A stretch of 64,000 nt of DNA. Origin: a virus. Below the pieces are notes generated by a model, which worked only from the letters and a program-made list of their open reading frames with translations, did not search any database and was not told the origin of the DNA. Below are positions 1-64,000 of this stretch, in pieces. The first letter of the stretch is position 1; every line of letters begins with the position of its first letter. The translations under genes were made by a program, and so were the position numbers. The stretch lies in IMG/VR virus record IMGVR_UViG_3300020394_000267, positions 1 through 64,000 of that record; one strand, given 5' to 3'.

Positions 1-447
1 AGATTTGAAGAAGTAACTAATAATCCACAAGCACATGGAGTAGGGAGATTTGACCCTAATGACCCACATGTTGCTACAGGACTCACAGGAGCGCCTGCAT
101 GTGGCGATGTTATGAAGTTAGATTTAAAACTTGACCCAGCTACAGATGAAATTTTAGATGTCAAGTTTAAAACATATGGATGTGGTAGTGCTATTGCTAG
201 TTCTAGTATGTTTGTTGAAATGTTAACAGGTCTTACAATCCAACAGGCAAAAGAAATAAAGGATAAAGATATTGCAACAGCACTAGATTTACCACCCATT
301 AAAATACATTGTTCTGTATTAGCAGAAGATAGTATTAAAAGAGCTATTCAAGATTGGGAAGAAAAGAAAGCGGGTCGTAATACTACATGGTTAGAAGAAA
401 TGACCATGCCTAGAGAGGGAGAAAAAATTGCGGATAACATTAACTGA
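1..447 (+). CDS. iscU: IscU-type Fe-S cluster scaffold (5' truncated by the window edge)
   Basis: The open frame runs in from base 1; the true start lies upstream. The 148 visible residues align by eye with almost all of IscU/NifU-N. The three cluster-ligand cysteines are present at about residues 34 (PACGDV), 61 (YGCGSA) and 104 (IHCSVL), with the adjacent His103, and their spacing matches E. coli IscU closely. The LPPIKIHCS stretch is nearly identical to the bacterial LPPVKIHCS, so the protein should assemble 2Fe-2S clusters in the cytoplasm and pass them to carriers. The last 20 bases overlap iscA, implying a two-gene operon. No iscS or hscA is visible, so host desulfurase and chaperones would be needed. 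Family call is very secure; a role during infection is inference. Confidence 0.93.
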   Translation, partial: RFEEVTNNPQAHGVGRFDPNDPHVATGLTGAPACGDVMKLDLKLDPATDEILDVKFKTYGCGSAIASSSMFVEMLTGLTIQQAKEIKDKDIATALDLPPIKIHCSVLAEDSIKRAIQDWEEKKAGRNTTWLEEMTMPREGEKIADNIN

Positions 448-751
448 AGATGCTAAGAAATATTGGACAAGGCTTTTGGATGAGAAACCTAGTGCAAAGT
501 ATGTACGACTTGGTGTCAAGGGTGGCGGTTGCGCCGGATTTAGTTACACATGGGATTATACTGATAATGCTGATCGTGGTGTACTAATTGATGATATCTT
601 AGTTGTAGATGACTACGCAGAAATGTTTTTACATGGTAGTGAAATAGTATTTGAAAAAGACCTAGGCGGGTCTCACATTCAAGTAACCAATCCAAATGAA
701 GTAAGTGCCTGTGGATGCGGAGAAAGTATACAGTTCGCATCGGCAGTATAG
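428..751 (+). CDS. iscA: IscA/ErpA-type A-type Fe-S carrier
   Basis: A 107-residue protein, the usual length of A-type carriers. The three conserved cysteines are Cys35 (GGGCAGFSY) and the C-terminal ACGCGES pair at about 95 and 97, followed by the standard SIQF ending. The start is a TTG inside the end of iscU (TTG-CGG-ATA-ACA), giving MRITLTEDA, which matches the family N-terminus; no ATG fits better. Such proteins accept 2Fe-2S or 4Fe-4S clusters from IscU and load them into apo-proteins. Possible phage clients in this window are the radical SAM protein and perhaps the primase region, but that is inference. Confidence 0.93.
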   Translation: MRITLTEDAKKYWTRLLDEKPSAKYVRLGVKGGGCAGFSYTWDYTDNADRGVLIDDILVVDDYAEMFLHGSEIVFEKDLGGSHIQVTNPNEVSACGCGESIQFASAV

Positions 752-760
752 GAGCGAATA

Positions 761-910
761 ATTAACGAAAACGAACTTGAACAATGGGTAAAAGATAACC
801 CCATTCTAGCCAATGCCGTATTCCCATCATGCATAGTCTTAGGGGCAGTAACAATACAGGCTGGGTTGATATTATTAATTGATTGGATGTTATATATCCA
901 TTCATTTTAG
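761..910 (+). CDS. small single-pass membrane protein, possible ATT start
   Basis: An open frame of 49 residues fills the gap between iscA and the next gene. It has an acidic N-terminus (NENELEQWVKDN) and one long hydrophobic stretch ending near the C-terminus. There is no ATG, GTG or TTG at the right place. A GGAG at 750-753 is spaced for an ATT codon at 761 (or ATA at 758). The gap size, membrane segment and ribosome-binding site suggest a real gene with a rare start, but this is uncertain. Confidence 0.35.
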   Translation: MNENELEQWVKDNPILANAVFPSCIVLGAVTIQAGLILLIDWMLYIHSF

Positions 911-919
911 GAGAGAAAC

Positions 920-1285
920 ATGGCAGATGATTTTGATTTTGGGTTTACCGCAGTAGACGATATACCAGCAGGAGAAAGACAAGAAGCTCCTGTACAGGCG
1001 GAAATCCCTTCAGACCAGATAGATAAGATAATGGATAAACTAGAACAGTTAGAGTCTAGGATTTTATCAGCAGATAATTCTGGTATGATAAATGAACACA
1101 GAGCTTTGGTAGAAAGTGATGTCGCTAATAAACTACGCGATGCAGAAGATTTGATACTACCATTGTTGAAAAATTTAAAAAGGAATCCAGAGAAAGATTA
1201 TATCCACTGGCCAAACAGGGATGTAATCATCGATAAACAAATCGAAAGGATACAGGCAGTAACACGCTACTTTGAGCGTATATAG
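920..1285 (+). CDS. conserved-looking hypothetical protein with coiled-coil segment
   Basis: Protein of 121 residues with an acidic, aromatic N-terminus (DDFDFGFTAVDD), a helical stretch at about 32-50 that could form a coiled coil, and a basic C-terminus (KQIERIQAVTRYFERI). A clear GGAG ribosome-binding site precedes the ATG. I do not recognise a functional domain. It lies between the Fe-S genes and a 50-residue acidic gene in one rightward run. Confidence 0.75.
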   Translation: MADDFDFGFTAVDDIPAGERQEAPVQAEIPSDQIDKIMDKLEQLESRILSADNSGMINEHRALVESDVANKLRDAEDLILPLLKNLKRNPEKDYIHWPNRDVIIDKQIERIQAVTRYFERI

Positions 1286-1311
1286 TGGGTAAATTCTATA
1301 GGAGAAAACGC

Positions 1312-1464
1312 ATGGCTGAAGAAGAGGAAATGAGAACCCTAGAGGACATGACGGAACACCAGAAACACGAGTTGAGATTCCAAGGTAAGTCCATAAAAGA
1401 CCAACAAAAAGCGATAAAAGCGCAACAAGAAGCGGTAGAAAAGTGGATTTCTGAACAATTTTAG
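1312..1464 (+). CDS. 50-residue charged hypothetical protein
   Basis: ATG at 1312 follows AGGAG at 1300-1304 with good spacing. The product is rich in Glu, Lys and Gln (MAEEEEMRTLEDM at the start, then repeated KAIKAQQEAVEKW) and is probably one helix. The stop overlaps an AT-rich inverted repeat that begins the promoter cassette before the next gene. Function unknown. Confidence 0.65.
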   Translation: MAEEEEMRTLEDMTEHQKHELRFQGKSIKDQQKAIKAQQEAVEKWISEQF

Positions 1465-1490
1465 CGAAAAAAAATTCAATTTTTTTGCTT
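1465..1490 (+). terminator. AT-rich inverted repeat ending the upstream operon
   Basis: A run of As, TTC AA and a run of Ts form a nearly perfect A/T hairpin closed by GC pairs, followed by more Ts. Similar A/T tracts stand at the same position before the promoters at 53017 and 58945, so this is part of a repeated terminator/promoter cassette. Low GC content makes termination strength uncertain. Confidence 0.5.
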
Positions 1491-1529
1491 TTTCCTATTA
1501 AATCAATGACTTAGAGTGGCAGCTTTTAC

Positions 1530-1558
1530 TTGACTTCTGCTATGGGATATGCGATCAT
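1530..1558 (+). promoter_or_regulatory. GATCAT-class promoter for the CobT-like gene
   Basis: TTGACT at 1530-1535, a 17-base spacer ending ATATGC, and GATCAT at 1553-1558. This is one of seven near-identical promoters in the window. The conserved block AAATCAATGACTTAGAG lies just upstream. The palindrome seen over the -10 in other copies is degenerate here. Confidence 0.75.
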
Positions 1559-1585
1559 AGTACTGTAATTGAGAGTGAGAGACAT

Positions 1586-4009
1586 ATGGACATAACTTCT
1601 AAATCATACCTTGCGAAACTCCTCGCTACTGAGGATGTTTCGATTGAACATAGGAATGTACCTACCGCGTACTTCGATTTGAAGTCTAGGAAGATTGTAC
1701 TTCCCAATTGGAAGGACATGCCTGATTTCTTGTATGATTTATTGATTGGTCATGAAGTTGGTCACGCTCTCGTAACTCCCGCTGAAGGTTGGCACTCTGC
1801 CTCTTCTAGTAAGGGTGCGAATTTCAAATCATTCTTGAATGTTGTAGAAGATGTTAGGAATGAGAGACTAGTTAAAATCAGATATCCAGGCTTGGTCAAG
1901 TCATTCTACAAGGGATATCAAATGCTTTACAAGAAAGACTTTTTCGGTCTTTCAAAATTACAAAAGACTCCCCAAGAATTACCACTAATTGATAGAATCA
2001 ATCTTCACGCTAAGGTTGGTGCTTTCCTTACTCTACAATTCACTGCTGAGGAACAGGTCATACTTGACAAGTGTTTCGCTGCTGAGACTTGGGATGAGGT
2101 AGTCGCCATTGCTGAGGAGTTGTATGACTTCTCTAAGACTGAAGACGCGATGCAAGATCTTTTAGATGAACAAATGGGTATGCCCCAGTTCGGTGAAGAA
2201 GATGAAGATGACTTCGCCCAAGATGAGAATGGCGAATGGTCAGAATCACCATACGGTGAAGAAGAGTCGGATGAAGATGAAGGTGAAGGCGAGTCCGAGT
2301 CTGGTGAAGAAACTGAAGAAGGTGAAGAGAGTGGTTCTGAGTCTGGTGAAGGTGAAGAGACTGAAGAAGAAACTGAAAAGACTACGCCTTCTAAAGAAGA
2401 GTCAAAAGATACTGAAGATTCTTCTGAGTCTGGTGACCCAGAAGATGGCGACATCATGGAGGGTTCTGACAATACTGAAGGTTACAATCCCCACGATTTC
2501 GATGACGCGGAACCTAAGTCATTTACCGATGAAGCGTTTAGAGATGCTGAACAAAACCTAGTAGAAGATGGCAAGACCAATGGTGTTGTTACTGCTACTA
2601 TGCCTAAGTTCAAGTCTAAGTACTTTGTTTTCCCAACTACCGATGTTTGGCCTGCCCAAGATTTTGAGTATGTTTGCGGTGGAAGGTATGATGACATTCC
2701 TGCTGGTTCTGCTCAAGATGTAGAAAAAACATTGCTTGATGAATTCATGCAAAGAAACAAGGGTTCAATTAATCAACTAGTTATGCAGTTTGAGATGAAG
2801 AAAAAAGCCACCCTATTGAGGAAGGCTCAAGTCAATAAAACTGGTAAGTTGAATGAAGATAAGTTGTGGGCATACAAGTTGACTGAAGACTTGTTCCTAT
2901 CAAGTACTACTGTGCCAGATGGTCAGAACCATGGCATGATGATGTTTGTAGACTTCTCTGGTTCAATGGGTAGACACATGGCTGGTACTATTGAACAGAC
3001 ACTAATTCAAGTTGCCTTCTGTAAAAAAGTTGGTATCCCATTTGATGTGTACGGTTTTTCAAACTGTGCTAACTCACTCCAGAGTGAGAAGTTCGGGAAT
3101 GCCTCTAGGGCTTCTGCGTTCCAATCTGCTAATGATGGTGAGTTGTTTATTGAGTCTGGTGGATTCGGTCTGCTTCAGTTGATATCTTCTGAATTGCCTC
3201 AGAGTGAGTACAATAGATGTTTCAAAAAGTTGCTTGGTTATAAAACTTCATTTGAGTGGAGAGATATGAAACCAAGAATGGAAAGATACAATGTTCCTTA
3301 CCATCTTTATCTTGGTTCTACTCCGCTGTCAAGTTGTATGATAGTTGGTGCTAAGATTGCTAAACAGTTCAAGGAAAGAAACAGAGTTGAAATTATGAAT
3401 ACAATTGTTCTTTCCGATGGTGGAAACACTTCTGACTTAGAAGTAATCTCGGAAGGTCAATATGAAGAGAGTGGTAGGTTCAGATATGAAAATGCCATCT
3501 CAAAAGAGTTTAGTGGGTACGGTTCAGAAAGATGCGAGATTGGTAAGTTCCAATTGAAAGGCAACGGTTTGTCAGTTACCACTAACATCAAAGGGATGTA
3601 TGGAACAAACTACGGTAGGGTCTCTTATGAAAGTGCTACTGCTGTTACTTTCGACTACTACAAAAAGTTTGTCGGTTCCAGAATAGTTCACTTCTTCCTA
3701 GTTGATAACAACATTAGAGAAGCGAGACAGGCATGGACTGATATGACAGGAACCTTTGCCGAGTATGATGAAAACTTTGATAAAGAAAAGTCAACTAATT
3801 GGAAAAACAATAACTTCATGGCTTGCGAGTCTAAGTTGGGAAGTGATGCTACTTTCATTCTGAAAGGTGCTAAGTCTCTTAATGAAGAGGCAGAGTTTGA
3901 AGTCAAGTCTGATAAGAAGGCTGACATTTTGAGAGGGTTCAAGAATTTCCAGAAAGGCAAGTCCAATTCCAGACAGTTCTTGAACAGATTTATTGATGAG
4001 GTCGCGTAA
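1586..4009 (+). CDS. cobT: CobT-like protein: HExxH domain, acidic linker, von Willebrand A domain
   Basis: Protein of 807 residues. The N-terminal region carries GHEVGH at 55-60, an HExxH zinc-peptidase motif, followed by NVVEDVRNERL at about 85-95. Residues about 200-300 are a very acidic Glu/Ser/Asp linker. A von Willebrand A domain follows, with the metal-binding DFSGSMG near residue 455. Acidic linker plus VWA is the layout of aerobic cobaltochelatase CobT and of VWA partners of MoxR ATPases. The next gene is the matching AAA+ protein. No CobN or other B12 gene is nearby, so a MoxR/VWA chaperone or protease role seems likelier than cobalt chelation. It has its own GATCAT promoter. Confidence 0.85.
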   Translation: MDITSKSYLAKLLATEDVSIEHRNVPTAYFDLKSRKIVLPNWKDMPDFLYDLLIGHEVGHALVTPAEGWHSASSSKGANFKSFLNVVEDVRNERLVKIRYPGLVKSFYKGYQMLYKKDFFGLSKLQKTPQELPLIDRINLHAKVGAFLTLQFTAEEQVILDKCFAAETWDEVVAIAEELYDFSKTEDAMQDLLDEQMGMPQFGEEDEDDFAQDENGEWSESPYGEEESDEDEGEGESESGEETEEGEESGSESGEGEETEEETEKTTPSKEESKDTEDSSESGDPEDGDIMEGSDNTEGYNPHDFDDAEPKSFTDEAFRDAEQNLVEDGKTNGVVTATMPKFKSKYFVFPTTDVWPAQDFEYVCGGRYDDIPAGSAQDVEKTLLDEFMQRNKGSINQLVMQFEMKKKATLLRKAQVNKTGKLNEDKLWAYKLTEDLFLSSTTVPDGQNHGMMMFVDFSGSMGRHMAGTIEQTLIQVAFCKKVGIPFDVYGFSNCANSLQSEKFGNASRASAFQSANDGELFIESGGFGLLQLISSELPQSEYNRCFKKLLGYKTSFEWRDMKPRMERYNVPYHLYLGSTPLSSCMIVGAKIAKQFKERNRVEIMNTIVLSDGGNTSDLEVISEGQYEESGRFRYENAISKEFSGYGSERCEIGKFQLKGNGLSVTTNIKGMYGTNYGRVSYESATAVTFDYYKKFVGSRIVHFFLVDNNIREARQAWTDMTGTFAEYDENFDKEKSTNWKNNNFMACESKLGSDATFILKGAKSLNEEAEFEVKSDKKADILRGFKNFQKGKSNSRQFLNRFIDEVA

Positions 4010-4058
4010 GTGGTTGATTTTACAGGGAAAGAAAATGAAAAAAAATTCATTTTGGCCC

Positions 4059-4091
4059 TTGACTTCTGCCCCAAAATATGGGATCATGATC
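4059..4091 (+). promoter_or_regulatory. GATCAT-class promoter with palindrome, before the CobS-like gene
   Basis: TTGACT at 4059-4064, 17-base spacer, GATCAT at 4082-4087. The -10 is the left half of the perfect palindrome GATCATGATC (4082-4091). An A-rich/T-rich repeat (4035-4053) just upstream may end transcription of the previous gene. A GTGAGAGG stretch precedes the ATG at 4122. Confidence 0.78.
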
Positions 4092-4121
4092 AGGTAATTG
4101 AGAAAAAGTGAGAGGTAAATT

Positions 4122-5360
4122 ATGAGTGTGAAACAAAAAGAACAGTTCCTTCAGGCCCTTGCCGATGTGAACAATTCCGCGTCTGCTGTGTTCTCCAAGG
4201 CGGAGGCAATGCAGATTGCAAAATCAAATGGGTTGAAAAATCCCATGTGGTTTTTTAAAGAGTGTAAAGTTGGTAGGAACCAATTTTCGCCAAACATGGC
4301 AACTCTAATGACTGTGGGTAATACTGCTCTCAAACCTGTCGCCGCTGAGGCGCCTGCCCTTGAAGAGACAGTATCTACCCTAGAACCGATTGAGACAATT
4401 CAGTCGCAATCATTGGATGCCAAGATTGTAAAACAGGCAAAACTTGCGGTGGAAATCGAGAATTTAATTCCAGATTCAGATAGTACTTATGTCCCATTTG
4501 GGTTCCATAAAGATTTGGTGAACATCATCAAGTCTGGTATGTTCTATCCGACTTTCATTTGCGGTCTTTCTGGTAACGGTAAGACTATGATGGTGGAACA
4601 GGTTTGTGCCAAACTCAAGAAAGAAGCCATTAGGGTTAACATCTCTATCGAGACCGATGAAGATGACTTGATTGGTGGTAACACTCTCGTGGATGGTAAT
4701 GTGGTTTACAGGGAAGGCCCTGTGCTGACTGCCATGAAGAGAGGTGCGATTCTCATTCTGGATGAGATTGATAGGGGTTCTAACAAGTTGATGTGCCTTC
4801 AGGCAATCCTTGAAGGGAAGCCTTACTTCAATAAGAAGTCTGGTGAGGTTGTCACGCCTGCTACTGGTTTCAATGTGATTGCTACTGCAAACACAAAAGG
4901 TAGGGGTTCCGATGATGGTAAGTTCATGGGTGCTCAAGTTCTGGATGAGGCGTTCCTAGAAAGGTTCGCTATCACAGTTGAACAGGAATATCCTTCTAGT
5001 GTTCAAGAGAAGAAAATTGTCATGAACAAAATGGGTGTTGCTGAGTGTGTCGATGAAGACTTTGCTGACAAGTTGGTCATGTGGGCTGACATAATCAGAA
5101 AGACTTTCTACGAAGGTGGAATCGATGAGTTGGTTTCCACTAGAAGGTTGGAACACATTGTCAAGGCATACGCCATGTTCTCTGATAGACTCAAGGCAAT
5201 TCAGTTGTGTGTCAATAGGTTCGATACCGACACCAAGTCTGCCTTCATTGACCTTTACACTAAGGTTGATGCTGGTGCCACGGTTGAAGAAATCATGGAC
5301 AATCCTACCGATGGTTCTGAAACAGAAACTTCTGAGGAGAATGATAGTTATGACTTCTAG
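4122..5360 (+). CDS. cobS: CobS/MoxR-like AAA+ ATPase
   Basis: Protein of 412 residues. Walker A is GLSGNGKT at about 148-155, Walker B is ILILDEID at about 210-217, sensor 1 lies in IATANTKG, and the EAFLERF motif is typical of MoxR/CobS ATPases. About 130 N-terminal residues form a separate helical region. These ATPases act with VWA proteins, and the upstream gene supplies one, so the two probably form a complex. cobS-like genes are common in marine T4-like phages. The C-terminus is acidic and the gene overlaps the following DUF3310 gene by 11 bases. Confidence 0.9.
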   Translation: MSVKQKEQFLQALADVNNSASAVFSKAEAMQIAKSNGLKNPMWFFKECKVGRNQFSPNMATLMTVGNTALKPVAAEAPALEETVSTLEPIETIQSQSLDAKIVKQAKLAVEIENLIPDSDSTYVPFGFHKDLVNIIKSGMFYPTFICGLSGNGKTMMVEQVCAKLKKEAIRVNISIETDEDDLIGGNTLVDGNVVYREGPVLTAMKRGAILILDEIDRGSNKLMCLQAILEGKPYFNKKSGEVVTPATGFNVIATANTKGRGSDDGKFMGAQVLDEAFLERFAITVEQEYPSSVQEKKIVMNKMGVAECVDEDFADKLVMWADIIRKTFYEGGIDELVSTRRLEHIVKAYAMFSDRLKAIQLCVNRFDTDTKSAFIDLYTKVDAGATVEEIMDNPTDGSETETSEENDSYDF

Positions 5361-5727
5361 TCCCAACTACAAATATAATGAAGGGGCTCTTATTCAAGAG
5401 CTCCAATCTTATATCGATGAAACTTATGGGCAACATTATTCCCAAAACAAATATCAGGCAACCGAATTTATTATTGATGGTGGCCATGGGATGGGATTTT
5501 GTATTGGAAACATTTTGAAGTATGCCCAGAGGTATGGAAAAAAAGATGGTACTAACCGCAAAGATTTATTAAAGGTACTGCACTATGCTATTATCGCATT
5601 GCATGTACATGACATTGGTGAACAAGAAGCAGAGGAAGAGCAAGTTCGCCAGTACGAACAATTTGAAGGAGACATCGCTGAAGAGACTTCAGTAGATGGT
5701 TACGCTGAAGACGATATACCCTTCTAA
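5350..5727 (+). CDS. DUF3310-family protein
   Basis: Protein of 125 residues. The core (FCIGNILKYAQRYGKK then DLLKVLHYAI) matches the DUF3310 pattern found in many phages, whose function is unsettled. The ATG at 5350 overlaps the end of the AAA+ gene; longer upstream frames would run through that gene and are not credible. The acidic C-terminus ends in DDIPF. A strong terminator follows. Confidence 0.8.
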   Translation: MTSSPNYKYNEGALIQELQSYIDETYGQHYSQNKYQATEFIIDGGHGMGFCIGNILKYAQRYGKKDGTNRKDLLKVLHYAIIALHVHDIGEQEAEEEQVRQYEQFEGDIAEETSVDGYAEDDIPF

Positions 5728-5747
5728 CAGTTTGCCCCCAGCGGGCA

Positions 5748-5813
5748 GTCGGGACTTGGTACGCCTCTCTCTTACTCTCTCACAAGATAGTACCAAGTAC
5801 CCGACACTTTTTG
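5748..5813 (+). terminator. long-stem terminator
   Basis: GTCGGGACTTGGTAC (5748-5762) pairs with GTACCAAGTACCCGAC (5790-5805) with one bulged base, followed by CTTTTTG. It closes the Fe-S/CobT/CobS region. The loop is about 27 bases, long for a simple intrinsic terminator. Confidence 0.65.
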
Positions 5814-5821
5814 TATAAATA
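5814..5821 (+). promoter_or_regulatory. T4-type late promoter TATAAATA
   Basis: An exact TATAAATA immediately after the terminator and 34 bases before the ATG at 5855. T4-like phages use this octamer as the sole core element read by the gp55-type sigma. Eight exact plus-strand copies that I accept as late promoters lie in intergenic gaps of this window. Confidence 0.65.
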
Positions 5822-5854
5822 AGAGAGTAAGAAAAAAAATTAGAGGAATGAACA

Positions 5855-6205
5855 ATGGCATATAGATTAACTTACACTAGTACTCGACCAGACACTTCAG
5901 CGAATTGGTATTTTTTTGCCGAGGACGCTAGTTCTGATTTCGAGACTAACGGTACACATTTTAGGAATTGGCTTGACGCGAGGTCAGATGTTACAGTAAC
6001 ATTGACTATTGCTGAAGACAATCTTTCTTTTAAATGGGAATTAGATTTCGCTGATGAAGACGCTTACAATGCGTATGTGGTGGACAGGGATGCCTTATTT
6101 GCGGCTGCACCTTACAATGGAACTGGTCACTTATCAGAGACTTCTTATAAAGATTACTTAACTGCTAATAGTATGACAGAAGAGATTACTACTGGCGAAG
6201 TATAA
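5855..6205 (+). CDS. hypothetical protein, possibly late-expressed
   Basis: Protein of 116 residues starting MAYRLTYTSTRP, rich in Thr, Asp and aromatic residues with a predicted mixed fold. No family recognised. A late promoter lies directly upstream and an early-type promoter follows, so it appears to be a one-gene unit inserted between the CobS operon and the clamp gene. Confidence 0.75.
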   Translation: MAYRLTYTSTRPDTSANWYFFAEDASSDFETNGTHFRNWLDARSDVTVTLTIAEDNLSFKWELDFADEDAYNAYVVDRDALFAAAPYNGTGHLSETSYKDYLTANSMTEEITTGEV

Positions 6206-6213
6206 AAATGGGG

Positions 6214-6243
6214 TTGACATTTGCCCCTAACAAATGTTAATAT
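6214..6243 (+). promoter_or_regulatory. sigma70-like promoter for the sliding clamp
   Basis: TTGACA at 6214-6219, then TTTGCCCC as in other promoters here, and a -10 of TAATAT at 6238-6243 (18-base spacer) or TTAATA (17-base). It precedes the clamp ATG at 6272. Confidence 0.6.
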
Positions 6244-6271
6244 GTGATGTTTAATTTGATTGAGGTATATT

Positions 6272-6922
6272 ATGAAACTATCCAAAACTACTTTGGAGTT
6301 GTTGAAAAACTTTGCTACGATTAATACCAATTTATTGGTTAAGTCTGGTAGTAGTTTATCAACTGTGTCCGCTTCAAAGTCTATTCTTGCGAAGGGCACA
6401 ATCGAAGAGAGCTTCCCACAGGAGTTCGCAATCTATGACTTAAATCAATTTCTATCTTTGGTCACAATGAGTGAAGATACTGAGATTGATTTTTCCGATG
6501 ATTATCTGACATGTAAGTCCGATGCTGGAAGGTTCAAGTTTTATTACGCGGAACCATCTATCATTGTGGCAGCTCCAGATAAGGAAATCGAAGTTGATGC
6601 TTTCTATCAATTCAACATTACCAAAGAACAACTCAACACTATCTACAGGGCAGCGAGTGTAATCTCTGCTCCTACTCTTAGTGTTGTCGCCAATGGTGGC
6701 AATGTGGTTCTGAGTGTGGGTGACCCGAATACTCCTAAGAGTAATTCATTTACTACCGACATTGGTAATGCTAATGTAGAGTTTGATGCTAGACTAGGGA
6801 TTGAGAACCTAAAAGTAATCGCGGATGATTATGAGGTTACTGTTTCCCAGAAGAAAGTATTCAAATTTTCTAACGCGAAGAGAACCTATTTCTTGGCACT
6901 TGAACCGAGTTCAAATATTTAA
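6272..6922 (+). CDS. 45: DNA polymerase sliding clamp (gp45)
   Basis: Protein of 216 residues, close to T4 gp45 (228). It starts MKLSKTTLELLKNFATIN, contains the IDFSDDYLTCKSDAGRFKF-type beta strands, and ends with FSNAKRTYFLALEP, all typical of marine T4-like clamps. The trimeric ring tethers gp43 to DNA and in T4 also activates late transcription. ATG 6272 is chosen because GAGG at 6262-6265 is correctly spaced; an upstream TTG at 6260 is less likely. The stop overlaps the next ATG (TAATG). Confidence 0.9.
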   Translation: MKLSKTTLELLKNFATINTNLLVKSGSSLSTVSASKSILAKGTIEESFPQEFAIYDLNQFLSLVTMSEDTEIDFSDDYLTCKSDAGRFKFYYAEPSIIVAAPDKEIEVDAFYQFNITKEQLNTIYRAASVISAPTLSVVANGGNVVLSVGDPNTPKSNSFTTDIGNANVEFDARLGIENLKVIADDYEVTVSQKKVFKFSNAKRTYFLALEPSSNI

Positions 6923-7089
6923 TGGCTTGGGTTGAAGGAATGATTGCCGTTTATGGAATGATATTATCTTTCATGGCCGGCTGGTTAATGCCGAGAGGTA
7001 ATTTTATTAGAAACTCCCAGTTATGGTTGACCAAAAAAATATACAACTGGTTAGCACATGACAAGGAAAAATTGAAGGAGAAGAAATGA
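6922..7089 (+). CDS. 55-residue membrane protein
   Basis: ATG overlaps the clamp stop codon, and its own stop overlaps the next ATG (ATGA at 7086). The product has one hydrophobic segment (about residues 5-25, GMILSFMAGWLM) and a Lys-rich cytoplasmic-type tail. The two tight overlaps support a real, translationally coupled gene. Function unknown. Confidence 0.7.
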   Translation: MAWVEGMIAVYGMILSFMAGWLMPRGNFIRNSQLWLTKKIYNWLAHDKEKLKEKK

Positions 7090-7700
7090 AAATCGAAGTT
7101 GGTCAAAAACTACCACAAGATATCACTTTCCACATGAGGGTAAGGGATGAAAATATGGTAGAACAAGGTGACGAGAATCCATATGTTTGGCAGTTGGTTA
7201 ATTCAACTGACTTGTTCAAGGATAAGAGGGTAGTTCTCTTTTCTTTGCCAGGCGCTTTCACTCCAACATGTTCAACTTATCAACTACCAGACTATGACAA
7301 CAACTATGAGTTGTTTAAAAACAATGGTATTGATGAAGTATATTGTCTATCTGTCAATGATAGTTTTGTTATGAACAAGTGGGGCGATTGGTTGGACATC
7401 GATAATGTTAAGTTTATTCCAGATGGTAGTGCTTATTTTACTGAGCAAATTGGTGCATTGGTAAGGAAAGACAATCTGGGATTTGGAGCGAGGTCATGGA
7501 GATATTCTCTGCTCGCGAATGATGGAGTAGTCGAAGTTGCATTTGTCGAAGATGGATGTGGTGACGATTGTCCTACTGACCCATATGAAGTATCTGACCC
7601 ATACACTATGATGAACTATATCCAAACTGAAAGTCCAGTTGGAAAACAGTATGAGTTAAGTCTTGAAGATGGATTGGGAACAGAAGAAACATTTGCATAA
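7086..7700 (+). CDS. peroxiredoxin, Prx5-like
   Basis: Protein of 204 residues. The peroxidatic cysteine is Cys62 in PGAFTPTC, the Prx5-family signature, and the order of the following motifs (CLSVND, FIPDGSAYF, RSWRYSLL) fits Prx5-type enzymes. It should reduce H2O2 or alkyl peroxides using thiol reductants. The C-terminus has an extra acidic Cys-containing segment (EDGCGDDCPTDP) that might hold a resolving cysteine. Peroxiredoxins are uncommon in phages; it could protect Fe-S or ribonucleotide reductase chemistry during infection (inference). Confidence 0.88.
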   Translation: MKIEVGQKLPQDITFHMRVRDENMVEQGDENPYVWQLVNSTDLFKDKRVVLFSLPGAFTPTCSTYQLPDYDNNYELFKNNGIDEVYCLSVNDSFVMNKWGDWLDIDNVKFIPDGSAYFTEQIGALVRKDNLGFGARSWRYSLLANDGVVEVAFVEDGCGDDCPTDPYEVSDPYTMMNYIQTESPVGKQYELSLEDGLGTEETFA

Positions 7701-8484
7701 AGTTGATTACGATATAAAACCTTTATCAAAAGAACTCGCAATCGATTTTATACAAACGCATCATTACTCACCGATGATGCCTAAACTTACGAAACACTAT
7801 TTGGGGTGTTTCCTTGAGGGTGAACTAGTTGGTGTTTTGACTCTGGGTTGGGGAACACAACCTCGACAAACAATAAACAAGATGTTTACTGGGTTGGAGT
7901 CAAAACATTACTGGGAGATTGGTAAGATGTGCATGACAGATGAAATGCCAACCAACTCCGAATCACAGATGATATCCAAAGCAATAAAATGGATAAAAGA
8001 AAATACACCAGATGTATTATTTCTTTACACAATGGCAGATGGTATCATGGGTAAATGTGGATATGTATATCAGGCAAGCAATTTTTTATATGGTGGACAA
8101 TACTTCACCCAAGTGTACGAAATAAATGGTGAGAAGGTTCACCCAAGAGCAACAAGAAAATTATGTGAAGAGAACGCAAAGTTCTCTGGTAAAGAGAGAG
8201 TTTTTTGGTTGACTTCAGACTTTATGAAAGAGAAGGGAATCAAAAAAATAGAAGGATATATGTTTAGATATATCTTTCCGCTGAATAAGAAAGCAAAAAA
8301 ATTATTAAAAAAATCAAATATGGAATGGACTAGAATTTATCCAAAAGACCACAATCTAAAATGGTTTGATAAAACTAGCAAACCCAAATTTGAAATTGAA
8401 CAACCCCACTTCACATATGAAGAAGTTCTTCACAACGCGAGAAACATATCTGGTGGTGGGGCATCTTTAAGAGGTATATTATGA
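7669..8484 (+). CDS. Mom-like (GNAT-fold) DNA-modification protein
   Basis: Protein of about 271 residues. Stretches such as YLGCFLEGELVGVLTLGWG, YWEIGKMCMTDEMP and CGYVYQASNFLYGG resemble the Mom family, GNAT-like proteins that in phage Mu add a carbamoylmethyl-type group to adenine in DNA and block restriction. The gene overlaps the peroxiredoxin end; I choose ATG 7669 over the TTG at 7663. The C-terminal part (residues about 200-271) is basic and suits DNA binding. Family assignment is by motif impression only. Confidence 0.65.
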   Translation: MDWEQKKHLHKVDYDIKPLSKELAIDFIQTHHYSPMMPKLTKHYLGCFLEGELVGVLTLGWGTQPRQTINKMFTGLESKHYWEIGKMCMTDEMPTNSESQMISKAIKWIKENTPDVLFLYTMADGIMGKCGYVYQASNFLYGGQYFTQVYEINGEKVHPRATRKLCEENAKFSGKERVFWLTSDFMKEKGIKKIEGYMFRYIFPLNKKAKKLLKKSNMEWTRIYPKDHNLKWFDKTSKPKFEIEQPHFTYEEVLHNARNISGGGASLRGIL

Positions 8485-9254
8485 GTACAATTGTTTTAGT
8501 ATCTGGTGGGTTTGACCCACTACATAAAGGTCATCTTGACCTACTACAAGAGGCGAAAAAGTTGGGTGACCATCTAACCGTTGGTTTGAATAGTGATGAG
8601 TGGTTAACTAGAAAGAAGGGGTCACCGTTCATGTCACAGTGGGACAGAATGGATTTGTTGATGAATTTAGAATGTGTTGACCATGTAGTTCCTTTCGATG
8701 ATAATGACGATACTGCTAAAGACTTCATAGAAAAAGCAATTGCTAGTCACGGAATAGACCACAAGTTTATATTTGCTAATGGTGGTGACAGGACAGAAGA
8801 AAACATACCAGAGATGGAACTAAGAGAAAAGTATTCCTTTGCTAATTTAGAGTTTGTCTTTGGTGTTGGTGGAAATAAAACTTATTCTAGTAGTTCGATA
8901 AACAGTGTACAAAGAGAGTGGGGTGGATATAAAGTTATTCACGCGGAAGATTTTGCTAAGGTAAAAATACTAACCATTGATATTAATAAAAGCATTAGTT
9001 ATCAAAGGCACTTTTATCGTGGAGAAATATGGCATGTCATGAATGGACAGGCAATGATTAAAACTAGTAAAGGTAAACCATCAAATTATACATACGACTA
9101 CTTGACTTCTGGTCAACACTTTAGTATAATACCCTACGAATGGCATCAAGTGACAAACATGGGTAACGAACCTTTAAGAATAATTGAAATTCAACATGGG
9201 TCATATGTTGAAGAAGATGATATAGAAAGATATGATGGGGAGGTAGTACATTGA
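8481..9254 (+). CDS. cytidylyltransferase-like domain fused to a cupin
   Basis: Protein of 257 residues. The N-terminal part has SGGFDPLHKGH (8-18), the nucleotidyltransferase HxGH signature seen in RfaE/TagD-type enzymes, and ends near residue 145 with SSSSINSVQREW. The C-terminal part (about 165-257: RGEIWHVMNG, then IPYEWHQVTN) is a cupin like the C-terminal domain of type II mannose-6-phosphate isomerases. This suggests nucleotide-sugar or polyol-phosphate activation, perhaps for surface glycan or DNA modification; the substrate is unknown. Coupled by ATGA to the upstream gene and by TTGA to the next. Confidence 0.8.
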   Translation: MSTIVLVSGGFDPLHKGHLDLLQEAKKLGDHLTVGLNSDEWLTRKKGSPFMSQWDRMDLLMNLECVDHVVPFDDNDDTAKDFIEKAIASHGIDHKFIFANGGDRTEENIPEMELREKYSFANLEFVFGVGGNKTYSSSSINSVQREWGGYKVIHAEDFAKVKILTIDINKSISYQRHFYRGEIWHVMNGQAMIKTSKGKPSNYTYDYLTSGQHFSIIPYEWHQVTNMGNEPLRIIEIQHGSYVEEDDIERYDGEVVH

Positions 9255-9445
9255 GAAAAAAGAATGTGAAAGAAAGACGAAAAGTCGCACTGGGTAACTT
9301 GCTGAAAGCAAAGTTTACTCCAAAACAGGTAAAGTCTGGCAAGTTTGTCAAAGGCAAACCTGTTATGGTAGACCGTTCTGAGGAAACTTGGAACAAGAAT
9401 CGTGATTACCAGATTGAGGTATTAGAAAAAAGGGTGCAAGGATGA
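9251..9445 (+). CDS. small basic hypothetical protein
   Basis: TTG start overlaps the previous stop (TTGA) and the stop overlaps the gp44 ATG (ATGA), so the frame is locked between two genes. The 64 residues are very Lys/Arg rich (MRKKNVKERRKVALGN). It may bind nucleic acid; no family recognised. Confidence 0.7.
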   Translation: MRKKNVKERRKVALGNLLKAKFTPKQVKSGKFVKGKPVMVDRSEETWNKNRDYQIEVLEKRVQG

Positions 9446-10371
9446 GTGAGTTTTTATGGGTAGAGAAGTATAGACCCCAAACTATTTCCGATTGCATTTT
9501 ACCAGATGGTCTGAAACAAACTTTCCAAGAGTATGTGGATGCTGGTGAAATATCTAATATGCTTTTGTGTGGGACTGCTGGTACAGGTAAGACCACGGTG
9601 GCGAGAGCACTTTGTAATGAACTTGGTTGTGACTATATTGTTATCAACGGTTCGGATGAAAGTGGTATCGATGTATTGCGTACTAAGATAAGAGACTTTG
9701 CGAGTACAGTCAGTTTTGAAAGTAAGGCGAAGGTTGTCATCCTAGACGAGGCAGACTATCTAAATCCAAACTCAACTCAACCAGCACTTAGAGCTTTTAT
9801 TGAAGAGTTTTCTGGCAATTGCAGATTTATTTTCACATGCAATTTCAAGAATCGAATCATCGAACCTCTTCACAGTAGAACATCTGTTATCGATTTTAAA
9901 ATTGATAAGAAAGATAGACCAGAAATGGCACAGAAGTTCATGGGAAGGATGCAGTATATCCTAACCAGCGAAAATATTCCATACGAACAGAATGTTCTCG
10001 CGGAACTATTGATGAAACACTTCCCAGACTATCGTAGGGTTATTAATGAACTCCAGAGATATTCTAAGAGTGGTTCTATCGATAGTGGTATCCTAAGTAA
10101 CATCGCTGAGATAAACACTAAGGGATTGATTGACAGTCTCAAGGATAAGGATTGGAAGAAGATGAGACAATGGGTAGTCAACAATGTTGACAATGACCCA
10201 CAAGGTGTCTACAGGAAGGTCTATGATGCTCTTATCGATAAGGTGAAACAAGTACCCCACTTGGTACTATTGATTGCCGACTATCAGTACAAGAGTGCAT
10301 TTGTGGCAGACCAAGAGATTAACTTGACCGCGTGTCTAACTGATATCATGGCGAGTGTTGAATTTAAATGA
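9442..10371 (+). CDS. 44: clamp loader large subunit (gp44)
   Basis: AAA+ ATPase of 309 residues (T4 gp44 is 319). It starts with WVEKYRPQTI, then Walker A GTAGTGKT (about 44-51), Walker B VVILDEAD (98-105), sensor FTCNFKNRI and the arginine-finger region LHSRTSVIDF. With gp62 it opens the gp45 ring and loads it at primer-template junctions. Overlaps gp62 by four bases (ATGA). Confidence 0.95.
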   Translation: MSEFLWVEKYRPQTISDCILPDGLKQTFQEYVDAGEISNMLLCGTAGTGKTTVARALCNELGCDYIVINGSDESGIDVLRTKIRDFASTVSFESKAKVVILDEADYLNPNSTQPALRAFIEEFSGNCRFIFTCNFKNRIIEPLHSRTSVIDFKIDKKDRPEMAQKFMGRMQYILTSENIPYEQNVLAELLMKHFPDYRRVINELQRYSKSGSIDSGILSNIAEINTKGLIDSLKDKDWKKMRQWVVNNVDNDPQGVYRKVYDALIDKVKQVPHLVLLIADYQYKSAFVADQEINLTACLTDIMASVEFK

Positions 10372-10811
10372 TTGAAGGATTAGGTGAACCAGTAAAGACC
10401 TATGATGCTGAAGAGTTCAAGGTAAAGAAAAAAGCAATCAGTCCCTTTGACTTTGCGAACAGTATCAACTACACCAAAGAGAATCTTATGGTGGATGATT
10501 GGTCTGAAAAACAATACAATGCTTTCATTATAAACAAGTCATTGTCTCATGGCATTGATACGGTTGTGGCAGCTAATGAAATGAATGCTAGACCACACTT
10601 GGATGCGAAACTTCAGTATGATTTCTTACAGGGGTTTGTTCGCAAAAAGAAAAGATTTAATAAATGGTTGAAGGCAGAGAAGGAAGAAAACCTAGAGATT
10701 ATCAAGGAATACTTTGGTTATAGTAATGTTCGAGCACAAGAGGTATTGCGTATTCTCAGTGACGAAGACATTGTGGAGATAAAAAAACTTTTAAACAAAG
10801 GTGGAAAATAA
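10368..10811 (+). CDS. 62: clamp loader small subunit (gp62)
   Basis: Protein of 147 residues directly after gp44 with an ATGA overlap. The sequence (SPFDFANSINYTKENLM, then YNAFIINKSLSHGIDT) matches the gp62 pattern of marine T4-like phages and sits in the canonical gp44-gp62-regA order. It is the non-ATPase subunit that completes the loader. Confidence 0.9.
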   Translation: MIEGLGEPVKTYDAEEFKVKKKAISPFDFANSINYTKENLMVDDWSEKQYNAFIINKSLSHGIDTVVAANEMNARPHLDAKLQYDFLQGFVRKKKRFNKWLKAEKEENLEIIKEYFGYSNVRAQEVLRILSDEDIVEIKKLLNKGGK

Positions 10812-10862
10812 GGAAATCATAAATACTTTCATATAAATTAACAAAATTATGAAGGTATTATC

Positions 10863-11279
10863 ATGGTGGATGAGTTTTTCGACATTGACTTTCCCGATTA
10901 CAAACCAGTAGAAATTATTTTAGAAAAGGAAGATGACTTCCTAAAGGTAAGGGAAACTTTGTCACGCATTGGAGTGGCATCTAAAAAGGACAAGACATTA
11001 TATCAGTCTTGCCATATTCTCCATAAACAAGGTAGATATTTTATTACGCATTTCAAGGAGCTCTTTGCGCTAGATGGCAAGGAAGCTGACTTGACTGAAA
11101 ATGACTTAAAAAGAAGGAACGCAATTGCTAAACTGCTGAGCGATTGGGGTTTAGTAAAAATTCTGGATAAGTCTATTGAAGAAGAACTGGCTCCTATGAG
11201 TCAGATAAAAATTCTTTCTTTCAAAGAGAAAGATGAATGGACTCTCGTAACGAAATACAATATCGGGAGAAAACGATAA
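10863..11279 (+). CDS. regA: RegA translational repressor
   Basis: Protein of 138 residues (T4 RegA is 122) in the canonical place after gp62. The pattern VRETLSRIGVASKKDKTLYQSCHILHKQGRYFITHFKEL is shared with RegA proteins, as is the C-terminal KYNIGRKR. RegA binds ribosome-binding sites of early mRNAs and represses its own synthesis. The short gap before it is AT-rich with two TATAAAT-like stretches (CATAAATA at about 10818). Confidence 0.9.
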   Translation: MVDEFFDIDFPDYKPVEIILEKEDDFLKVRETLSRIGVASKKDKTLYQSCHILHKQGRYFITHFKELFALDGKEADLTENDLKRRNAIAKLLSDWGLVKILDKSIEEELAPMSQIKILSFKEKDEWTLVTKYNIGRKR

Positions 11280-11300
11280 CCTTAATCTAGGAGAAATCTT

Positions 11301-11597
11301 ATGAAAAAACTAGTGACCCTTGGCGTGGTCGCAATGGCTTTATTTGTGCCCGTTGAGGCACTCGCAGATAAAAATGGTGAACTCCATGCACTCTGCAAAA
11401 AAGAAATTAAATCCCAAACAGGTGGATTCGGTCAATTACGAGGAATCAAAACCTTTAGGGGTAACATGACTGCTAAGTATCGTGTACGCGGTGCGGATGT
11501 AGATTATGTAAATTGTATTATGGGGAAAGACGAAAATGCTGTTATATTAATTGACAGGACTACATCACAACCATTGAGTTTAATTGCAAAAAGATAA
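11301..11597 (+). CDS. small exported protein
   Basis: Protein of 98 residues with a classic signal peptide (MKKLVTLGVVAMALFVPVEALA, cleavage near residue 22). The mature part has two cysteines (LCKK and NCIMG) that could form a disulfide in the periplasm. AGGAG precedes the ATG. A periplasmic phage product beside replication genes is unusual. No family recognised. Confidence 0.75.
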   Translation: MKKLVTLGVVAMALFVPVEALADKNGELHALCKKEIKSQTGGFGQLRGIKTFRGNMTAKYRVRGADVDYVNCIMGKDENAVILIDRTTSQPLSLIAKR

Positions 11598-11607
11598 AAT
11601 TTTTTGC

Positions 11608-11644
11608 TTGACTTTTGAAAAATAGTCCCCATATTATATAAATA
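11608..11644 (+). promoter_or_regulatory. dual promoter region before hsp20
   Basis: TTGACT at 11608-11613 with a -10 of ATATTA/TATTAT at about 11631-11637, overlapped by an exact TATAAATA at 11637-11644. This could give both early and late transcription of the heat-shock gene. The leader up to the ATG at 11702 is about 50 bases. Confidence 0.55.
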
Positions 11645-11701
11645 TAGTAGTAGATGCTCGGGTGAGGTCTACACTTTAACTCGCTTAATAAGGAGGAAAA
11701 C

Positions 11702-12151
11702 ATGAACACATTAAGCACACAAGCGCATTGGGACAATCTTGTCTCTGCATTTCCACACATTCGCAGACAATTCGTAGGGTTCGATAGAGTGATTGATTTA
11801 CTCAACCAGAACTTTGAGTTGAATGTGAATTCATACCCACCTTTCAACATCGAAAAATTGGATGACGAAAACTACGAGATTCAAATGGCTCTCGCTGGAT
11901 TTAAAGAATCTGATTTAACTGTTGAGGTCAAGGACGGTACGCTTACTGTTGAGGGGAATCAAGAGTCTTCTGAAGAAACTGATTACATTCATCAAGGCAT
12001 TGCCGAAAGAAAATTCAAAAAGTCATGGAGTCTCGCTGACACAGTTGTTGTAGATGGCGCGAAGTTGACAGACGGAATTCTTAGAGTTGCTCTGAAGAAT
12101 ATCATTCCAGAAGAGAAGAAACCGCAAACAATTAAAATTGCAACCAAGTAA
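11702..12151 (+). CDS. hsp20: small heat-shock protein (Hsp20, alpha-crystallin family)
   Basis: Protein of 149 residues. The alpha-crystallin domain (about 40-140) shows DDENYEIQMALAGFKESDLTVEVKDGTLTVEG, the IAERKFKKSWSLAD strand and a terminal region LKNIIPEEKKPQTIKI. Hsp20 is a hallmark of marine T4-like phages and keeps unfolded proteins soluble, perhaps during virion assembly. AGGAGG precedes the ATG and a GC-rich terminator follows. Confidence 0.95.
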   Translation: MNTLSTQAHWDNLVSAFPHIRRQFVGFDRVIDLLNQNFELNVNSYPPFNIEKLDDENYEIQMALAGFKESDLTVEVKDGTLTVEGNQESSEETDYIHQGIAERKFKKSWSLADTVVVDGAKLTDGILRVALKNIIPEEKKPQTIKIATK

Positions 12152-12157
12152 CCAACA

Positions 12158-12180
12158 GGGGGGCATTGCCCCCCACTTTA
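12158..12180 (+). terminator. GC-rich hairpin after hsp20
   Basis: Six Gs (12158-12163), loop CATTG, six Cs (12169-12174), then ACTTTA. Compact and strong; the U-tract is short. Confidence 0.65.
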
Positions 12181-12189
12181 AGGAGAGAA

Positions 12190-12294
12190 ATGAAAGAGAA
12201 GTTTGTATTCCGTAAATTTAATACATACGGAATCTATGTTATATCATTAGTTACATTTGTAACCATGATATATAGCTTAGGTCAACTTATTTAA
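12190..12294 (+). CDS. 34-residue membrane peptide
   Basis: ATG at 12190 is preceded by AGGAGAG. The product (MKEKFVFRKFNTYG then ISLVTFVTMIYSLGQLI) is a positively charged N-terminus plus one membrane span. A good ribosome-binding site and tight placement support it; function unknown. Confidence 0.55.
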   Translation: MKEKFVFRKFNTYGIYVISLVTFVTMIYSLGQLI

Positions 12295-12310
12295 TTATTA
12301 GAGGATTGTT

Positions 12311-12718
12311 ATGACAAAAAAGAAAAGTGAAAAAAAAGTAATCGCTGAAGAAAAAGTGGACATTCCACCAGAGGAGATTACACGCGAACAAACTGAAGAT
12401 GCTCCAACACAAATTGTTGGCATTAAATGTTCTGGTATGGAAGAAATGATTTGTTATCTGCAAAAGGATGACCAAGGTGGTAGGTATATGATTACTAACC
12501 CTGCTAACATCAAATATATTCCAGCAGAAGGAAAACAAGGTCAGTTTAAAATAGCATTTGTTCCACAGTCACCAGCAAGTAAAGGTGTAATTTTTGTTCC
12601 ATATGGACAACTAGAGTATATCTTTGAACCCAAAGAAGATTTGGTGAAAGAGTGGCAAGCTAAATTTACTCACACCCAATCTACAGAGATGAAAACAAAA
12701 CCGAAATTTACTGGATAA
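12311..12718 (+). CDS. hypothetical protein
   Basis: Protein of 135 residues with a Lys/Glu-rich N-terminus (residues 1-35) and a compact C-terminal domain (about 40-125) containing GIKCSGMEEMICYLQ and GVIFVPYGQLEYIF, probably a beta-rich fold. AGAGG precedes the ATG. It sits between hsp20 and the polymerase. No function assigned. Confidence 0.75.
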   Translation: MTKKKSEKKVIAEEKVDIPPEEITREQTEDAPTQIVGIKCSGMEEMICYLQKDDQGGRYMITNPANIKYIPAEGKQGQFKIAFVPQSPASKGVIFVPYGQLEYIFEPKEDLVKEWQAKFTHTQSTEMKTKPKFTG

Positions 12719-12723
12719 ATTGC

Positions 12724-12752
12724 TTGACTTCTGATACACATTCGTGTATACT
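12724..12752 (+). promoter_or_regulatory. sigma70-like promoter for DNA polymerase
   Basis: TTGACT at 12724-12729, 17-base spacer, TATACT at 12747-12752. Preceded by the TGCTTGACTTCTG context shared with other promoters here. TATAAATG at 12757 may be a weak late element. Confidence 0.7.
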
Positions 12753-12780
12753 ATCCTATAAATGATGAATCGGTTTTATT

Positions 12781-15285
12781 ATGTCTAATTTTTATACTTA
12801 TGCGTGGCAATATGGAAATTCCATCCTTACTCGTGGAGTGAGGAATGGTGAGCGTTTTACTGAAAAACATCCATTTCAACCAACCTTGTATGTCAGAAGT
12901 AATGAACCTTCTGAATTTACTAACATTGATGGTCATTATCTAAAACCAATTCAGTTTGGAGATAATGGCGACTGCAAAGAATTCCTAGACAAATACTCTA
13001 AGGTAGATAACTACCCCATCTATGGTCAAACTGATTTGACCTATCAGTATTTGTCTTCTATGTATCCGCAAGATATTGAGTTTGACCTCAGTAAGATGCG
13101 GATTTTTTCAATTGATATTGAGACAACTGCCGAACACGGTTTCCCAGATACGGAGAATCCTATCGAAGAGGTTCTTCTTATTACACTCGTAGACAACTAC
13201 ACCAAAGAAATATTTACTTGGGGTTCTGGTGAGTGGAAGCCTGGCGAAGAAACAAAAGACCTCAATGTCACTTACACTTATTGTTCCGATGAGTATGACT
13301 TGTTGGAAAAATTCATGACATGGTGGGCACAAGACTATCCCGATGTAGTTACTGGATGGAACCTAGAACTATTCGATATGCCATATTTGGTTGGTAGAAT
13401 CGACAGAATGTTTGGTAACAACGCGAAGAACAATCTCAGTCCATATGGGATGACTAGGAAGAAAGTCATCAAGGGTCACAACAATCGTGAATTGTTGAAG
13501 GTTGATATGAAGGGTATCATTCAACTTGACTACATGGATTTGTACAAAAAGTTTACTTATACTTTCCAAGAAAGTTATCGACTTGATTACATTGCCGAGG
13601 TAGAACTTGGTAAGAAGAAATTGGAAAGTGGATACGAAACATTCCGCGAGTTCTATGAGAATGATTGGAATCGATTCATTGACTATAACATCATCGATAC
13701 TGTTCTGGTTGACGAACTTGATGACAAGATGAAATTCTTGGAACTGATTATCACAATGGGATATGACTGTAAATGTAATTACAATGATATCTTTTCATCT
13801 GTGAGAACTTGGGATTGTTTGTTATTCAATCATCTACTTGAAAAGAACATTATGATTCCTCAGAAGAAGGAACACTTCTCTAAGGGATTTGCTGGTGGTT
13901 ATGTGCAAGACCCGAAGGTGGGTAAGTACAAGTGGGTTGTATCAGTTGATGCGACTTCTCTGTATCCATCTATCATCATGCAACATAATCTATCACCAGA
14001 GATGTTGGCAGAGGGACATAAACCTCTGGACTGTACGGTTGATAGTATTCTGGAAAGGAAACATGTTCTCAAGAGGTTGAAGGAAGCAGACTTATCCATG
14101 GCAGCCAACGGTTATATGTTTGCTAGAAACACGCAAGGATTCATGGCAGAAATTACTCAGAAGTTTTTTGATGACAGACAGAAGTACAAAAAACTCATGA
14201 AGAAGGCAGAACAGGATTTTGAGGATACCAAGAATCCAGAACTCAAGAAAGATATTGCGAAGTTCAACAACTTCCAGATGGCAAGAAAGATTCAATTGAA
14301 CTCTCTCTTTGGTGCGATAGGTAACAAGTGGTTCAGATATTTCGATGAACGCATCGCAGAGGCAATCACACTAACTGGTCAGTTAATCATTCGTGATACT
14401 GGTAAGGCAGTTGATGAGTTTCTAAACAAGTTTCTTGGTACAGAGGATGTTGAGTATTCTTTCTATACTGATACTGACAGTTGTTATGTGACTCTTGATA
14501 AGATGGTGGAAGAACATCTACAGGGTAAATCTCGTGATGAGATTATTAACATACTTGACAACTTTGTCGAGAACAAACTAGAACCAGCAATCAATGGTAG
14601 AATGGTTGAACTTGGTGAGTACATGAATGTATTCCAACCCAAGATATTCTTCAAACGCGAGGCGATTGCGGATACTGGTATCTGGGTTGCAAAGAAAAGA
14701 TATGCACTAAATGTATGGGACAATGAAGGTGTTCGATACAAGGAACCTAAACTCAAGGTGATGGGTCTGGAGATTGTAAGGTCTTCTACACCAGCACCAG
14801 TTAGGGAAAGTCTCAAACATGCAGTTGAGTTATGTTTGAACAAGGATGAAAAAGAATTACAGGAGTTTGTTGAGGATACATGGCAGGCATTTAGTAAAAT
14901 GTCTCCAGAAGAAATTGCCTTCCCACGCGGATGTAACAACATTGATAAGTATGCCTCAAGAGAAACAGTTTATACCAAAGGAACACCGATGCATGTTCGG
15001 GGTGCCTTGGTTTACAATCACTTGCTTAGGACTCAGAAACTAGAGAAGAAGTATCAAACCATTCAAGATGGTGACAAGATTAAATTCCTCTATCTGAAAG
15101 AACCTAACCATGTGAGAGAAAATACCGTGGCGATGAATGGTCTTATGCCGAAAGAGTTCGACTTGCATCGTTACATTGATTATGAAACAATGTTTGAGAA
15201 AGCATTTATTGACCCATTGACTACTATAGTCACCAGTTTGGATTGGAAGACTAGACCAGTAGCAACATTGGAGTCGTTATTTTAG
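12781..15285 (+). CDS. 43: family B DNA polymerase (gp43)
   Basis: Protein of 834 residues. Exonuclease motif I is FSIDIETTA (about 110-118). Polymerase motif A is VDATSLYPSIIMQHN, motif B is QLNSLFGAIGNKWFRY, and motif C is YTDTDSCYV. It is the replicative polymerase with proofreading, working with gp45/44/62, gp41 and gp61. Slightly shorter than T4 gp43 (898), as usual for marine relatives. It has its own promoter and is followed within a few bases by uvsX. Confidence 0.97.
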   Translation: MSNFYTYAWQYGNSILTRGVRNGERFTEKHPFQPTLYVRSNEPSEFTNIDGHYLKPIQFGDNGDCKEFLDKYSKVDNYPIYGQTDLTYQYLSSMYPQDIEFDLSKMRIFSIDIETTAEHGFPDTENPIEEVLLITLVDNYTKEIFTWGSGEWKPGEETKDLNVTYTYCSDEYDLLEKFMTWWAQDYPDVVTGWNLELFDMPYLVGRIDRMFGNNAKNNLSPYGMTRKKVIKGHNNRELLKVDMKGIIQLDYMDLYKKFTYTFQESYRLDYIAEVELGKKKLESGYETFREFYENDWNRFIDYNIIDTVLVDELDDKMKFLELIITMGYDCKCNYNDIFSSVRTWDCLLFNHLLEKNIMIPQKKEHFSKGFAGGYVQDPKVGKYKWVVSVDATSLYPSIIMQHNLSPEMLAEGHKPLDCTVDSILERKHVLKRLKEADLSMAANGYMFARNTQGFMAEITQKFFDDRQKYKKLMKKAEQDFEDTKNPELKKDIAKFNNFQMARKIQLNSLFGAIGNKWFRYFDERIAEAITLTGQLIIRDTGKAVDEFLNKFLGTEDVEYSFYTDTDSCYVTLDKMVEEHLQGKSRDEIINILDNFVENKLEPAINGRMVELGEYMNVFQPKIFFKREAIADTGIWVAKKRYALNVWDNEGVRYKEPKLKVMGLEIVRSSTPAPVRESLKHAVELCLNKDEKELQEFVEDTWQAFSKMSPEEIAFPRGCNNIDKYASRETVYTKGTPMHVRGALVYNHLLRTQKLEKKYQTIQDGDKIKFLYLKEPNHVRENTVAMNGLMPKEFDLHRYIDYETMFEKAFIDPLTTIVTSLDWKTRPVATLESLF

Positions 15286-15293
15286 GAGTGAAT

Positions 15294-16352
15294 ATGAGCA
15301 CATTAGATAAATTAAAAAAGAACTCAACGATAAAACAAACTGAAGTTTTATCCAAGAGTAAATTTCTGAACAACAAAGATATAGTTCAGACAACTGTACC
15401 CGCCTTGAATGTGGCATTGAGTGGTAAGTTGGATGGTGGGTTGAGTACAGGTCTAACAGTTTTTGCTGGCCCATCCAAACATTTCAAGACTGCTTTTGCC
15501 ATGTTATTGTCAAAATCTTATTTAGATAAATACGATGATGGAGTGGTGTTATTTTATGATTCAGAGTTCGGCGCTCCTCAAGGATATTTCGACAGTTTCG
15601 GCATAGATACAGATAGGGTTGTTCATACACCTGTCACGGACATAGAACAACTCAAGCACGATGTGATGTCCCAACTCCAAGGTATCGAAAGAGGTGACCG
15701 AGTAATTATTATTGTGGACTCAGTAGGTAACCTTGCCTCGCGTAAAGAAGTTGATGATGCGCTTGATGGTAAATCGGTTGCCGATATGACTCGTGCAAAA
15801 CAAATGAAATCCCTGTTTCGTATGGTGACTCCTCACCTAACAATCAAAGATATTCCAGCGGTGGTTGTAAACCACACATATAAAGAAATTGGCTTGTTCC
15901 CCAAAGATGTAGTGTCTGGGGGAACTGGTGTATATTATAGTGCTGACAATATCTTTATCATTGGAAGACAACAAGAGAAACAAGGGAAGGATGTTGTAGG
16001 ATACAACTTTATTATTAATGTCGAGAAGTCAAGATTTGTTCGGGAGAAGTCGCGTATACCCATCGAGGTTACTTGGGAAGGTGGCATTAGCAAGTGGTCT
16101 GGTCTCCTTGATATGGCTCTTGAGTCTGGTCATGTTGTCAAACCATCAAACGGATGGTATGCGAAATCTGGTGACGATGATGCGCCGAAATTCAGACTTA
16201 AAGATACATACAACAAGGATTTCTGGATTCCAATCCTTAGTGACAAAACTTTCATCCAGTGGATTGAGGACAGATACTTGATGTCTGCTGACTCTATTAT
16301 GCAGTCAGAGGTGAGTGAAGAGGACATACAGGATGCCTACTCCGAAGTGTGA
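15294..16352 (+). CDS. uvsX: UvsX RecA-like recombinase
   Basis: Protein of 352 residues. Walker A is GPSKHFKT near 58-65, an unusual form typical of UvsX in T4-like phages; Walker B is VIIIVDSVGN. It ends with an acidic tail. It forms filaments on single-stranded DNA and drives recombination-dependent replication. ATG 15294 is preferred because AGGAG at 15284-15288 is correctly spaced; GTG 15288 would lie on that site. Confidence 0.95.
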   Translation: MSTLDKLKKNSTIKQTEVLSKSKFLNNKDIVQTTVPALNVALSGKLDGGLSTGLTVFAGPSKHFKTAFAMLLSKSYLDKYDDGVVLFYDSEFGAPQGYFDSFGIDTDRVVHTPVTDIEQLKHDVMSQLQGIERGDRVIIIVDSVGNLASRKEVDDALDGKSVADMTRAKQMKSLFRMVTPHLTIKDIPAVVVNHTYKEIGLFPKDVVSGGTGVYYSADNIFIIGRQQEKQGKDVVGYNFIINVEKSRFVREKSRIPIEVTWEGGISKWSGLLDMALESGHVVKPSNGWYAKSGDDDAPKFRLKDTYNKDFWIPILSDKTFIQWIEDRYLMSADSIMQSEVSEEDIQDAYSEV

Positions 16353-16509
16353 TAGGTGTGGGACTGGCATTGATTTAGAAAACGATGCTGGAATATGTTT
16401 TCGACACGCGGATGGAGAAGCATATCTCTGTGAGAAGTGTGTTGAAGAAGTGAAGGAAGATTTTTATAATGAGATTAGAACAAACAATACTATCGAATCT
16501 GATACATAA
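16333..16509 (+). CDS. small zinc-ribbon protein
   Basis: Protein of 58 residues starting MPTPKCDRCGTG, with a second pair CEKC about 35 residues on; the two CxxC pairs predict one zinc ribbon. It overlaps the end of uvsX and the start of the helicase gene. A GTG at 16315 would add six residues. Possibly an accessory of recombination or replication by position only. Confidence 0.65.
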   Translation: MPTPKCDRCGTGIDLENDAGICFRHADGEAYLCEKCVEEVKEDFYNEIRTNNTIESDT

Positions 16510-17848
16510 CGAAGAGTATGTCAGACAATCAATTGCACATTTAAAGGCATCTTATTTCTTAGATGCTGAATACCGTGAAGTATTCAAATGTGTTCGTGAT
16601 TATGTTACTGCATATAATTCACCACCACAAGTCAGTGCAATTAAAATTGCCTTACAAGATAACAGAAAGATTACTGAAGACCTCTATGAAAAATGTGAGG
16701 GACTTATCAATAGTCTTGGTGAATCGGATGTTGATAACAGATGGTTGATTGACCAGACAGAAAAGTTCTGTAAAGACAAGGCAGTTTACAATGCTATCAT
16801 GCAATCTATTCAGATTATCGATGGACAGGATAAAACACATTCAGTAGATGCTCTGCCTTCTATATTGTCCGATGCTCTTAGTGTTGGGTTTGATAATAAC
16901 ATTGGTCACGATTATGTGGGTGATGCTGAACAACGATTTGATTTCTATCATAGACACGAAGAGAAGTTGCCATTTGACCTAGAGTATTTCAACAAGATTA
17001 CTGAAGGTGGATTGATAAACAAGACACTTAATATCGCTCTTGCTGGTACAGGTGTTGGTAAATCTCTTTTCATGTGTCATGTGGGTGCATCCATGATTGC
17101 TCAAGGTAAGAATGTTTTGTATATCACATTGGAAATGGCAGAGGAAAGAATCGCTGAAAGAATTGATGCGAACATGATGGATGTTTCCATGCAAGATTTG
17201 AGAGACTTATCCAAGTCCATGTACACAGACCGTATTCAGAAAATCAAAAACAAAGTTGACGGTAGATTGATTGTCAAAGAATATCCAACTGCTACTGCTC
17301 ATGCTGGTCATTTCAGAGCACTTCTTGAAGAGTTGAAACTCAAACAAAATTTCTATCCAGACATAATCTTTATCGACTATCTAAACATTTGTGTAAGTCA
17401 AAGACTCAGAAATAATGCTGGTGCAAACTCATATACCATAGTCAAGGCAATCGCTGAGGAACTAAGGGGACTGGCAGTAGAGTATGATTTACCAATAGTA
17501 TCCGCAACCCAGACCACGCGAGGTGGGTTTAACAACAGTGATGTTGATTTGACGGATACTTCAGAAAGTTTTGGACTGCCTGCAACCGCAGACTTGATGT
17601 TTGCTCTTATAAGTACAGAAGAGTTAGAACAACAAGGTCATATGATGGTCAAACAGTTGAAGAATAGATACAGTGACCCTACAAGAAACAAACGATTTAT
17701 GATTGGTGTTGACAGGGCGAAGATGAGATTGTTTGATTTGGATGATGCTCAACAAAATCTGGTAGACTCTGGACAGGAAGATGACCAACCAGTATTTGAT
17801 AAAGGAAGTTTCGGCACTCGTATGAACTTGTCGGATATAAAAGTATAA
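16469..17848 (+). CDS. 41: replicative DNA helicase (gp41, DnaB family)
   Basis: Protein of 459 residues. It has an N-terminal helical domain, then the RecA-like core with Walker A AGTGVGKS near 193-200, Walker B IIFIDYLNI, and the ATQTTRGG region. It unwinds DNA as a hexamer at the fork with primase gp61. The start lies inside the zinc-ribbon gene, with GGAAG about 10 bases upstream. The C-terminus is acidic. Confidence 0.95.
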   Translation: MRLEQTILSNLIHNEEYVRQSIAHLKASYFLDAEYREVFKCVRDYVTAYNSPPQVSAIKIALQDNRKITEDLYEKCEGLINSLGESDVDNRWLIDQTEKFCKDKAVYNAIMQSIQIIDGQDKTHSVDALPSILSDALSVGFDNNIGHDYVGDAEQRFDFYHRHEEKLPFDLEYFNKITEGGLINKTLNIALAGTGVGKSLFMCHVGASMIAQGKNVLYITLEMAEERIAERIDANMMDVSMQDLRDLSKSMYTDRIQKIKNKVDGRLIVKEYPTATAHAGHFRALLEELKLKQNFYPDIIFIDYLNICVSQRLRNNAGANSYTIVKAIAEELRGLAVEYDLPIVSATQTTRGGFNNSDVDLTDTSESFGLPATADLMFALISTEELEQQGHMMVKQLKNRYSDPTRNKRFMIGVDRAKMRLFDLDDAQQNLVDSGQEDDQPVFDKGSFGTRMNLSDIKV

Positions 17849-17851
17849 ATA
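17844..17851 (+). promoter_or_regulatory. T4-type late promoter, nearly leaderless
   Basis: Exact TATAAATA overlapping the helicase stop codon. The next ATG is at 17857, only five bases after the octamer, so transcription would begin at or near the start codon. It fits late expression of the lysis-type genes that follow. Confidence 0.65.
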
Positions 17852-17856
17852 GTAAT

Positions 17857-18240
17857 ATGATTAGTAAAGTATTATTTGGTGTCATTTTAGCTGGTGGGAT
17901 TGTCGGGTATTTGTACTATACAAACACTCAGGCAGAACTCATTGAGCTTCGTGAATATAATATGGCGATGGAATTGCAAGTCGCTACACAAAATGAAACC
18001 ATTGATAAGATGTCTAAACAATACGAAACACAAGCAAAAGCGCTTGGTGAGTTGACTTCTAAGAATGCTGAGATTGAAGCGGAAATGACAAGATACCTTG
18101 ATATTTTTCGTAGACATGACCTTAGTAAACTTGCAGCTGCTAAACCAGGCCTAATTGAACCAAGGGTGAATAATGCAACAAAAGAAGTATTTGACAGCCT
18201 CGAAACTGATTCCAGTTTTGAGTTTGATGCTGATAATTAG
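17857..18240 (+). CDS. membrane-anchored coiled-coil protein (candidate inner-membrane spanin)
   Basis: Protein of 127 residues with an N-terminal membrane anchor (about 4-21, FGVILAGGIVGYLYY) and a long helical, coiled-coil-like stretch (about 25-90). This is the layout of Rz-type i-spanins. A lipoprotein gene starts inside its 3' end in another frame, the typical spanin arrangement. Late promoter directly upstream. Assignment by architecture only. Confidence 0.6.
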   Translation: MISKVLFGVILAGGIVGYLYYTNTQAELIELREYNMAMELQVATQNETIDKMSKQYETQAKALGELTSKNAEIEAEMTRYLDIFRRHDLSKLAAAKPGLIEPRVNNATKEVFDSLETDSSFEFDADN

Positions 18241-18592
18241 TGGTTGTTCTTTAATACCAAAACAACCGCGTGAGGTAGAAATCAAAACCGTAGAGGTGCG
18301 TATACCTATACAGCATCCTGTGTATCCTAGACCCATCGATATGAAAGAACCTAAGTGGTATGTCGTATCCGATAAAAATTTAGACGAATTTCTTACTAAG
18401 ATAGAAAAGGAATCTGGAAAGATGGTCTTTGTGGCCATGTCTGTTCCAGACTATGAGCTCATGGCGTATAATCTGCAAGAGATTAAACGATTCGTGAAAG
18501 AAACTAAAGAAGTGATTGTGTATTACAGAACTGTTATGTCAGATGATGAAGAACCATTAGGAGAAGAATCAAATGGCAAAGGAAACGATTGA
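18173..18592 (+). CDS. lipoprotein (candidate outer-membrane spanin)
   Basis: Protein of 139 residues with a signal sequence ending in a lipobox (MLIISGC near residue 25), so it should be lipidated. The mature part is Pro-rich at first (QPREVE, PIQHPVYPRP), as in o-spanins, then helical. It overlaps the upstream membrane coiled-coil gene by 68 bases and the next gene by 20. It is longer than most o-spanins, so another lipoprotein role is possible. Confidence 0.55.
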   Translation: MQQKKYLTASKLIPVLSLMLIISGCSLIPKQPREVEIKTVEVRIPIQHPVYPRPIDMKEPKWYVVSDKNLDEFLTKIEKESGKMVFVAMSVPDYELMAYNLQEIKRFVKETKEVIVYYRTVMSDDEEPLGEESNGKGND

Positions 18593-18965
18593 CACAGGAA
18601 CTAATAAGGTAGATGTTGATTTAGATAGATACACCGACTTAATTTTGAAACTTGACGAAGCGCAAGACAAGATTAGGGAGATGGAAAAAATCACAAAAGA
18701 GTTGAAGATTACAACCAAGGCTGCACAACCAAGTACAAAATTTTCATTTGGTGCTCTGTTTAGGGACGAGAACGATATCAACGAAAAATCCATCATAGGA
18801 TTTGCATCATTTATCATGATGCTCGCGTTTGGTATTGTTGACCTAGTAACAGGGTTTTGGGGTCAAGATATAACTATATCGGATACAATCTACACTTCAT
18901 TTGTGGTAGTCACATTGGGTGCTTTCGGGATTGCAGAAGCTGGTAAGGCATTCAGTAAACAATAA
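18573..18965 (+). CDS. candidate holin (two membrane spans)
   Basis: Protein of 130 residues: an N-terminal helical/coiled-coil region (about 10-50) and two hydrophobic segments near 72-90 and 105-122, both compatible with a small pore-forming holin. It follows the spanin-like pair in the same operon. The lysozyme lies about 6 kb downstream. Holins cannot be assigned by sequence alone. Confidence 0.5.
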   Translation: MAKETIDTGTNKVDVDLDRYTDLILKLDEAQDKIREMEKITKELKITTKAAQPSTKFSFGALFRDENDINEKSIIGFASFIMMLAFGIVDLVTGFWGQDITISDTIYTSFVVVTLGAFGIAEAGKAFSKQ

Positions 18966-18992
18966 CCCCTAGATATAAGGAGAATAAAACTA

Positions 18993-19205
18993 GTGAAAAT
19001 TGCGGTTGGACTCGCAACGATTACTTTGCTAGCGGGATGTGCTAGCGGACAGGGTGTACCACCCACATTCAAAAACAATACAGATGATACTCTCATATAC
19101 TGCGAAACTATCGGTGGCGGTCATAAAGAGTGTCGAAGGATGCAAAAAGGGGAGGCTGTGAACAGGGTAAACCAGTTTTTAAACTCACCCAGAGCAAGAT
19201 TTTAA
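18993..19205 (+). CDS. small lipoprotein
   Basis: GTG start at 18993 after AAGGAGAATAAAACTA. The 70 residues begin MKIAVGLATITLLAGC, a clean signal peptide with lipobox at Cys16. The mature part is short with two further cysteines (IYCETI, KECRRM) and a basic C-terminus. Periplasmic or outer-membrane location is predicted; function unknown. Confidence 0.7.
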   Translation: MKIAVGLATITLLAGCASGQGVPPTFKNNTDDTLIYCETIGGGHKECRRMQKGEAVNRVNQFLNSPRARF

Positions 19206-19258
19206 GTAAGTTGTTGATTTAGAACGATATTTAATTTCACTTTTTTTCGCTTTGGCCC

Positions 19259-19291
19259 TTGACATTTGGGTCAAAATATGGGATCATGATC
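19259..19291 (+). promoter_or_regulatory. GATCAT-class promoter with palindrome
   Basis: TTGACA 19259-19264, 17-base spacer ending AATATGG, GATCAT 19282-19287, inside TGATCATGATCA-like symmetry. A T-rich tract (19235-19250) lies upstream as in the other cassette copies, and GAGAAGTGAGAG follows. Confidence 0.78.
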
Positions 19292-19318
19292 ATATAAATT
19301 AGAGAAGTGAGAGAAAAT

Positions 19319-19681
19319 ATGCAAAAAGAAATCGAAAACCTACTAACCTTAATCAACGAAGACTACGCGAGGTGGTCTACTCGTTCTTTTGAAGTCAATG
19401 ATTTTGGTGGAGAAGAAAGGCGAGATGCTCGCATTGCTGAGTTCGCTGATAAACTGGTTGTCAAAGAAGGTCAGAAATACATCAAGATTATTTCAGACAA
19501 TTCAGTCTGGGGATTCATTGTCAAGGGTGACAATGATAAGTTATTTCAAAAGGGTGATGTTTTAAAACCCGCTGGTTGGGCTGCCCCCGCTAGGAACAAA
19601 CCTAGAGGCAATGTTTTTGCCATGATGGAAGGTAAAGGAACTGGTTGGGTAAGATGGACTGGCCCTCAGTACTTACGGTAG
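19319..19681 (+). CDS. hypothetical protein with an SH3-like C-terminus
   Basis: Protein of 120 residues. The N-terminal helix is acidic; the second half (YIKIISDNSVWGFIVKG, then FQKGDVLKPAGWAAPARN) looks beta-rich and reads like a small binding domain. ATG 19319 is chosen over the GTG at 19307, which lies in the conserved GTGAGAG leader. Function unknown; under its own GATCAT promoter. Confidence 0.75.
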   Translation: MQKEIENLLTLINEDYARWSTRSFEVNDFGGEERRDARIAEFADKLVVKEGQKYIKIISDNSVWGFIVKGDNDKLFQKGDVLKPAGWAAPARNKPRGNVFAMMEGKGTGWVRWTGPQYLR

Positions 19682-19691
19682 GAGAATGAGA

Positions 19692-20093
19692 ATGATTGGT
19701 GATATAATTGCTGAAAAAGGTTTCCTTAAAACCCAGATAAATAAATGGGAAGAAATTGTAGATAACATTGATTCTGCTGTTCGCAAGGTGAATGAAGAAA
19801 CAAAAGTTATCAAGTACAATGATGTTCCTAGTAACATTTATCTCACTGTTGAAGGGATTGCCGATGATTTGGGACTGAAGTTAAGTCTCGAAAAAAGTCA
19901 AGAACTGAAAAAAGAACTTGAATGGAAAATCAACGAAGTTCGTGAGGCGGTTAACAATCTTGAATCTGCCATGTACAATTTGGTAGAACCATTTGAAGAC
20001 ATGAAAAGGGATGCTGAAAATAAGAAAGATGATTTTGAGTATGAACTTGATGACTTGGAGTGGGAAGAGGAAAAACTTCAAAACGCTTCATAG
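19692..20093 (+). CDS. coiled-coil hypothetical protein
   Basis: Protein of 133 residues, almost wholly helical and charged (EKSQELKKELEWKINEV, then an acidic C-terminus). AGGAG at 19680-19684 favours ATG 19692 over ATG 19686, which is too close. Probably forms a coiled-coil dimer. Followed by a strong terminator. Confidence 0.7.
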   Translation: MIGDIIAEKGFLKTQINKWEEIVDNIDSAVRKVNEETKVIKYNDVPSNIYLTVEGIADDLGLKLSLEKSQELKKELEWKINEVREAVNNLESAMYNLVEPFEDMKRDAENKKDDFEYELDDLEWEEEKLQNAS

Positions 20094-20131
20094 TTTTAAG
20101 GCGAATACAGGATGCCTGCTAAAGTCTGTAT

Positions 20132-20184
20132 AGGTTGATGACCGAACATCCAAGGGGGGAATGAAAACGCCCCCCAACCTTTAT
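20132..20184 (+). terminator. two-part hairpin terminator
   Basis: AGGTTG (20132-20137) pairs with CAACCT (20175-20180) and, inside it, six Gs (20154-20159) pair with six Cs (20170-20175), sharing one base at the boundary. TTTATT follows. It resembles the terminator after hsp20. Confidence 0.6.
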
Positions 20185-20198
20185 TAATTGGAGAAATT

Positions 20199-20471
20199 AT
20201 GAATCAGAATGATATAGTATCGGTGATTACACCCGCTGGTGAGTTTATAGGTAAACTTGCTTTTGAAACAGACACGCGACTGAAATTAAATGACCCACGC
20301 ATGTTGATTACAACAAATGAAGGCATGGGTTTTGCTCGAGGAGTCTGCCTCACTGGTGTTGAGAATCCCGATGAGATGACATTTTATTCTGCTGGGATTA
20401 TTTTTGTATCACCAACGAATGAGGATGTACAAAAATCTTATCGTAAATTCACAAGTGGGATTATAACATGA
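20199..20471 (+). CDS. small beta-rich hypothetical protein (LSm-like impression)
   Basis: Protein of 90 residues beginning MNQNDIVSVITPAGEFIGKL, a pattern seen in small phage LSm/SH3-like proteins. It contains MLITTNEGMGFARGV and ends FTSGIIT. TTGGAGAAATT precedes the ATG and its stop overlaps the next start (ATGA). Function unknown. Confidence 0.7.
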   Translation: MNQNDIVSVITPAGEFIGKLAFETDTRLKLNDPRMLITTNEGMGFARGVCLTGVENPDEMTFYSAGIIFVSPTNEDVQKSYRKFTSGIIT

Positions 20472-20689
20472 CCGAAAAATTACAAAGAATTGCTGATGAA
20501 ATTTCAAAGTGGGATGATGAACATGAACCGCTTGCTCAAGAAATTTTAGACGCATATAAATTCATATATAGATTACTAGACCCAGAAGGGTTTGGGTTTG
20601 CTGTATCCGCTGAGGTTAGGGATGCTGCTCGAGTAGTCGTAGGACTAGAACCAGTGGAACAAAACTTATATAAGACCAAGGATGAATGA
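20468..20689 (+). CDS. small acidic hypothetical protein
   Basis: Protein of 73 residues, helical, starting MTEKLQRIADEISKWDDEHEPL. Coupled by ATGA to the preceding gene and overlapping the next by eight bases. No family recognised. Confidence 0.65.
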   Translation: MTEKLQRIADEISKWDDEHEPLAQEILDAYKFIYRLLDPEGFGFAVSAEVRDAARVVVGLEPVEQNLYKTKDE

Positions 20690-21050
20690 CGAAAGTAGAC
20701 AATTAGAATTAGACCTTAAAATACCTAAGTCAGAAAACGAGGCAGAAATGTCCCCGAAATTCACACCAGAAGAAATAGAAAATTCCAAAAGGATTTTTAA
20801 ATCAGCTACACCAAAGTATGACCTTAGTTGGTATGTGAAATGGGCTTCTTCAATTCTTATTCTGATTGCCCTTACCATAAGAGCTGCTGATTATCCACGC
20901 ATATACGATATGTGGTTTGGATTTATAGGAATGATTGGTTGGACTTATGTTGGAATTCTATGGAAAGATAGGGCGATAATCATCATGAATGTTATTAGTA
21001 CAATCCTTCTGGCCATTGGTCTCTTAACACATTATAGAGGATTATTCTAA
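20682..21050 (+). CDS. membrane protein with three hydrophobic segments
   Basis: Protein of 122 residues. About 45 polar N-terminal residues precede hydrophobic stretches near 57-68, 75-92 and 98-115. It is a small inner-membrane protein; no family recognised. The stop shares a base with the next ATG (TAATG). Confidence 0.65.
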   Translation: MNDESRQLELDLKIPKSENEAEMSPKFTPEEIENSKRIFKSATPKYDLSWYVKWASSILILIALTIRAADYPRIYDMWFGFIGMIGWTYVGILWKDRAIIIMNVISTILLAIGLLTHYRGLF

Positions 21051-21370
21051 TGCCAATTTACGAAATTGAGAACACCGAAACAGGTGAAATCTTTGAAGTC
21101 ATGATGAAGATTGATGACAAAGATAGAATGATGAAAAAAAATCCACACTTTAGACAAGTGCCATCTGCCCCGAATTTGAATATGGGTGGCGTTGGAGATA
21201 GGGTAAAAACCGATGGTGGATTTAAAGATGTTCTATCCAGAATCGCGGATTCAAATCCAACATCAGCTCTTGCAGATGATTATGGAAAGAAAGATAAAAA
21301 ATCAGTCGCTGTCCGTGACAGTATGAAACGAGTTAAAAAGAAGTTAGGTTCTATTACAGACGGTTCATAA
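21050..21370 (+). CDS. conserved-type hypothetical protein (FmdB-like N-terminus)
   Basis: Protein of 106 residues. The start MPIYEIENTETGEIFEVMMKIDD resembles the first strands of FmdB-type zinc-ribbon proteins but lacks the cysteines. The rest is Lys-rich and polar (VKTDGGFKDVLSRIADSNP, then KRVKKKLG). Similar proteins occur in marine T4-like phages; role unknown. Confidence 0.7.
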   Translation: MPIYEIENTETGEIFEVMMKIDDKDRMMKKNPHFRQVPSAPNLNMGGVGDRVKTDGGFKDVLSRIADSNPTSALADDYGKKDKKSVAVRDSMKRVKKKLGSITDGS

Positions 21371-21374
21371 TATT

Positions 21375-21848
21375 ATGAAGAGAATGACATTATGGGGTGA
21401 AGAAGAAATACTCGATACACGCATCTGTATACACTGTGGACAAGAGAAACATGTAAATGAGATGGAGTTAGATAGACCTCATCATGCACCTAGAGGAATA
21501 GGGTATCGCAATGAATGTAAGAAATGTCGTAGACAGATTCAACAAGATATTGCACGATTAAAAAAAGAATACGCTCATCTAAGACCACACATAACAGATA
21601 AGTGTCCTGTATGTCAACGAACAGGAACAGATATACATTCTACTGCTTCTCAAGGAACTCATAAGAAGAAAGACCCTTGGGTATTAGACCATTGTCATGA
21701 TAAGAATGTATATAGAGGATGGATATGTAACCATTGTAACAATGGATTGTCTGGTTTTAAGGATAATGTAGAAAGTTTAGAAAGAGGAATTCTTTATCTA
21801 AAGGGATTGTTGCGGAACGACCCAAAGGAGATATTGCCTGATTTGTAA
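21375..21848 (+). CDS. 49: endonuclease VII-like Holliday-junction nuclease (gp49 family)
   Basis: Protein of 157 residues, the size of T4 gp49. The zinc-binding and catalytic His-Me region is clear: CIHCGQEKH near the N-terminus, CKKCR, then WVLDHCHDKNVYRGWICNHC, which is the Endonuclease_7 signature, followed by NNGLSGFKDN. It resolves branched DNA before packaging. The HNH-like fold is also found in homing enzymes, but the position and size fit gp49. Confidence 0.85.
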   Translation: MKRMTLWGEEEILDTRICIHCGQEKHVNEMELDRPHHAPRGIGYRNECKKCRRQIQQDIARLKKEYAHLRPHITDKCPVCQRTGTDIHSTASQGTHKKKDPWVLDHCHDKNVYRGWICNHCNNGLSGFKDNVESLERGILYLKGLLRNDPKEILPDL

Positions 21849-21879
21849 ATTATTACCACTCTACGCGATGCTATTTCAA

Positions 21880-21887
21880 TATAAATA
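21880..21887 (+). promoter_or_regulatory. T4-type late promoter
   Basis: Exact TATAAATA in the gap after endonuclease VII, 53 bases before the ATG of the lipoprotein at 21940. Confidence 0.6.
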
Positions 21888-21939
21888 TGTAAGTGTCAAT
21901 ATGACACGCTCAATTCATAACCGAAAAGAGGACATTGTT

Positions 21940-22824
21940 ATGAAATGGTACAAAATGATTACTGCAATCTTTTTGATTTCAGTAGTAAATGTAGGGTGTG
22001 CTTCAGCCTCTGGTGGTAATTACTATGAAGCCGTGCAAAGGGCAGCAGAAGCGAAAGCGAAAGTGTCTGAAGCACGATATCGAGCTCTCGCTCAAGTCGC
22101 ATCTAGTGGTGATGGTCAGGCTGCATCCGCAGCTGTTATGGCAATCGCACTATCAAATGAAGACACAATCGTTCCACAGTATGTCGAATCTTCTGCTCTG
22201 AAATGGGCGCAAGTCTTGACACCAACTATCGGAACACTGGGGTTGGGTATCGTTCAAGCAAATGTTGCTAAGAACGCTGCTAACAAGGCTGCTGAAGTTC
22301 AAATGGCTTCTATGCAGGCAAACGCGGATATCCAATTAGGTCAACAAACTATGATTAGTAACATGGGTGGACAGTGGGCTGATGTTGCAGCTGCTGGCGG
22401 ACAGGCAACAGTTGATGTTGCTCTCGCTGGATTTGGTGCATTAAATACCGCTGGTGACCAGACTGTTACACTTGGTCTCGCTGGGTTGAATACTGCTGAT
22501 AGTATTGCTACAACTGGTTTTACTACAGTTGATAGTATTGCTACCACAGGATTGACTACTGTTGGTACTGTTTCTACAGTTGGTATGAATAATATACTCA
22601 CTATGGGTCAGTATGGTATTGATGCAGCTGAAACTTTAGGTATTCAAGGTATGTTAGGTATTCATGAAACCAATGAAGATTGGTTAACTTATACCGCTAG
22701 TAGTGATACTAACTTTGCTCAGATTCTTGCAGATTTTAACGCGACAATCAAGCAATTTGGAACAGATTTGGGAACCCCCATCACATGTAACAATGACGGA
22801 AATGGAGTATTCAATTGCGAATAG
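21940..22824 (+). CDS. repeat-containing lipoprotein
   Basis: Protein of 294 residues. The signal peptide ends in a lipobox at VVNVGC (near residue 20). The mature part starts helical and Ala-rich (YEAVQRAAEAKAKVSEARY), has a hydrophobic patch near 85-105, and then a run of related Gly/Thr/Ala repeats (ADSIATTGFTTVDSIATTGL then TTVGTVSTVG). ATG 21940 is chosen because GAGGAC precedes it and the lipobox then has normal spacing; the longer frame from 21868 would bury the signal peptide. Late promoter upstream, terminator downstream. Possible envelope or cell-surface role; function unknown. Confidence 0.7.
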   Translation: MKWYKMITAIFLISVVNVGCASASGGNYYEAVQRAAEAKAKVSEARYRALAQVASSGDGQAASAAVMAIALSNEDTIVPQYVESSALKWAQVLTPTIGTLGLGIVQANVAKNAANKAAEVQMASMQANADIQLGQQTMISNMGGQWADVAAAGGQATVDVALAGFGALNTAGDQTVTLGLAGLNTADSIATTGFTTVDSIATTGLTTVGTVSTVGMNNILTMGQYGIDAAETLGIQGMLGIHETNEDWLTYTASSDTNFAQILADFNATIKQFGTDLGTPITCNNDGNGVFNCE

Positions 22825-22838
22825 TTACATAAAAGTTG

Positions 22839-22846
22839 TATAAATA
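22839..22846 (+). promoter_or_regulatory. T4-type late promoter
   Basis: Exact TATAAATA between the lipoprotein and the coiled-coil gene at 22888. The start point would fall at the base of the terminator hairpin that follows immediately. Confidence 0.6.
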
Positions 22847-22848
22847 AT

Positions 22849-22871
22849 GGGGACGATAAGTCCCCTTTTTT
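22849..22871 (+). terminator. intrinsic terminator GGGGAC/GTCCCC plus six Ts
   Basis: GGGGAC (22849-22854), loop GATAA, GTCCCC (22860-22865), T6 (22866-22871). A textbook intrinsic terminator for the lipoprotein unit, overlapping the leader made from the late promoter at 22839. Confidence 0.8.
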
Positions 22872-22887
22872 AATTATGAGGTAAATT

Positions 22888-23370
22888 ATGGTAAAAGAAA
22901 TAAAGAAAGTATTGGAAGGTGCAGAATTTGTTATGAAGGACATGCCTGAAGAGTTGAAAGATTTGAAAGAACAAGTCGTAAATCCAAAATTAATGGATGA
23001 TTTTGATAGTTTATATGATGAAGATATCGATGCCGAAACAGTTAAGGCACTATCACACGCATTAGAACTTGACTATGTTGAAAAGTGGAAAGTCTTTGCT
23101 CAAATGAAACTCCTAGAAAGAAATTTTGCTATCGCTGAACAAGCAAGGGTCGCCTTGCGTGAACAGTTGACAACTGCTAATGCCAATGTTCAAGTTCTTC
23201 TGAGGAACTATGAAGAGAAAAAGATTGGATTAGACCATGAGATACAGGAGAAGTTGAAGGTCAAAGAAGAACTCAAGGCAGTTCGCGCTGAGTTGAGGTC
23301 GCTCAAAAAATCTAAAGACTCTTCTGAAGCAAAAAGCGACAAAAATAAATCCGAGCCAAAAAACGCCTAG
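22888..23370 (+). CDS. coiled-coil hypothetical protein, late
   Basis: Protein of 160 residues. The region about 70-145 is a long charged helix (EQARVALREQLTTANANVQV, then KLKVKEELKAVRAELRSLKK) and the tail is Ser/Lys rich. GAGG precedes the ATG. Likely structural or assembly-related given late promoters on both sides; no family recognised. Confidence 0.7.
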   Translation: MVKEIKKVLEGAEFVMKDMPEELKDLKEQVVNPKLMDDFDSLYDEDIDAETVKALSHALELDYVEKWKVFAQMKLLERNFAIAEQARVALREQLTTANANVQVLLRNYEEKKIGLDHEIQEKLKVKEELKAVRAELRSLKKSKDSSEAKSDKNKSEPKNA

Positions 23371-23379
23371 CTGGTTTTT

Positions 23380-23387
23380 TATAAATA
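23380..23387 (+). promoter_or_regulatory. T4-type late promoter
   Basis: Exact TATAAATA following TTTTTT, 35 bases before the ATG at 23422. Confidence 0.65.
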
Positions 23388-23421
23388 GTGGAAAACACAA
23401 TGTTTATGGAAGAAGTAATTA

Positions 23422-24675
23422 ATGGTCGGATTTTTATCATATCTAAACGAAGATGCACAGGGTAAGAACCTACATCTTGAACACCTAGAAGACGAAATTC
23501 TTAATTTCGGGATAGGTGGTGCTCGTGGTGCAATCAACTTCCTACAGTCATTAAGAGATATGCTGTCGGGAAGTTCTCGTTCATCTGTAAACATGACAGT
23601 CAAGTGGGATGGCGCACCAGCTATATTTGCTGGTATAGACCCCAAAGATGGTAAATTCTTTGTTGCCAAGAAAGGTGTATTCAACAAGACACCACTATTA
23701 TACAAGTCTACACAAGAGATAAACAAAGATAGTAAATTACCACAAGCACTAAAACCAGCCTTCACAATCGCGTTACAAGAATTCAGCAAACTCGGAATCA
23801 AGGGTGTATTACAGGGTGACCTAATGTTCACTTCTGGTTCACTTGAATCCGAGACCATTGATGGTGAAAGATACACCACATTCCAACCAAACACTATAGT
23901 CTATGCTGTTCCAAAGATGTCAGAACTGGAACAGAAAATCAAAGCGGCTAAAATTGGTGTGGTGTGGCATACTACATATACTGGTAATACACTGGAGAGT
24001 ATGAAGGCATCTTTCGGTGTAAACATTAGTGGTCTCAGAAAATCAAAAAATGTCTGGATGGATGATGCTAGTTATAGAGATACTAGTGGAACTTCTACAT
24101 TCACAAAATCAGAAACCGCCGCTGTAACCACGAAGTTATCACAATGTGGTAGGATATTCCAGAAAATAAATTCAGCACAATTGAGCAGTTTCTTAAAATT
24201 TCAAAATGGGTTTACGGGCAAAATGGTTGGCGCCAATATCAAAACCTATAACAATTCAAAAGTAAAAGTTGGTGCAAAGATATCAAATGTCGCTGGACAT
24301 GTGTCTGGATATGCAAAATGGGTAGAAGACAAATTTGATTCAGAGATAAATAAGTTAAAGACGGAGAAATCTAAGAGTCAACTAGAAAAAAGAAAGACTG
24401 AAACTCTAAGAGAATTATCCAAGTATAATGCTCTTCTTACAAATGTCATCAATTTTCAGAACTCTATGGTAGAGGCGAAAATGATAATCGTTAGTAAATT
24501 GAATAGAGTAAAACAGTTAATGGATACCTTTGTTAGAACCAAACAGGGATTTAAAGTTACAAATCCAGAAGGATATGTTGCTATAGATAGGGTTTCTGGT
24601 AACGCGGTCAAACTAGTAGACAGAATGGAATTCAGTTATAATAATTTTACAGCAATTAAGGCGTGGGATAGATGA
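23422..24675 (+). CDS. large late protein with nucleotidyltransferase-like KxDG motif (DUF6267-like)
   Basis: Protein of 417 residues. MTVKWDGAPAIFAGID at about 58-73 has the Lys-x-Asp-Gly motif I of covalent nucleotidyltransferases (DNA/RNA ligases, capping enzymes). FFVAKKGVF, GVLQGDLMF and NTIVYAVP follow at spacings that could be motifs Ia-IIIa. The C-terminal 200 residues are helical and basic. I believe it belongs to the phage family DUF6267, seen in marine T4-like phages. Ligase-type activity is inference. It is coupled by ATGA to an adenylyltransferase-like gene and lies behind a late promoter, so a virion role is equally possible. Confidence 0.65.
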   Translation: MVGFLSYLNEDAQGKNLHLEHLEDEILNFGIGGARGAINFLQSLRDMLSGSSRSSVNMTVKWDGAPAIFAGIDPKDGKFFVAKKGVFNKTPLLYKSTQEINKDSKLPQALKPAFTIALQEFSKLGIKGVLQGDLMFTSGSLESETIDGERYTTFQPNTIVYAVPKMSELEQKIKAAKIGVVWHTTYTGNTLESMKASFGVNISGLRKSKNVWMDDASYRDTSGTSTFTKSETAAVTTKLSQCGRIFQKINSAQLSSFLKFQNGFTGKMVGANIKTYNNSKVKVGAKISNVAGHVSGYAKWVEDKFDSEINKLKTEKSKSQLEKRKTETLRELSKYNALLTNVINFQNSMVEAKMIIVSKLNRVKQLMDTFVRTKQGFKVTNPEGYVAIDRVSGNAVKLVDRMEFSYNNFTAIKAWDR

Positions 24676-25259
24676 AAACATTAGTATATGCATTTGGTAG
24701 GATGAACCCACCCACGGCGGGACACGGAAAACTTATCCAGAAAGTAAAACAACTTGCTCAAAGAGAAAGGGCAGACCATCTTATTGTGGTTAGTCATAGT
24801 CAAGATAAACATAAGAACCCATTAACCCCACAGAAAAAAGTTGCTCACCTTAAAAGGATGTTTCCACAAACTAAATTTAAGGCATCTGATAGAGTCAACC
24901 CAAACTTTATAAAACAGTTAGGTTTAATTACAGGAAAGTACGATAAGGTTATTATGGTTGCTGGTTCAGATAGGGTTCAAGAATTCCAAAGAATACTGGA
25001 TAGATACAACGGTAAAGATTTTAAATTTGATGAAATAGATGTTATCTCTGCTGGTGCAAGAGACCCAGACGCGGAAGGCGTAACTGGTATAAGTGCTAGT
25101 AAGATGAGATTATTTGTCAAGAACAATGATTTTAACTCATTCAAAAGAGGGTTGCCTGCTGGGTATAGTGGGTCTCAAGCTTTATTTAAAGATGTGAAAA
25201 AGGGAATGGAGTTAAAAGAGGAAACCTACAACACTTTTTCACAATTTTTAAGAGGATAA
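24672..25259 (+). CDS. NMN adenylyltransferase-like nucleotidyltransferase
   Basis: Protein of 195 residues. FGRMNPPTAGHGKLI (8-22) is the NMNAT/CoaD-type nucleotide-binding motif with the catalytic GH. VVSHSQDKHKNPL and the later GISASKMRLFV, a form of the ISSTxxR motif, complete the fold. It should transfer AMP or CMP to a phosphorylated substrate; NAD metabolism is possible but the substrate is not determined. Starts four bases inside the upstream late gene. Confidence 0.8.
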   Translation: MKTLVYAFGRMNPPTAGHGKLIQKVKQLAQRERADHLIVVSHSQDKHKNPLTPQKKVAHLKRMFPQTKFKASDRVNPNFIKQLGLITGKYDKVIMVAGSDRVQEFQRILDRYNGKDFKFDEIDVISAGARDPDAEGVTGISASKMRLFVKNNDFNSFKRGLPAGYSGSQALFKDVKKGMELKEETYNTFSQFLRG

Positions 25260-25263
25260 AATA

Positions 25264-25893
25264 ATGTCAAAATTTTTAGAGGGATTACTACCCGAAAACG
25301 GATTGGAGTTTGATAAATTTTCTGCCCCCCACGGACATCCAGACAATGATTTCCCAAATGGAAAATGGGGTCTGTATGGTGAAAAGGTAAGTGGGCCAGG
25401 CATTGGAGCTCCAGAAGATTTACCAGATGAATACTATGAAGAAGTATCAGATAGAGAAGAACTTCTTGAACAACTAAAAGAGGATGAAGGAGTAAAATAT
25501 GAAGTCTATCTTGACCACCTTGGGTATCCCACCTGTGGAATCGGCCATCTCATTAAAGAAGAGGACGAAGAAGCAGAATACGAAGTCGGAGATGAAGTCT
25601 CAGAAGAAAGAGTCATCGAACTCTTCAAACAAGATATCGGAATTGCCTGCCGAGACGCCGTTAATCTATACGGCTGGTCTGGATTTTGTGAGTGGCCAGA
25701 GGAAGTCCAAAATATCTGTATTAATATGATATTTAATATGGGTATGACTAGACTTGGTAAATTCAAAAACATGCATAAAGCATTAGAACAACAAAATTGG
25801 AAACAAGCTGCTATCGAAGGACGCGATAGTCGATGGTATAAACAAGTTACTAACAGGGCAGAGAGATTGATGTCCAAGTTGGAATCTATTTAA
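25264..25893 (+). CDS. e: T4-type lysozyme (endolysin)
   Basis: Protein of 209 residues. The catalytic triad of T4 lysozyme is visible with exact spacing: Glu75 (KEDEGVKYE), Asp84 (VYLDHLG), Thr90 (YPTCGIGHL), followed by the conserved CGIGHL. It cleaves the MurNAc-GlcNAc bond of peptidoglycan. About 65 extra N-terminal residues (Gly/Pro-rich, acidic) are absent from T4 lysozyme and have no signal peptide, so export would need a holin. An acidic insertion (KEEDEEAEYEVGDEV) follows the active site. Confidence 0.9.
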   Translation: MSKFLEGLLPENGLEFDKFSAPHGHPDNDFPNGKWGLYGEKVSGPGIGAPEDLPDEYYEEVSDREELLEQLKEDEGVKYEVYLDHLGYPTCGIGHLIKEEDEEAEYEVGDEVSEERVIELFKQDIGIACRDAVNLYGWSGFCEWPEEVQNICINMIFNMGMTRLGKFKNMHKALEQQNWKQAAIEGRDSRWYKQVTNRAERLMSKLESI

Positions 25894-25914
25894 CATAACA
25901 GGGAAGGATATGGA

Positions 25915-26496
25915 ATGGCAGTATTGCTAGATTTGGCTATGACTTTTTGGATGTGGACAGTTTTAATAATTATACTTTTAGTTGGTTGGGTGATTGACAA
26001 ATTAGATATGAGAGAGAAAACGGATTTGACATTTTCTATGAAGGAGATGCCTAATCTAAGACCGATTGTTATAGAAACAAAAGGTAAAGGATTTTGGAGG
26101 TCAGTGTTTCACTGGTTTTTATCTACTAGAAATTGGGAAGTAACCAAAGATTGGCACTACACAATAGATGATGTTGAGTATGTGATTCCGAAAGGATTCC
26201 AGTTTGATGGTGCTAGTATTCCTAAATTTTTGAGAACATTTTTCTCTCCAGTAGGTATAATGCTAGTCGGTGGTTTGGTTCATGATTATGGATATAAGTA
26301 TGAAACCTTACTACTGAAAGGTAAAAAGGACACCATAGGAACGAAAGACCAAAAGTGGATGGATGAGGTTTTCAAAGATATTAATATCAATGTAAATGGG
26401 TTCTATCTATTCAATATACTTTCCTATTGGTCATTGCGACTGGCGGGATTTATTGCGTGGAATGGACACAGGAAAAGGAATCTCTCACCATTATAA
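25915..26496 (+). CDS. DUF1353-like membrane protein
   Basis: Protein of 193 residues. An N-terminal membrane span (about 8-27) is followed by a soluble domain with FQFDGASIPKFLRTFFSP and GLVHDYGYKYE, the characteristic DUF1353 motifs found in many phages next to lysis genes. It follows lysozyme by about 20 bases, suggesting a lysis or envelope role. Function of the family is unknown. Confidence 0.8.
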   Translation: MAVLLDLAMTFWMWTVLIIILLVGWVIDKLDMREKTDLTFSMKEMPNLRPIVIETKGKGFWRSVFHWFLSTRNWEVTKDWHYTIDDVEYVIPKGFQFDGASIPKFLRTFFSPVGIMLVGGLVHDYGYKYETLLLKGKKDTIGTKDQKWMDEVFKDININVNGFYLFNILSYWSLRLAGFIAWNGHRKRNLSPL

Positions 26497-26509
26497 TTAA
26501 GGAGTGAAA

Positions 26510-26725
26510 ATGGATGAGAAAACTCTCATAGAACATTATAAGAAAAAACTTTCAGAGTTAAATGAATTATTAGATTCTGGTATGTTAAGTTTTTCTGAGT
26601 ACAATGAATTAGTAAAAGACTTTAAAGACATCAAAGCAATAGAGTCGGATATAGATGACATTAAGTTAAAAGTATTCGCTGGTGCGGTGGTTCAAAGTCT
26701 TGCGCCACAGATACAATCTTTATAA
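26510..26725 (+). CDS. small helical hypothetical protein
   Basis: Protein of 71 residues starting MDEKTLIEHYKKKLSELNEL; probably a coiled coil. AAGGAG is five bases before the ATG at 26510. Its stop overlaps the next late promoter. Confidence 0.65.
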   Translation: MDEKTLIEHYKKKLSELNELLDSGMLSFSEYNELVKDFKDIKAIESDIDDIKLKVFAGAVVQSLAPQIQSL

Positions 26726-26728
26726 ATA
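26721..26728 (+). promoter_or_regulatory. T4-type late promoter, nearly leaderless
   Basis: Exact TATAAATA with the ATG of the kinase gene at 26737, only eight bases downstream. No ribosome-binding site lies between them, so the late transcript would be leaderless or nearly so. Confidence 0.65.
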
Positions 26729-26736
26729 GTCATACT

Positions 26737-29004
26737 ATGGAAAAGACCTTTGCAGACTTTGTAGACATACCTGAGCTTGAAGAGGGAGTTAATGACCCTG
26801 CTATCTTCAAAGCAGTTTTCCTTGCCGGCGGGCCTGGGTCTGGTAAGTCTTTCATGGTTGGACAAACAGGTCTAAACTCACTAGGTTTCAAGATAGTCAA
26901 CTCTGACCAACAATTTGAAATCGCACTAAAAAACGCTGGTTTATCTATGAAAGCAGCGGACATATTTTCAACAAAAGGTCAATCTCTCAGAGACCGCGCT
27001 AAGTTTTTAACACAAAAAAGACAAGATAGTTATCTTGACGGAAGACTTGGATTAGTTATTGACGGTACTGGTAGAGAGTATGACAAAATATCAAAACAGA
27101 AAAAAGAACTAGAAAAACTAGGGTATGAAACTGCCATGATAATGGTTAATACAGACCTAGATACTGCTGTCAGTAGAGACAAACAAAGAACTAGAACATT
27201 GGGTGCAGATAAAATCAGTCCAATGTGGCAATCAGTACAAAAAAACATTGGTAGATTTTCAAACCTCTTCAAACAGAATTTTTTCATTGTAGACAATTCA
27301 GATGGTGCCGACTATAAAAAAGGTTCGTTGTCTGTATATAGAAGTATTATGTCTTGGTCAAAGAGACCACCACAACATAGACTTGCCAAGGCGTGGATTA
27401 AAGACCAGAAACAACAACGCAATATCAAAGAAGCAGAATTACCACCACATCTCAAGAGACATTTTGACAAGGACGGAAATGTTAAGAAGGGTTCTTGGAA
27501 ATCTGGTGATTGGAAAGCAGATAAGAAACAACCAAAAGTCAAGTTTACAGTAAAAGATGTGACACCGAAAGGATATGGCCCCAGAGAAGATATAGACAAA
27601 ATGGACATGGGTGATGTCATTAAAGATTTTTACAAGAGTGATGCACCTCAGTTCAAAGGCAAATCCAAAAAGAAACGCAGAGAGATGGCGATTGCCGCTA
27701 AACTTGCTACTGAGTGCAAGGACGAAAAAGATTTCAAACCACATATGATGTATGACCCTAAAACTGGTAAAGGTGTTAAGGCGAATACTTACATGCAACA
27801 TGTCGCTTTAGATAAGAAGGGGTATGTCCACGAGAAACCAGAAATAAAAGAAGATTTAAGAAAGTGGTTTGGTAAAGGTAAGAAGGGGGATTGGATTCGC
27901 GTAGGCACAGATGGTGAAATCAAGGGAGATTGTGCAAGAGAGCCTGGCGAGGGTAAACCAAAGTGTATGCCTAGAGACAAGGCACACAGCATGTCTAAAA
28001 AGGACAGGGCGACATCTGCCAGAAGGAAACGCAGAGAAGACCCAGTTGCAGATAGGAAGGGTAAAGGTGGAAAACCAATTATGGTTAAAACCGATGTGAA
28101 GGAAGATGTAAAAATTAGTAGATATGAATGGGGTAGACCAGACGGCACAGAATATATGAAAGCGCTGACGCCTGGCGAGCCTGGTAAAACTACTAAAAAG
28201 AACAGGTCAAATGGAAATCTCAAACACTACAAGGCAGTATGTGAAGAAGGAGATAAAGAAGAATTAAAATCAATAGCATCTGCAACCCACGACCAAATAC
28301 ACAAAGATGTAGATGGGACTCAAGATGACTTTGAGGGAATTATTACCCTTGATACTATTGATAACGATTGGACTGCGATATTCACAGAACCAGAAATAGA
28401 AGCACTTGAACACGAAGTTGATGAATTATCTTTTGAAGATATGATGGGTCTGGGAATGTATGACCAAGACGAATTAGAAGATTTTGAGGCATTTGACCAA
28501 GATGTAGACTGGCACGATGAAGTACAAATAACTGAAGTTCTATCCATTCAAGGTAGAATGAAAAGACGATTTGCTGCTAGAAGAAATAGACAAAAACTTA
28601 AAGTTGCTCGAATGAGAGCCGCGAGGAGGGCAGCTGACCCAACTAGGTTGAAGAGGCGTGCTACTCGTGGTGCGAGGAATATGCTCAAGAACAGGATTGC
28701 GAGAGGTAGGGATTTGGGTTCATTGCCACCCGCTGAGAAGGCTCGTATTGAAGGTATGGTTATGAGATTTTCTGGATTAGTATCTAGGATTGCTCAGAGA
28801 ATGATACCTATTGTTCGTAAGAACGAAATGAAAAGATTGAAATCTGGTTCAAGACAGAAATCCCAGAAGGCGAAGAAGTATAATCCAAAGAAAGCATTGG
28901 CTTCTGCTTCAAAACAGAAGGGTAAAAAGTTTAAGGCAAGTAAGAAAACATTTGCTAAACCAAAATTAGCAAGTAAACCAAAGGCGGCGAAGAAAACGAA
29001 ATGA
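26737..29004 (+). CDS. P-loop kinase fused to long basic phage-specific region
   Basis: Protein of 755 residues. Residues about 24-190 are a zeta-toxin/polynucleotide-kinase-like P-loop kinase: Walker A GGPGSGKS (31-38), IVNSDQQFE, LVIDGTGREYDKI and RDKQRTRTLG. The middle carries DWIRVGTDGEIKGDCAREPG then KPKCMPRDKAHSMSKKDRA, resembling the phage DUF5872 motif. About 160 C-terminal residues (from MKRRFAARRNRQ) are extremely Arg/Lys rich, suggesting nucleic-acid binding or packaging in the capsid. Late promoter upstream. Substrate unknown; related large proteins occur in marine T4-like phages. Confidence 0.75.
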   Translation: MEKTFADFVDIPELEEGVNDPAIFKAVFLAGGPGSGKSFMVGQTGLNSLGFKIVNSDQQFEIALKNAGLSMKAADIFSTKGQSLRDRAKFLTQKRQDSYLDGRLGLVIDGTGREYDKISKQKKELEKLGYETAMIMVNTDLDTAVSRDKQRTRTLGADKISPMWQSVQKNIGRFSNLFKQNFFIVDNSDGADYKKGSLSVYRSIMSWSKRPPQHRLAKAWIKDQKQQRNIKEAELPPHLKRHFDKDGNVKKGSWKSGDWKADKKQPKVKFTVKDVTPKGYGPREDIDKMDMGDVIKDFYKSDAPQFKGKSKKKRREMAIAAKLATECKDEKDFKPHMMYDPKTGKGVKANTYMQHVALDKKGYVHEKPEIKEDLRKWFGKGKKGDWIRVGTDGEIKGDCAREPGEGKPKCMPRDKAHSMSKKDRATSARRKRREDPVADRKGKGGKPIMVKTDVKEDVKISRYEWGRPDGTEYMKALTPGEPGKTTKKNRSNGNLKHYKAVCEEGDKEELKSIASATHDQIHKDVDGTQDDFEGIITLDTIDNDWTAIFTEPEIEALEHEVDELSFEDMMGLGMYDQDELEDFEAFDQDVDWHDEVQITEVLSIQGRMKRRFAARRNRQKLKVARMRAARRAADPTRLKRRATRGARNMLKNRIARGRDLGSLPPAEKARIEGMVMRFSGLVSRIAQRMIPIVRKNEMKRLKSGSRQKSQKAKKYNPKKALASASKQKGKKFKASKKTFAKPKLASKPKAAKKTK

Positions 29005-29477
29005 TTACATTCAAACAATTATTAGAAAAAAATGTACCGACCAATCCAAAGTTATGGTCTAAATTTAAATCACAGGCAAAGGCGAAGTTCGATGTCTATC
29101 CTTCAGCATACGCGAATGGATGGGCTGCGAAACAGTACAAGAAAGCTGGTGGTGGATGGAAGACTGTATCTGAATCTTTATCTGAAGAGACTGGCGAAGA
29201 AATCACTATCATTACAGAAGAGGGTGAAAAGAAGAAAGTCAAATTAGGTAAAGTCCAGAGAGGCGGCAGTAAGAAATTTTATGTACATGTCAAGAACGAT
29301 AAAGGCAATGTTGTCAAAGTATCGTTTGGAGACCCGAATATGGAAATCAAACGAGATGACCCAGAACGCAGAAAGTCATTTCGTGCAAGGCACAATTGCG
29401 ACAATCCAGGCCCTCGCTGGAAAGCAAGATACTGGAGTTGTAAGCAATGGAGGGCCGGTTCCAAAGTAGAGGATTAG
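29001..29477 (+). CDS. phage protein with PSAYANGWAAK and Cys-Trp motifs
   Basis: Protein of 158 residues. It has LWSKFKSQAKAKFDVYPSAY then ANGWAAKQYKKAGGGW near the N-terminus and HNCDNPGPRWKARYWSCKQW at the C-terminus. Similar motifs recur in late proteins of marine T4-like phages. Overlaps the kinase gene by ATGA, so it is co-translated late. Probably virion-associated; function unknown. Confidence 0.75.
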   Translation: MITFKQLLEKNVPTNPKLWSKFKSQAKAKFDVYPSAYANGWAAKQYKKAGGGWKTVSESLSEETGEEITIITEEGEKKKVKLGKVQRGGSKKFYVHVKNDKGNVVKVSFGDPNMEIKRDDPERRKSFRARHNCDNPGPRWKARYWSCKQWRAGSKVED

Positions 29478-29478
29478 T

Positions 29479-29718
29479 ATGATTGAGTGGTTAAAGCGGT
29501 TACTTTACGAAGAGTGGGAGATAACAATTTTCTATCCCGCTGAGACAAGAGTATTAGCAGACGGAACCAGAGTCGAAAGTTTGAAACCAAAAACATATAG
29601 GGCAAAAGCTTTGAAGAAGATATCTGAAAAACATTTTAAGTTTGTTGATACAGAGGGTGTACTACATGAAATAAGAGTAGTAAATCCTGTAGGGTATGAC
29701 ATTAAAAAGGTATACTAA
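29479..29718 (+). CDS. hypothetical protein
   Basis: Protein of 79 residues, beta-rich (WEITIFYPAETRVLADGTRV), starting two bases after the previous stop. Its stop overlaps the next ATG (TAATG). No family recognised. Confidence 0.65.
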   Translation: MIEWLKRLLYEEWEITIFYPAETRVLADGTRVESLKPKTYRAKALKKISEKHFKFVDTEGVLHEIRVVNPVGYDIKKVY

Positions 29719-29927
29719 TGGAAGGTACAGTCTCACACATTACACCAACTATACCCACAGCGAGTTCTACTCATTCGTGGAGTGATAAACAAGTTGTTAC
29801 CAAGGTGTACAACGGTGGTGAGGGACAGGTCATGGTAAAACAAGATATATACAATACTACTATTTACGATATGTATGGTAATAAACAGTCTGTGACTACT
29901 TCACATACTATAGATTACCTAATTTAA
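29718..29927 (+). CDS. small Thr/Ser-rich hypothetical protein
   Basis: Protein of 69 residues (MEGTVSHITPTIPTASSTHS, later YNTTIYDMYGNKQSVTTSHT). The composition is like a short beta-structured virion decoration protein, but no family is recognised. Coupled to the upstream gene. Confidence 0.6.
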   Translation: MEGTVSHITPTIPTASSTHSWSDKQVVTKVYNGGEGQVMVKQDIYNTTIYDMYGNKQSVTTSHTIDYLI

Positions 29928-29968
29928 ATTATGTTCATGTGATTGTTGGGCCCCTAGCACTTGAACTT

Positions 29969-29976
29969 TATAAATA
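29969..29976 (+). promoter_or_regulatory. T4-type late promoter
   Basis: Exact TATAAATA 35 bases before the ATG at 30011, which has a TTGGAGA ribosome-binding site. Confidence 0.65.
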
Positions 29977-30010
29977 ATACCAATAAACAAATTTATATTG
30001 GAGATACCAA

Positions 30011-32245
30011 ATGTCCAGCAGATTAGACAGAATAATTAGGGAAGTCCTTACAGAAGGGCAAAGTACCCTATTAGAAGCGGACTTGACAAGGAGACTTGAC
30101 ATGCTCGTGAGACAGGGATTAATGCCTGCCTCTCAATTACCTATACTAAAACGCGGTTTAGAGAAATTCAACCAAGGTAAAGTGCCTGCACCGAATGAAA
30201 GAAACGCGGTTAATACACTACTAAACGGTATGATGTTCATCGTATTAGGTGACGATACTGTATTCAATAGAGCAAGAACTTCTGTACAAAAGAACAGATA
30301 TCAGACAGAAGAATTTGATGACCTTGAAGAGAAGATGACTGTGGATATTGACCATAGTGGTGAGAAGGACGATGCTGCTAAAAAACATGGTATCACATTA
30401 AAAAGAACTGGTTCTACTACAGTCAATGCTACAGGGTCACGCAAGAACCTCAAAAAATATCTAACGCACCATCATGGCGGAGACAAGAAAGATGCCGCTG
30501 ATGTACACAAGAGTGTATTCAAAGAAGAACAAGTCGCAATGAGGATGGCGATTGAAGAAGATAAAGATTGGCCTAGACCTTTTACAAAAGCTGAAAGGTC
30601 AGAATTTATGCGTCCCAAAGAAAAGTCTGCTGAAGAAACCAAAGCGATAAAAGACCGCATGAAGGCAAAGAATAAATCAAGACCTAAAGGTGTACAAGAA
30701 AGCGAAGAATTAGATGAAATATCTGATAAGATGAAACTCAATTACATTAAGAAAGCTAACAAAGAAATCACAAAGTCGGAAAAAGAGAGAGATGAGATTC
30801 AGAAGAGCGATAAGCCAGGTCATGACCAGTCATATAAAAGCATTATGGATTTAAAACATAAATCTGATGCAGATAAAAGAAGAAAGGGTGTTAGACAAGC
30901 TAGAAGTACATTGCAAAAAGAAGAACAACTAGACGAGTATGGTGCAATGTCAAGTGATAAGGCATCACACGATACTGGTGGATTCAGAATTTCAAATAAA
31001 GACGCCTCTGCTGCTAAAGAAAGAGCAAAGAAAAAGAGTGCAGAGAAACGCGACAAGTTATCAAATATAATCAAAAAGAACACCATCCAGAAAGGGCCTA
31101 TGAAAGGTTACATGACGGATGAAGTTAATCAAGGGGAAGAAAAAATGGATATTGATTGGACAAAAAATCCTTTCGCTCAAGCAAAAGCCATGGCTGAAGG
31201 AAAATTTAAAGACATGGCTACTAGGCAGTCCGAAGAGGAAAGACTCAAGGCAGAGAAAAAAGCTAAGAGACTTTCTGATAAAAAGAGTAAAGAAGAAAAA
31301 GAGACTGACCCAGGCTTAGACGAGGGTGTTGCTAAAAATACTCTTGATATCTATCAGGCACACGCGGATAAGAAAAAGAAAGATAGTCTCAAAGTGGGTC
31401 AGAAGGCACCCGATGGGGCGTCAAAAGCCAATGAACGCCAGTTGAGTTCAATCGCAAAACAAATGAACAAGGCAGTTGATAAAGCAAACGCTAAACTCAA
31501 GGAAGAACTAGAAGGACTACCAGAGTTAGATGCGATGGACTATGAGATGTGGGAAGCATATCAGTCCCCTACAAAGAACAACTACACCGACAAGGAACTT
31601 AGACAGGCGAAAGGTATCGCATTTGATAAGAGATACAAAGGTGGTAACATGACAGGTGCTGCTAAGGCAATGGAGAAAATCAAGAAAGGTTTATCCGACC
31701 ATCCTGTTGCTTCTAAAGCATTAAGAAAAGCAAACGAAGAGAACATGAAAGATGAGTGGTTAGACTTGTTTGATGGTGTAGAAGATTTCAATCAAATTAT
31801 TGAGATGTCTTATAAAGAAAAGTTTAATTCTATGTTGAAGAAGACAGGTAAAACTCTTGCTGGTATGTCACCAGAAGAGAAGAAGAAATTCTTTAACAAA
31901 GTAGATGGCGCTCACGATGCAGTAAACGAAAACAAAGCATTTAGAGATGCTGCTAGGGATTACGCGAAAGATGATAAGAAAGGACTTGCACCTACTAAGA
32001 AGGATGCACCTAAAGTATCAGACGCGAAGAACGCCAAAGAAATCGAACATATCGTACCTCAAATGAGGAAAGCTATTTCAGTAGGTAAGAAAGTGCAATT
32101 TAAAGATGGGAAACATCACACAGTTTCCAAGGCACACGCCGCTAAATTCTTGAATAAATACATGAGTGGCAAACCCGCTGATAAAGAAAAAATGCAATCG
32201 CATGCCCACGCAAGTCATAAGAACTTCATGGATCATGCAAAATAG
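30011..32245 (+). CDS. large charged late protein, probable virion component
   Basis: Protein of 744 residues, Lys/Glu/Asp/Ala-rich and low in complexity. A recognisable unit near 115-175 (DHSGEKDDAAKKHGITLKRT, then NATGSRKNLKKYLTHHHGGD) occurs in marine T4-like structural proteins. Later parts contain KTLAGMSPEEKKKFFNKVDG near 610-635 and a His-rich end (MQSHAHASHKNFMDHAK). No enzyme motif seen. Late promoter and neighbours suggest a capsid-internal or tail-associated protein. Confidence 0.7.
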   Translation: MSSRLDRIIREVLTEGQSTLLEADLTRRLDMLVRQGLMPASQLPILKRGLEKFNQGKVPAPNERNAVNTLLNGMMFIVLGDDTVFNRARTSVQKNRYQTEEFDDLEEKMTVDIDHSGEKDDAAKKHGITLKRTGSTTVNATGSRKNLKKYLTHHHGGDKKDAADVHKSVFKEEQVAMRMAIEEDKDWPRPFTKAERSEFMRPKEKSAEETKAIKDRMKAKNKSRPKGVQESEELDEISDKMKLNYIKKANKEITKSEKERDEIQKSDKPGHDQSYKSIMDLKHKSDADKRRKGVRQARSTLQKEEQLDEYGAMSSDKASHDTGGFRISNKDASAAKERAKKKSAEKRDKLSNIIKKNTIQKGPMKGYMTDEVNQGEEKMDIDWTKNPFAQAKAMAEGKFKDMATRQSEEERLKAEKKAKRLSDKKSKEEKETDPGLDEGVAKNTLDIYQAHADKKKKDSLKVGQKAPDGASKANERQLSSIAKQMNKAVDKANAKLKEELEGLPELDAMDYEMWEAYQSPTKNNYTDKELRQAKGIAFDKRYKGGNMTGAAKAMEKIKKGLSDHPVASKALRKANEENMKDEWLDLFDGVEDFNQIIEMSYKEKFNSMLKKTGKTLAGMSPEEKKKFFNKVDGAHDAVNENKAFRDAARDYAKDDKKGLAPTKKDAPKVSDAKNAKEIEHIVPQMRKAISVGKKVQFKDGKHHTVSKAHAAKFLNKYMSGKPADKEKMQSHAHASHKNFMDHAK

Positions 32246-32278
32246 TTTTAATAACCAAAAACACATAGGAGAGAAAAA

Positions 32279-32869
32279 ATGAGTGGATGGGGAGCAACTG
32301 ATTCAGACGAATCAAAACCAAAGTGGTTAACAGCAGACCAAAAAGAAGATGTCTTTGCTAACTCTAGTGGTTGGGTTGTAAAAGCTGGGTCAACTATGAC
32401 AGGAAATGGCAATACAAGTGCCACTCCAGAAGTTTTAGTTGCACTTGGTTCACTTGCGACTTCACTAGGACAAGCAACTATTGATGCTGTAGATTGGGAA
32501 AGCACAGCTTTTGATGTATCCGATGGTGGAACACTTAAAATTAATGTTCACTATAATGAGGAAATCACAGTCGCTGGTGCTTCACCTCTAATGTATGTAG
32601 CGAACAACCAAGCAGGTGGCGGTTCAGCATCTAGTGTTACATTAACAATGGATGGAAGTTTACCGTTTACTGGTGAAAAACTTACATTTAGTGCTACGAT
32701 AGGTGCTGGTGGCTCAACAATTGTTGCAGACGATGTACTTTCATTCGCAGCTCAATCGATTGACCTCAACGGTTCTACAATGGTAGACGCAATCGGTGGT
32801 GGAAATGCGGAGAGAGCAATCTCATCTGCACAAGCAACCGCTGGTGGAACACTAACCGCAACTGCATAA
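32279..32869 (+). CDS. virion-type structural protein
   Basis: Protein of 196 residues starting MSGWGATDSDESKPKWLTAD, a start I associate with marine T4-like virion proteins. It is Gly/Ala/Ser/Thr rich with a beta-type pattern (GGTLKINVHYNEEITVAG), almost without Cys or Lys toward the C-terminus. Likely a head-decoration or fibre protein. AGGAGAG precedes the ATG and AAGGAG for the next tiny gene follows its stop. Confidence 0.7.
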   Translation: MSGWGATDSDESKPKWLTADQKEDVFANSSGWVVKAGSTMTGNGNTSATPEVLVALGSLATSLGQATIDAVDWESTAFDVSDGGTLKINVHYNEEITVAGASPLMYVANNQAGGGSASSVTLTMDGSLPFTGEKLTFSATIGAGGSTIVADDVLSFAAQSIDLNGSTMVDAIGGGNAERAISSAQATAGGTLTATA

Positions 32870-32880
32870 GGAGATAAAGC

Positions 32881-32931
32881 ATGTGTAAATGTTGCAAGTG
32901 TTGTACATGTACATGCCCAGAGTGTAACTAA
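32881..32931 (+). CDS. 16-residue micropeptide with eight cysteines
   Basis: ATG at 32881 is preceded by AAGGAGATAAAGC, an excellent ribosome-binding site. The peptide MCKCCKCCTCTCPECN has Cys at 2, 4, 5, 7, 8, 10, 12 and 15, in a metallothionein-like CxCC/CxC pattern. Its TAA shares a base with the ATG of the following structural gene (TAATG), so the two are translationally coupled. It exactly fills the gap between two virion-type genes, which supports a real gene. It might bind Zn, Cu or Fe-S, or serve only to couple translation. No family known to me. Confidence 0.6.
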   Translation: MCKCCKCCTCTCPECN

Positions 32932-33377
32932 TGGCTGATAGTAAACTTTCAGAATTAACGGCTGCTACATCTGTAGCAGCCGCAGATACCTTTTATCTAG
33001 TACAAAGTTCTACTAGTAAAGGTGTGACAGCTGCAAATCTATTCGCTGATGTGGCGACACCTGTATCTTTTTCAGATAAGGTATCAATCGCAGACGCGGA
33101 TACAGTAACAGGGCCAGGCGTAGTCTCAGTCGCAACGAATGTGACTAGACTTACCAATCCAGGCACAGGTGGTACACTAACCATTGGTGCTGGTACAGAA
33201 GGTCAATTGAAAATTATTGTTATGGATGGCAATTCTAGTGCGGTAACACTGACACTAGACGATTCAGACTTAGGTCATGATACCATTACATTCAATAATG
33301 CTGGTGATACGGCAACCCTCATATATACTAATAGTAAATGGTGGATGATAGGGGGAACTGCTACAGTCGCCAATTAG
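32931..33377 (+). CDS. virion-type structural protein (LSELTAA family start)
   Basis: Protein of 148 residues starting MADSKLSELTAATSVAAAD, a common start of phage fibre/virion proteins. The remainder is beta-rich (GTGGTLTIGAGTEGQLKIIV, then DTATLIYTNSKWWMIGG), typical of phage tail-fibre tip or virion-surface domains. Translationally coupled to the Cys-rich peptide. Confidence 0.75.
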   Translation: MADSKLSELTAATSVAAADTFYLVQSSTSKGVTAANLFADVATPVSFSDKVSIADADTVTGPGVVSVATNVTRLTNPGTGGTLTIGAGTEGQLKIIVMDGNSSAVTLTLDDSDLGHDTITFNNAGDTATLIYTNSKWWMIGGTATVAN

Positions 33378-33397
33378 ATAATAAAAAGATTTTATGA

Positions 33398-33775
33398 ATG
33401 ATTGAATTGAATGAAGAGAATTATTTAGTATACGCATTGAAAAATTATAATAGTCCAGAGTGTTCTGGAATGGATGATTTTGAAGAGGATGTAAAACGGT
33501 TCAAGTACTTGAAGAGACTTTTCCGTAGGTATGAAAGAACAGAAGTCTTGAATGACCGACTCATCTTAAATCATCTTATCGTATTATACAATGTTTTTGA
33601 CAAGGCTGCAACGCCTTTGTTGTTCTATAAGATAGACAAAGAACATTGGTCTATACTAAAAACTTTTTTGGTATTCTTGAACAGGATGCCAATGGAACAA
33701 ATAATCACTGGTGGTGTTAGGGGAGATGATATCCAACTAGACATGAAAGTGATTCAGATTTTAAGGAAAATTTAA
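33398..33775 (+). CDS. T4-like conserved-type protein (DUF7207-like)
   Basis: Protein of 125 residues with the pattern ENYLVYALKNYNSPECSGMD, KRFKYLKRLFRRYE and LNHLIVLYNVFDKAATPLLF. I recognise this as a small helical protein conserved in marine T4-like phages, usually just before the next two genes here; function unknown. Confidence 0.75.
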   Translation: MIELNEENYLVYALKNYNSPECSGMDDFEEDVKRFKYLKRLFRRYERTEVLNDRLILNHLIVLYNVFDKAATPLLFYKIDKEHWSILKTFLVFLNRMPMEQIITGGVRGDDIQLDMKVIQILRKI

Positions 33776-34327
33776 ATGTCCAGAGTTGTTGACAGTTTAA
33801 TCGCATACAGGATACTGAGGATGTTCGCACAGCCTATTAAGAAACATCCAGCGTATCAGATGGGAATTGTCGATGCAGACGGTAACAAGATAAAAGAACC
33901 ATCTGGTTCTCAAGAATTGGATGCCTACACATTACTGGACAAACTCGCTTTTAAAATTAAGCGAGCATTAATGAAGTCGCCTGACAGAACTGCGAAACGA
34001 CTTCTCACATTTGCGGCCGCTATTGCACTTCTACGCGAATCGAAAGATAATGTAGAAGAGATGGAAGATGGTGAATTTGAGGCATTGCTTGATTTATATT
34101 CAGAGGATGAAAATGTAATCAAAGAATCAAAAATGCTCGAAATGGGGAGAACTCCGTTCACCTATTTTGCTTTGGATGAGGAGATTGCAAATGTAGCAGG
34201 CCCGATGGGTGGTGGCGCAATTGCTGGAATAGGAACTGGGGCGCAAGGCGAGCCAGGCAGAAATCCTAGTCTCATGCCTCTTCAAAGAAGGAAGAAAAAG
34301 AGGCAAGTAAATGGCAAATCAAACTAA
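33776..34327 (+). CDS. T4-like conserved-type virion-region protein
   Basis: Protein of 183 residues starting MSRVVDSLIAYRILRMFAQP, with DAYTLLDKLAFKIKRALMKS near residues 50-70 and a Gly-rich stretch (GPMGGGAIAGIGTG) before a basic C-terminus. It starts directly after the previous stop and overlaps the next gene by 17 bases. Probably a structural or assembly protein; no enzyme motif seen. Confidence 0.7.
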   Translation: MSRVVDSLIAYRILRMFAQPIKKHPAYQMGIVDADGNKIKEPSGSQELDAYTLLDKLAFKIKRALMKSPDRTAKRLLTFAAAIALLRESKDNVEEMEDGEFEALLDLYSEDENVIKESKMLEMGRTPFTYFALDEEIANVAGPMGGGAIAGIGTGAQGEPGRNPSLMPLQRRKKKRQVNGKSN

Positions 34328-34763
34328 TTTAGACACAAAAATAGCTCTTATGGAGAACGATATCAGACAGATGGGGGGACTGTTTGATAGACTTGATGTA
34401 TCCATAGAAAAGATTACAGAGTTAAATACCTCGATTAAGGAGGTTCTTGCGGTGCATGAACAAAGAATTACTGCCGCTGAGGTAGACTTAGAAAGAACAT
34501 ATGATACTTTTGAAGAGAAGTATGAACAATTACATTCGCGTATATCTACCACTAACAGGGAATTATCAAAAGAACTGAAAGATAATACCGCCGCTGTACA
34601 AGACACTTTAAAGGAACTAACTGCTCAAATAACTGAGCACGCGAATCACCATGACGATAGAATAAGGGCCCTCGAAAAAAGACAGTGGATGATGATGGGT
34701 GCTGCCGCTATTTTAGGATTCTTAATAGGAAATGCAGAAGCTTTATCGCTAATTTTCTCTTGA
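34311..34763 (+). CDS. coiled-coil protein with C-terminal membrane anchor (DUF7201-like)
   Basis: Protein of 150 residues: a long heptad-rich helix (about 10-125) and a C-terminal hydrophobic span (MMMGAAAILGFLIGNAEALS). This tail-anchored coiled-coil type is common in marine T4-like phages. Its stop codon TGA is embedded in the TTGACA of the next promoter. Confidence 0.7.
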   Translation: MANQTNLDTKIALMENDIRQMGGLFDRLDVSIEKITELNTSIKEVLAVHEQRITAAEVDLERTYDTFEEKYEQLHSRISTTNRELSKELKDNTAAVQDTLKELTAQITEHANHHDDRIRALEKRQWMMMGAAAILGFLIGNAEALSLIFS

Positions 34764-34794
34764 CATTTGCTCTTAAATATGAGATCATGATCTC
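34760..34794 (+). promoter_or_regulatory. GATCAT-class promoter with 14-bp palindrome
   Basis: TTGACA 34760-34765, 17-base spacer, GATCAT 34783-34788, within the perfect palindrome GAGATCATGATCTC (34781-34794). The extended -10 TGA is also present. It lacks the upstream AAATCAATG block because a coding region lies there. Confidence 0.78.
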
Positions 34795-34820
34795 GTGAAT
34801 AAGAGAATAAGGAGAATAAT

Positions 34821-35015
34821 ATGAGTCATTGGGTAAACGATAGAATAGCTGACGATGCGATAGATACTGTCGCTAATATGTCAGATAATGATGTCAAGAA
34901 AAATTTATTTAACAGAGGGAAGAGAGTTCTTCCTAAAGATATGGATGCTAAAAGAGACATCTTAATAGACCTAGTTTTTGATGACCTAATGTCAAGACCA
35001 GGCCCCCACGGTTAA
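34821..35015 (+). CDS. small helical hypothetical protein
   Basis: Protein of 64 residues (MSHWVNDRIADDAIDTVANM, then RGKRVLPKDMDAKRDILIDL). Strong AAGGAG ribosome-binding site. It is the only gene between a GATCAT promoter and the primase promoter, so it is probably expressed as a single-gene unit. Function unknown. Confidence 0.7.
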   Translation: MSHWVNDRIADDAIDTVANMSDNDVKKNLFNRGKRVLPKDMDAKRDILIDLVFDDLMSRPGPHG

Positions 35016-35034
35016 AAAAATTTAAAGAATTCGC

Positions 35035-35063
35035 TTGACTTTTAATGCACTTATGTGTATAAT
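35035..35063 (+). promoter_or_regulatory. consensus sigma70 promoter for primase
   Basis: TTGACT 35035-35040, 17-base spacer ending ATGTG, perfect TATAAT 35058-35063. The ATG at 35071 is only eight bases beyond the -10, so the start point falls at or next to the start codon and the primase mRNA may be leaderless. Confidence 0.75.
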
Positions 35064-35070
35064 GTGACCT

Positions 35071-36114
35071 ATGCTTTATGTAGATGTGAAATATATCAAC
35101 TTGATATCTCATCATTTTGAGAAATTCAAGAAGAAGAATGATTATCTTTGGAATGTAAGATGCCCGTTCTGTGGCGACTCGCGTAAAAATCTCAATAAAA
35201 TGCGTGGGTACTTTTTCCGTAAAGACAATAACATGATATACAAATGCCACAACTGTGGTTTTGGTGCTAGCATGAATACAGTTCTCAAGGAACTCGCACC
35301 CACTACTCATAAAGAATATTGTCTTGAAAAGTTTGGTGAGAATGAGAACAAAAATTGGGAACCAAAGGGTGCAAACTGGACTCCAAACGGACATAAATTG
35401 TTCGATGATAAACCAGTAGAACCGCCTAAGTTCACACCAAAATTTAGTTTATTTGATAAACTTGTGGATAGATTGGATACTCTTCCATACGACCACGAGG
35501 CAGTTCAATATGTGCAAAGTAGAAATATCCCAAATGATAAATGGGATCGACTTTACTATATTGACAACATAAAAAATATAGTCCAACTCAATGACAAATA
35601 CACGGAATCAATAGTTACTGAAGAACCCAGATTGGTTATCCCCTTCTTTGACCAAAATGGGCAATTGATGTCGGTGTCTTTGAGGGCTATGAGGGGGGAA
35701 ACACTAAGGTATATTCTTGTAAAAGTTAAAGAGGATGCACCTACAGTGTTCGGTTTAGACAAGGTTGATATGTCTAAACCTATATCTGTTGTTGAAGGCC
35801 CGATAGACAGTCTGTTTTTAGAAAACAGTATTGCCTGTTCTGGTACTGCCTTCAACAAGATTGAAGAATTGGGTATAGACCGTGATAAGATTACAATCAT
35901 ATTCGACAATCAACCGCGTAACAAAGAAGTTGTAAAGCTGGTTGAGAAGTATGTCGAGATGGATTATAATGTTGTCATATGGCCTAGTCCATTGACTCAG
36001 AAAGATATAAATGATATGGTGAACGATGGTATTGATGTGAGCGATGTTATTACTTGTAATACACATAGTGGACTGAGTGCCAAGTTTTTGTTAAATCAAT
36101 GGAAAAAATGTTAG
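35071..36114 (+). CDS. 61: DNA primase (gp61)
   Basis: Protein of 347 residues (T4 gp61 is 342). A zinc ribbon with Cys31/Cys34 (CPFCGDSRKN) and Cys59/Cys62 (KCHNCGFG) is followed by a TOPRIM-type region with VVEGPIDSLFLENS near 238-251 and IIFDNQPRNK near 275. It makes short RNA primers for lagging-strand synthesis with helicase gp41. Confidence 0.93.
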   Translation: MLYVDVKYINLISHHFEKFKKKNDYLWNVRCPFCGDSRKNLNKMRGYFFRKDNNMIYKCHNCGFGASMNTVLKELAPTTHKEYCLEKFGENENKNWEPKGANWTPNGHKLFDDKPVEPPKFTPKFSLFDKLVDRLDTLPYDHEAVQYVQSRNIPNDKWDRLYYIDNIKNIVQLNDKYTESIVTEEPRLVIPFFDQNGQLMSVSLRAMRGETLRYILVKVKEDAPTVFGLDKVDMSKPISVVEGPIDSLFLENSIACSGTAFNKIEELGIDRDKITIIFDNQPRNKEVVKLVEKYVEMDYNVVIWPSPLTQKDINDMVNDGIDVSDVITCNTHSGLSAKFLLNQWKKC

Positions 36115-36123
36115 GAGCAAACT

Positions 36124-36468
36124 ATGGAAAATCAATTAAGTCAAACTGAAGGACTAATAGTTCTAGGTGTACTAGTTGTGCTTGCTATTGTTGCTGGTTT
36201 TTTCTCTAAGAAAAAAGATGTAGAAGAAAAATTTGATGTGAAGAAAATTGTCGAAGAAGATGCGAAATCTTTGAAAGGCGATGTTGAAACTTTGAATCAA
36301 AAAGGTATTTCTATAAATGTTGAGAATTTGCAAAAATTAACTAAGCAAAAACTCGATGAACTTGGAGAGTCTAAAGGTATTAAACTTGACCGCAGAAAAA
36401 CCAAAGCAAACATGATTGCAGACCTCGTGTCAGCAGTCGAAGGCAAAGACCACAAACTAGGAAAATAA
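36124..36468 (+). CDS. membrane protein with SAP/HeH-like C-terminus
   Basis: Protein of 114 residues. A membrane span (about 10-27) is followed by a Lys/Glu-rich helical part and a C-terminal LTKQKLDELGESKGIKLDRR then TKANMIADLVSAVEG. The latter resembles the SAP/Rho-N helix-extended-helix motif that binds nucleic acid. AGGAG precedes the ATG. It may tether DNA or RNA to the membrane (inference). Confidence 0.65.
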   Translation: MENQLSQTEGLIVLGVLVVLAIVAGFFSKKKDVEEKFDVKKIVEEDAKSLKGDVETLNQKGISINVENLQKLTKQKLDELGESKGIKLDRRKTKANMIADLVSAVEGKDHKLGK

Positions 36469-36471
36469 TGT

Positions 36472-37149
36472 ATGGAAACACAAGTGAGTTTAGTTGGGTT
36501 GACCCAACCTTCAGCAGCAACTGGTTGTCATAGCGCAAATGAATTAATTGCATATGCAGCTAGGGTGAGTAACCCAGAGAATCAGGCGAATAGTAAAACC
36601 GCACCAAAGTTATTAGCTTATCTTATTAAGCATGAACATTGGTCACCATTTGAAATTGTATCTGTGACGATGGAAATTAAAACGACACGCGATATTGGTA
36701 GACAAATACTAAGACATCGTAGTTTTGCTTTTCAAGAGTTTAGTCAGAGATATGCTGTCTCAGAAGATTTTGAAAATCGAGAAGCTAGATTACAGGACGA
36801 ATCTAATCGACAAAACTCTTTGGAGATGGGTGCTAGTATAGAAGCTGCACAAATGCGTGAACGGTGGAACATGGAACAGAGAAAGGTAATCAATCAAGCA
36901 AAAAAGGCTTACGAGTGGGCCCTAGATAATGGTATTGCAAAAGAGCAAGCAAGAGCGGTGTTACCAGAAGGTAATACTATGACCACCATATACATGGCTG
37001 GTACACTGCGCTCTTGGATTCACTATTGTCAGTTGCGGATGGCAAATGGGACGCAAAAAGAACATAGTTTGATTGCGAAAATGTGTTGGGATATTATTGA
37101 AACACATTTCCCAGATGTAACAAAGGCGGTAAACAATGCAATGGACTGA
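36472..37149 (+). CDS. thyX: flavin-dependent thymidylate synthase ThyX
   Basis: Protein of 225 residues. The ThyX signature appears as RHRSFAFQEFSQRY at 81-94; His/Arg and Ser positions of the substrate/FAD site are kept. LPEGNTMTTIYMAGTLRSWIHY matches the C-terminal ThyX motif. It makes dTMP from dUMP using methylene-tetrahydrofolate and FADH2, and sits in a block with NrdA, NrdB and dCMP deaminase. Overlaps the next gene by 14 bases. Confidence 0.95.
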   Translation: METQVSLVGLTQPSAATGCHSANELIAYAARVSNPENQANSKTAPKLLAYLIKHEHWSPFEIVSVTMEIKTTRDIGRQILRHRSFAFQEFSQRYAVSEDFENREARLQDESNRQNSLEMGASIEAAQMRERWNMEQRKVINQAKKAYEWALDNGIAKEQARAVLPEGNTMTTIYMAGTLRSWIHYCQLRMANGTQKEHSLIAKMCWDIIETHFPDVTKAVNNAMD

Positions 37150-37972
37150 TAAGGTAACTTCAGAAGACCTTGCAATTACACTGGCAAAGGCAGAAGACGA
37201 GAGTTCCGAGATAGAAAAGGTAAGGGAGAGAATTCCCTATGCCTTTCCTTGGAATAGGAGACTTGATGAACCATGTCGCGTGGAATGGAGTTCCACTGAT
37301 AGTAAAGAGGCATTTGAATCAAACTCTATCAATCAAAAAGAACAGATTGAAAAGTATGGTTGGGATGAACATAAAGTTTACTATGATTTGAACTCACATG
37401 GATACAGGTGTGATGAATTCTATGAAGATAGAAATTCTTATGTTGGTATTGGTGAGTGTTTTACATATGGTACAGGATTACCAGCAGAGATGTCATGGAC
37501 AAACTTGCTGGAGAAAGACATTGGTGAGAAGGTATGGAATCTAGGATTATGTACTACTGGACTAGATACCGCATTTAGAACTCTTTTAACTTGGTTACCA
37601 GTAATCAAACCTAAAGCAGTTCTTATGTTAGAGAATAGTACACTTGCTAGGGAAACTTGGTACATTGATGAGAACAATGAGGAATGGAATACTTGCATTG
37701 GATTCTGGTCTGATTTGGAGTGGCAACAAGAGGTATGTCTTAGTAAGACAGAAAGGTATTTAAACAGAAGAAAGAATTTAATGGCCATCAAAGAATTGTG
37801 TAGGATGGAAGGTGTTGAGTTTAAATTAATAACTGCAAAAGAAAGAAACGAAATAGGTTTTCGTGATTGGGAAGCAAATAAAGATACAAAATATGCATTA
37901 GCAAGGGACTTAATGCACCCAGGCTTGTATTTTCATCAATCGATGGTGCATCGATGGAAAGAGGAACTATAA
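37136..37972 (+). CDS. SGNH-hydrolase-like phage protein (paralogue 1)
   Basis: Protein of 278 residues. The stretch NSHGYRCDEFYEDRNSYVGI, then GECFTYGTGL, MSWTNLLEKDIGEKVWNLGL and WLPVIKPKAVLML follows the SGNH pattern (Gly block, vNxG block, acidic/kP block), but the catalytic Ser of GDS is replaced by GECF. Three other SGNH-like genes in the window share the layout. It lies between thyX and nrdA, with its stop coupled to the nrdA start. Enzymatic role uncertain. Confidence 0.65.
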   Translation: MQWTDKVTSEDLAITLAKAEDESSEIEKVRERIPYAFPWNRRLDEPCRVEWSSTDSKEAFESNSINQKEQIEKYGWDEHKVYYDLNSHGYRCDEFYEDRNSYVGIGECFTYGTGLPAEMSWTNLLEKDIGEKVWNLGLCTTGLDTAFRTLLTWLPVIKPKAVLMLENSTLARETWYIDENNEEWNTCIGFWSDLEWQQEVCLSKTERYLNRRKNLMAIKELCRMEGVEFKLITAKERNEIGFRDWEANKDTKYALARDLMHPGLYFHQSMVHRWKEEL

Positions 37973-39771
37973 TGGCGACAGAGGATTATTTAGGAATTAA
38001 GATAGACAGGGACAGAGACCAACTATTTGATAAGTTGGGAATACAACGCCTGCAAGAAAGTTACATGAAAGAGGACGAAGAAAGTCCACAGGAGAGGTTT
38101 GCTTTTGTAAGTAAACAGTTTGCATCTAGCGATGAACATGCTCAACGGTTGTATGATTACGCTAGTAAACACTGGTTGTCTTACTCTACACCTATTCTAT
38201 CATTTGGTAGGTCTAAAAAGGGTCTGCCTATTTCATGTTTTTTAAATTACATAAACGATACAGCGGAGGGATTAGTTGAAAATTTATCGGAAACAAATTG
38301 GCTTAGTATGCTTGGGGGCGGTGTTGGTATTGGGTTTGGTATCCGAGCTAGCGATGATAAGTCTACTGGCGTCTTGCCACATCTCAAAACCTACGACTCA
38401 AGTAGTCTGGCATATAGACAGGGGCGTACCCGCCGAGGGTCATATGCTGCCTACCTCGACATTAGTCACCCCGATATTACAATGTTTCTCGAAATGCGTA
38501 AACCAACAGGAGACCAAAACCTCAGATGTCTAAACTTACATCACGGTATTAATATCAGTGATAGGTTTATGGAGATGATTGAAAGGTGCATGTCAGACCC
38601 AGATGCTGATGACAGGTGGAATCTAACAGACCCACATACAGGAGAAGTACGCGAGACTGTATCTGCTAAACATCTATGGCAGAAGATACTTGAAATGCGT
38701 ATGGAGACAGGGGAACCATATTTACATTTTGTTGACACTAGTAACAGAGAAATGCCAGAGTGGTTAAAAGATAAAGGATTAAAAATTAGTCAGTCTAATC
38801 TTTGTTCTGAAATTATCCTACCGACAAATGAAAAGAGGACTGCTGTATGTTGTCTTTCGTCTGTTAACCTAGAACACTATGATGCATGGTCAAAGAGTAC
38901 CACATTCTTAAAAGATGTGGCAGAGATGTTAGACAATGTGTTACAGTATTTTATTGATAACGCACCAGAGACAGTATCGCGGGCAGTTTACTCAGCGAAA
39001 CAGGAAAGAAGTATTGGTGTTGGTGCATTGGGATTCCATGCATATTTACAAAAGAACAACATACCATTTGAAGGATTCATGGCAAAATCCACTAATATAA
39101 GAATGTTCAAATTGATAAGGGGGAAATTAGATGAAGCAAACTTGGAACTTGGTAGGGAGAGAGGCGAAGCTATTGATGCGAGAGGCACAGGAAGAAGATT
39201 TAGTCATGTTATGGCTGTTGCTCCTAATGCTTCCAGTAGTATTATTATGGGAAACACTTCGCCGAGTATTGAACCGTATCGCGCTAACGCTTACAGGCAA
39301 GACACATTATCTGGGGCTTATCTCAATAAGAATAAGCATCTGGATGTTGTCATTAAAGATAAATGCGAGAAGAATAAAAGGTTGGATTATGACAAAATTT
39401 GGTCATCGATAATTGCCAACGATGGGTCAGTACAACATGTATCATGTCTGGATGAGAAAGAGAAAGAAATTTATAAGACTGCTATGGAGATTGACCAGAG
39501 ATGGGTAGTCGAACATGCATCCACCAGACAAGAATGGATAGACCAAGGACAATCTGTTAATCTATTTTTTAGACCAGATGTCAACATAAAGTATTTACAT
39601 GCAATACACTATCTCGCGTGGAAACAAGGTATGAAAACTTTGTACTATTGTAGGTCAGAGAAGTTAGGAAAGGCAGACAAGGTATCCAAACGCATTGAAA
39701 GAGAAGCGATAAAAGAAATTGATTTTCAGAGTATGATTGATGGTGAAAACTGTGTTGCATGTGAAGGATAA
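37972..39771 (+). CDS. nrdA: ribonucleotide reductase large subunit NrdA
   Basis: Protein of 599 residues. SQSNLCSEIILP, CCLSSVNLEHY, SIGVGALGFHAYLQ and NASSSIIMGNTSPSIEP are the class I alpha-subunit motifs. The redox C-terminus ends GENCVACEG with a CxxC pair. It lacks an N-terminal ATP-cone, as in short marine phage versions, so dATP feedback is probably absent. ATG 37972 is coupled (TAATG) to the previous stop with GAGG at 37961; an in-frame ATG at 37954 is less likely. Confidence 0.95.
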   Translation: MATEDYLGIKIDRDRDQLFDKLGIQRLQESYMKEDEESPQERFAFVSKQFASSDEHAQRLYDYASKHWLSYSTPILSFGRSKKGLPISCFLNYINDTAEGLVENLSETNWLSMLGGGVGIGFGIRASDDKSTGVLPHLKTYDSSSLAYRQGRTRRGSYAAYLDISHPDITMFLEMRKPTGDQNLRCLNLHHGINISDRFMEMIERCMSDPDADDRWNLTDPHTGEVRETVSAKHLWQKILEMRMETGEPYLHFVDTSNREMPEWLKDKGLKISQSNLCSEIILPTNEKRTAVCCLSSVNLEHYDAWSKSTTFLKDVAEMLDNVLQYFIDNAPETVSRAVYSAKQERSIGVGALGFHAYLQKNNIPFEGFMAKSTNIRMFKLIRGKLDEANLELGRERGEAIDARGTGRRFSHVMAVAPNASSSIIMGNTSPSIEPYRANAYRQDTLSGAYLNKNKHLDVVIKDKCEKNKRLDYDKIWSSIIANDGSVQHVSCLDEKEKEIYKTAMEIDQRWVVEHASTRQEWIDQGQSVNLFFRPDVNIKYLHAIHYLAWKQGMKTLYYCRSEKLGKADKVSKRIEREAIKEIDFQSMIDGENCVACEG

Positions 39772-40381
39772 TGTAGAAAAAGAAATACCACTAAATAAAA
39801 AGATTGCGGTTTTAGTTAGTGGTGGATGGGATAGTGCCGTTCTATGGTATCTAGTGAAATCCGTATGTATTGAACGCAATCAAGAATGTGAACCTTTTAC
39901 TGTTCCAAAACTAGATGGTGCTGAGTATTACGCTAATCTAGTCTTAGAATGGTCTTCTGAGCGTCTAGGACACGCTCTAATGAAAACAACCATCGTAGGT
40001 GATATATCATCCGATAATCCCTCTGATTATGTTTTAAGTGGTGGTTATGAGATATGGAATGAGGGATTGGCGGAACACTTGTTTAGTGCGGTAAACATGT
40101 ATCCACCGAATCAAAGGTCTCTCATGCCTGAAGGGTATCCTCTACCCAATGATAGATTTGTCAAGACAGAGGAACATACTCATTTAAGTCAGCCATTCGC
40201 TGACTTGACAAAAGACAAGATTATACAATTAGGATTTGATTTAGGTATAGCGAATGAGATTGCGCCCATTACGCATAGTTGTACCGAATTGGACAGGGGC
40301 AGATGTAATAACTGCTGGTGGTGTAAAGAAAGAGAATGGGCATTTAAAGAAATAGGACAGGTAGATATTGGAGAGAACTAA
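39761..40381 (+). CDS. queC: QueC-like PP-loop enzyme (7-cyano-7-deazaguanine synthase type)
   Basis: Protein of about 206 residues. The PP-loop is VLVSGGWDSAVLW near 18-30, and a zinc site CTELDRGRCNNCWWC near the C-terminus matches the QueC CX7-8CX2CX2C knuckle. QueC turns 7-carboxy-7-deazaguanine into preQ0. The start is uncertain: GTG 39761 is a choice among GTG 39761, ATG 39740 and TTG 39737, all inside the nrdA end. It lies between nrdA and nrdB; no QueD, QueE, FolE or DpdA gene is visible in this window. Confidence 0.75.
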   Translation: MKDNVEKEIPLNKKIAVLVSGGWDSAVLWYLVKSVCIERNQECEPFTVPKLDGAEYYANLVLEWSSERLGHALMKTTIVGDISSDNPSDYVLSGGYEIWNEGLAEHLFSAVNMYPPNQRSLMPEGYPLPNDRFVKTEEHTHLSQPFADLTKDKIIQLGFDLGIANEIAPITHSCTELDRGRCNNCWWCKEREWAFKEIGQVDIGEN

Positions 40382-41370
40382 TGACCCCTAAACAAGATTT
40401 AACAAGTAAAAGAGAATATTTTAAACCATTTAACTATCCTTGGGCATACGAGGCGTGGTTGAAACACGAGCAATCTCATTGGTTGCATACTGAAGTACCG
40501 ATGGCAGAAGATGTAAAAGATTGGAAGGAACGATTATCACAAGAAGAGAAAGCATTTCTTACTAATATATTTCGATTCTTCACACAGGGTGACATAGATG
40601 TGGCAGATGGATATGTGACTAACTATCTGCCATATTTTCCGCAACCAGAAATACGAATGATGTTATCTGGTTTCGCTGCTAGAGAGGCACTTCATGTTGC
40701 CGCCTACTCACATCTTATTGAAACACTTGGGATGCCCGAGAGTACATACAGTGAGTTCTTGGAGTATCAGGCGATGGCAGACAAACACGAATACTTTATG
40801 GACTTATCAAAAGCAAATGGAACCGCAGAGAGTGTTGCCACTAACATCGCCGCTTTTAGTGCATTTACTGAGGGTATGCAGTTGTTTAGTTCTTTCATTA
40901 TGTTGTTGAACTTTCCGCGTCATGGTAAGATGAAGGGGATGGGTCAGATTATTACATGGTCTATTGTAGATGAGACTATGCACGCTGAGTCTATGATTAA
41001 GTTGTTTAGGACATACATAGAAGAAAACAGAACACTATGGAAAGATTCTCTCAAGAGAGAAATATACACTATCGCTGAGAATATGGTAGAATTGGAAGAG
41101 AAATTTATTGACCTTGCATTTGCTATGGGCCCAATGGAAAATCTAAAACCAGAGGATGTTAAAACATACATTCGATACATTGCTGACAGGAGATTGATTA
41201 GTTTAGGTATGAAGGGTATATTCAAGGTAAAAAGAAATCCACTATTATGGGTAGAGGAAATGATTAACGCACCTACCCATACTAACTTTTTTGAAAATAG
41301 AGCAACAGACTATGCGAGGGGGGCGCTCCAAGGTAAATGGGATGATGTTTGGGGAACAGCTGTAGCATAA
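40381..41370 (+). CDS. nrdB: ribonucleotide reductase small subunit NrdB
   Basis: Protein of 329 residues of the ferritin-like R2 family. Carboxylate/His metal ligands are visible in FFTQGDIDVADG, AAREALHVAAYSHLIE and IVDETMHAESMIKLF. The di-iron site generates the radical used by NrdA. The first ATG overlaps the queC stop (TAATG), so nrdA-queC-nrdB form one operon. Confidence 0.93.
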   Translation: MTPKQDLTSKREYFKPFNYPWAYEAWLKHEQSHWLHTEVPMAEDVKDWKERLSQEEKAFLTNIFRFFTQGDIDVADGYVTNYLPYFPQPEIRMMLSGFAAREALHVAAYSHLIETLGMPESTYSEFLEYQAMADKHEYFMDLSKANGTAESVATNIAAFSAFTEGMQLFSSFIMLLNFPRHGKMKGMGQIITWSIVDETMHAESMIKLFRTYIEENRTLWKDSLKREIYTIAENMVELEEKFIDLAFAMGPMENLKPEDVKTYIRYIADRRLISLGMKGIFKVKRNPLLWVEEMINAPTHTNFFENRATDYARGALQGKWDDVWGTAVA

Positions 41371-41552
41371 TGTCAGAACCTTCAAAGATAATAGAATGTG
41401 TCAAATGTGATGCAGTTTACAGAATAAAACATGATATGTCAGAGTCCCACTATCGCGTAGCATATTGTACATTTTGTGGTGCAAGTTTAGAACTCGAAGA
41501 AGAATTAGAACAAGAGGATTGGGATAAAGAAGAAGTAATTGAGGATTGGTAA
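41370..41552 (+). CDS. small zinc-ribbon protein
   Basis: Protein of 60 residues with CVKCDAVYRI and CTFCGASLEL, two CxxC pairs forming a zinc ribbon, then an acidic C-terminus (ELEEELEQEDWDKEE). Its ATG overlaps the nrdB stop and its stop overlaps the dCMP deaminase start. Possibly a redox or assembly partner of NrdB by position only. Confidence 0.7.
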   Translation: MSEPSKIIECVKCDAVYRIKHDMSESHYRVAYCTFCGASLELEEELEQEDWDKEEVIEDW

Positions 41553-41986
41553 TGGATAAGTTTGATAAAGCGCATATGCAAACAGCAAATGTATATGCTA
41601 GATTGTCACCAGCAAAACGATTAAAAGTTGGTGCAATTTTGGTGAAGGAAGGTAGAATAATCTCTATAGGATACAATGGTACGCCTTCTGGGTGGGATAA
41701 TACTTGTGAATATCCAAGTAAACGAGGTGCATTGACAGGTAATGTCATAGAACTAAAAACTAAACCAGAGGTATTACACGCAGAGACAAACGCAATTGCT
41801 AAAGTGGCAAAGTCTTCAGAAAGTTCTGAGGGTGCTACATTGTATACCACACACGCGCCATGTTTAGAATGTTCTAAGTTGATATACCAATCTGGTATCG
41901 TATCAGTTTTTTATGAGAACGAGTACAGAACCCAAGATGGGGTAAAATTCTTACAGAAATCTGGAGTTAGTATTAGGAAGATGTAG
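41552..41986 (+). CDS. dCMP deaminase
   Basis: Protein of 144 residues. HAETNAIAK and APCLECSKLI supply the zinc-binding His and two Cys with the catalytic Glu. RLKVGAILVKEGRIISIGYN and GTPSGWDNTCE are typical of deoxycytidylate deaminases. It converts dCMP to dUMP for ThyX. ATG 41552 overlaps the previous stop (TAATG). Confidence 0.92.
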   Translation: MDKFDKAHMQTANVYARLSPAKRLKVGAILVKEGRIISIGYNGTPSGWDNTCEYPSKRGALTGNVIELKTKPEVLHAETNAIAKVAKSSESSEGATLYTTHAPCLECSKLIYQSGIVSVFYENEYRTQDGVKFLQKSGVSIRKM

Positions 41987-43102
41987 ATGTGGAACTATGA
42001 TGATGTTAACTCTATAACCATAGAACTATCTAGTCTATGTAATGCCGCTTGTCCGTGGTGTCCTAGATATGAAGATTTTTCTGAGGTAGTTAACAGACAA
42101 CTAGAACCACAGTATATAACGATTGACCAGTTCAAAGAATGGTTTCCGCCAGACTTTATGTCGAGAATAAAATTATGGGCATTTACAGGTGATTACGGTG
42201 ACGCTGGTACTAATCCAGATTTACCAGACATCATAAGGCACATATACAAACATAACCCAGATGCTCAACTATCGATGAACACTAACGGTGGTATGAGAAC
42301 ACCAGATTTTTGGGGGTTACTTGGTCAGTTATTTTCTAGGAAGGAACATAACAACATGATATTCTCAATAGATGGACTTGAGGATACTAACCACATATAC
42401 AGGAGAAATGTTAGGTGGAATAAAGTCATGAAAAATGTTCTTGCTTTTCTGGATGCTGGTGGTAAGGCGACATGGGAGTGTTTGGTATTCAGACACAACA
42501 AACACCAGATAGACGCGATACAAGATTTGGCAAATTACATGGGATTCTCAGAGGTGCATTTTAAAATGCCAAAGGGATTTGAAAAAGACAATATGAAAGT
42601 CAAGGACAAGAAAGGCAATCACACATATACAATATATCCCACCAGCAAAGACCAGATATCAACAGGATATCCAGATTTACATGGTAAGAAGGCAGAAGAC
42701 CTAGACTATGAAGAAATTAGAGATGACATGGAGTCATATTATTCTAATGAACAGGGAGAGATAAAATGTTTTTCCCAAAGAGATGACTTGACAGAGTTGA
42801 AGATTACATCGTGGGGTACAGTGTATCCATGTTGCCATTTTGGGCATATCGCTAAACATCCGCGAGAGAATCAACAGTATTACAAAGCTCAACTCATAGA
42901 TATATTTAAGGATAAAGATATATCTCTCAAGTCAAGAACATTAAAAGAGATATTGGATGATGACCCATTCAATTGGATTTATAACAGTTGGAAAGAAAAA
43001 TCATGTCTGGCATGTTGGTCAAATTGTGGAGTGTCAGACAATAAACAACCAGTGATGCAACAGATATTTAATAAGGAGGGTAAGTTATATGGCACAACAT
43101 AA
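41987..43102 (+). CDS. radical SAM protein with SPASM-type C-terminus
   Basis: Protein of 371 residues. Cys18, Cys22 and Cys25 (CNAACPWC) form the CX3CX2C site for the 4Fe-4S cluster that cleaves S-adenosylmethionine. The C-terminal part has KCFSQRDDL, VYPCCHFGH and SCLACWSNCG, a Cys set like SPASM domains that hold auxiliary Fe-S clusters. Such enzymes modify peptides, sugars or nucleotides; the substrate is unknown. It starts one base after the dCMP deaminase stop and overlaps a methyltransferase gene. Confidence 0.85.
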   Translation: MWNYDDVNSITIELSSLCNAACPWCPRYEDFSEVVNRQLEPQYITIDQFKEWFPPDFMSRIKLWAFTGDYGDAGTNPDLPDIIRHIYKHNPDAQLSMNTNGGMRTPDFWGLLGQLFSRKEHNNMIFSIDGLEDTNHIYRRNVRWNKVMKNVLAFLDAGGKATWECLVFRHNKHQIDAIQDLANYMGFSEVHFKMPKGFEKDNMKVKDKKGNHTYTIYPTSKDQISTGYPDLHGKKAEDLDYEEIRDDMESYYSNEQGEIKCFSQRDDLTELKITSWGTVYPCCHFGHIAKHPRENQQYYKAQLIDIFKDKDISLKSRTLKEILDDDPFNWIYNSWKEKSCLACWSNCGVSDNKQPVMQQIFNKEGKLYGTT

Positions 43103-43709
43103 TAACATACGCGGATGGATGATGGACGGTGACTATAATGCCATAGAGAAGGTTTGTTCAAAGTTTCTTGATAAGGATTATGTCGATGTATTTGAAATAG
43201 GAACTCTATATGGCAAAAGTGCCATTGCTTTTGATGACGCATTGAAAAGTGTACCCCATCATATCACCACAATGGATGTGTGTGAGGGTTGGATAGGGCC
43301 TTCAGATGAAATAATAGAGATGTTGGGACTAGATGACAATTTCAAGGCAATGCGTGATGCAAATAGAAGTACAGCAGAAGAACAGTTCGATGAAATACAT
43401 AGAAATATTCTGGATAGGGATATAACCTTTATTGATGATAAATGGGAAGCGGGTTATGAATATCCAGTAGTTTGCCCAGACATTGTGTTCTATGATGGTT
43501 CACATAGTTACGAGGAAACTAGAGATGTTCTTCAACATTTCTGTATAACTATGGAGAATGGGGGAACAGTTGTGATTGATGACTACAACCATACACAATG
43601 GGAAGGACTCAAAAAAGCAGTAGATGAGTTCATAGAAAAAACAGGGTTCGATATAACTTCATACCCAGACTCAAAAATGATTTCAATAAATTTTAAGGGT
43701 AAACAATGA
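43089..43709 (+). CDS. class I SAM methyltransferase (Methyltransf_24-like)
   Basis: Protein of 206 residues. DVFEIGTLYGKSAIAF is the SAM-binding motif I, ITTMDVCEGW motif II, and DIVFYDGSHSYEETRDVL with GGTVVIDDYNHTQW are typical of the cephalosporin-hydroxylase/sugar O-methyltransferase group. It overlaps the radical SAM gene by 14 bases and the next methyltransferase by ATGA. Likely target is a sugar or small molecule (inference). Confidence 0.8.
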   Translation: MAQHNNIRGWMMDGDYNAIEKVCSKFLDKDYVDVFEIGTLYGKSAIAFDDALKSVPHHITTMDVCEGWIGPSDEIIEMLGLDDNFKAMRDANRSTAEEQFDEIHRNILDRDITFIDDKWEAGYEYPVVCPDIVFYDGSHSYEETRDVLQHFCITMENGGTVVIDDYNHTQWEGLKKAVDEFIEKTGFDITSYPDSKMISINFKGKQ

Positions 43710-44425
43710 TAGTTGATTTTTATGGATACGAATTAGAGTGTGATGAGACAGTATTCAGACCGACTACTGTTAGTGAACTAACCGCACCGCGAGTACCAGT
43801 GGAAGGTAAAAAGGTTTTAGACCTTGGATGTGGTGTCGGCCCACTATCAGTATACTTTGCTAAACATGGTGCAAAGTCTGTAACTGCCACCGATGTGTAC
43901 GATAAACACATAGAATACACAAAGAAAAATGCAGAAAGAAATAATGTAGACATAGAGGTATTTGAGAGTGATATCTTTGAGAATGTCACAGATAAATATG
44001 ATGTGATTTGTTGTGATGTGTCTGGTGTAGACAGAAGAATTGCAGAGTTGACAGGTTGGTTCCCAGAAGGAGTGCCCACGGCAGATACTACAGGCGCAGA
44101 CTTAATATGCAAGGCAATGAAATCAGCACCAGAGTATTTGAATGAGGGTGGGGAGTTGTACATATGCACAACATCATGGTCAGATTTACAGAAGATACAA
44201 TTGATGATGATTTTTACCACACTTATGACTCAAGGTGAAGTCATACATTCACAGGACATTCCTTTTTCGCGTAGGTTGTTATCTAATCTGGATAACCTAG
44301 ACTCGAAAAGAGGAGCAGTACCCACAACAGAAAGTTATTTTTATACAAAGCAGGGGGATAGTTACACCAAGGATGGTGACAATTACACATGGAGATTCAA
44401 CCTATGGCGTATGGCTATGATGTAA
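43706..44425 (+). CDS. class I SAM methyltransferase
   Basis: Protein of 239 residues. KVLDLGCGVGPLSVYFAKHG is a clean motif I, followed by TATDVYDKHIEYTKKNAERN (motif II) and DVICCDVSGVD. It resembles the small-domain methyltransferases of the RsmC/HemK/PrmA group. Target not predictable. It is the second of three methyltransferases after the radical SAM gene. Confidence 0.85.
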   Translation: MIVDFYGYELECDETVFRPTTVSELTAPRVPVEGKKVLDLGCGVGPLSVYFAKHGAKSVTATDVYDKHIEYTKKNAERNNVDIEVFESDIFENVTDKYDVICCDVSGVDRRIAELTGWFPEGVPTADTTGADLICKAMKSAPEYLNEGGELYICTTSWSDLQKIQLMMIFTTLMTQGEVIHSQDIPFSRRLLSNLDNLDSKRGAVPTTESYFYTKQGDSYTKDGDNYTWRFNLWRMAMM

Positions 44426-44724
44426 TGCAGAAGAGAATAGTTACAGCGTGGTTGATATTTTTGGGGATAGTCATGTTGCCTATTTTACCACTTATACCAT
44501 ACTCTAATTGCTGGTATTACTCATTCAAGCGATATATACTAGAAGGATTTAAAGGCAAAATTATTCCAGTTGCCAGTAGGAGGTGGAGAGGATACCATTG
44601 TGTTTATCAAGACGCGGAAGGACAGTTGTGGGAATATACAATGAAGAAAATGCCAAGACAAATGCCTTGGTGGAGAATGTTTATTTACAATGGAGTAGAA
44701 AGGAGATATCGTGGGAAGATATGA
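44425..44724 (+). CDS. small membrane protein
   Basis: Protein of 99 residues when started at ATG 44425, which overlaps the preceding stop (TAATG). One hydrophobic hairpin (about 5-28, VTAWLIFLGIVMLPILPL) is followed by a basic, Trp/Tyr-rich domain. It is placed between two methyltransferases. No family recognised. Confidence 0.6.
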   Translation: MQKRIVTAWLIFLGIVMLPILPLIPYSNCWYYSFKRYILEGFKGKIIPVASRRWRGYHCVYQDAEGQLWEYTMKKMPRQMPWWRMFIYNGVERRYRGKI

Positions 44725-45305
44725 ACTATTTAGATTGGTTAGAAAAGAAAGTTTTTGATGGTAGGGTAGAAAATCAATCTGTATTAGAACTTGGTGCTTT
44801 GAATGATAGGATAACTAATGTCATTCGTAGATGTAATCCAAAGTCAATATACACAGTAGACCCAGACCCTACTGGTAAACCAGATTTTATAGGGACTGCT
44901 AATGATTTTTATTCTGGTGCAACAGAACCATATGATGTTGTAGTGTGCATGGGATTATTATATCATTTGCATAGTCCTTGGCATTTAGTAGAATTAATTA
45001 TTAATCATTCTCGACCAAAGATATTAATACTGGAAACTGCTAACGCTATCAATCATGTGAAGGGGTGGTCAATTAACCCAGAAGAGCATAATGCATTAGC
45101 TAATGCTTACGCGGATAGAGAAATAAAACACCCTATGCAGATAAACAGTAGTGTTACTAGAGATAATTGGATTGAGGGTATAGAAACAACACCGATGAAA
45201 TTACAACAACATTGGATTTATCATCTGATTCCTTTTGAACAAGATGATTTTTTCGTAAAGGCAAAACAAAACATGTGGATGGGGGTATTTCAATGGGAAG
45301 GATAG
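44721..45305 (+). CDS. class I SAM methyltransferase
   Basis: Protein of 194 residues. QSVLELGALNDRITNVIRRC is motif I, SIYTVDPDPTGKPDF motif II, and YDVVVCMGLLYHLHSPWHLV motif IV, typical of small-molecule or wobble-uridine-type methyltransferases. ATG 44721 overlaps the previous stop (ATGA); a longer frame from 44583 would overlap the membrane-protein gene and is not credible. Third methyltransferase of the cluster. Confidence 0.82.
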   Translation: MNYLDWLEKKVFDGRVENQSVLELGALNDRITNVIRRCNPKSIYTVDPDPTGKPDFIGTANDFYSGATEPYDVVVCMGLLYHLHSPWHLVELIINHSRPKILILETANAINHVKGWSINPEEHNALANAYADREIKHPMQINSSVTRDNWIEGIETTPMKLQQHWIYHLIPFEQDDFFVKAKQNMWMGVFQWEG

Positions 45306-45475
45306 GTGCATGGTTATATGAGAAGATGGAACCTTACAGAGAATGGCAAGATACTTTGCCTTTCTGGAAACGATTGCTGGTAGAAATTATCGGAATCATA
45401 ATAATAACATCACCATTCATATTTTTGATATGGTGGATAACAGGAGAGGTATGGATATTCCTACCTAGTGCATAA
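45293..45475 (+). CDS. small membrane protein
   Basis: Protein of 60 residues (MGRIGAWLYEKMEPYREWQD, then IIGIIIITSPFIFLIWWITG), one membrane segment near 33-52. GGGGG precedes the ATG. It overlaps the methyltransferase end by 13 bases. Function unknown. Confidence 0.6.
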   Translation: MGRIGAWLYEKMEPYREWQDTLPFWKRLLVEIIGIIIITSPFIFLIWWITGEVWIFLPSA

Positions 45476-45476
45476 A

Positions 45477-45680
45477 ATGGCAAAGAAAACTAAAGTAACA
45501 AATTACAACGCGAAGAAACCCAAACTCAAAACTGTGCCCAAGGAAGAGGCATGGGAGAGATTATGGGGTGGTGAAAAGACCATAAATAGTAATTCCAAAA
45601 TTGAGGAATTACCAGATGGTTATGAATGGAACGAAAAGAAAACGAAAATCATCCCGAAAGAAAGTACCGAAGACTCATAG
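45477..45680 (+). CDS. small basic hypothetical protein
   Basis: Protein of 67 residues, Lys-rich (MAKKTKVTNYNAKKPKLKTV), ending acidic. ATG 45477 is one base after the previous stop. No family recognised; short and low-complexity. Confidence 0.55.
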   Translation: MAKKTKVTNYNAKKPKLKTVPKEEAWERLWGGEKTINSNSKIEELPDGYEWNEKKTKIIPKESTEDS

Positions 45681-45981
45681 AGTTTATTGTACATACTTTC
45701 CAGATGGGAGATATTACATAGGTTACTCATGCAAGCCTGAGAAGTTGTATGAAAAATATTATGGTAGTTCTAAGATAGTCAAAGAGTACGAAGGTGAACT
45801 GAGGAAAGAGACTATTGCGGAATTTGACCAAAGGGCTCCTGCCAAGATACAGGAATTTCTGTTACAATGGCAACAACGCAAAGACCCAAATTGTTTAAAT
45901 GACATGATACATATAAGATTAAGAATGAGTTATTTGTCAGAGTTTGAGCCCGTAGAATGGAGGCCCACATGGGACACTTAA
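45622..45981 (+). CDS. GIY-YIG-like nuclease domain protein
   Basis: Protein of about 119 residues. RVYCTYFPDGRYYIGYS and YYGSSKIVKEYEG resemble the GIY...YIG core and the Arg/Tyr-containing helix of GIY-YIG nucleases, here with YC-TYF in place of GIY. The rest is helical. Starts inside the previous gene in another frame; start codon uncertain (ATG 45622 or 45616). May be a relic or variant of a phage homing nuclease. Confidence 0.5.
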   Translation: MNGTKRKRKSSRKKVPKTHRVYCTYFPDGRYYIGYSCKPEKLYEKYYGSSKIVKEYEGELRKETIAEFDQRAPAKIQEFLLQWQQRKDPNCLNDMIHIRLRMSYLSEFEPVEWRPTWDT

Positions 45982-47312
45982 TAGGATTATTATTTTCAGC
46001 ACTCGCAGTATCGGCAGTCGCCGCTTACTTCTCGATTGTTGGATTGATGGCAATTTTTAGTGGACTACCGCAGTCCATACTTGCCATGGGTGTGGTGTTG
46101 GAGATTGCTAAACTAGTAACTGCCTCTTGGGTGTATCAGTATTGGAAGAAAACCTCGTTGCTGATGCGAAGTTACATGGTGTCTGCCGTGATTATATTAT
46201 CAGTCATTACATCCATAGGTATATTTGGATTCCTATCTAAGGCACACCTAGACCAATCCGCATCTACAGGTGACGCGGTAGCACAGGTGGAAAGAATACA
46301 AGACCTTATACAACGAGAGAACCTAAGAATCACCACAGCAGAAGACCAGATAACCAGAATAGAATCTGGTGGTAGTCTGGATGTGTCAGAGAGTATCAAA
46401 CAACAGGAAGAGATACGAGATACAGCATGGGACAGAATACAAGATGATGTACAATATGCAGAAAACCAGATTGAAAAGATACGAGAAGGATTAGAGTCAG
46501 ATTTAAGTAAGAAACAGTCAGAGTTAGATGCCCTTGACGATATAGTAAAGTCATACACAGACCAAGGAACCACAGGTGGTGTATTCAGTAGAGAAGATAA
46601 TGTAGCGAAGGGTATAGAGATAAGAGAGTCACAGAAAACAGAGAGAGACAGGATTGCTCTGGAGATGGGTGAACTGAGAGGATACGCGGAGACCCAGATT
46701 GCTGGGTATCGTAACCAAATAGGTGAGTACAGGGCTTCTGTACAGGATACCATTGATGGTGCTAACAGAGAGATAAACAGATTACGAGAACAGGGTGCTG
46801 ATGACCAAGCATCCAGAGATGAACAAATTGACACTATACAAGAAAGAATTGATAGTGCATATGCAAAGATTGATGAGTACAATGTAGAATTGTTCGATAA
46901 ACAATCTATTGTAAGGGACATAGAAAAAGAAGTTGGCCCGATTAAATATGTTGCCCAGTTGCTCTATGGTAACAGCGGTGCTGGTGCGGTAGATAATGCC
47001 GTCACACTTCTTATTTTATTACTGGTGTTTGTATTTGACCCATTGGCGATTGTGTTAGTACTTGCCGCCAACCTTAGTTGGAAGGAAAGGCAAGGAGAAC
47101 TCATAACACCAATGACAGTTGATGAAACAGTAGTCGAAGAGCAAATTATACCAGATGAAGAACCAGCTGGAATGCCTACCGATGAATTACCAGAGATGGA
47201 TGATTGGGTTAGGGATAAGTATGGTACTAGTTCTGGAATGGACAACCTTTCTGATAACGATAAAAAGAAGTTGGAATGGTTGATTGATAAGAAACGCAAT
47301 AACACGGAGTAA
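45969..47312 (+). CDS. membrane protein with large coiled-coil
   Basis: Protein of 447 residues. Three hydrophobic segments lie in the first 95 residues, then a long coiled coil (about 105-335) and another hydrophobic span near 355-380 (LLILLLVFVFDPLAIVLVLA). The tail is acidic. Proteins with this plan are frequent in marine T4-like phages. Topology suggests it spans the inner membrane with a large cytoplasmic or periplasmic rod. Function unknown. It overlaps the preceding gene by 13 bases. Confidence 0.75.
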   Translation: MGHLIGLLFSALAVSAVAAYFSIVGLMAIFSGLPQSILAMGVVLEIAKLVTASWVYQYWKKTSLLMRSYMVSAVIILSVITSIGIFGFLSKAHLDQSASTGDAVAQVERIQDLIQRENLRITTAEDQITRIESGGSLDVSESIKQQEEIRDTAWDRIQDDVQYAENQIEKIREGLESDLSKKQSELDALDDIVKSYTDQGTTGGVFSREDNVAKGIEIRESQKTERDRIALEMGELRGYAETQIAGYRNQIGEYRASVQDTIDGANREINRLREQGADDQASRDEQIDTIQERIDSAYAKIDEYNVELFDKQSIVRDIEKEVGPIKYVAQLLYGNSGAGAVDNAVTLLILLLVFVFDPLAIVLVLAANLSWKERQGELITPMTVDETVVEEQIIPDEEPAGMPTDELPEMDDWVRDKYGTSSGMDNLSDNDKKKLEWLIDKKRNNTE

Positions 47313-47313
47313 A

Positions 47314-48906
47314 GTGAAAAATATAATGATGGTTGCATTGGCGATGTTAAGTCTCGGCGCCTATGCAGAAATAGAAGAGATTACAGTGGTAGGTGCCAAA
47401 ATATATAATGGATACGCTGACCCAGTATACGACAATAACCTTTTAGAAAGTATAGATTACACAAAAAGATATGTCGCTGGTGGACTAGGTGGATTTCATG
47501 GTTTACAATTAGGTGGCACTGATACAAAGCATACCGCAGTATACAAAAATGGTATGCCTGTCAATGACCCCAGTTCTGGGTGGTACGATTTTGGTACAGA
47601 CTTAGTAGCACATCAAAACATAAAAGTTGTAACTGGCCCTAACAGTGTCAAATTTGGTAGTGGTTCTATGGCTGGCGTAGTCTTAATTGAGGATAACTTT
47701 GAAAGAAATCTTACAGTTGAGGGTGCGAAAGACCAAAGGTCAATAGTTGCTAGTTATGAGTGGTATCCATCAACTCAAGAAGTTGGAGTACAAGTTGCTC
47801 ACTACAAGGGTTCTAATGGTTCAGTCATGACTGATAACACCGAAGAAGATTGGTATGAAAATACGACAGTCAAATTTGGATATGGAAATGAGGATGTAAG
47901 GGTAAACCTTGAACATGTAAACTATTGGTATGATTATGATGCATGTTGGATGATGATGCCACCTAGTGAGTGGGAAGAGTGGGATTATTGTAATACGCGA
48001 GGAGAGAAAAATACCGCTACTTTAAGAACACAATATCTTACACTAGGGTATACAGAGAATGAGGTGTATCATAATACTGGATATGAAATACAATCCAATA
48101 GAACTTATGGTGATTTCACTGTATATAAAGATTATGGTCATGAGGTAGGAGTCACATGGGATAACGAACAGTATGAGAATAAAATTAGGAATTCTTATTC
48201 TGCTTATTACCGATGGTCAAATGACTTCATTGGGATTGGATATAAGTTTCTTGAGGGAACTGGCGCATCTGCTGAACAACATATTGTTAGAATTGGTATG
48301 GAGTGGGAAGACGCGAGATTTTCAATCGCAAATAGTTACAGACTGCCCACTTTATATGAGCAGAGAGGTGATGGATGGGTGATAGCAAATCCATCTCTAC
48401 AACCAGAAGAGGGTGTCGGCACAGAATTTGGATACAAGGATGTGTCCATTTACTACTATGAATTTGAGGAAGGTATCGATTTTGACTATAATAGGTATCA
48501 ATATGTGAATTCTGGTGCATATTCATCACACGGAATTAGATATCAAGACCAATTTCTGCTTGACAATGGGTCTGTTTTCGTGTATACTGAGTACATAAAA
48601 ACAGATAAGATTAGAGTACCTAAATACAAAACTAAAGTAAGTTACTGGACATCTGGTTCATTTGCTGGTATCCAATGGGATACCGCTTTAGAGTATCTAG
48701 GTGAATTTGAGAAGGGGTTCGATTTTGATGGACGAGTTATTGATGATGTTAACACTGTCAATTTTAAGTTTGGTGTTTATCTTGAACCATCTCTTTATAT
48801 TATGATATCCATAGATGATTTGATGGATAACCAATTTGAGGTGTTACCAGATTATGCTGCTGCCGGAAGAACAGTACGAATCAGTTTCGACAAAATACTA
48901 TTTTGA
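47314..48906 (+). CDS. TonB-dependent outer-membrane receptor
   Basis: Protein of 530 residues from GTG 47314 (GGAG at 47306). A signal peptide (KNIMMVALAMLSLGAYA) is followed by EIEEITVVGAKI, a TonB-box-like stretch. A plug domain follows (GLQLGGTDTKHTAVYKNGMP, then IKVVTGPNSVKFGSGSMAGV) and a beta-barrel rich in Tyr/Trp/Gly. NSYRLPTLYEQRGDGW and the terminal RISFDKILF with C-terminal Phe are diagnostic of TonB-dependent receptors. It would import siderophores, B12 or glycans with host TonB. It is rather short for the family (about 600-700), but both ends are intact. Confidence 0.88.
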   Translation: MKNIMMVALAMLSLGAYAEIEEITVVGAKIYNGYADPVYDNNLLESIDYTKRYVAGGLGGFHGLQLGGTDTKHTAVYKNGMPVNDPSSGWYDFGTDLVAHQNIKVVTGPNSVKFGSGSMAGVVLIEDNFERNLTVEGAKDQRSIVASYEWYPSTQEVGVQVAHYKGSNGSVMTDNTEEDWYENTTVKFGYGNEDVRVNLEHVNYWYDYDACWMMMPPSEWEEWDYCNTRGEKNTATLRTQYLTLGYTENEVYHNTGYEIQSNRTYGDFTVYKDYGHEVGVTWDNEQYENKIRNSYSAYYRWSNDFIGIGYKFLEGTGASAEQHIVRIGMEWEDARFSIANSYRLPTLYEQRGDGWVIANPSLQPEEGVGTEFGYKDVSIYYYEFEEGIDFDYNRYQYVNSGAYSSHGIRYQDQFLLDNGSVFVYTEYIKTDKIRVPKYKTKVSYWTSGSFAGIQWDTALEYLGEFEKGFDFDGRVIDDVNTVNFKFGVYLEPSLYIMISIDDLMDNQFEVLPDYAAAGRTVRISFDKILF

Positions 48907-48919
48907 GGAGAGTAAATCC

Positions 48920-49972
48920 ATGCCCAAATTGTTTGCTAATGGGTGTTCAATTACAATAGGTGCCGAGTTAGGCGAGTACACCCAGACATGGGATGATGGT
49001 AGAGAATATCAAGATGTTGATATAGAATACCGCACCGCTAACAGGTGGTCTACTAAACTAGCAGAAAAACTAGATATGGAACCAGTGAACATAGCGAGGG
49101 GTGGAGGTTCAAATTGGAGAACATGGAGAACCACGCAAGATTTCGTTGTAGACAATCAAATACACTGTGCTGTTATACAAATGACAGAACCATCAAGATT
49201 TCAGATTCCTATCAGTTACGATTTTATATCTAAATGGCAAGAGACAGATAATGTAAACTTTTTCAATTGGGCATATGGTGGGATATATTCACCAGAAAAA
49301 GATTTAGGTGGTGGGTACGAAGAATTTTCGCATTGGAATACAGGCGAGATGAATAATCTGTTTAGTTTCCAGAATCATGTGGGCAATCAGACTACGGAGA
49401 GAACGCAGAAGGGAACTCACTATGAAAATATGAGAGATGAACTTGCTGGGTATTGGTTGTTCAATACGCAGATACAGAATTATTTTGATTATCTAAGACA
49501 TGTGTTATACTTACACAATGTATTTCAATGTCATGGTGTACCGCATCTTATCATAGACGCATTAGAAGGTTGGACTATGTGTCAATTCTTAAAAAAGGAA
49601 TTAGAGACAATTGCCCATACTCAAGAGGATAAGTTATTCCTAATGTTAGAAAGCAATCCAAAGATGTTTGGTATGGTAATTTCGGACTTTCACGAATTAG
49701 ACAGGAAGGTTTTGAGTACATGGTTTGAGTATATTAGAAAGTCCCAGATGAGTAAAAGATTTAACAAATTATTCAAGACAGTGGCAACATTAAATAATTT
49801 TGATGGTCACTCATATAGAAAGTATTTTAGTAAAATTACTATGGAATGCCCACGCGAAGGCATGAATGATATGTACATAGGGTCAATGCCGAATGGTCAC
49901 CCCGATGAGGCAGCTCATTTGCAATTCGCGGAAAGAATGTTCAGTGAAATCAAAAGGAGAAATATATTATGA
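48920..49972 (+). CDS. SGNH-hydrolase-like phage protein (paralogue 2)
   Basis: Protein of 350 residues. The N-terminal KLFANGCSITIGAELGEYTQ has GCS in place of GDS, followed by NRWSTKLAEKLDMEPVNIAR then GGGSNWRT (Gly/Asn block) and HCAVIQMTEPSRF. The end has a possible His block (NGHPDEAAHLQFAERM). GAGGAG precedes the ATG. The catalytic Ser may be retained in GCS. Function unknown; lies just downstream of the TonB receptor in the same run. Confidence 0.7.
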   Translation: MPKLFANGCSITIGAELGEYTQTWDDGREYQDVDIEYRTANRWSTKLAEKLDMEPVNIARGGGSNWRTWRTTQDFVVDNQIHCAVIQMTEPSRFQIPISYDFISKWQETDNVNFFNWAYGGIYSPEKDLGGGYEEFSHWNTGEMNNLFSFQNHVGNQTTERTQKGTHYENMRDELAGYWLFNTQIQNYFDYLRHVLYLHNVFQCHGVPHLIIDALEGWTMCQFLKKELETIAHTQEDKLFLMLESNPKMFGMVISDFHELDRKVLSTWFEYIRKSQMSKRFNKLFKTVATLNNFDGHSYRKYFSKITMECPREGMNDMYIGSMPNGHPDEAAHLQFAERMFSEIKRRNIL

Positions 49973-50217
49973 ACGCAGTGAAATATAGTAGGTCACAAAT
50001 CAGTGACATTTTGGTAGAACACCAAGCAACTATTGGTTATACCAAGAAGGATGGCACTTCAAGAGATGTACACGCTACATTGATGCCTAGTATCATTCCA
50101 GAGGTAAAAAATCCTGCCCCAGTGAAGGAAACTCACTTGACAGTATTTGATACCGAAAAACAGCAGTGGAGAACTCTGCTCATGGATGGTATTACAAATA
50201 TATCTTCAGTTAAGTAA
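49969..50217 (+). CDS. DUF2693-like small protein
   Basis: Protein of 82 residues with GYTKKDGTSRDVHATLMPSI, HLTVFDTEKQQWRTLLMDGI: the Lys-Asp-Gly-Arg ... v-D-x-x-x-x-WR pattern I associate with DUF2693 of T4-like phages. Coupled to the upstream gene by ATGA. Function unknown. Confidence 0.65.
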   Translation: MNAVKYSRSQISDILVEHQATIGYTKKDGTSRDVHATLMPSIIPEVKNPAPVKETHLTVFDTEKQQWRTLLMDGITNISSVK

Positions 50218-50225
50218 AAAAACGC

Positions 50226-50255
50226 TTGACACTTGGACTAGACTTGTGTTATCAT
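50226..50255 (+). promoter_or_regulatory. sigma70-like promoter
   Basis: AACGCTTGACACTTGG context; TTGACA 50226-50231 and TATCAT 50250-50255 (18-base spacer). Precedes the gene at 50286 and the RNase H gene. Confidence 0.65.
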
Positions 50256-50285
50256 ATATAGCTATGATACACAAGGAGTCCAATA

Positions 50286-50798
50286 ATGGCAAAAAGAATA
50301 ACTAAGGACGATTTTCGTCCAGACAAACCGAAGCGTAGGCGTAGAAAACCTATGACTGAGGAACAGAAAGCTGCCGCTGTCGAAAGATTAGCGAAAGCGC
50401 GTGAGGCGAGGTTGAAAAAGAACCCGCCTAAATTGAAGCATGTACATCCAGATGTATTAGCGAAACCCGATGACGATTGGTTATCATATAACAAGGTCAA
50501 GGGTTGGATTAAATACAACAAAGAGATGATACCGTCCATCAAACAAGAGATAAGGGCGAATCAAAAGGGTGCGATTGCTAGACTTGAATCAGTTAAAGGT
50601 TACATTAGACAAATGGAAACTTATCTGAAACATAATGTATGGTTATCTAATTTCGCAGGCGAAGACCAAAATAAAAAGGTAGTCTGGGAATGTGTTGTTC
50701 CAGCATACGACAAAGAAGGCAATATCAAACGCCAGAAGGGGGTCTATTACAAAGACCTTGGGTTTGTATGGGGGGAGCAAGACGATGATATTGATTGA
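50286..50798 (+). CDS. basic hypothetical protein upstream of RNase H
   Basis: Protein of 170 residues. The N-terminal third is very basic (DKPKRRRRKPMTEEQKAAAV, ARLKKNPPKLKHVHPDV), the middle helical (YNKVKGWIKYNKEMIPSIKQ), the C-terminus Trp/Tyr rich and acidic. Similar proteins occur next to RNase H in marine T4-like phages. Probably nucleic-acid binding; role unknown. Confidence 0.72.
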   Translation: MAKRITKDDFRPDKPKRRRRKPMTEEQKAAAVERLAKAREARLKKNPPKLKHVHPDVLAKPDDDWLSYNKVKGWIKYNKEMIPSIKQEIRANQKGAIARLESVKGYIRQMETYLKHNVWLSNFAGEDQNKKVVWECVVPAYDKEGNIKRQKGVYYKDLGFVWGEQDDDID

Positions 50799-51669
50799 TT
50801 ATAATCAAATTAGTATCGGCAATCTAATGGCGGAACTCAATGGTTCTAAAGATGGCGATATTAATATAGATTTGGTTCGCCATATGATACTCAATACTTT
50901 GCGAAGTTATAAAACAAAGTATGGTGAGGAGTATGGTGATTTGGTTATTGCTTGTGACAACAGACGATATTGGAGAAGACAAGTATTTCCCCAATACAAG
51001 GCAAGTAGAAAGAAAACACGCGAAGATAGTGGATATGATTGGACATCTATCTTTGAGGGTCTTTCACTAGTCAGACAAGAATTACAACAGCACATGCCGT
51101 ATCCAGTTATTGATGTGGATGGTGCTGAGGCAGATGATGTAATTGGTACACTGGCAGAGTGGAGTCAGTCAAATGATTTGGTACAGGATGGTTTATTTGA
51201 ATCGCCTAGACCATTTCTTATTGTATCTGGTGACCACGATTTCCAACAGTTACAGAAATGGGATAATGTTGTTCAATTCTCACCAATGAAAAAACGGTTC
51301 ATCAAGATTAAAGAACCCGCTGAACATATACTGAGGGAACATATTATTAGAGGTGATAAAGGCGATGGAGTGCCTAACATTCACAGTGATGACGATTCAT
51401 TCGTTGAGGGTAGGAGACAAAGACCTATCAGAAAAACACTGGTTGCTGAGTGGAAAACACAGAAACCAGAGGAATGGGTAACAGGTGAAATGGCTGCTGG
51501 TTATATACGAAATAAAACTATGGTTGATTTATCGCAGACACCAGCAGAAATCAAGGAACAGATTGTTTTCCAGTACACTCAACAGCTCAATAAGTCGGCT
51601 GAGGACATGTATAAATACTTTACGAACTTTGGTCTTGACAGACTTATTGAAGTAATTGATGAATTTTAA
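50785..51669 (+). CDS. rnh: RNase H / 5'-3' FEN-type nuclease (T4 Rnh)
   Basis: Protein of 294 residues (T4 Rnh is 305). It starts MILIDYNQISI with the first metal-binding Asp. VIACDNRRYWRRQVFPQYKA contains the conserved Asp and helical-arch Arg/Lys. DVDGAEADDVIGTL and IVSGDHDFQQLQ hold the remaining catalytic acids of FEN nucleases. It removes RNA primers from Okazaki fragments. ATG 50785 has GGGGGAG upstream. Confidence 0.92.
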   Translation: MILIDYNQISIGNLMAELNGSKDGDINIDLVRHMILNTLRSYKTKYGEEYGDLVIACDNRRYWRRQVFPQYKASRKKTREDSGYDWTSIFEGLSLVRQELQQHMPYPVIDVDGAEADDVIGTLAEWSQSNDLVQDGLFESPRPFLIVSGDHDFQQLQKWDNVVQFSPMKKRFIKIKEPAEHILREHIIRGDKGDGVPNIHSDDDSFVEGRRQRPIRKTLVAEWKTQKPEEWVTGEMAAGYIRNKTMVDLSQTPAEIKEQIVFQYTQQLNKSAEDMYKYFTNFGLDRLIEVIDEF

Positions 51670-51680
51670 TGAGGTAAAAT

Positions 51681-52172
51681 ATGAGAAAATTTAGACAAAT
51701 GAATGAAGGTTTCGACTATGTATTTGAAGGCGAAACCGTAGACGAGCAAGTCACTCGTTTAAAAGAATGGGGACAAACCAACCAATGCCTAGTTCCGATA
51801 GTGCGAATTGGTGTAGGTGCGGAGAAACCAGAATGGGGATTACCAGAAGGCATGCCCGAAACCACTAAAATTGAAGAGGATACGCCAGATGGATTAGGTG
51901 CAACATCTATCCAAATGGAATGGCGTAGAATCAAGCAATTTACAGACCCAAATTCTAATATGAAGAATCTACCAACTTGGAAACAAGAAATGAATTGGTT
52001 ACAGATTCTTGAGGGCGTACATCCAGAAGAGGCAAAGATATTAACATCTGTAAAAGATGGTGCTCTACTTGGACTATACCCGAAGTTAGAAAAACTCATG
52101 GCACCCTTGGGAATTACCGAGTATAACAAACCCAAGAAAACTAGGAAAACCAGAAAGAAAAAGGAAGTATAA
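51681..52172 (+). CDS. DUF6433-like phage protein
   Basis: Protein of 163 residues; NWLQILEGVHPEEAKILTSV then KDGALLGLYPKLEKL is the core I associate with DUF6433 in marine T4-like phages, and the C-terminus is a basic KPKKTRKTRKKKEV tail. Unknown function; coupled to the next gene (TAATG). Confidence 0.72.
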   Translation: MRKFRQMNEGFDYVFEGETVDEQVTRLKEWGQTNQCLVPIVRIGVGAEKPEWGLPEGMPETTKIEEDTPDGLGATSIQMEWRRIKQFTDPNSNMKNLPTWKQEMNWLQILEGVHPEEAKILTSVKDGALLGLYPKLEKLMAPLGITEYNKPKKTRKTRKKKEV

Positions 52173-52429
52173 TGGCAGATTTGACCAAACAATTAACCCA
52201 TACTTTGAAAATCTATTTCGATAGTCAGATAAACAAGCACAAAATAAATGTACAAGTTTTGATGCAAAAAGGCGTGGGAGTTGCAGAACATCCAGATATA
52301 ATGCAAACGATTGAGGACGAACTTGGCAAGATTGCTGAATTCAAGGATAAACTAGAGGCACTAGATACACTTGATATCGCAGATGAAAATCAGTTGAGTT
52401 TTTTAAGGGAAGATGGAACGAGCCAGTAG
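52172..52429 (+). CDS. small conserved-type T4-like protein
   Basis: Protein of 85 residues with HKINVQVLMQKGVGVAEHPD then IMQTIEDELGKIAEFKDKLE, a pattern shared by small proteins in marine T4-like phages next to DUF6433 genes. Helical. Function unknown. Confidence 0.72.
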   Translation: MADLTKQLTHTLKIYFDSQINKHKINVQVLMQKGVGVAEHPDIMQTIEDELGKIAEFKDKLEALDTLDIADENQLSFLREDGTSQ

Positions 52430-52943
52430 ATTCTTTTTGTTCAAATGTGGTGGTTGGAAGAATGAATTTTGGATTGTAGATGAACATAGTCTACAAGAGG
52501 TTCCAAAACCACGCGAGATGATAATCAAATTCTCTACCGTTGAAAAGGTCAGAGAATATGTTATTACACAAAACCCCCAAGACCTACCAATAGTCGATAG
52601 GTGCAGAGACCGTACCGCTTGGCACACGCCAGAAGGTCGAGAACGCATAAAACAGGCTAAACTAGGTCAAAGTAACCCCAATTCTACAGGATTGTCAGAG
52701 GCGCATAAGGCGAAGATATCGCAGACTATGACAGGTACTAGACAGGGTGAATTCAATCCTATGTATGGGCGAACACACAAAGCGCATACCATAGAACTAA
52801 TCAGACAGAAGGCATTTGCACGCCCTAAAATGAGGTGGTGTGTAGAACCGTCTGGCAAGTCCCATTTGATACGCGCTGACGGTGAAATACCCGATGAGTG
52901 GCAATGGGGACGATATTACGACAAATATAGACCAAATGAGTGA
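52413..52943 (+). CDS. NUMOD3-containing homing-endonuclease-like protein
   Basis: Protein of 176 residues. TGLSEAHKAKISQTMTG and NPMYGRTHKAHTIELIRQKA are two NUMOD3-type repeats (DNA-binding motif of GIY-YIG and HNH homing endonucleases). The N-terminal 60 residues show no intact nuclease core, so it may be a truncated or DNA-binding-only form. Overlaps the previous gene by 17 bases and is followed by the GATCAT cassette. Confidence 0.65.
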   Translation: MERASRFFLFKCGGWKNEFWIVDEHSLQEVPKPREMIIKFSTVEKVREYVITQNPQDLPIVDRCRDRTAWHTPEGRERIKQAKLGQSNPNSTGLSEAHKAKISQTMTGTRQGEFNPMYGRTHKAHTIELIRQKAFARPKMRWCVEPSGKSHLIRADGEIPDEWQWGRYYDKYRPNE

Positions 52944-53045
52944 ATTTTTTTATCAATTTTTTTGCTTTTCCCAGTTAAATCAATGACTTACAGAGGCGGA
53001 TTTATCGCTATTTTCCTTGACTTTTGCCCTAAAATATGGGATCAT
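52940..53045 (+). promoter_or_regulatory. GATCAT-class cassette: A/T tract, conserved block and promoter
   Basis: An A/T-rich tract with TTTTTTTGCTTTTC, then AAATCAATGACTTACAGAGG (52977-52996), then TTGACT at 53017-53022, 17-base spacer ending AATATGG and GATCAT at 53040-53045. The same order occurs at 1465-1558 and 58881-58973. The ATG follows at 53076 after GTGAGAG. Confidence 0.75.
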
Positions 53046-53075
53046 ATACATGTAATTAGGAAAGTGAGAGAAAAT

Positions 53076-53324
53076 ATGACAAATAAGATAAATTTCGTTG
53101 GTGCAAATAATGGTGGTCTTGAGTTTGTTCTTGAGAATGACAGTTATGAGAATAAACTTGTGGGCAAAAACCTTGAAGAGTGTGCTTTGATTATCGCAAA
53201 ACACGGTCTTGCTGACAGAGTGATGGGAAGTTCTTCAATGGACTTTGCTAGTGAGGATGGATTTGAAACCGATGATGGTGCGATGACTATGTACCAATAT
53301 GCAATTAAATTAAGTGGAGTGTAA
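53076..53324 (+). CDS. small hypothetical protein
   Basis: Protein of 82 residues (MTNKINFVGANNGGLEFVLE, later EDGFETDDGAMTMYQYAI), probably alpha/beta. ATG 53076 follows the conserved GTGAGAG leader; the longer open frame upstream runs through the promoter and is ignored. Function unknown. Confidence 0.7.
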   Translation: MTNKINFVGANNGGLEFVLENDSYENKLVGKNLEECALIIAKHGLADRVMGSSSMDFASEDGFETDDGAMTMYQYAIKLSGV

Positions 53325-53325
53325 T

Positions 53326-53556
53326 ATGACAGGATTAGTTGAAACAGAATTAACTTTGACGCTCAATCAGATTATTGAGAAAATGGGTGCCCCCAAAGGC
53401 ACTACCTATGACCAGTTAGATGAAGGTCAACAGGCACATGTGGATGCCTACTGTGAACAGTTTGACCCAGACCAACCCGATTTTGAAAACGGACAGTGCT
53501 ACTGTGGTGAGTACAATTGCCCAGAAGCGTATGAACATGCAACGAGTGGGTGGTAA
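53326..53556 (+). CDS. small acidic hypothetical protein
   Basis: Protein of 76 residues with a Cys-containing C-terminus (AYCEQFDPDQPDFENGQCYC, then GEYNCPEAYEH). Four Cys could bind one metal. TGGAG precedes the ATG. No family recognised. Confidence 0.65.
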   Translation: MTGLVETELTLTLNQIIEKMGAPKGTTYDQLDEGQQAHVDAYCEQFDPDQPDFENGQCYCGEYNCPEAYEHATSGW

Positions 53557-54162
53557 GTGAAGAATTTTACAGAGAAAATAATTCTAACCGATTGTGATGG
53601 AGTCTGCCTAGATTGGGAGACTGCATTTTTCACATGGATGGCGCATAATGGGATGAACCCAGTAGGCGAAGATTGGAAACTCAAGTATAAAGTTTCCCAG
53701 AGATTTGGAGTAACGCAGGCAGAAGGTCAGAGATTGACTAATCAGTTCAACAGTTCTGCTGCTATTGGATTCTTGCCCCCATTGAGGGACGCCCAGTATT
53801 ACATGAAGAAACTTTCTGAAAAACATGGGTACAAGTTTGTCGCTGTCACTAGTTTACATAGTGACCCATACGCACAAGAGTTGAGAACTCAAAACCTTAA
53901 AAAGTTATTTGGAGAGGACACATTCATCGAGTATTATTACTTGGATTGTGGTGCTGACAAGGATGAGATATTAGAAGAGTTGAGTCATAAATACTATGGC
54001 GCGCCTTGGGTCGAGGACAAGTATGTCAATGTTGAAGTTGGCATGAAAGTCGGATTTCAAGGATTTCTAATCGAACACGGGCATAACCTAAATTACAAAG
54101 GAAATGCCACCATTGTCAAGAATTGGGAGCAAATCTATGACACGCTTACTAAAGGAAGTTGA
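53557..54162 (+). CDS. HAD-superfamily hydrolase
   Basis: Protein of 201 residues from a GTG at 53557. IILTDCDGVCLDW (about 8-20) is HAD motif I with the nucleophile Asp. FVAVTSLHSDPYA carries motif II Thr and the C-terminal part has the motif III/IV acids. Typical small phosphatase, perhaps acting on nucleotides (5'(3')-deoxyribonucleotidase-like). Overlaps the next gene by 26 bases. Confidence 0.75.
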   Translation: MKNFTEKIILTDCDGVCLDWETAFFTWMAHNGMNPVGEDWKLKYKVSQRFGVTQAEGQRLTNQFNSSAAIGFLPPLRDAQYYMKKLSEKHGYKFVAVTSLHSDPYAQELRTQNLKKLFGEDTFIEYYYLDCGADKDEILEELSHKYYGAPWVEDKYVNVEVGMKVGFQGFLIEHGHNLNYKGNATIVKNWEQIYDTLTKGS

Positions 54163-54319
54163 CCACGATTCGGGCAGAGAATTTGATTCTTTTTGCCACG
54201 AGTTATTTCACCAGAATTGTTCAGAGAGGGAAGCGTATAACGAACCGCTGCTCACCTATGATGAATATGTAGCAAAAAACATGGATTTTCTGGTGGAGAC
54301 ATTTAAAAAGAGGAGTTAA
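54137..54319 (+). CDS. small hypothetical protein
   Basis: Protein of 60 residues starting MTRLLKEVDHDSGREFDSFC, helical and acidic, with two Cys. It starts inside the HAD gene. Function unknown. Confidence 0.55.
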   Translation: MTRLLKEVDHDSGREFDSFCHELFHQNCSEREAYNEPLLTYDEYVAKNMDFLVETFKKRS

Positions 54320-54320
54320 C

Positions 54321-54548
54321 ATGGGTATGGAAGTACTCGCCGGCTTGTTCGGCATTTCAGTGTATGTGGCATATTCGCTAGGATTCAAAAAAGGAACATC
54401 TACATCAGCACAGGTAACTATGCTGATGATGAGAGAGTTTCTAAATGAAAGTCAAGGCAGTGATTGGACAGACATCACATTAGGAAAAAACTTTAACAGG
54501 GTACATCGATGGATGCAACAGGTCGAAGATGCCACGGAAGAATCCTAG
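54321..54548 (+). CDS. small membrane-anchored protein
   Basis: Protein of 75 residues with an N-terminal membrane segment (MGMEVLAGLFGISVYVAYSL) and a soluble tail. AGGAG precedes the ATG. Overlaps the next gene by 20 bases. Confidence 0.6.
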   Translation: MGMEVLAGLFGISVYVAYSLGFKKGTSTSAQVTMLMMREFLNESQGSDWTDITLGKNFNRVHRWMQQVEDATEES

Positions 54549-54864
54549 TCTAGTACAATACCAGAAAATGCTTTCCGAGTTCAATTGGAATTGGGAGGCG
54601 GAAACTGAGATAGCGATGTTGGATATATCTGCTGCTCAGAGAAGGAAACAGGAGAAGAGGGAAAACGAATTAATTGATTACAGTCTGGTGTCGCCGATGC
54701 ACACTGAGTTATACAATGCCCATTTCGTTTTTGCTACTGAGGATGGCCCGAAACCAAAACTGGAGAAAGCGGGAAAAGAAAACGGAAAAACTGTCTACAA
54801 AATCATACACGATGAGGATGACGGTTTAATTTTTGATTGGAGAAAACAACATGTACGAGTATAA
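54529..54864 (+). CDS. hypothetical protein
   Basis: Protein of 111 residues: MPRKNPSLVQYQKMLSEFNW, a Lys/Arg-rich middle (AAQRRKQEKRENELIDYSLV) and a beta-like C-terminus. Overlaps both neighbours. No family recognised. Confidence 0.6.
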   Translation: MPRKNPSLVQYQKMLSEFNWNWEAETEIAMLDISAAQRRKQEKRENELIDYSLVSPMHTELYNAHFVFATEDGPKPKLEKAGKENGKTVYKIIHDEDDGLIFDWRKQHVRV

Positions 54865-55216
54865 CATAGTAATACAACGCTGGGTGGATGGCGATACAGT
54901 CGATGTCGATATAGACTTAGGCTTTGGAGTATGGTTAAATGACCAGCGAGTAAGACTGGCGGGTATCAATGCCCCAGAGAGCAGAACGCGAGACTTAGAA
55001 GAGAAGAAACTAGGACTGGCGGCAAAAGACTTCTGTAAGAATTTCTGTAAGGAAGGCGAGTATGCTAAATTGGTATGTAAGAAATACGATTCCAAGGGCA
55101 AATTCGGAAGGATTCTAGGAGAGATTTGGAGCATAACGAATTACGCAGATAAATCATTGAACGAATATTTACTTGATAAAGGACACGCTACAGAATATCA
55201 TGGCGGCAAAAGGTAG
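54851..55216 (+). CDS. thermonuclease-like (SNase-family) nuclease
   Basis: Protein of 121 residues. VIQRWVDGDTVDVDIDLGFG (Asp ligands), VRLAGINAPESRTRD (catalytic Arg and Glu-type region) and KGKFGRILGEIW (second Arg region) match staphylococcal-nuclease-like proteins of T4-like phages. No signal peptide, so it acts in the cytoplasm, perhaps on host DNA or RNA. Overlaps the next gene by 17 bases. Confidence 0.82.
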   Translation: MYEYNIVIQRWVDGDTVDVDIDLGFGVWLNDQRVRLAGINAPESRTRDLEEKKLGLAAKDFCKNFCKEGEYAKLVCKKYDSKGKFGRILGEIWSITNYADKSLNEYLLDKGHATEYHGGKR

Positions 55217-56174
55217 TCTATCCAGAAATCTAATTACAGGTGGTTGCTCATTCACGGCACATAAGACGCGAGAAACCCTAGCATGGGCTGAACAACTATC
55301 TGAGAAATACGATAATGTAATTAACACCGCTGAGATGGCGAGTGGGAATCAGATTATCTGTGACAGGATATGCTACGAATTAAGCAAACCAGAAGTAACG
55401 AGTGAGAACACAATGGTCGCTGTCATGTGGAGTTCGCCCTTTAGAAAAGAATTCCTATTCACATATGATGACCCAGACTATACAGACATATGGCAAAGAT
55501 TCAAAGACAAAATAGGATTCAGCAACTATATTCTAACAGATAAACAACACGAGAAACATTCCACATCCAACTGGCTTATAGTAGGGGGCGGATATGGCAT
55601 CTGGAATTACGAAGTAACGCCGCTGGACGCTAGATTGAAAAACTATTTTAGTGATATATACAATCCCGAAGAGGCATATGTGAGCACTCTGAGGGCCATG
55701 ATTACTGTACAAAGTTTATGTCAGGCGAAAAGAATCCCGCTGTTAAACATGACATGGCAGAGTATCTTTCATGATTTAAGTGCAAAAGATTTCGAGAGTG
55801 ATGAAAGTTTTTGGAAAAAGGATATAGTCAGCACGACAGGATGGTTATATACGCGACTGAGAACAGCATTTAGCAACAGATTACGCGATAAAGGATTACT
55901 GAATGAGCAGGAAATGAAATCCGATATGCATAACAAAAGAATTGATAGATTATATCCCAACACAAAACACTGGTTTGAGCTAATCGATTGGGGTACATGG
56001 CACTTCTATGAAAACGATTTAATTCAGAAAGGTGGATTACAAGAGTTTTCGCATTATGAGTGTGGCACAAAAAGTGAAGAATTAAAGAATCATCCTAGCA
56101 CAAAAGTACAAACAAAATGGATGAATAGAATAATGAAAGTGATAGAGGAAAAATATGGCATGGAAACGAGTTAA
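55200..56174 (+). CDS. SGNH-hydrolase-like phage protein (paralogue 3)
   Basis: Protein of 324 residues. NLITGGCSFTAHKTRETLAW, AEQLSEKYDNVINTAEMASG and NQIICDRICYEL reproduce the SGNH layout (GCS, vNxA-xG, then MVAVMWSSPFR). The C-terminus has HYECGTKSEELKNHPSTKVQ, a possible His block. Related in plan to the genes at 37136, 48920 and 58218. Substrate unknown. Confidence 0.68.
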   Translation: MAAKGSLSRNLITGGCSFTAHKTRETLAWAEQLSEKYDNVINTAEMASGNQIICDRICYELSKPEVTSENTMVAVMWSSPFRKEFLFTYDDPDYTDIWQRFKDKIGFSNYILTDKQHEKHSTSNWLIVGGGYGIWNYEVTPLDARLKNYFSDIYNPEEAYVSTLRAMITVQSLCQAKRIPLLNMTWQSIFHDLSAKDFESDESFWKKDIVSTTGWLYTRLRTAFSNRLRDKGLLNEQEMKSDMHNKRIDRLYPNTKHWFELIDWGTWHFYENDLIQKGGLQEFSHYECGTKSEELKNHPSTKVQTKWMNRIMKVIEEKYGMETS

Positions 56175-56355
56175 AGAAACGCTATGGGGAAATCCTAATA
56201 AAGGCATTAGTGGAGAACCAGACCCAAACGATTTAACATTAGAGAACGCTTATAAGACGCGCTGGATATGGTATCACACTATATTGGGAATCGAATTATT
56301 AATCGTTATTATAGTACAGGTTGCTATATTGACGCTTCTGGCAGTGAAACTATAG
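56155..56355 (+). CDS. small membrane protein
   Basis: Protein of 66 residues with one C-terminal membrane span (LLIVIIVQVAILTLLAVKL). It overlaps the previous gene by 20 bases. Function unknown. Confidence 0.55.
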   Translation: MAWKRVKETLWGNPNKGISGEPDPNDLTLENAYKTRWIWYHTILGIELLIVIIVQVAILTLLAVKL

Positions 56356-56365
56356 AGGAAAAGTT

Positions 56366-56485
56366 ATGTGGCAAACAGGTGGATTTCTTAATACATTAAT
56401 GTGGTTTTTATTGGGGTATTGGGTAGGTATAGGAATGCCTCTACCCGCTATGCCATGGTGTTTATTTGGGTATTGTATATCATGA
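56366..56485 (+). CDS. 39-residue membrane peptide
   Basis: ATG 56366 follows GAGGAAAAGTT. The product (MWQTGGFLNTLMWFLLGYWV, then GIGMPLPAMPWCLFGYC) is nearly all hydrophobic. Its stop overlaps the next ATG (ATGA). Likely real on context. Confidence 0.5.
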   Translation: MWQTGGFLNTLMWFLLGYWVGIGMPLPAMPWCLFGYCIS

Positions 56486-56565
56486 TTACCAGTTGCTTTA
56501 TACAGATAATGTTCGCTTTTATTATAGGGTATATGATAGGAAAGTATAGTGCGCCCTATAGGTAA
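56482..56565 (+). CDS. 27-residue membrane peptide
   Basis: ATG overlaps the upstream stop. MITSCFIQIMFAFIIGYMIG plus a short polar tail (KYSAPYR): one membrane span. Very short; supported only by coupling and composition. Confidence 0.4.
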   Translation: MITSCFIQIMFAFIIGYMIGKYSAPYR

Positions 56566-56704
56566 GAAAGGAACGGTGAGCAGTCTAAGTCGCAATGAAA
56601 CGAAAAAGAACAAAAGACTTGCTAATAAAGGGATTCGCAGACAGGGTAAACGCCAGTCAGAGAGTTCTGTACTTGAACTGTGGAGGGAAAAAAGTGGGAA
56701 ATAG
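56549..56704 (+). CDS. 51-residue basic protein, GTG start
   Basis: GTG 56549 after AGGAAA. The product is very basic (VSSLSRNETKKNKRLANKGI, then RRQGKRQSESSV), so it may bind nucleic acid. It overlaps both neighbours. Alternative frames here are less consistent with ribosome-binding sites. Confidence 0.45.
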   Translation: MRPIGKKGTVSSLSRNETKKNKRLANKGIRRQGKRQSESSVLELWREKSGK

Positions 56705-56861
56705 TGGTAATCTAAATCCGCGTGAGGGCAGGAGTGAGCGCCGCCGCCCGACTAAAAAATCAGACGCCGCTGCCGCTCCCAGACGCGGTAAACAGAGATC
56801 ATACCACAGAGCGGCACTAATGTCAAGCACTTTCCGCCATGCGTGGTGGCAGTGGCTGTGA
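56694..56861 (+). CDS. 55-residue Arg-rich protein, GTG start
   Basis: GTG 56694 has a very good GGAGGG at 56682-56687. The peptide (GNSGNLNPREGRSERRRPTK, then SDAAAAPRRGKQRSYHRAAL) is Arg-rich and the DNA is more GC-rich than its neighbours. No family recognised. Confidence 0.45.
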   Translation: MGNSGNLNPREGRSERRRPTKKSDAAAAPRRGKQRSYHRAALMSSTFRHAWWQWL

Positions 56862-56890
56862 AAATAATTCGTCTTTTTTGAAGAAAACGC

Positions 56891-56919
56891 TTGACAACTG
56901 CTGATCTAATGTGTATAAT
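56891..56919 (+). promoter_or_regulatory. consensus sigma70 promoter
   Basis: AAAACGCTTGACAACTG context: TTGACA 56891-56896, 17-base spacer, TATAAT 56914-56919. Both hexamers are perfect. No gene starts soon after it, so it drives the RNA region below. Confidence 0.8.
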
Positions 56920-56996
56920 AGGGTGTCGCCTTTAAGAAGAGATATGGCTGCTGCTAAGTGATTGATATATAAGGGAAATAAAAGATAAAATAATAC

Positions 56997-57025
56997 TTGA
57001 CAACTGGTCTCATATGTGAGATCAT
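56997..57025 (+). promoter_or_regulatory. GATCAT-class promoter for the candidate RNA
   Basis: TTGACA 56997-57002, 17-base spacer ending ATGTGA, GATCAT 57020-57025, with TTATAC just after. CATATGTGAGATCA gives partial symmetry. Confidence 0.72.
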
Positions 57026-57031
57026 TATACC

Positions 57032-57485
57032 ATACTGAGAGATGAGGAGATTATATAGTGTTGTGACAATAATTTAAACCCCAGTTAAACCGCACCATCT
57101 CACCGTGGTTGAGGTTCAAGGAAGAGTGCTATGGGGTCGGAAATGAATCACGGTGCCGAGTCGCAAAGGTGGCATGACCACGCTCCGATGAGGTAATGAC
57201 AGGCAGGGCTGGCTGCCATGAACAAGGTGGAGAGACAACTACTAAAGGAGAGTCCCCAGTAGTGGCAATGCACAAAGCAGTACCATGAAAAGGACAGGGC
57301 GGATGTCAAAGGGTGAGACCCGGCCGCTAACAGGGTTGTGCCTCAATACACACGCGCTCCCCCACGGTTAGGGGAGCATCACCCAGCAGCAGAGGGGTCA
57401 GGCGGGCCTATGCTTTGGGATCGAGGTGGTCGCCCTTACAAGTGCATCTGGCATCCCCCCATATGCATTACTAAAAAAAGTTTTT
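57032..57485 (+). ncRNA. candidate large structured RNA (about 450 nt), RNA-1
   Basis: About 500 bases hold no credible gene but lie behind two promoters and are more GC-rich than the genes around. Pairings read by eye: CACCGTG 57101-57107 with CACGGTG 57149-57155; GTCGGA 57136-57141 with TCCGAT 57184-57189; GGCAG/CTGCC at 57202/57213; ACTACT 57238 with AGTAGT 57258; GGGTG 57311 with CACCC 57380; GCTCCCC 57356 with GGGGAGC 57371; AGTGCAT 57441 with ATGCATT 57463, then AAAAAAAGTTTTT. ACCCCA 57078 can pair with TGGGGT 57132, crossing the first helix (possible pseudoknot). It is not a tmRNA, RNase P or group I intron by the motifs I know. It may instead be a long leader of the phosphatase gene at 57532. 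Confidence 0.55.
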
Positions 57486-57531
57486 GCCCACCCACAGAAA
57501 CCGCCACAGAATTTTTTTCGGGATATAAATT

Positions 57532-57969
57532 ATGGCAGATATAATTTTTGATGTAGACGGCACTCTTATGGATATTACTCATAGGAGGCATTTCGTTGCA
57601 CAGCGTCCCAAGGACTTTGATTCGTTTCGGAGTCATACTGAATTCGATACCAGAAAGGAAGATATCTTTGCCATTGCGGATGCGTTACAGTCACAGGGGC
57701 ATCGTATTCTTATATCTACTGGTAGGAATAAGTCTCAAAGGGATATTACCATTCAACAGATAAGGGATGGCGGTATAGACTTTGAGCAGATATACATGCG
57801 TTCTGATAGTGACTATACACCAGATGATGAGTTAAAGTCACGATTCTTAGACCGTATGATAGATGATGGTTACAATCCTACTATGGCATTTGATGACCGT
57901 CAAAGGGTTGTGGACATGTTTCGTTCACGAGGTTTAACCGTCTTCCAAGTAGCGGAAGGCAATTTTTAA
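57532..57969 (+). CDS. PNKP-type 3'-phosphatase (HAD superfamily)
   Basis: Protein of 145 residues. IIFDVDGTLMDITHRRHFVA gives Asp7 and Asp9 of HAD motif I. AQRPKDFDSF, ILISTGRNKSQRD, IYMRSDSDYTPDDELKSRFL and MAFDDRQRVVDMFRSRGL then TVFQVAEGNF match the 3'-phosphatase half of T4 polynucleotide kinase, without the kinase half. It should remove 3' phosphates from RNA or DNA ends before ligation. It directly follows RNA-1. Confidence 0.85.
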   Translation: MADIIFDVDGTLMDITHRRHFVAQRPKDFDSFRSHTEFDTRKEDIFAIADALQSQGHRILISTGRNKSQRDITIQQIRDGGIDFEQIYMRSDSDYTPDDELKSRFLDRMIDDGYNPTMAFDDRQRVVDMFRSRGLTVFQVAEGNF

Positions 57970-57979
57970 AAAGGAAGTT

Positions 57980-58234
57980 ATGGGAGTCTACGGAATAAGA
58001 GATGAAAAATACCTTGAAAGAGAAGATACCGAGCTTAAATCAGAAGCAAGTAAACATATTGGTGCAAAGTTTGTTTTGGGGTCTCGTCCTAATAATGTTC
58101 GTATCAATGATGTATCCAACGCCAGCGCAATAGGTCTCTATATGTTACTAGGTTTTGGACTAGGTTATTTTTACAACGATATTAATATGGCATTACTGGA
58201 ATTATGGTGTATGGCGTATGGACTTATCTACTGA
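57980..58234 (+). CDS. small membrane protein
   Basis: Protein of 84 residues: polar N-terminus (MGVYGIRDEKYLEREDTELK) and one or two C-terminal hydrophobic segments (AIGLYMLLGFGLGYFY, MALLELWCMAYGLIY). AGGAAG precedes the ATG; overlaps the next gene by 17 bases. Confidence 0.65.
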   Translation: MGVYGIRDEKYLEREDTELKSEASKHIGAKFVLGSRPNNVRINDVSNASAIGLYMLLGFGLGYFYNDINMALLELWCMAYGLIY

Positions 58235-58880
58235 GTGGGAATTTAAAACTCTATGGGTATATGGTGATTCATTCGCCTGTGAACCTTCACAATGGGCAAA
58301 GATTCTTTCAGATAAACTAGGTTATTACAAGATAACTAATCATGGATGGCCTGGCAGTTCATTAGAAAGAACCAGTGTCCGACTGAGTGATACCTATTCA
58401 CTATGGGAACCAGAAGATGTAGTGGTTGTTTGTTTGACTGAGATACACCGCGAATGGGCAACTACACTGACTGTTAATGAGTCAAACAGACCAGTTCGTA
58501 AATTGAACACCGCGTTACGCAATCATATGATTTATTCCTTATCTTATTTAAAGGAGATATCCAATTTGCGTGCCTTGGTGGTACTGGACGGATTCAAGGA
58601 TAGTTCCAAGGCGAATAGAACTGTGACCATGCCCGCGAATCTGATATACAGTAACAAGGGTTCGCTCATGGAAGTAGCACAGGGAGAGATAAAAGACTCT
58701 GGCAATCAACCCGCCTTTCAAGCACAATCACCAGTGGGTGTAGACCCACGAGAGAACCATATGTCCCCAGTGAACCACGAAATTCTCGCTGATAAGGTGC
58801 TTTCTGCGATAGAATCGGGGTCTCGGTGGCAAACTATTGACTTAACAGAGGGATTTCAGCGTAAAATCTTCGATATTTGA
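58218..58880 (+). CDS. SGNH-hydrolase-like protein (paralogue 4, GDS motif intact)
   Basis: Protein of 220 residues. TLWVYGDSFACEPSQWAKIL has a true GDS motif; KITNHGWPGSSLERT is the Gly block and DVVVVCLTEIHREW the third block. NHMSPVNHEILADKVLSAIE provides a plausible HxxxH-type His. This is the copy most likely to be an active esterase, perhaps deacetylating surface glycans. It ends just before the next GATCAT cassette. Confidence 0.78.
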   Translation: MDLSTEWEFKTLWVYGDSFACEPSQWAKILSDKLGYYKITNHGWPGSSLERTSVRLSDTYSLWEPEDVVVVCLTEIHREWATTLTVNESNRPVRKLNTALRNHMIYSLSYLKEISNLRALVVLDGFKDSSKANRTVTMPANLIYSNKGSLMEVAQGEIKDSGNQPAFQAQSPVGVDPRENHMSPVNHEILADKVLSAIESGSRWQTIDLTEGFQRKIFDI

Positions 58881-58978
58881 GAAAAAAAATTCAACTTTTT
58901 TGCTTTCCTTTGGAAAATCAATGGCTTACGGAGGCAGCTTTTTCTTGACATTTGCCCCGATATATGGGATCATGATCC
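58881..58978 (+). promoter_or_regulatory. GATCAT-class cassette with palindrome
   Basis: An A/T hairpin tract (AAAAAAAATTCAACTTTTTT), then AAATCAATGGCTTACGGAGG, TTGACA 58945-58950, 17-base spacer, GATCAT 58968-58973 inside the perfect palindrome GGATCATGATCC (58967-58978). Closest in form to the copies at 1465 and 52940. Confidence 0.78.
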
Positions 58979-59006
58979 TGTAATCAATTGAGAGAGGTAA
59001 AAAATT

Positions 59007-59369
59007 ATGGCGTATGTATCCCAAGAAAAGAAAAAGGAACTTGCGGTTGGTATCAAAGCGGTACTTAAAAAGTACAAGATGAAAGGTACTATCGCGGTTA
59101 ACAATCATTCTACTTTGGTTGTCAATCTAAAGTCTGGGCCTATCAACTTCAAGGCGCAAAACGAACATTACCAAGTTAATCCTTACCATGTCGAGTCACA
59201 ATGGACTGGCGTTGCTAAGGAGTTTCTGCTTGAGTTGTTGGAAGCGATGAAGGGTGAAGGTACTGGATGGTTTGACAAGTCCGATATCATGACCGACTAC
59301 TTCCATACTGCTTGGTACAATGATATCAACATTGGAAAGTGGAACAAATCTTACGAACTAACTGCTTAA
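59007..59369 (+). CDS. LPD29-like domain protein
   Basis: Protein of 120 residues. MAYVSQEKKKELAVGIKAVL, KKYKMKGTIAVNNHSTLVVN and LKSGPINF match the pattern I associate with large polyvalent protein domain LPD29, a domain of phage and plasmid polyproteins with unknown function. Here it stands alone. First gene after the GATCAT cassette. Confidence 0.72.
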   Translation: MAYVSQEKKKELAVGIKAVLKKYKMKGTIAVNNHSTLVVNLKSGPINFKAQNEHYQVNPYHVESQWTGVAKEFLLELLEAMKGEGTGWFDKSDIMTDYFHTAWYNDINIGKWNKSYELTA

Positions 59370-59379
59370 GGAGAGAGTT

Positions 59380-59643
59380 ATGACAGTTGAAACTATCAAA
59401 AAAGAAATGCTGACGATGAGTCAAGAAGAGTTGAGTATGATTATTCATTATGCTCAACGCATCAAATCGGTATCGGCGACTGCCACCTTTTCGGTGGGTC
59501 AAAAGGTTGTCGTTGTTCAGAAAACCAAACGCCGTGAAGGTACGATTCTCAAGATGAATACCAAGAAGGCTGTTGTCGAGATGCCTTGGCAAGGTCGAAT
59601 CGCTTCGGTTTCTGTTCCATACTCTATGCTGGAGGCAGCGTAG
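59380..59643 (+). CDS. small SH3/KOW-like hypothetical protein
   Basis: Protein of 87 residues: helical N-terminus (TIKKEMLTMSQEELSMIIHY) and a beta-rich C-terminus (FSVGQKVVVVQKTKRREGTI, LKMNTKKAVVEMPWQ) that reads like a KOW or SH3-type binding fold. AAGGAGAG precedes the ATG. Function unknown. Confidence 0.68.
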   Translation: MTVETIKKEMLTMSQEELSMIIHYAQRIKSVSATATFSVGQKVVVVQKTKRREGTILKMNTKKAVVEMPWQGRIASVSVPYSMLEAA

Positions 59644-59646
59644 GGT

Positions 59647-60141
59647 ATGACATTATGCCTTCGCGTGACAGGTGGTAATAAATTCCAAAAACAGTTGGCG
59701 ATGGGGACGGTTCAGTTTGCTATGAATCGTCTTTTACCCAGCGTAAGGAAGTTAGATATCAATCTTCATATTCGGAGTTTCCAAAAAGAGGGTAGCACTA
59801 TTGGGTACTGTACAGATGATTCTTCAGACCCGATAGATTTTGTGGGTAAGTCGCCCAGACGATTTCAGATTGAAATATCAAAAGACTTGAACTTGACAGA
59901 TTTTATCAAGTGTGTATTACATGAATTTGTCCACCTCAAGCAATTTGTAAAACTTGAGATGGTAGAACAAGACTCTGGCAAAACACGATGGAAAGGTAAA
60001 TCCGTTTCCAAAAAGACAAAGTATTCAGACCAGCCTTGGGAGAAAGAGGCGTATAGACTAGAACAGAAATTACTTTGGGAGTGCCTAGAGCAACAAGAGT
60101 TTTTGACAGGAAACATAGACAGTAATGGAGTGAAAATATGA
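59647..60141 (+). CDS. zincin-like metalloprotease domain protein
   Basis: Protein of 164 residues. CVLHEFVHLKQF near 96-107 is an HExxH motif, and QPWEKEAYRLEQK about 30 residues later supplies a likely third Glu ligand, as in SprT/zincin-type small proteases. Rich in basic residues. Whether it cleaves protein is not shown; it may process a phage or host protein. Stop overlaps the next ATG (ATGA). Confidence 0.72.
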   Translation: MTLCLRVTGGNKFQKQLAMGTVQFAMNRLLPSVRKLDINLHIRSFQKEGSTIGYCTDDSSDPIDFVGKSPRRFQIEISKDLNLTDFIKCVLHEFVHLKQFVKLEMVEQDSGKTRWKGKSVSKKTKYSDQPWEKEAYRLEQKLLWECLEQQEFLTGNIDSNGVKI

Positions 60142-60302
60142 TAAGATGGTTTATAGGATTTTTCTTAGTCATAGGTGCCGCTGGTGGTTTAGAGCAGGAC
60201 ACTATGACTATTAATCAAACACTTGCATTTGCCTTTTTGGGATTTGCATTGATGGCTTGGGCAACCCCCAAGATTGTAGAACAATATGGAGATGATGTAT
60301 GA
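60138..60302 (+). CDS. 54-residue membrane protein
   Basis: Two hydrophobic segments (FIGFFLVIGAAGG and LAFAFLGFALMAWA) and an acidic end. Its ATG overlaps the protease stop and its stop overlaps the next ATG, so it is firmly placed in the operon. Function unknown. Confidence 0.6.
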   Translation: MIRWFIGFFLVIGAAGGLEQDTMTINQTLAFAFLGFALMAWATPKIVEQYGDDV

Positions 60303-60559
60303 TTCGATATAAACAAACTCGCACTCAAAACATTATTGATTTGGATGGCCCAGATGGTAATGCTTTTAACCTGTTGGCAATTGCAAGTAAACTGCTACGC
60401 CAACATGAGAACTTCAACCTTGACGATAGGTCACAGTCGTTGATTCTCGCGGAGATGAAGTCGGATGACTACACTCATTTGGTAAAGACATTCAATCAGT
60501 ACTTTGGTAGCATCTTTATTCTGGAAACTACCAACGAGGAATTGTTGGAGTCGTTATAA
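60299..60559 (+). CDS. small conserved-type phage protein
   Basis: Protein of 86 residues: DLDGPDGNAFNLLAIASKLL and SLILAEMKSDDYTHLVKTFN, then FGSIFILET. I recall similar small proteins in marine T4-like phages, but no function. Coupled to both neighbours. Confidence 0.65.
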   Translation: MIRYKQTRTQNIIDLDGPDGNAFNLLAIASKLLRQHENFNLDDRSQSLILAEMKSDDYTHLVKTFNQYFGSIFILETTNEELLESL

Positions 60560-60885
60560 TGGGTATGCTGAATATGGGCGGTAGTCTGAGATATGACTAC
60601 TCTGGTCGTAAGCGTAAGGCGTATAAGAAGAACAATCCGCCCAAGCGTAAGACTACATTTGAGTCTAAACCCTTGCGAGTGCCTCATGACCGTCTTGAAG
60701 AGATGAATGAGCACAGGCGTAAGTATCCATCACTTAATTCTTTTGCCCCGACAAGTGGCACTAAGGATGATAACTGGATACGCGAGAAGCAAGAAATTTC
60801 ATCTGGTTACACGGTTGCACCCGCCTACAATAAAGGTGCATATCAAGTAATCGGTAAATCCAATATAAAAGATATTGGAAAATAA
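60559..60885 (+). CDS. basic hypothetical protein
   Basis: Protein of 108 residues, Gly/Lys/Arg rich at the start (YSGRKRKAYKKNNPPKRKTT) and polar at the end. The ATG overlaps the previous stop (TAATG). Last gene of the run beginning at 59007. Confidence 0.65.
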   Translation: MGMLNMGGSLRYDYSGRKRKAYKKNNPPKRKTTFESKPLRVPHDRLEEMNEHRRKYPSLNSFAPTSGTKDDNWIREKQEISSGYTVAPAYNKGAYQVIGKSNIKDIGK

Positions 60886-60898
60886 TTGAAAAAAACGC

Positions 60899-60927
60899 TT
60901 GACATTTGCAAAAAAGATCAGTATAAT
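60899..60927 (+). promoter_or_regulatory. perfect consensus sigma70 promoter
   Basis: AAAACGCTTGACATTTG context; TTGACA 60899-60904, 17 bases, TATAAT 60922-60927. A GATCA lies in the spacer (60916-60920). Confidence 0.8.
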
Positions 60928-60933
60928 GGTTGA

Positions 60934-61290
60934 AAGTTGTATAAATAAACATGCGGTGGACGGTATTCGTACAATCCGTTTCCAACGGACAAGGTTAGGT
61001 GAAACTCCTAGACGCCGCTCCAATTTTACAGTTGTAGTCCTAGGCAAAGACTCCATCCTGTCACAAGTTAAACTGCCTCGACTGAACATTGATAGCCATG
61101 TAATGATGCATCAAAACAGTAGGTCGTTAAACCATAAGGAGCCCTGAGCAGTGGCGCAAGGTAACACACAGACCGAAAAAGGCTCAGTCCATCGACTACA
61201 TGAGGGCAGTGATGGCCTCGCATAACACAGATGGACAAAGAGAGCTGGGCATCTCTCTTCATCCTAAACTGCCCACTACTAGAAGGACAA
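60934..61290 (+). ncRNA. candidate structured RNA or long leader, RNA-2
   Basis: About 360 bases with no credible gene behind a perfect promoter. Pairings read by eye: GCGGT 60953 with GCCGC 61014; TCCGTT 60975 with AACGGA 60984 (three-base loop); TAGG 60995 with CCTA 61007; CTGAGC 61144 with GCTCAG 61182; GGGCAGT 61204 with ACTGCCC 61268, enclosing AAGAGAG 61238 with CTCTCTT 61253. The last hairpin ends just before AGAAGGAC and the ATG of a lipoprotein at 61296, so the region may be a regulatory leader rather than a free RNA. Confidence 0.5.
60940..60947 (+). promoter_or_regulatory. T4-type late promoter inside the RNA-2 start region
   Basis: Exact TATAAATA 13 bases after the sigma70 -10; would give a second, late transcript of nearly the same region. 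Confidence 0.55.
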
Positions 61291-61295
61291 CAACA

Positions 61296-61457
61296 ATGAA
61301 GTACTTGAGTATATTAGTTGTTTGTATTATGATTACTGCATGTAGCGGAAGAATAAATTTAATCGCTGAATTACCAAAAGACCAAGACCTAGATGTAACA
61401 ATTAAAACATCCAAGTCTGGTGGTGTGCATAAATCTAATACACCAACAGCAGAATGA
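61296..61457 (+). CDS. small lipoprotein
   Basis: Protein of 53 residues starting MKYLSILVVCIMITACSGRI: signal peptide with lipobox ending at Cys16. The mature part is short and Lys-rich. AAGGAC lies 8-13 bases upstream of the ATG. It is the only gene served by the RNA-2 leader. The 110 bases after it contain three weak hairpins (including GATTAAC/GTTAATC) that may end transcription. Confidence 0.65.
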   Translation: MKYLSILVVCIMITACSGRINLIAELPKDQDLDVTIKTSKSGGVHKSNTPTAE

Positions 61458-61570
61458 AAAGACGATAAGATTTGTCTTTCATACGCACCGAACTTTTGTT
61501 ACGATGCGAATAAATGAATTGTGGGTGATTAACTTTTTGTTAATCTTAATTTGAAAAAACGGAGTATAGT

Positions 61571-61861
61571 ATGAAAAAGAAAACTTCACAAGCAACAAAG
61601 GTTATTTCAGCCTTGGAGAAGACAGACCAAGGTCTGACTGCTAACGAAATGAAAAATAGGTTTGGCGTAACTAATGCGAGAGCATTGGTGACACACCTTC
61701 GTCAGAATGGTTTCGCCATTTATTTAAACAAAACACCTAAGTACACTGACAGAAATGGCAATGTACGAAAAGGTGTTTCACGATACCGTTTAGGTACACC
61801 ATCTAGGGCAATTATTGCCGCTGGATACAAAGCCTTAGCAGCCTCAAGGGGTCTTGCTTAA
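61571..61861 (+). CDS. winged-helix-like DNA-binding protein
   Basis: Protein of 96 residues. ALEKTDQGLTANEMKNRFGV then TNARALVTHLRQNGFAI reads as a helix-turn-helix, and KTPKYTDRNGNVRKGVSRYR as the wing. Small phage proteins with this pattern occur in marine T4-like phages and may regulate transcription. The last plus-strand gene before the convergent terminator. Confidence 0.72.
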   Translation: MKKKTSQATKVISALEKTDQGLTANEMKNRFGVTNARALVTHLRQNGFAIYLNKTPKYTDRNGNVRKGVSRYRLGTPSRAIIAAGYKALAASRGLA

Positions 61862-61901
61862 GCTTTAACATTCGTTAGTTAATTATTCACAATGGAATAA
61901 A

Positions 61902-61928
61902 GGGCAACTCAAGGTTGCCCTTTTTTTT
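61902..61928 (+). terminator. bidirectional intrinsic terminator between convergent genes
   Basis: GGGCAAC 61902-61908, loop TCAAG, GTTGCCC 61914-61920, T8. As ATAAA precedes the stem, it could also work in the minus direction for the gene ending at 61932. Confidence 0.88.
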
Positions 61929-61931
61929 AGC

Positions 61932-62102
61932 TTACACGCTCCACTTAGAACCGCGATAGATTCCAGATGTAGCAGGAACCCATTGCTCTCTTAGAGTGGG
62001 ATTATGTTTGACGCCACGATATAACATCTCTTGAGACTCGATTGTCTTATGAGTTATAGTTCCGTTATATTTAACGCCTCTGTAGTTTAGCTGTGTAGTC
62101 AT
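61932..62102 (-). CDS. DUF4278-like small protein
   Basis: Protein of 56 residues. Three related units, LNYRGVKYN, MLYRGVKHNP and GIYRGSKWSV, match the YRGxxY repeat of DUF4278, a family best known from cyanobacteria. The minus-strand AGGAGG is seven bases before ATG 62102, so the longer frame to 62162 is not used. Function unknown. Confidence 0.7.
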   Translation of the reverse strand: MTTQLNYRGVKYNGTITHKTIESQEMLYRGVKHNPTLREQWVPATSGIYRGSKWSV

Positions 62103-62243
62103 TTTGACACCTCCTGTATTAAGAGATGCGTTCCTTCGGCGGAATTGCCTACTTCCGTCCACCGCTACATTTAGGGTGGATGAACGAATGTAGTCTTTTC
62201 ACCCATGACTTATGGAGTACCGATTGGTACAGTATTATTTATC
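62103..62243 (-). promoter_or_regulatory. leader of the DUF4278 gene with hairpins
   Basis: Read on the minus strand: GATAAATA (62230-62237, one mismatch from the late octamer), GTACC/GGTAC hairpin (62214-62227), then GCGGTGGACGG followed by a CGGAA/TTCCG hairpin and an AGGAGG ribosome-binding site. The 11-mer GCGGTGGACGG also begins RNA-2 at 60953, again followed by a hairpin. Confidence 0.5.
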
Positions 62244-63644
62244 TTAACTTATCTTTACAAAGTATGAAGATTGGTCAACATCTGAACTCGCGTATCTAAA
62301 CATCTTTGTTATAAGGTCGTGTTGTTTCTTCTTACTTGCACCAGTTGAAGCAAATGCTTCTAGGAACATTAGACAGATAGACTTAGACATTCTAAAGTTG
62401 TCACCTTGTTCGTGGTTTGCCCACTCTTGTAGAAATACCTTTTCTGATACTATGTCAATTGATGGTTTACTTTTAGAATTATGTTTCTTATAAAGTTGGT
62501 ATGCCTTTGATGGCCATTTTGCATCGGTCTTGATTGACGCGAGAAATGCCTTTTCAGAACCTTTTCCATTGTAAATATCATTACCGAATACTTGTTTGCA
62601 ATAGAAGTCTACATTACCCCCACCTATTTTACCACCAGCGGCTGAACCACCTTTAATCTCACCCTGCCATGAAGTGTCACCACCGAATGTTCTGAATTGT
62701 ACCTCACCACCACTGGTGTCTATGTAGATGTCTTGAGAACTAAAGAAGTCCCCAGTTTTACCATATTTGAAACTGTTATAGGTAAATGTATCTTTGTTCG
62801 CCATTTGTTTCGGAGTATTGAACTCTTTCGCGGTTGCTGGAGTACTCTTACCTATTTTCTTGAGTGATATACCAAGAAGTTTACCCGCCTTTGCAAGTTT
62901 CATAACTTCTGCATTTAATTCACCCCAACTAGATGTGCTTTCTGCTAAAGGTTTTTCTAAAACACCAAATGTAGTTGCCCATATATCGCCGGGATTCCAT
63001 TTGTCATGTGAGAATGAGCCTGGTGCTTGTGGGTCATCTGAATCCTTATCTATTTTGTGACATTCTGCTTTGGCATCATACAGACCTTTCATAAAAGGTG
63101 ACCCTCGATGAAAATGTACAGCACCATTCCTAGTCATTTTCCTGCCATATTTTTCCCACAGTTTATTTGCGGTCTTTATATAAACATCCGTTTCAATCCA
63201 ATCAGCAGGCCCTTTATTTAAACAGTCTGTAAGTGATTTGTCGGTATGGGCAAACTTAGATGCGGATTTGAGTTGTGTTGGGGATACAGATTTACATGCA
63301 CCCTTCTTTACATTGAATACATATGCATTGTAGAAACATTGTAGTGATTCTGTCAGTGCGGTATCAGCTGCACCGCCACCAGAACCACCACCGCCACCGA
63401 AATCTTTATCCTTGAATATCTGTGACCGTCTTGCTTCTTTGGTTTGTCTGTTAGATTTGTAGGTTAGTATTTCAGTTTTTCTATCATAAGATATACCGTC
63501 TACTTTTGTACCAGACGCAGATGAACCTATAACAAATTTCTTTTTGTCTTTTATTTTTAGGTCGAATATGTCTAGCCTCGACTCACCAGCGTAATCGCCA
63601 GCGGAAGAACTCTTTCGCATATCATCTGCTGATAGTGTGGGCAT
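62244..63644 (-). CDS. large hypothetical protein, possible virion or nuclease-like
   Basis: Protein of 466 residues. The N-terminal part (about 1-80) is basic and polar, followed by a Gly-rich hinge (FGGGGGSGGGAAD). The central region contains KWNPGDIWATTFGVL and LLGISLKKIGKS. A D...SxK arrangement like this can be the core of PD-(D/E)xK nucleases, but conservation cannot be judged here. The C-terminal half has many Lys/Tyr and LMFLEAFASTGASKKKQ. AGGGGAGATAAG precedes the ATG. No firm family call. Confidence 0.6.
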   Translation of the reverse strand: MPTLSADDMRKSSSAGDYAGESRLDIFDLKIKDKKKFVIGSSASGTKVDGISYDRKTEILTYKSNRQTKEARRSQIFKDKDFGGGGGSGGGAADTALTESLQCFYNAYVFNVKKGACKSVSPTQLKSASKFAHTDKSLTDCLNKGPADWIETDVYIKTANKLWEKYGRKMTRNGAVHFHRGSPFMKGLYDAKAECHKIDKDSDDPQAPGSFSHDKWNPGDIWATTFGVLEKPLAESTSSWGELNAEVMKLAKAGKLLGISLKKIGKSTPATAKEFNTPKQMANKDTFTYNSFKYGKTGDFFSSQDIYIDTSGGEVQFRTFGGDTSWQGEIKGGSAAGGKIGGGNVDFYCKQVFGNDIYNGKGSEKAFLASIKTDAKWPSKAYQLYKKHNSKSKPSIDIVSEKVFLQEWANHEQGDNFRMSKSICLMFLEAFASTGASKKKQHDLITKMFRYASSDVDQSSYFVKIS

Positions 63645-63645
63645 C

Positions 63646-63804
63646 TTATCTCCCCTGTCCCCTATATTTCTTGTAAGACCTTTTTTTGTTTTTGTTCATC
63701 GTGGAAGTACTAATCTTCACACTGCGACTTCGCCCACCTATACCTTGTGAGGTACTTTTTTTTGTCGGTTCATGTACATGTACCGCGTTCCATTTTCTAG
63801 CCAT
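63646..63804 (-). CDS. small very basic protein
   Basis: Protein of 52 residues (MARKWNAVHVHEPTKKSTSQ, then RSRSVKISTSTMNKNKKRSY). GGAGGAG lies just before the ATG at 63804, and the stop is two bases from the next gene. Probably nucleic-acid binding or virion-internal. Not related to any family I know. Confidence 0.65.
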   Translation of the reverse strand: MARKWNAVHVHEPTKKSTSQGIGGRSRSVKISTSTMNKNKKRSYKKYRGQGR

Positions 63805-63818
63805 TCACTCCTCCATTA

Positions 63819-64000
63819 TTATTGTGTATTTGACAGTGGATTTTCAAGCGCTTCTTCAATCTGTGTTCGTATAGATTTTCTGATTTCAATAAGTTCCTTA
63901 CTGGTATCTCTTTCAAGTTCATATAGTCTCTTATCAGACGCTCTTACATCCGAAAACAGAGATTGCATGTCTCCGTCTATTCTATTTATAGACTCTTTAG
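63819..64000 (-). CDS. partial coiled-coil protein (5' end beyond the window)
   Basis: An open frame on the minus strand enters from base 64000 and ends at TAA 63819-63821. The visible 59 residues are charged and helical (SLFSDVRASDKRLYELERDT, then KELIEIRKSIRTQIEEALEN), a likely coiled coil. First of three tightly spaced minus-strand genes. Confidence 0.6.
   Translation of the reverse strand, partial: KESINRIDGDMQSLFSDVRASDKRLYELERDTSKELIEIRKSIRTQIEEALENPLSNTQ

Follow-up and report, generated by a model that had tools for sequence, protein, structure and literature searches.

A MoxR-VWA gene pair of a marine T4-like virus with a conserved metallopeptidase-like site and remote homology to CobT

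Two neighbouring genes of a marine T4-like virus are better read as coding for a machine that uses ATP to remodel, and probably also to cut, proteins than as genes for B12 synthesis, because the first of them keeps a conserved metal-peptidase site that the true bacterial B12 enzyme has lost. Both lie on the + strand of the window, the 64,000-nucleotide stretch of the full 91 kb record that was analysed. Gene A (1586..4009) is an ORF of 807 aa with a metallopeptidase-like N-terminal domain, an acidic linker and a VWA domain, and gene B (4122..5360) encodes a 412 aa MoxR-type AAA+ ATPase, the 'CobS' of phages. Taking sequence and structural models together, we consider it reasonably probable that the two products form a MoxR AAA+/VWA remodelling machine in which the VWA subunit bears a minigluzincin-like metallopeptidase domain that is probably active.

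The putative active site of gene A consists of the HEVGH motif (H56-E57-V58-G59-H60; 1751..1765, + strand), which follows G55, and of E88-D89 (1847..1852, + strand), each located where an earlier note on this DNA had put it. H56, E57, H60, E88, and D89 are invariant in all 60 aligned N-terminal domains, the mean column identity of which is 52%. The earlier note had staked its reading on conservation of the motif among homologues, and HExxH with a downstream ED is kept in 91 of the 91 relatives or loci that contain the N-terminus, 11 of which were recruited with patterns of which HExxH was no part. Since HExxH also arises in 0.75% of N-domain shuffles, the motif alone is modest evidence, and the claim rests on its conservation.

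Structure prediction had been proposed as a check for a zincin fold. AlphaFold2 gave a confident model of the N-terminal domain (aa 6-197; 1601..2176, + strand; mean pLDDT 86.8, pTM 0.82) with a predicted gluzincin-like fold, in which H56 and H60 are predicted zinc ligands, E57 the general base, and E88, on the following helix (residues 78-99, which contain E88-D89), the predicted third zinc ligand. The highest-ranking Foldseek matches in the PDB are the minigluzincins jannalysin (probability 0.99) and abylysin (0.96), with ArdC, selecase, and Wss1 lower. However, the E-values of the minigluzincin matches are 0.15-0.36, with none better than 0.15, and the likeness of fold is therefore suggestive only. 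At the level of motif only, gene A also has the gluzincin signature of HExxH and a downstream glutamate ligand. A Pfam scan of the N-domains of the 60 members found no significant peptidase or other family, and the weak scores for MPTase-PolyVal (4 members, best E 0.01) and M48 (E 0.088) were not counted as evidence. Sequence-profile searches of the PDB with the N-domain and VWA profiles returned no matches. Overall, the N-terminal domain is probably, from conservation and modelling, a minigluzincin-like metallopeptidase domain with its active site intact.

The remaining parts agree with the architecture and the separate promoters proposed in the earlier note. An acidic low-complexity linker (aa 200-318; 2183..2539, + strand; 44.5% D+E, 3.4% K+R) joins the N-terminal domain to a C-terminal region with a VWA domain (modelled part 2621..4006, + strand; AlphaFold2 mean pLDDT 71). 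The VWA domain has a complete MIDAS, comprising D456-x-S458-x-S460 (the DxSxS motif D456-F-S-G-S460 at 2951..2965), T579 (in S-T-P-L; 3320..3322), and D611 (in S-D-G-G; 3416..3418), all on the + strand; the latter two correspond to the invariant T234-P235 and D266-G267 of alignment A3. PDB matches of the VWA model include the NorD VWA domain and the MDN1 MIDAS domain, and no Pfam profile, not even CobT_C, matched the VWA part of the window protein. NorD-VWA and MDN1-MIDAS are each known to have an AAA+ ATPase of MoxR-like or related type as partner. The adjacent ATPase, gene B, carries Walker A (GLSGNGKT, residues 148-155; 4563..4586, + strand), Walker B (ILILDEI, residues 210-216; 4749..4769, + strand), and TAN at 255, and matches PHROG 249 (E 9.9e-112), AAA_5 (E 1.3e-17), and CbbQ_C. 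It lies straight downstream of gene A in nearly all loci of sufficient length.

Each gene is preceded by a conserved promoter-like element, TTGAC-N18-GATCAT. These are found on the + strand at 1530..1558 for gene A (TTGACTTCTGC-N12-GATCAT, with GATCAT in the -10 position and a 17-base spacer) and at 4059..4087 for gene B (again TTGACTTCTGC-N12-GATCAT). The elements are conserved in close relatives, that of gene A in L002-L005, L008, G001, and G002, and more distant relatives showed no GATCAT promoter elements. A phage Dam methylase behind GATC promoters was considered and dropped, as no PF02086 family member was found. In the window phage, the pair neighbours genes for the clamp, the clamp loader, DNA polymerase, and a helicase; in HTVC008M and S-PM2 it is near gp46/gp47/gp55/uvsW.

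The earlier note had set the pair apart from cobalt chelatase, and this part of its reading is not supported in that wording. Gene A scores 9.7 bits against 759 for the CobT family TIGR01651, has no Pfam CobT match (PF06213 or PF11775), and the direct hhalign comparison of the T4-like N-domain with cellular CobT is too weak alone (20%), so the argument for homology was routed through the SSU5 group. The version in Salmonella phage SSU5 is a full Pfam CobT (PF06213 and PF11775) with HExxH, and therefore the phage proteins are homologous to CobT. By way of this group, hhalign gave 98.2% (E 2.7e-14) and 95.7% (E 8.5e-9), 95.7% being the probability for SSU5-type against cellular CobT. By these profile comparisons, gene A and CobT are remotely homologous. 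The catalytic residues are what cellular CobT lacks: HExxH occurs in 0 of 60 alphaproteobacterial proteins, cellular CobT reading S/A-M/I-A-L-R/K at this site, whereas the downstream glutamate is kept, E88 aligning with the E of cellular AxEQARVE. Two cellular ORFs with HExxH were dismissed: their motif, residue 44 of the stop-to-stop ORF, is outside the domain, in a stretch that resembles translated upstream sequence.

HExxH is found in the same place in elements of unrelated hosts, namely SSU5 and Cyrano, RHEph10, CRP-810, an Aeromonas plasmid, IncC, ICP2, and Gordonia phage Woes. It is also present in the haloviruses HCTV-2 (gp79) and HHTV-2 (gp2, an ORF separate from its VWA gene); these belong to the halovirus group whose 'CobT' has been published. 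Among the neighbours checked of the MoxR genes of Listeria phages and Staphylococcus phage K, no HExxH protein was found. In the MoxR tree, cellular CobS forms one clan, the nearest neighbour of which is a roseophage with HExxH, and gene B falls apart from it in a T4-like clan. We tentatively raise the possibility, to which we give rather less than an even chance, that bacterial CobT descends, with loss of catalysis, from an ATP-driven metalloprotease-VWA machine. This machine would still be intact across bacterial and archaeal viruses and plasmids, and its action there would belong to the replication or takeover phase. The observations behind this idea are the roseophage placement and the third-ligand glutamate that cellular CobT retains without HExxH. 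The gene A data may thereby suggest an origin for the unusual N-domain of CobT.

Many phage annotations, and Liu et al. 2021 (PMC8651126), take such pairs as two cobaltochelatase subunits, a phage CobS/CobT that would hijack host CobN for more B12. This claim is published, and the remote homology of gene A to CobT through the SSU5 group and the resemblance of gene B to CobS (E 3.4e-22 to PDB CobS; 83.2 bits with TIGR01650) are in its favour. However, that bit score is far under the CobS cut-off of 558.55, gene B is separate from cellular CobS in the tree, and gene A keeps the HExxH that is missing in cellular CobT. Additionally, no CobN (PF02514) was found in 10 phage records (the whole 91-kb record, its relatives, and six named phages), so that the earlier statement that no other B12 gene is near stands as regards CobN, and the phage-coded CobN that might have spoken against its reading did not appear. 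SSU5-type genes are on many Escherichia plasmids, yet CobN has no match in the E. coli control genome, and the window phage carries B12-independent class I ribonucleotide reductase genes. Even among 252 alphaproteobacterial genomes with CobT, 124 have no CobN match, although the completeness of these genomes is uncertain. We regard a role in cobalt chelation as quite improbable.

A protease-chaperone acting late in infection to fold and process structural proteins, as proposed for jumbo phages by Iyer et al. 2021 (PMC7824862), would have the same architecture, and that paper cites as precedent a MoxR-vWA chaperone that Acidianus two-tailed virus requires for its tails. In those annotated lineages that were examined, however, the pair is mostly among replication, recombination, or transcription genes rather than structural ones, and IncC conjugative plasmids, which make no virion, carry a relative; a virion-assembly role is thus unlikely in our view. 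No paper on early or late expression of cyanophage cobS was found in the literature. The N-terminal domain could instead bind zinc or serve as a binding platform, with MoxR-VWA working alone as in NorQD or CobST. Three phage or plasmid lineages of the wider family (phiK7B1, BUCTxx99, and an Acinetobacter plasmid) have lost HExxH and retained the MIDAS and the MoxR gene, and therefore a machine of this kind can do without peptidase activity; HExxH is likewise missing in all 60 cellular CobT. The invariance of HExxH and ED in 60 of 60 members of the T4-like clan is nevertheless difficult to account for if the site neither catalyses nor binds metal, and a purely non-proteolytic remodeller appears quite unlikely. 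A defence-system reading was rejected, PADLOC giving no match for gene A and two weak ones for gene B (E 0.003-0.004).

The preferred reading is therefore the remodelling machine with a peptidase domain. The protein-remodelling or protease machine of the earlier note is backed by the HExxH...ED domain, its predicted gluzincin-like fold, the VWA-MIDAS, the MoxR partner, and the lack of phage CobN; it is not unrelated to CobT, and its peptidase activity is what we infer. By analogy with NorQ on NorD (PMC13036017), a gene B hexamer would dock on the VWA domain of gene A, the MIDAS metal of which may grip an acidic residue of the target protein. ATP hydrolysis by gene B would then twist the VWA domain against the N-terminal domain via the flexible acidic linker and pull the target, and the predicted zinc site (H56, H60, and E88, with E57 as base) could cut an exposed segment or the linker itself. 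Because replication and recombination genes surround the pair, which has promoters of its own, the target is likelier to be a protein of the host or the phage that belongs to the replication or takeover phase than one of the B12 pathway.

These assignments bear on existing labels. T4-like cyanophages have cobS among their core genes (PMC3037559), and in ocean viruses the gene is widely taken for an auxiliary metabolic gene of B12 synthesis; this view of viral B12 metabolism falls if the two genes encode a peptidase-remodelling machine. The earlier note took cobT/cobS as the usual phage labels, which fails for gene A, usually 'peptidase' in T4-like phages. Indeed, gene A matches PHROG 459 'peptidase' over its full length (aa 5-807, E 2.9e-168), HExxH and ED included. 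Liu 2021 (PMC8651126) calls the 'peptidase' label of the cyanophage gene a mistake, and published statements are thus in conflict, a peptidase-chaperone against 'mistakenly annotated as a peptidase'. The conflict is directly testable, because two haloviruses from the very group that the second paper covers also have HExxH. The data here favour the 'peptidase' label for the cyanophage gene A family.

Among known systems, the minigluzincins (jannalysin, abylysin, and selecase) are the best PDB fold matches of the N-terminal domain and share HExxH followed by a glutamate helix, but they are small stand-alone proteins, and the fold-match E-values are not significant. NorQ/NorD similarly combines a MoxR ATPase with a VWA-MIDAS partner, and the gene A VWA model matches NorD; however, NorD is not known as a peptidase, and its target is cNOR. 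Cobaltochelatase CobS/CobT likewise joins a MoxR-type ATPase to a CobT-like N-domain, acidic linker, and VWA domain, but cellular CobT has no HExxH and the phage no CobN. In Kyanoviridae (S-PM2, Syn33, and HTVC008M), PHROG 459 'peptidase' and PHROG 249 'porphyrin biosynthesis' (CobS) occur as the same families in the same order and position, near gp46 and gp45/gp44, and HExxH is kept in the members sampled, although whole-protein identity to the window protein is only ~32-34%. Lastly, the peptidase-VWA-MoxR architecture is not new: for group 2.2 jumbo phages, Iyer et al. 2021 (PMC7824862) proposed from sequence a MoxR-vWA pair with an N-terminal metallopeptidase, the examples of which (ASV44728.2/ASV44729.1, likened here by published description only) follow the same three-domain logic and were assigned to virion assembly.

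The 91-kb virus record that includes the window has T4-like replication genes, among them a clamp (6260-6922), a clamp loader (9442-10371), a DNA polymerase (12781-15285) and a helicase (16469-17848). The gene A product (1586-4009, + strand; 807 aa) carries H56-E-V-G-H60 and then E88-D89 in its N-domain, followed by an acidic linker (aa 200-318; D+E 44.5%) and, at the C-terminal end, a VWA region whose MIDAS is complete (D456-x-S458-x-S460, T579, D611). Gene B (4122-5360, + strand; 412 aa), encoding the MoxR-type ATPase, has Walker A, Walker B and TAN motifs and matches the AAA_5 and CbbQ_C profiles. The gene A protein matches PHROG 459 ‘peptidase’ across its whole length (E 2.9e-168), and that of gene B matches PHROG 249 ‘porphyrin biosynthesis’. 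Gene A is encoded in at least 463 public phage records, mainly from cyanophages, and ‘peptidase’ is its usual label among the phage records listed. Nearby, a NifU-like Fe-S assembly gene (112-447, PHROG 8429) overlaps a small-protein gene (428-751; PHROG 17776, function not assigned there) whose product by eye resembles an A-type Fe-S carrier.

The HExxH motif that an earlier note had read in this CobT-like protein is confirmed. Two viral-contig scans yielded 11 loci having the N-terminus (peptide patterns without the motif) and 80 loci (patterns including ‘HE’ or ‘N-V-x-E-D’, and thus biased to part of the motif but not to the second histidine); HExxH followed by ED is present in all 91. Across 60 non-redundant N-domains with a mean column identity of 52%, H56, E57, H60, E88 and D89 are invariant, and a MoxR gene adjoins the gene A homologue in nearly all loci of sufficient length. 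HExxH was also read in the isolates S-PM2, P-SSM2, HTVC008M and Ochrobactrum phage OC.

The AlphaFold2 model of the N-domain (mean pLDDT 86.8, pTM 0.82) has three strands, with HExxH inside a helix (47-63) and E88 inside another (78-99). Foldseek matches in the PDB were jannalysin (prob 0.99, E 0.15) and abylysin (prob 0.96, E 0.36), then ArdC and selecase, with Wss1 lower; none is significant singly, and taken together they are mostly zincins. Among viral models, it found ‘CobT’ or VWA proteins of phages and haloviruses, with SprT-like and PolyVal metallopeptidases lower in the list. The VWA region model (pLDDT 71) matches NorQ-complexed NorD-VWA, the MDN1 MIDAS domain and other VWA domains.

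The motif extends beyond T4-like phages. The Salmonella phage SSU5 protein is a bridging case, matching Pfam CobT (2.1e-37) and CobT_C (2.5e-112) and carrying HExxH (DHEVAH). Cyrano, RHEph10, CRP-810, an Aeromonas plasmid and an IncC plasmid combine HExxH with an ED further on, and HExxH lies at about the same place in ICP2 and Gordonia phage Woes. Haloviruses HCTV-2 (gp79, NHEMEH...NVLED) and HHTV-2 (gp2, SHEVQH...NVLED) have it too, in HHTV-2 as an ORF separate from the VWA gene. By contrast, phiK7B1 (DSEISK), BUCTxx99 (DREVST) and an Acinetobacter plasmid (DQEVAK) have lost the HExxH residues but still have the MIDAS motif and an ATPase gene of MoxR or AAA type. On IncC plasmid pAM04528 (L250:3878-5674) the HExxH-VWA relative adjoins ssb, bet and exonuclease genes, and no MoxR gene was found in the 8.2 kb examined. 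In Pseudoalteromonas phage vB_Psh_XG4 (an unverified record) the HExxH-VWA gene is apparently split across frames.

In cellular CobT the site is missing: HExxH occurs in 0 of 60 proteins or fragments, strong and weak matches included, from 60 alphaproteobacterial genomes. The aligned place reads S/A-M/I-A-L-R/K, but the helix after it still has its E (AxEQARVE). Profile comparison links the T4-like N-domain to the SSU5-type group (98.2%, E 2.7e-14; HExxH aligned on HExxH) and the SSU5-type group to cellular CobT (95.7%, E 8.5e-9), against only 20% directly. By these profile links, the gene A protein is a remote homologue of CobT. The earlier proposal of a peptidase/VWA/MoxR system rather than a cobalt chelatase is largely right, but the protein is still a CobT homologue. 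The analysis is most interesting for its evolutionary side, as cellular CobT resembles a viral or plasmid metallopeptidase-VWA machine that has decayed. In an unrooted MoxR/CobS tree (56 rows; long branches for Woes, ICP2, CRP-810 and OC), T4-like proteins form one clan (support 100/99) and cellular CobS a separate one (98/97). CRP-810, whose partner protein carries HExxH, is nearest to cellular CobS (100/91), and the HExxH distribution requires three changes.

As to cobalt chelation, CobN (PF02514) was found neither in the 91-kb record, its relatives and six named phages, nor in the Escherichia coli control genome; many Escherichia plasmids carry SSU5-type genes. Gene B scores 83 bits against the CobS profile (cut-off 558.55). 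The phage encodes class I NrdA and NrdB (37954-39771 and 40381-41370), and its own dNTP supply is therefore independent of B12. The ORF between them (39737-40381) has a weak QueC match in its C-terminal part (E 1.3e-6) and is possibly deazaguanine-related. Pelagibacter, the host of HTVC008M, is reported to be without the methionine synthases MetH and MetE (PMC12478193). Among 337 alphaproteobacterial genomes, CobT (252) and CobN (133) are associated, with both in 128; about half of the CobT genomes (124/252, genome completeness not established) have no CobN match. The Caulobacter control genome likewise has CobT but no CobN match. Such orphan CobST pairs in cells may do something other than chelate cobalt.

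The window contains seven + strand copies of TTGAC-N18-GATCAT (1530, 4059, 19259, 34760, 53017, 56997 and 58945), in which GATCAT takes the -10 position. GATC sites are scarce in the window, with 19 observed where ~234 would be expected (about 12-fold depletion). Of these sites, 11 fall inside or just after the seven elements, which suggests a methylation-sensitive or phage-specific promoter. A Dam-type MethyltransfD12 gene was sought and none was found.

In NorQD, a finger of the VWA partner reaches into the pore of the ATPase, and the VWA is twisted against the N-domain as ATP is hydrolysed (PMC13036017). By analogy, the gene B ATPase would drive the gene A protein, whose MIDAS could hold a target while the predicted zinc site cuts that target or the linker; beyond motifs, pairing and homology, we infer all of this. 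In annotated lineages, genes around the pair mostly concern replication, recombination or transcription, which favours a target of that phase and argues against a purely virion-assembly role. A literature search for CobT tied to a zincin domain found no paper. The peptidase/VWA/MoxR interpretation is not new: for group 2.2 jumbo phages, Iyer et al. 2021 (PMC7824862) had already reported a MoxR-vWA pair that includes a metallopeptidase domain at the N-terminus, and had proposed a role in virion assembly. In contrast, Liu et al. 2021 (PMC8651126) regarded CobST of haloviruses and phages as chelatase subunits and the ‘peptidase’ label in cyanophages as mistaken. On anatomy, the findings here side with Iyer et al.; they call the account of Liu et al. 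into question.
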